NCBI GenBank assembly: GCA_016197345.1
Contig: JACPVY010000151.1
Span: 1-6,070 of the forward strand
Reading direction: 5' to 3'
Source: Burkholderiales bacterium
Lineage (GTDB): Bacteria > Pseudomonadota > Gammaproteobacteria > Burkholderiales > Burkholderiaceae_D
Length of the DNA: 6,070 bases
The notes beneath the pieces are model-generated. The model was not told the DNA's origin, did no database searches, and saw only the letters and a program-made list of their open reading frames with translations. Every line of letters starts with the position of its first letter. Position 1 is the first letter of the stretch. Positions 1-6,070 of this stretch are shown in pieces. Position numbers and translations under genes: made by a program.

Positions 1-63
1 GATGCGGATGAAGACCAAAAATACGGTCAGCAACCAGCCAAGGTCGATTTGAAACTGCATCAT
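1..63 (-). CDS. fliR: FliR, flagellar export gate protein (N-terminal 21 codons only)
   Basis: Partial gene running off the left edge of the window. The visible 21 residues begin MMQFQIDLGWLLTVFLVFIR: a short polar start followed at once by a hydrophobic segment ending in Arg, as in FliR, whose first transmembrane helix starts near the N terminus. FliR is the single-copy subunit of the FliP5-Q4-R1 export gate in the inner membrane. The identification rests mainly on position directly after fliQ, the normal order. Two tandem ATG codons are possible starts: the one at 63 overlaps the fliQ stop as ATGA, the one at 60 as TGATG. Either implies translational coupling to fliQ. No clear Shine-Dalgarno lies upstream, which fits termination-reinitiation. 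Confidence 0.8.
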   Translation of the reverse strand, partial: MMQFQIDLGWLLTVFLVFIRI

Positions 64-332
64 GTCCCGAAATAGGTGGGGATATTCGCGATCAAATTGG
101 CGGAAAAAGCGACTAAGCGCTTAAGCATCCACGGCCCGCACACCACCAACACCACCACTGCGGCAATGACTTTCGGAATAAAGGTCAGCGAAGCTTCCTG
201 CACTTGCGTCACCACCTGCACCACGCTGACCAACAAGCCGACCAGCAGCGTGACCGCCAGCAATGGCGCCGAAATCAATAAGGCATTCCACAGCACATCG
301 GCTAGCAGTTGCAGGGCAAGGTCAGCGCGCAT
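60..332 (-). CDS. fliQ: FliQ, flagellar type III export gate protein
   Basis: A 90-residue protein, the usual FliQ length. Two hydrophobic helices are visible (about residues 14-39 and 50-72), joined by a short polar loop containing TQVQEASLTFIPK, which closely matches the conserved FliQ loop (TQINE..LSFIPK in the family). GPWML after the second helix is also typical. In the family, four FliQ copies pack around the FliP/FliR core of the inner-membrane export gate and form part of the channel through which rod, hook and filament subunits leave. The start at 332 has GGAGA (343-347) ten bases upstream. The stop overlaps the fliR start. The gene sits 42 bp after a TPR gene rather than directly after fliP, which is unusual. 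Confidence 0.96.
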   Translation of the reverse strand: MRADLALQLLADVLWNALLISAPLLAVTLLVGLLVSVVQVVTQVQEASLTFIPKVIAAVVVLVVCGPWMLKRLVAFSANLIANIPTYFGT

Positions 333-374
333 CGTCGCGGTTTCTCCATCAGTAATTTACGAGTCGTCTGGTGC

Positions 375-1493
375 TCAATGCACATCAAAGCGCTGCACCA
401 CTTCGGCCAAATTATTCCCAAAACTAGAGGGGTGTTTGCTCATGATCCTGAACGCTAAGGCGCGGAAACGCTCGGGGTCAGCAGTAACGCCCGAGAGCAC
501 CATTTCGGCATAGCGTGCCGCCAGCCCCTGCCTATCTAGGCGCAAGGCCCGCTCAATCGCCGCTTGCGCCACTTCACGCTCGCCACGCAGCGCCGCTACG
601 ACGGCAATACCGCCATGGCTTTCGCCAAAATTGCGGTCTAGCGCCAAGGCTTGTTCAAACACCTGTCCCGCGCCAGCAATGTCCCCAATAAAAATTTTGC
701 ACCACGCCAAGGTGTGCAAGGTGCCGATGTGGGTGGGCAGATATTGCGCTGCTTTTTCCAATTGGGCGATAGCACCATGCATATCGCGTTTGAGCATGCT
801 CGCCATCCCTAAACCGGCCCAGCTCCGTCCCTCTTTCGGTTGCAGAGTCAGCACTTCATTGAATAGCTCCACCGCAATGTCTGGTGTAGCAAAACCAAGT
901 GCCAGCGTGCCACTCGTCAACAAGGCTTCGAGTGGGCGTGGGCCAAGCGCGAGCGCCGCTTCGCTCATGCGCCCTGCTTCTTCGATTTGATTCAAGTCGA
1001 GCAAGATCAAGCTCACCGCAGAGAGCACACTCGCTTCTTGCATCATGCGCGCTTGATGCGTATGGAAAATTGCCATTGCCTCCTCTAGCTGGGCGACATG
1101 GTGCATAGAGCGCAACAACGCTAACAAACCATGCGCTGGCAAGTCTGGTGCATCTTCCCATGGCAACAAGGTATCGACAGTCTCTTGATGCTTGCCTTGC
1201 GCTTGTTGCGCGATGGCTAAGCTGATGCTGAGATTGATGTTGTGGTCATCGACGCTGGCGAAAGCGGCTTCTGCTTCTGCATATTGCTGCAAGGCGAATA
1301 AGGCATGTCCACGGCGATAACGCATATAAGGATCGTCGGGAAATTGCTTCACCGCCGCTTCGGTATGCGTCAAGGCGCGCTGCCATTGCTGTGCTTCTAA
1401 GGCGAGGTCAATAACGCGCGCCAGCAATTCAAAATTGCCAGGATCTTGCGCCAAATACCCTTCCATTTTTTCTAGCTGCGCTAGGGCGTCCAT
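375..1493 (-). CDS. Tetratricopeptide-repeat protein between fliP and fliQ (372 aa)
   Basis: A 372-residue, helix-rich protein with no signal peptide or membrane segment, so probably cytoplasmic. TPR-type helix pairs are readable at about residues 20-52, 54-84, 222-254, 256-287 and 290-321; the last three show the typical pattern (small residue at position 8, Ala at 20, Pro near the end), for example GRSWAGLGMASMLKRDMHGA. The segment 85-220 looks like more degenerate repeats. The C-terminal 40 residues (ERFRALAF...) are not a clear TPR. The start at 1493 has AGGAGA (1501-1506) eight bases upstream, and the previous gene's stop TAG is part of that Shine-Dalgarno. TPR folds bind peptides and partner proteins; in type III systems some secretion chaperones use them. 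A chaperone or adaptor role in flagellar export is inferred from position only. I do not recognise a named family. Confidence 0.85.
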   Translation of the reverse strand: MDALAQLEKMEGYLAQDPGNFELLARVIDLALEAQQWQRALTHTEAAVKQFPDDPYMRYRRGHALFALQQYAEAEAAFASVDDHNINLSISLAIAQQAQGKHQETVDTLLPWEDAPDLPAHGLLALLRSMHHVAQLEEAMAIFHTHQARMMQEASVLSAVSLILLDLNQIEEAGRMSEAALALGPRPLEALLTSGTLALGFATPDIAVELFNEVLTLQPKEGRSWAGLGMASMLKRDMHGAIAQLEKAAQYLPTHIGTLHTLAWCKIFIGDIAGAGQVFEQALALDRNFGESHGGIAVVAALRGEREVAQAAIERALRLDRQGLAARYAEMVLSGVTADPERFRALAFRIMSKHPSSFGNNLAEVVQRFDVH

Positions 1494-1500
1494 AGACTTT

Positions 1501-1507
1501 TCTCCTA
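1501..1507 (-). promoter_or_regulatory. Shine-Dalgarno of the 372-aa TPR gene, overlapping the preceding stop codon
   Basis: Read on the minus strand, TAGGAGA contains both the stop codon of the upstream TPR gene (TAG) and a strong AGGAGA ribosome-binding site eight bases before ATG at 1493. This decides the start of the downstream gene and ties translation of the two TPR genes together. Confidence 0.8.
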
Positions 1508-2104
1508 GTGAGTAGTGGTGCTGGTATAAGCGGAGAGCAAGATATGCTGGCTATCGCTTTCAGTCTCGTCGACTTTGGCTTTTTCCTCAGACGCTGGGAT
1601 TTTGCCTTGCGCCCGCAAATTGTCGATTTCTTGCACAATTTTTTGCATATCGGTATTCAAGGCTGGATTGCTATCATTGCGCGCAATACCAGCTTGCAAA
1701 TTACTGGAAGCTTCCGTGAATTCGTCGCGCATCAAGTGCGTTAAACCGGCACCAAATAAGCGCAGTGGATCGTCGGCAGGCAATTCTTGCAATGGCGCGA
1801 GCACCGTAGCCGCCGTCTCAGCCACACCGCTAGAGAGCCACAGCAAGCCTAGTTGCAGACGCACAATCGCCAGCGAAGCATCCATCTCTAGCGCTTTTTG
1901 CATTTCTTCAATCGCACGGTCATACATTTTGATAGTGGCGTATTCTGCGCCAAGCAAAAAATGCGCGATGGCGCGCGCGTCCGGGCGGGAAATCGCTTCT
2001 TTCAGATAGCCGATGGCGGCGCCAGTATCGTTTTCACCGCTTGCCGCTAATGCCAAGCGCATTAACTCATCCTGATCTAACAGGGCCATAGTACTTGCAG
2101 TCAT
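1505..2104 (-). CDS. Tetratricopeptide-repeat protein downstream of fliP (199 aa)
   Basis: A 199-residue soluble protein with no signal peptide. The clearest TPR is at about residues 46-76 (AHFLLGAEYATIKMYDRAIE followed by a second amphipathic helix); weaker helix pairs lie at about 11-40, 78-106 and 115-145. The C-terminal 50 residues are charged and probably extended, with a short helix (NTDMQKIVQEIDNLRAQGK) and then a Glu/Lys/Asp and Ser/Thr-rich tail. I chose ATG 2104 because GGAAGG (2111-2116) lies six bases upstream; the longer reading frame up to 2221 would run into the end of fliP and translates the fliP strand in the wrong frame. The pair of TPR genes is probably cotranslated. No named family is recognised. 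A type III chaperone or scaffold role is a guess from the fold and the neighbours. Confidence 0.83.
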   Translation of the reverse strand: MTASTMALLDQDELMRLALAASGENDTGAAIGYLKEAISRPDARAIAHFLLGAEYATIKMYDRAIEEMQKALEMDASLAIVRLQLGLLWLSSGVAETAATVLAPLQELPADDPLRLFGAGLTHLMRDEFTEASSNLQAGIARNDSNPALNTDMQKIVQEIDNLRAQGKIPASEEKAKVDETESDSQHILLSAYTSTTTH

Positions 2105-2110
2105 GATTAA

Positions 2111-2116
2111 CCTTCC
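2111..2116 (-). promoter_or_regulatory. Shine-Dalgarno setting the start of the 199-aa TPR gene
   Basis: GGAAGG on the minus strand, six bases before ATG 2104. It supports this internal start over the longer open frame that overlaps fliP. Confidence 0.65.
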
Positions 2117-2123
2117 AAAAAAT

Positions 2124-2156
2124 AGGTGCAAAACAGGTGCTAAACAGATGCTAAGG
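2124..2156 (-). repeat. Three tandem 11-bp direct repeats in the fliP-TPR spacer
   Basis: On the plus strand three consecutive 11-mers read AGGTGCAAAAC, AGGTGCTAAAC and AGATGCTAAGG. They fill the middle of the 74-bp gap between the fliP stop and the first TPR gene. The first and second copies differ at one base and the second and third at three. The period is one DNA helical turn. The repeats could be a slippage product, a protein-binding array or an mRNA spacer; nothing here separates these options. Confidence 0.8.
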
Positions 2157-2178
2157 CGCGCACCAAGGCCGATCAACG

Positions 2179-3189
2179 CTATGAGAAGGTGCCGAGCAAG
2201 GCTCGCACAATCAAATTCCAACCATCAATCAGCACAAACATTAAAATCTTCAGCGGCAATGAAATCGAGGCAGGCGGCACCATCATCATGCCAAGCGACA
2301 TCAAGGCGCTAGAAACAATTAAATCGACCAGCAAAAACGGCAAGAAAATGACAAAGCCAATTTGAAATGCCGAGCGCAATTCCGACAGCATGAAAGCAGG
2401 AATCAATTGCAACATGCCGATATCATCCATCGTCTTCGGCTGTTCAGCTTTTGCTAATTCCACCATCAAGGCTAAATCTTGCTCACGCGTTTGCCGCACC
2501 ATGAATTCACGCATGGGCAACACCGCCTGCTGTAGCGCTTTATCAGCGACCATCGTGCCATTCATGTAAGGCTGTAGCGCCTTGGTATTGACTTCGTTAA
2601 AAGTCGGCGACATCGTGAAAAAGGTCAAAAACAAGGCAAGGCTGACAATCACGGTATTTGGCGGTGTTTCTTGCATGCCTAGCGCATGGCGTAGCATCGA
2701 TAAGACGATGATGATGCGTACAAAAGCCGTCATCGACATCAAAATCGCCGGTGCTAGGCTCAAGACCGTTAAACCAAGGAAGATTTTCAGGGCCGACGAC
2801 ATCTCGCCACTGCTCGCGCCATTGAGGCTAACTTGTACACCAGGTAAGCTAACGGCGGGGCTGGCTGGGCTAGCGGCGCTAGCCGCAAAGGCAAAGCCGG
2901 TAGCGCAGAGGCAGGCTAATAGCAGCAGGAAGGCGAATGCTGGCCATAAGCGCGTTTGGCGACTATGGGAAGGCGTATTTTTAGGGACAGCCTTGGCCGC
3001 ACCATTGGTAGCCGATGCTATTGCTGCATGCATTGGTGGGCGGGTCGCCCACCCTACGTGAGAGCGCGTCCAAGCGGCAACACGATGCGTCACGTTTTTA
3101 TAGGGTGAGCAATTTTGTTGCCCACGCATCGCTGTAGGCAAGATTGATGGGAGAGGTGCCGCCCCTACATGATTTGGATGGGCCGCCAT
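2179..3189 (-). CDS. fliP: FliP, flagellar export gate protein with an unusual N-terminal extension
   Basis: From ATG 3189 the product is 336 residues, against roughly 245-250 usual for FliP. The C-terminal part is clearly FliP: membrane helices at about 132-156, 178-193, 272-292 and 309-333, and the family hallmarks AFVRIIIVLSMLRHALG, PMREFMVRQTREQDL, FQIGFVIFLPFLLVDLI and LGMMMVPP. FliP forms the pentameric ring of the inner-membrane export gate. A signal-sequence-like hydrophobic stretch (about 82-100) ends near FAFAASAASP, normal for FliP, but about 80 residues precede it. Residues 7-52 are encoded by a palindromic repeat element (about 3034-3172). The 3189 start overlaps the fliO stop (TAATG) and has AGGAG (3198-3202) eight bases upstream. 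An alternative start is ATG 3033 (284 aa), just downstream of the hairpin with no clear Shine-Dalgarno. The gene identity is certain; the start is less so. Confidence 0.96.
   Translation of the reverse strand: MAAHPNHVGAAPLPSILPTAMRGQQNCSPYKNVTHRVAAWTRSHVGWATRPPMHAAIASATNGAAKAVPKNTPSHSRQTRLWPAFAFLLLLACLCATGFAFAASAASPASPAVSLPGVQVSLNGASSGEMSSALKIFLGLTVLSLAPAILMSMTAFVRIIIVLSMLRHALGMQETPPNTVIVSLALFLTFFTMSPTFNEVNTKALQPYMNGTMVADKALQQAVLPMREFMVRQTREQDLALMVELAKAEQPKTMDDIGMLQLIPAFMLSELRSAFQIGFVIFLPFLLVDLIVSSALMSLGMMMVPPASISLPLKILMFVLIDGWNLIVRALLGTFS
3034..3172. repeat. Palindromic repeat element inserted in frame in the 5' part of fliP
   Basis: About 140 bp unlike the surrounding coding sequence, with nested inverted repeats. 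A perfect 8-bp stem GGTGGGCG/CGCCCACC lies at 3035-3042 and 3046-3053 with a 3-base loop. CGATGCGT (3083-3090) pairs with ACGCATCG (3124-3131). Between these, GTGAGCAA (3105-3112) pairs with TTGCCCAC (3118-3125) apart from one mismatch. GTAGG (3134-3138) faces CCTAC (3164-3168). The minus-strand text GTAGGGTGGGCGACCCGCCC and its translation VGWATRPP resemble, as far as I recall, dispersed intergenic repeats often mis-annotated as proteins in proteobacteria. No transposase is present. Boundaries are approximate. It keeps the fliP frame open through all its codons. Confidence 0.7.
3035..3053. repeat. Perfect hairpin within fliP, just before the alternative ATG 3033
   Basis: GGTGGGCG - GGT - CGCCCACC: an 8-bp GC-rich stem with a 3-base loop. 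In the fliP mRNA it would sit one base before ATG 3033, so it would tend to hide that codon from ribosomes. This argues against 3033 as an efficient start. It is followed by no T-run on the minus strand, so it is not a typical terminator. Confidence 0.75.
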
Positions 3190-3776
3190 TAGCTTTGCTC
3201 CTGCCGTGCTAAGGTTGGCGACTGCCCATTTGGCCCGGCGAGGCATTGCAAGCCATGTTCGCTTTGCGCGATCAGATAGCGCCCGCCATCAAATTCCACC
3301 ACCGACAATACCGCGCGTGGCCCTAGGCGTTGGCTTTCGAGAATGCGTAATAGCGTGCCTTGAGCATGTTGTGGATTGACTAAATTGAGTTTTTTGCGCG
3401 CCCACATCACCCCGACGATGGTCACCGCAGAAATCAAAAGGACACCAACTGCACCACCACCGAGAGAAGAAGAGGCCACACCGGTGTCGTGTTTGAACGG
3501 GATCGCTGGTGGATGGGACGCAACTGGATTAGCGTTAGCGCTGGCACTGACGCTAGCGACGCTGCTGCCGCTATTACTGCTACAGCTGCTATTACTGCTA
3601 CTGCAGGCGCTACTAGCGCTATTTATTGCGGTAGCACTTTCAGCAGCATTCGCCAGCGGATGGGCTAGCAGCATCAGGGCGATCAAGCCTGTCGCCAAGC
3701 TCGCCACCACTCGCACAGCCGCACGCACCAGCACTTGCGTACGGGCGAGAGCGTAAGAACGTGTCAGCCATTGCAT
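3189..3776 (-). CDS. fliO: FliO, flagellar export gate assembly protein, with a long Ser-rich linker
   Basis: A 195-residue protein between fliN and fliP, the standard fliO position. Layout: a basic start, then a hydrophobic N-terminal segment (about 23-39) ending in a signal-peptidase-like site near ANAA-ES (43-46); a low-complexity Ser/Ala/Asn linker (about 45-105); one membrane helix (about 106-125); a basic stop (ARKKL); and a small cytoplasmic domain with LGPRAVLSVVEFDGGRYLIA, which matches the FliO pattern (basic residues, VVLVEV, then a self-binding strand). In the family FliO aids stable FliP ring assembly and is not part of the mature gate. Typical FliO proteins are about 120-150 residues, so the linker accounts for the extra length. 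Both ends overlap neighbours as TAATG. No Shine-Dalgarno is visible at 3776, so translation probably depends on fliN. Confidence 0.86.
   Translation of the reverse strand: MQWLTRSYALARTQVLVRAAVRVVASLATGLIALMLLAHPLANAAESATAINSASSACSSSNSSCSSNSGSSVASVSASANANPVASHPPAIPFKHDTGVASSSLGGGAVGVLLISAVTIVGVMWARKKLNLVNPQHAQGTLLRILESQRLGPRAVLSVVEFDGGRYLIAQSEHGLQCLAGPNGQSPTLARQEQS
3198..3202 (-). promoter_or_regulatory. Shine-Dalgarno supporting the upstream fliP start at 3189
   Basis: AGGAG on the minus strand, eight bases before ATG 3189 and inside the end of fliO. It supports the start that places the repeat-derived segment inside the FliP protein. Confidence 0.7.
3570..3601 (-). repeat. Direct 14-bp repeat encoding the Ser-rich part of FliO
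   Basis: The plus-strand 14-mer GCTATTACTGCTAC occurs at 3570-3583 and again at 3588-3601, an 18-base period that keeps the frame. On the coding strand it gives an SSNSSCSSNSGSS segment. It lies in a wider run of GCT/AGC-type triplets and fits expansion by slippage in an unconstrained linker. Confidence 0.75.
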
Positions 3777-4126
3777 TAGGATTTACTCGACTGCGCAATC
3801 TCAGTGATGCGCACACCAAAATGTTCATCGACGGCGACTAACTGACCACGTGCTACGACATTGCCATTCAATACCAGATCAACCGGGCTATCGACTGTTC
3901 TATCCACTTTCAGCACAGCCGCTTCCTGCAATTGCATCAATTCGCCGAGCGAAGTCTGGGCCGAGCCTAGCACCACCGACAAATTGACTTTCACGCCGTC
4001 CAGCAATGCCGTATTGCCACCTAACAATGCTGGGCCACTGGTTTTTTGTGGCTGCAATTCAGGCAATCCAATCAATTGGGCTTGCACCTGATTTTCTGCG
4101 CTCTCGTTATCCAATGTCGAAGTCAT
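3776..4126 (-). CDS. fliN: FliN, flagellar C-ring protein
   Basis: A 116-residue protein with one SpoA (surface presentation of antigens) domain at about residues 41-110. The diagnostic pattern is LLDGVKVNLSVVLGSAQTSL, then GELMQLQEAAVLKVDRTVDS, then PVDLVLNGNVVARGQLVAVD and EHFGVRITEI; the VNG..VARGEVV..N..FGIRIT signature of FliN is well kept. The first 40 residues are polar and probably flexible, as is common. In the family FliN forms the lower C-ring, binds FliH to deliver export substrates, and with FliM sets motor rotation. ATG 4126 has AGGAA (4134-4138) seven bases upstream. The stop overlaps fliO. It is separated from the FliM-like gene by an AT-rich 87-bp spacer. Confidence 0.95.
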   Translation of the reverse strand: MTSTLDNESAENQVQAQLIGLPELQPQKTSGPALLGGNTALLDGVKVNLSVVLGSAQTSLGELMQLQEAAVLKVDRTVDSPVDLVLNGNVVARGQLVAVDEHFGVRITEIAQSSKS

Positions 4127-4213
4127 GCGGATTTTCCTAAGTAATGTGTTTTTTGCTTATTTTTGCTAAATGCTGCGTGCTGATTTTGCGCTTATTTTCT
4201 GCATATTTTGTGC
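4127..4213 (-). other. AT-rich spacer before fliN with imperfect direct repeats
   Basis: This is the only sizeable non-coding gap besides the one after fliP. On the plus strand, TTTTGC(GC)TTATTTT-like units recur at 4151-4166 and 4184-4202, with a more diverged copy at 4206-4221 that runs into the end of the upstream gene. The minus strand is purine- and A-rich. I found no convincing sigma70 pair, sigma54 -24/-12 or FliA-type promoter, and no terminator hairpin. It may act as an A-rich translation enhancer or a weak internal promoter for fliN; neither is shown. Confidence 0.6.
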
Positions 4214-5032
4214 TTACTTTGTAGCGACTAACTCAATTGCCACCGCATCCTGCATTTTACCAAGATAGGCACGGCAGAAGTCTGTCCCATTCTTCGCGCT
4301 TGGCAGCTTTACGCTAACAGGTTGCTCTAGCGCCGTCTTCAGTTTGATGACATCGCCCACACCGACCGTCAACAAACTTCCTAACGGCACATCAGCGCGG
4401 CCGATTTCCACCTCCAATTGCAAAGGTGTGTCACGTAATAGATGCAGCAAGTTGACTTTACCCAATGCAGGCAAGCTACCTGTCCCACTTTTAGCCGGCA
4501 CCACGCCCCGCACGGCCGCATCATTGAGCAAGACATCACAGCTTTGATTGCCTATGCTGATCTGCAATAAGATCGCCCCGGAACCCGTTTTCGCCTCAAG
4601 CGTTGGCTGGCTAATTTGCAAATCGCGCAATGCCGATGGTGGTAACAAGACCAGTTTCAATGCCGCTAGCAGCGCATCAAACGCTTGCTGCGCACCGATA
4701 GGCGCTAAGCGTGCGCGCTGCCCCGCTGCGTTGCCATGATCCGGTGGAAACATCGCCGTTTGTATTTCTTGCACTAGCGCACTTTGCCAACCAAAAAAGA
4801 TGCCACGTTCGCCATCCACCCAGCGCTGACGCCATGCAGACGCTTTCACATCCGTAAAACGGGTGCTGCGTAGCGCTACATCTTGCCCCAGCCCCCATTG
4901 CGCCGCCCATTGCTGCACAACTGGCGTTACCTGCGCCGTCAGCGCATCAAGCGTCGTTTGCGACAGCAACCGGAAGGGACGCACCTGCGGCGCCGCTTGG
5001 CTCGCCGCAGATTTGTCAGACTGGGCCGCCAT
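4214..5032 (-). CDS. Divergent FliM-like C-ring protein (SpoA domain, 272 aa)
   Basis: A 272-residue protein directly before fliN, where fliM normally lies. The C-terminal part (about 191-270) is a SpoA domain: DTPLQLEVEIGRADVPLGSL then LTVGVGDVIKL match the C-terminal domain of FliM/SctQ proteins. The N-terminal 190 residues (RPFRLLSQTTLDAL..., Trp-rich at 42-82) do not show the FliM start motif with an EIDALL-like core that binds CheY, and I could not see the GG.G motif of the middle domain. Usual FliM is about 320-335 residues. It may therefore be a second-system FliM or a type III SctQ-like protein. I chose ATG 5032, which overlaps the hook-gene stop as TGATG and has GAAAGG (5042-5047) nine bases upstream; a TTG one codon earlier is possible. 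Likely role: cytoplasmic ring and export docking, with FliN. Confidence 0.8.
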   Translation of the reverse strand: MAAQSDKSAASQAAPQVRPFRLLSQTTLDALTAQVTPVVQQWAAQWGLGQDVALRSTRFTDVKASAWRQRWVDGERGIFFGWQSALVQEIQTAMFPPDHGNAAGQRARLAPIGAQQAFDALLAALKLVLLPPSALRDLQISQPTLEAKTGSGAILLQISIGNQSCDVLLNDAAVRGVVPAKSGTGSLPALGKVNLLHLLRDTPLQLEVEIGRADVPLGSLLTVGVGDVIKLKTALEQPVSVKLPSAKNGTDFCRAYLGKMQDAVAIELVATK

Positions 5033-6070
5033 CAACGATGGCCTTTCATATCAAATAGCTCTTGAATCATGTCGTTGGCGGTACTGATCACATGCGACGA
5101 CGCTTGATAACCGCGTTGCATCAAAATCAAATTACCGAATTCTTCGGCGAGATCGACGTTAGAGCCTTCGCGATGGCCGGCCTTCAAAGTGCCAAAGGTA
5201 GGGTCACCCGCATGGGCGTATTCGACCGCACGTCCAGTTTTCAGAGAATAATTACCGCCATCAGCCTGTTCCAAATCGGTGACAGTGGCGAAATTGGCGA
5301 GCGCTAGCTGCGGACCATTTTGTGTCTCGCCATTTGAATACTTAAAGACCACCACGCCCTTCTCATCAATCGACTCGCTAGCAAGCTTGCCAGGTTCCGC
5401 GCCATCTTGCGTTGCCTTCAAGCTAGAAGTCGCCAAACCTGCCGTCAATCCAGTGGATAAATCAACTTTCATCTTGATTGGCGAACCGCCAGCTGGCGGG
5501 GTATACACCAAATTAATTGAAGGTGGGCTGGCAATGGTGTTATTGAAGTTAATAACGAACGAGGTTTGATCAAACGAACCGCCCGCATTGCCATCTGAAG
5601 GACGCAAAGTGAATTCTTTGGCTGCACTTTGTACAAAATCAAACGTCAGCGAATACTTCTTCCCATTCGCATCAAAAACATCAAGCGCTGGTGGGTCTTG
5701 TGGGACACTGGGGTTGGGCACCGTAGCCGGCATATTCAATTGCCCACTAATTGTCACATTCGCGGTTGCTTTGGCCTTGACCACGGCCGCGTTAGAAAGG
5801 GAAATGTCAGCCAAACGGCCATTTTGCAACATCTGCACGCGTTGGTCAGAGCTATTGACCAAAAATTTCTCTTCATTGAAATGAAAGCTCCCGGCGCGGG
5901 TATAAAACAAATTGCCATCTTTTTTGACGACAAAAAAGCCATCCCCCTTAATTGCAACATCAAGCGGATTGCCCGTGGTTTGGTCCAAGCCTTCTTTGAA
6001 ATTAATCATCGAACCCAAGGTTTCTAAACCGCCACCCAAACGATTAGAGGTGCCATCAAACACGGTAGGC
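5032..6070 (-). CDS. flgE: Flagellar hook protein FlgE type (partial, N terminus outside window)
   Basis: The open frame continues through the right edge; 346 residues are visible and roughly the first 40-50 are missing. Order of regions, numbered from codon 6063: the end of the N-terminal rod/hook domain and the conserved NPLDVAIKGDGFFVV (32-46) with FYTRAGSF (53-60); a FlaE-like hook domain (about 95-260) with DANGKKYSLTFDFV (131-144); and the C-terminal rod/hook helix GSNVDLAEEFGNLILMQRGY (300-319) followed by ISTANDMIQELFDM. The extra middle domain and the implied total near 390 residues favour FlgE over the shorter FlgF or FlgG. FlgE subunits pass through the export gate and build the universal joint outside the cell. 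The gene is fused into the C-ring/export operon rather than sitting with flgBCDFGH, which is unusual. The stop overlaps the next start. Confidence 0.87.
   Translation of the reverse strand, partial: PTVFDGTSNRLGGGLETLGSMINFKEGLDQTTGNPLDVAIKGDGFFVVKKDGNLFYTRAGSFHFNEEKFLVNSSDQRVQMLQNGRLADISLSNAAVVKAKATANVTISGQLNMPATVPNPSVPQDPPALDVFDANGKKYSLTFDFVQSAAKEFTLRPSDGNAGGSFDQTSFVINFNNTIASPPSINLVYTPPAGGSPIKMKVDLSTGLTAGLATSSLKATQDGAEPGKLASESIDEKGVVVFKYSNGETQNGPQLALANFATVTDLEQADGGNYSLKTGRAVEYAHAGDPTFGTLKAGHREGSNVDLAEEFGNLILMQRGYQASSHVISTANDMIQELFDMKGHR

Follow-up and report, generated by a model that had tools for sequence, protein, structure and literature searches.

The injectisome is a non-rotary export machine derived from the flagellum, in which an SPOA protein replaces the full FliM and which has TPR chaperones of its own. 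Gate proteins of the FlhA family are the docking site of such chaperones (PMC9163089), and the gene cluster described here resembles the injectisome in its SPOA protein, in its putative TPR chaperones and, likely, in exporting without rotation. The intermediate type III secretion system of Myxococcales is also comparable in being conserved, devoid of motility parts and once annotated as a relic (Abby and Rocha 2012, PMC3459982, in the portions used here); whereas that system is placed basal to the injectisomes, our cluster retains the flagellar outer parts and groups with flagellar sequences. Closest in gene content is the 'FT3SS' of Lysobacter, a genus described as lacking fliG, fliM, motAB, fliC, fliD, flgK and flgL (PMC9927559, PMC7277350), which like the cluster combines flagellum-type export genes with the loss of rotor, stator and filament genes. 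In L. enzymogenes OH11 this system secretes a test flagellin in a FlhB- and FliI-dependent manner, and twitching of L. enzymogenes stays intact in deletions of fliP and fliQ but not of flhA, flhB, fliI or fliR, a split that speaks against our reading (PMC7277350). Unlike our reading of the cluster, these accounts treat the Lysobacter genes as a leftover of gene loss tied to twitching; in the portions of the two papers used here no RHS cargo is mentioned, the word 'tetratricopeptide' has 0 occurrences in PMC9927559, and PMC7277350 reports no operon. RHS polymorphic toxins, finally, pair RHS repeats with toxin-like C-terminal domains of variable type (Zhang et al. 2012, PMC3482391); the giant RHS proteins discussed below have the repeats and may have such domains. 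That paper asks whether a flagellar system delivers an RNase encoded beside firmicute flagellar operons, and flagellum-type export of RHS proteins is not met with in the portions of it used here. Titles and abstract openings in the open-access literature yielded no description of a flagellum-type system that lacks FliG and has RHS cargo.

The window, by which we mean the whole stretch of 6,070 nucleotides analysed from a Burkholderiales genome, carries part of such a cluster:

5032..6069, minus strand: FlgE-type hook protein, 5' end cut by the window (TIGR03506, 187.3 bits, cut-off 70.25)
4214..5035, minus strand: FliM-like protein, C-terminal SPOA domain alone recognised (FliMN_C at residues 199-269)
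3776..4126, minus strand: fliN-like (FliMN_C, E 4.7e-21; TIGR02480, 79.7 bits, just below the cut-off of 84.05)
3189..3776, minus strand: fliO-like (PF04347, 25.7 bits, cut-off 22; NCBIfam model, 38.2 bits, below the cut-off of 55.25)
2179..about 3189, minus strand: fliP of a second system (TIGR01103, 266.6 bits, cut-off 217.45; position in the tree)
1505..2104, minus strand: TPR-S, 199 aa (open reading frame; TPR_2, E 1.1e-7; homologues)
375..1493, minus strand: TPR-L, 372 aa (open reading frame; TPR_2, E 6.1e-16; homologues)
60..332, minus strand: fliQ (TIGR01402, 91.0 bits, cut-off 88.9)
1..60, minus strand: likely start of fliR, cut by the window end (TGATG overlap with the fliQ stop)

The initial annotation had placed two TPR genes between fliP and fliQ, in tight spacing and with ribosome-binding sites, and this arrangement was confirmed: fliP is followed by TPR-S after 74 bp, TPR-S by TPR-L after 11 bp and TPR-L by fliQ after 42 bp, and a purine-rich, Shine-Dalgarno-like stretch can be read ahead of the start codons of the two TPR genes and of fliQ. 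The open frame of fliP extends to 3246, and its likely start, as we read the sequence, is at 3189, overlapping the fliO stop; the product has an unusual N-terminal extension. It passes the broader subfamily model NF009438 (192.4 bits, cut-off 179) and stays under the cut-off of the injectisome SctR/YscR model (TIGR01102, 180.2 bits against 208.6). The hook protein scores under the FlgE equivalog cut-offs, and the piece of fliR is too short for a profile match; in relatives fliR comes after fliQ.

Both TPR proteins are predicted to adopt a TPR fold. The model of TPR-L is a TPR superhelix of 22 helices (pLDDT 95.6, pTM 0.87). In TPR-S a TPR domain spanning about residues 11-165 is joined by a variable linker to a C-terminal tail, HILLSAYTxxTxH, which is conserved and whose shape is not given by the model (mean pLDDT 84.4, below 50 for residues 174-199). 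Fold searches with both models returned generic TPR proteins and scaffolds, the best PDB matches of TPR-L being generic TPR superhelices, and because these matches are generic they do not help in choosing a function. Against the class II T3SS chaperone family (SycD/LcrH) TPR-L scores 37.1 bits, the cut-off being 104.8, and no match to that profile is listed for TPR-S. Relatives share 41-55% identity with TPR-L (119 others among the matches listed, of 303 including itself) and 46-68% with TPR-S (119 others among the matches listed, of 147).

A search of genome contigs with a TPR-L alignment gave 109 relatives, of which the best 80 were kept, representing 78 distinct loci; the alignment was needed as query, a contig scan with the single TPR-L sequence giving no matches. 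Flagellum-type genes are present in 71 of these 78 loci. Since relatives of both TPR proteins exist and flagellar genes recur around TPR-L at this frequency, the association in the window is not due to chance. The exact position of the pair varies, and its homologues do not always lie between fliP and fliQ: a recognised fliP upstream together with a recognised fliQ downstream was seen in 8/78 loci, 7 of which also have an intervening sigma gene. Taking the three closest flagellar genes of each locus, fliQ is found at most 1 kb downstream in 38/78 loci, and fliP or fliA at most 1 kb away in 32/78. A FliA-like sigma factor was recognised in 38/78 loci, and not at the corresponding place in the window. 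The divergent FliM was recognised within the fetched flanks of 28/78 loci. In a few genomes the TPR pair stands beside a giant RHS gene instead of gate genes.

Pooling the 78 loci with the long contig of genome G018, the cluster comprises fliE, fliF, fliH, fliI, flgD, flgE, the FliM-like gene, fliN, fliO and fliP; the sigma gene, TPR-S, TPR-L, fliQ, fliR, flhB and flhA; and flgF/flgG, flgA, flgH, flgI, flgB and flgC, in blocks whose order differs between loci. Thus the export gate, ATPase, rod, L/P-ring and hook genes are kept, the last three setting the cluster apart from the injectisome. Not recognised in any of the 78 loci (0/78, E<=0.1) were fliG, motA, fliC, fliD, flgL and fliL; the weak matches found were five to FlgK (best E 2e-6), one to motB (E 0.07) and one to fliM (E 0.08). 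Within 60 kb around the G018 cluster there is no flagellin or stator (MotAB) gene (E<=1e-3). The distance from FliF to FliI, 886-1,360 bp in the 8 loci showing both, compares with 1,667 bp in E. coli, where fliG and fliH lie between them. In 20 genomes, 9 of them cluster-bearing, the number of FliG copies matches the canonical FliP copies only, leaving none for the cluster; G018, for example, has three FliP and two FliG, each FliG near one of the two non-cluster FliP. The initial annotation had called the operon otherwise standard, and this proved wrong on two counts, the missing fliG and the FliM-like protein of the window, in which FliMN_C is the sole Pfam match and the FliG-binding middle domain of FliM (PF02154) is absent. 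PF02154 has one match in each of 18 of the 20 genomes and none in G000 and G032; its absence is not special to the cluster, because the other divergent flagellum of G018 likewise has no match.

We propose that the cluster is a secretion system of flagellar descent that does not rotate and exports giant RHS proteins, with the TPR proteins as cargo chaperones, a reading in which export and chaperoning are deduced and to which we give a probability of roughly 0.7. It is built on sequence comparisons, namely the genes present, the FliG counts that leave none for the cluster in the genomes examined, the single FliP clade, the RHS N-terminus with its co-occurrence, and the neighbourhood. The earlier suggestion of an extra chaperone or platform part peculiar to a flagellar type survives in one half: the TPR genes are conserved neighbours of this machine and their products are best read as chaperones or adaptors, whereas calling the machine simply a flagellar type overlooks that FliG, flagellin and motA were not found with it and that the FliM-like protein of the window has no middle domain. 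If the cluster were instead a second, ordinary flagellum of the lateral type, with two extra TPR assembly factors and with rotor and filament parts in common with the main flagellum, its hook, rod, L/P-ring and export genes would be expected, the canonical FliG of every cluster genome counted (9 of 9) might in principle serve both systems, and the chemotaxis genes lying nearby in a few cases (L093, G044) could suit motility. We consider this quite improbable, given that the window's FliM-like protein is without its middle domain, that flagellin, cap and motA genes were not found in the loci, and that the FlhA clade includes two loci from Lysobacter, a genus described without fliG, motAB and fliC (PMC9927559).

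In phylogenetic reconstruction the FliP sequences of the cluster form one clade (47/47, UFBoot 99), apart from the canonical copies tested and from the 4 injectisome sequences included; 2 of the 40 locus FliPs are absent from this tree. FlhA behaves similarly, with 47/47 cluster sequences in one clade (support 0.907) that includes Lysobacter, Stenotrophomonas, Dyella and Kangiella. The Lysobacter loci L056 and L096 carry TPR-S, TPR-L and FlhA of the cluster clade, and fliE is recognised in both, in conflict with PMC9927559, which counts fliE and flgB as lost. The published Lysobacter FT3SS is probably a member of the same system. Missing rotor and filament genes would also be expected if the cluster were what is left of a lost flagellum, persisting by chance or in a secondary regulatory role, and gene loss is the published interpretation for Lysobacter (PMC9927559, PMC7277350). 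However, the clade is single and spans Burkholderiales, Lysobacterales and other Gammaproteobacteria, its genes recur as a set in open frames, all 9 cluster genomes counted retain a canonical FliG as well, and export in L. enzymogenes was functional (PMC7277350), all of which makes a remnant highly improbable. If a secretion system is the right reading, it supplies a reason why 'non-flagellated' Lysobacter keep flagellar genes.

The candidate cargo is a class of giant RHS proteins, with open frames of up to 8,020 codons, that start with 'MVAIVSGN-LGL'. Protein searches found an RHS giant in the fetched 10-kb flanks of TPR-L in 42/78 loci and none in the flanks of the other 36; this is a raw frequency, uncorrected for the background around arbitrary genes, and as the eight RHS queries came from the same loci, 8 of the 42 positives are the queries themselves. 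A crude regular expression for YD repeats had under-counted them (27/78 loci) and was replaced by these searches. RHS genes, which would encode the cargo, adjoin the TPR genes in several genomes; in G095, TPR-S, TPR-L, a 177-aa gene and an RHS gene stand in a row on the same strand.

A profile of the first 100 residues of the giants, built partly from G018 sequences, matched 7 of 200 genomes: 6 of the 8 with a strong TPR-L match and 1 of the 192 without (Fisher p 2.4e-9, a value that like the others given here ignores shared ancestry). With G018 left out the figure is 5 of 7 TPR-L genomes (p 5.1e-8). Two TPR-L genomes, G048 and G092, have no match, and the FliP of G055, the sole positive genome without a strong TPR-L match, falls within the cluster clade, though this genome was classed as cluster-bearing only after its N-terminus match. 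RHS repeats in general were present in 76/200 genomes (67 of them outside the 9 cluster genomes), and when every candidate in these 67 was scored, none had the N-terminus (0/67). The match of G220 is partial (residues 25-99, in a 241-aa frame); without it the comparison is 6/9 against 0/67 (p 3.8e-7). The TPR-L survey scored at most 9 TPR candidates per genome, which makes the cluster status of the negatives less certain. Because G202 has a single FliP, its weak TPR match (E 1.6e-26, 1,222-aa frame) was taken for a generic TPR protein and rejected; counting it as TPR-L-bearing gives 6/9 against 1/191 (p 7.0e-9). In further TPR-L genomes the N-terminus was found in 28 of 35, with no match in 7, and it occurs twice in the window's own genome.

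This distribution also bears on whether the cluster makes a hook-like appendage on the cell surface, or secretes its own hook and nothing else, with the giants leaving by another route from what are merely the same hosts and the TPR proteins acting as scaffold or assembly factors. A hook-type gene is recognised in 37/78 loci, generic TPR scaffolds are the best matches of both TPR proteins, and the secretion of RHS proteins is a deduced step of our own proposal, all of which would fit such an appendage. We regard it as unlikely nonetheless, since, in the sets searched, the RHS N-terminus hardly occurs outside cluster genomes and since 5 of the 7 loci showing no flagellar gene at all still have the TPR genes with an RHS giant. 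Because no fliG or filament gene was found and this N-terminus occurs almost only in cluster genomes, the cluster is likely a secretion machine and not a propeller.

For such a machine we envisage that about the first 36 residues of the RHS giants would serve as export signal, that TPR-L and TPR-S would bind this N-terminus and dock the cargo on FlhA/FliPQR, and that the unfolded protein would leave through rod, L/P ring and hook, with expression possibly controlled by the FliA-like sigma factor. The variable C-terminal domains, muramidase or nuclease-like, may then act on neighbouring cells or cell walls. It is reasonably probable that the flagellum here gave rise to a secretion machine in a second event, separate from the origin of the injectisome, with the whole hook-basal body retained, rotor, stator and filament lost, and a TPR pair added for RHS giants of up to 8,000 residues. 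Against this stands the size of the cargo, since proteins as long as 8,020 residues would be an extreme load for type III export. If the reading is true, Burkholderiales, Lysobacterales and other Gammaproteobacteria put the flagellar export machine to a third use besides propeller and injectisome, an export route and an export signal can be assigned to a class of giant RHS proteins, and the origin of secretion systems from flagella acquires a living comparison.

In the three giants scanned (two cut at the locus edge) the first ~36 residues match no Pfam domain, and RHS_repeat was matched in the giants scanned. Among 15 C-termini, 12 contain no named toxin or hydrolase domain, and one each matches Muramidase (E 1.8e-61), Tox-HNH-HHH and Ntox46. 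The chemotaxis genes near the cluster are tar, cheY, cheA, cheW, cheR and cheB in L093 and cheA, cheW, cheR and tar in G044.

The window is one complete contig (C49, 6,070 bases) of the incomplete genome G000, whose assembly comprises 675 contigs and is 68% complete, and its genes follow one another in this order:

minus strand, hook-type gene (cut)
minus strand, FliM-like gene
minus strand, fliN
minus strand, fliO
minus strand, fliP
1505-2104, minus strand, TPR-S, encoding a 199-aa TPR protein
375-1493, minus strand, TPR-L, encoding a 372-aa TPR protein
minus strand, fliQ
window end, minus strand, probably the first codons of fliR, after fliQ

The observation in the initial annotation that two TPR genes separate fliP from fliQ is confirmed as a whole, with gaps of 74 (fliP/TPR-S), 11 (TPR-S/TPR-L) and 42 bases (TPR-L/fliQ). 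The second fliP of G000 lies on another contig (locus L001) in the normal fliP-fliQ-fliR order, and the window therefore represents a second system. A palindromic repeat, GGTGGGCG...CGCCCACC, lies in the N-terminal extension of the window's fliP (3025-3131); its core has 13 other copies in G000, making this an interspersed repeat read in frame within the gene.

For this second gene set (hereafter the cluster), an alignment built from 22 relatives of TPR-L was used to scan genome contigs, and the best 80 of 109 relatives gave 78 distinct loci, fetched with 10-kb flanks, whose genes were labelled by comparison with the flagellar proteins of E. coli and the proteins encoded in the window. Jointly, these loci hold fliE, fliF, fliH, fliI, a FliM-like gene, fliN, fliO, fliP, fliQ, fliR, flhB, flhA, flgD, flgE, flgF/G, flgH, flgI, flgB, flgC, a FliA-like sigma factor, TPR-S and TPR-L, with the order of gene blocks varying among loci. 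Recognition per gene ranges from 17 of 78 loci (fliO) to 40 of 78 (fliP, fliQ, fliR, flhB), these counts being low partly because the flanks end at 10 kb; on the 6.2-Mb contig of G018 the cluster is a single run from flgF to flhA, with fliH directly after fliF and a ChapFlgA gene included. The FliA-like gene, recognised in 38 of the 78 loci and often directly after fliP, has no counterpart at this position of the window (2104-2179).

The operon had been described as otherwise standard, and this part of the description did not hold: the C-terminal SPOA domain is the sole match in the window's FliM-like protein, and the 78 loci gave no match to fliG, fliC, fliD, flgL, motA or fliL, even with a threshold of E 0.1. 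Single matches to motB and fliM have E values of 0.07-0.08, and the five weak matches to flgK (best 2e-6) could represent other axial proteins. Reaching beyond the locus flanks, we counted FliG in 20 genomes, nine of them cluster-bearing, and its number equals that of the canonical FliP only; G018 has two FliG, each near one of its two non-cluster FliP. The FliM middle domain (PF02154) is matched once in each of 18 of these 20 genomes, whereas G000 and G032 gave no match; this absence is not telling by itself, because the other divergent flagellum of G018 has none either. That third flagellum-type system (G018:C1:536818-546503), with its own FliG and no PF02154 FliM match, is distinct from both the canonical flagellum and the TPR cluster. 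In a few cases (L093, G044), chemotaxis genes are found close to the cluster.

Phylogenetic reconstruction from two genes indicates a single origin of the cluster. The FliP tree holds 65 sequences (47 cluster, 14 canonical including E. coli, and 4 injectisome sequences as root; two of the 40 locus FliPs left out); in it the 47 cluster sequences, the window's included, group as one clade (UFBoot 99) that contains no canonical copy. The FlhA tree, also of 65 sequences and without the fragmentary FlhA of the window genome, unites 47 cluster FlhAs in one clade (support 0.907) that takes in Lysobacter, Stenotrophomonas, Dyella, Rhodanobacter, Kangiella and Teredinibacter.

Flagellar genes are present in 71 of the 78 loci, and TPR-S is recognised within 2 kb of TPR-L in 44. 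If the three flagellar genes nearest to TPR-L are considered, fliQ lies within 1 kb downstream in 38 loci, and 32 have fliP or the sigma gene at most 1 kb away; in 8 loci fliP is recognised upstream of the pair and fliQ downstream. Homologues thus do not always sit between fliP and fliQ: the link of the TPR genes is with the machine and not with a fixed position. In G018, a gene for a 133-aa protein without Pfam or NCBIfam match lies between TPR-S and TPR-L (L105, 15623-16024), which the window does not have; the corresponding gaps are about 400-480 bp in L024, L030, L035, L040 and L061. The model of TPR-L shows 22 helices wound into a long TPR superhelix (pLDDT 95.6, pTM 0.87); in that of TPR-S, the C-terminal part beyond the TPR domain has low confidence. 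Structure matches of both are generic. The end of TPR-S, behind a variable linker, is nevertheless strongly conserved: its tail, HILLSAYTxxTxH (window 1505-1543), is a candidate docking peptide.

Five of the seven loci without a recognised flagellar gene contain a giant RHS-repeat gene. TPR-S, TPR-L, a gene for 177 aa and a giant stand in a row on one strand in G095, the giant follows TPR-L at 176 bases in L028, and in L048, L083, L097 and G220 the giant neighbours the TPR genes in divergent orientation. Staying with either the export gate or the giant gene is the behaviour expected of a cargo chaperone, and from this neighbourhood we infer such a role for the TPR pair.

The giants adjoining the cluster start with MVAIVSGN-LGL and, by reading of their sequence, appear to have no Sec signal. 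Such N-termini were seen in 23 of the 78 loci, and RHS giants lie within the flanks of 42, a count for which the eight search queries came from these same loci. A profile (A3) built on the first 100 residues of 20 sequences, two of them from G018, matched 7 of 200 genomes sampled within the order (G000 is one of the 200), with at most 24 candidates scored per genome. Strong TPR-L matches (E 2.5e-56 or better) occur in 8 of the 200, all eight with a second FliP; at most nine TPR candidates were scored per genome, so that the negatives may include a genome that does bear the cluster. With A3, the N-terminus is present in six of the eight (absent from G048 and G092; in G220 covering residues 25-99 only, in a short frame) and in 1 of the remaining 192 [Fisher P = 2.4e-9, or 5.1e-8 without G018; neither value allows for shared ancestry, G055 and G095 being of one genus]. 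That one genome, G055, has a second FliP inside the cluster clade, giving nine cluster genomes.

RHS repeats themselves are common, with PF05593 in 76 of the 200 genomes, namely all nine cluster genomes and 67 others. Because the first A3 search was limited to 24 candidates per genome, these 67 were searched again with every candidate scored, and the profile that gives matches in the 200-genome and 35-genome searches found the N-terminus in none. Among 35 further TPR-L genomes (36 TPR-L loci, no RHS in flanks), 28 carry it elsewhere, the best matches starting at residue 1 and lying in open frames that reach 8,020 codons, and in seven it was not found. G000 has two such genes on other contigs (L117, G000:C146; L118, G000:C298), both interrupted in the assembly by a stop or frame change. 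At about 115640-120052 of G052:C2, RHS repeats occur in an open frame of 14,056 codons; this genome has neither a TPR-L match nor the shared N-terminus.

RHS repeats dominate the giants, with 27 and 15 scored stretches in two that are cut at the locus edge and 24 in a complete one from G018. We scanned 15 C-terminal ends, two from G018 giants and 13 fetched from the longer frames of the 35-genome search (two more, running off contigs, were left out). One ends in an N-acetylmuramidase (E 1.8e-61); Tox-HNH-HHH, Ntox46, DUF4214 and LysM were each found in one end, besides RHS repeats, and 10 of the 15 gave no match. In their sequences the giants resemble polymorphic toxins, a likeness that makes action on neighbouring bacteria likely.

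We propose, with a probability of roughly 70%, that the cluster exports the giant RHS proteins as a non-rotary secretion system derived from a flagellum, in which the TPR pair would serve as cargo chaperones. The giants would carry an export signal, be bound by the TPR pair, leave through the cluster and act on a target. The earlier suggestion of an extra chaperone or platform component of a flagellar type is partly supported, and enlarged accordingly. Among the titles and abstract openings listed by searches of the open-access literature, none dealt with RHS export by such a system.

Flagellum-type export genes are described in L. enzymogenes (strain OH11), where a test flagellin was secreted in an FlhB- and FliI-dependent manner (PMC7277350), and PMC9927559 reports that every Lysobacter compared there has lost fliC, fliD, flgK, flgL, flgB, fliE, fliG, fliM, motA and motB. 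Two Lysobacter loci of the present set carry cluster-clade FlhA and TPR genes, and the L. enzymogenes apparatus is therefore probably a member of the family. Some points do not fit: fliE, counted as lost in PMC9927559, is recognised in both loci; PMC7277350 reports no operon; and L. enzymogenes fliP and fliQ deletions are described as having no twitching defect. Docking of TPR chaperones on the FlhA-family gate is documented (PMC9163089), and Zhang et al. (PMC3482391) raise the question of whether the flagellum delivers an RNase that adjoins flagellar operons in firmicutes. For Abby and Rocha (PMC3459982), the injectisome is an exaptation of the flagellum; the present system would be another, with outer flagellar parts kept.
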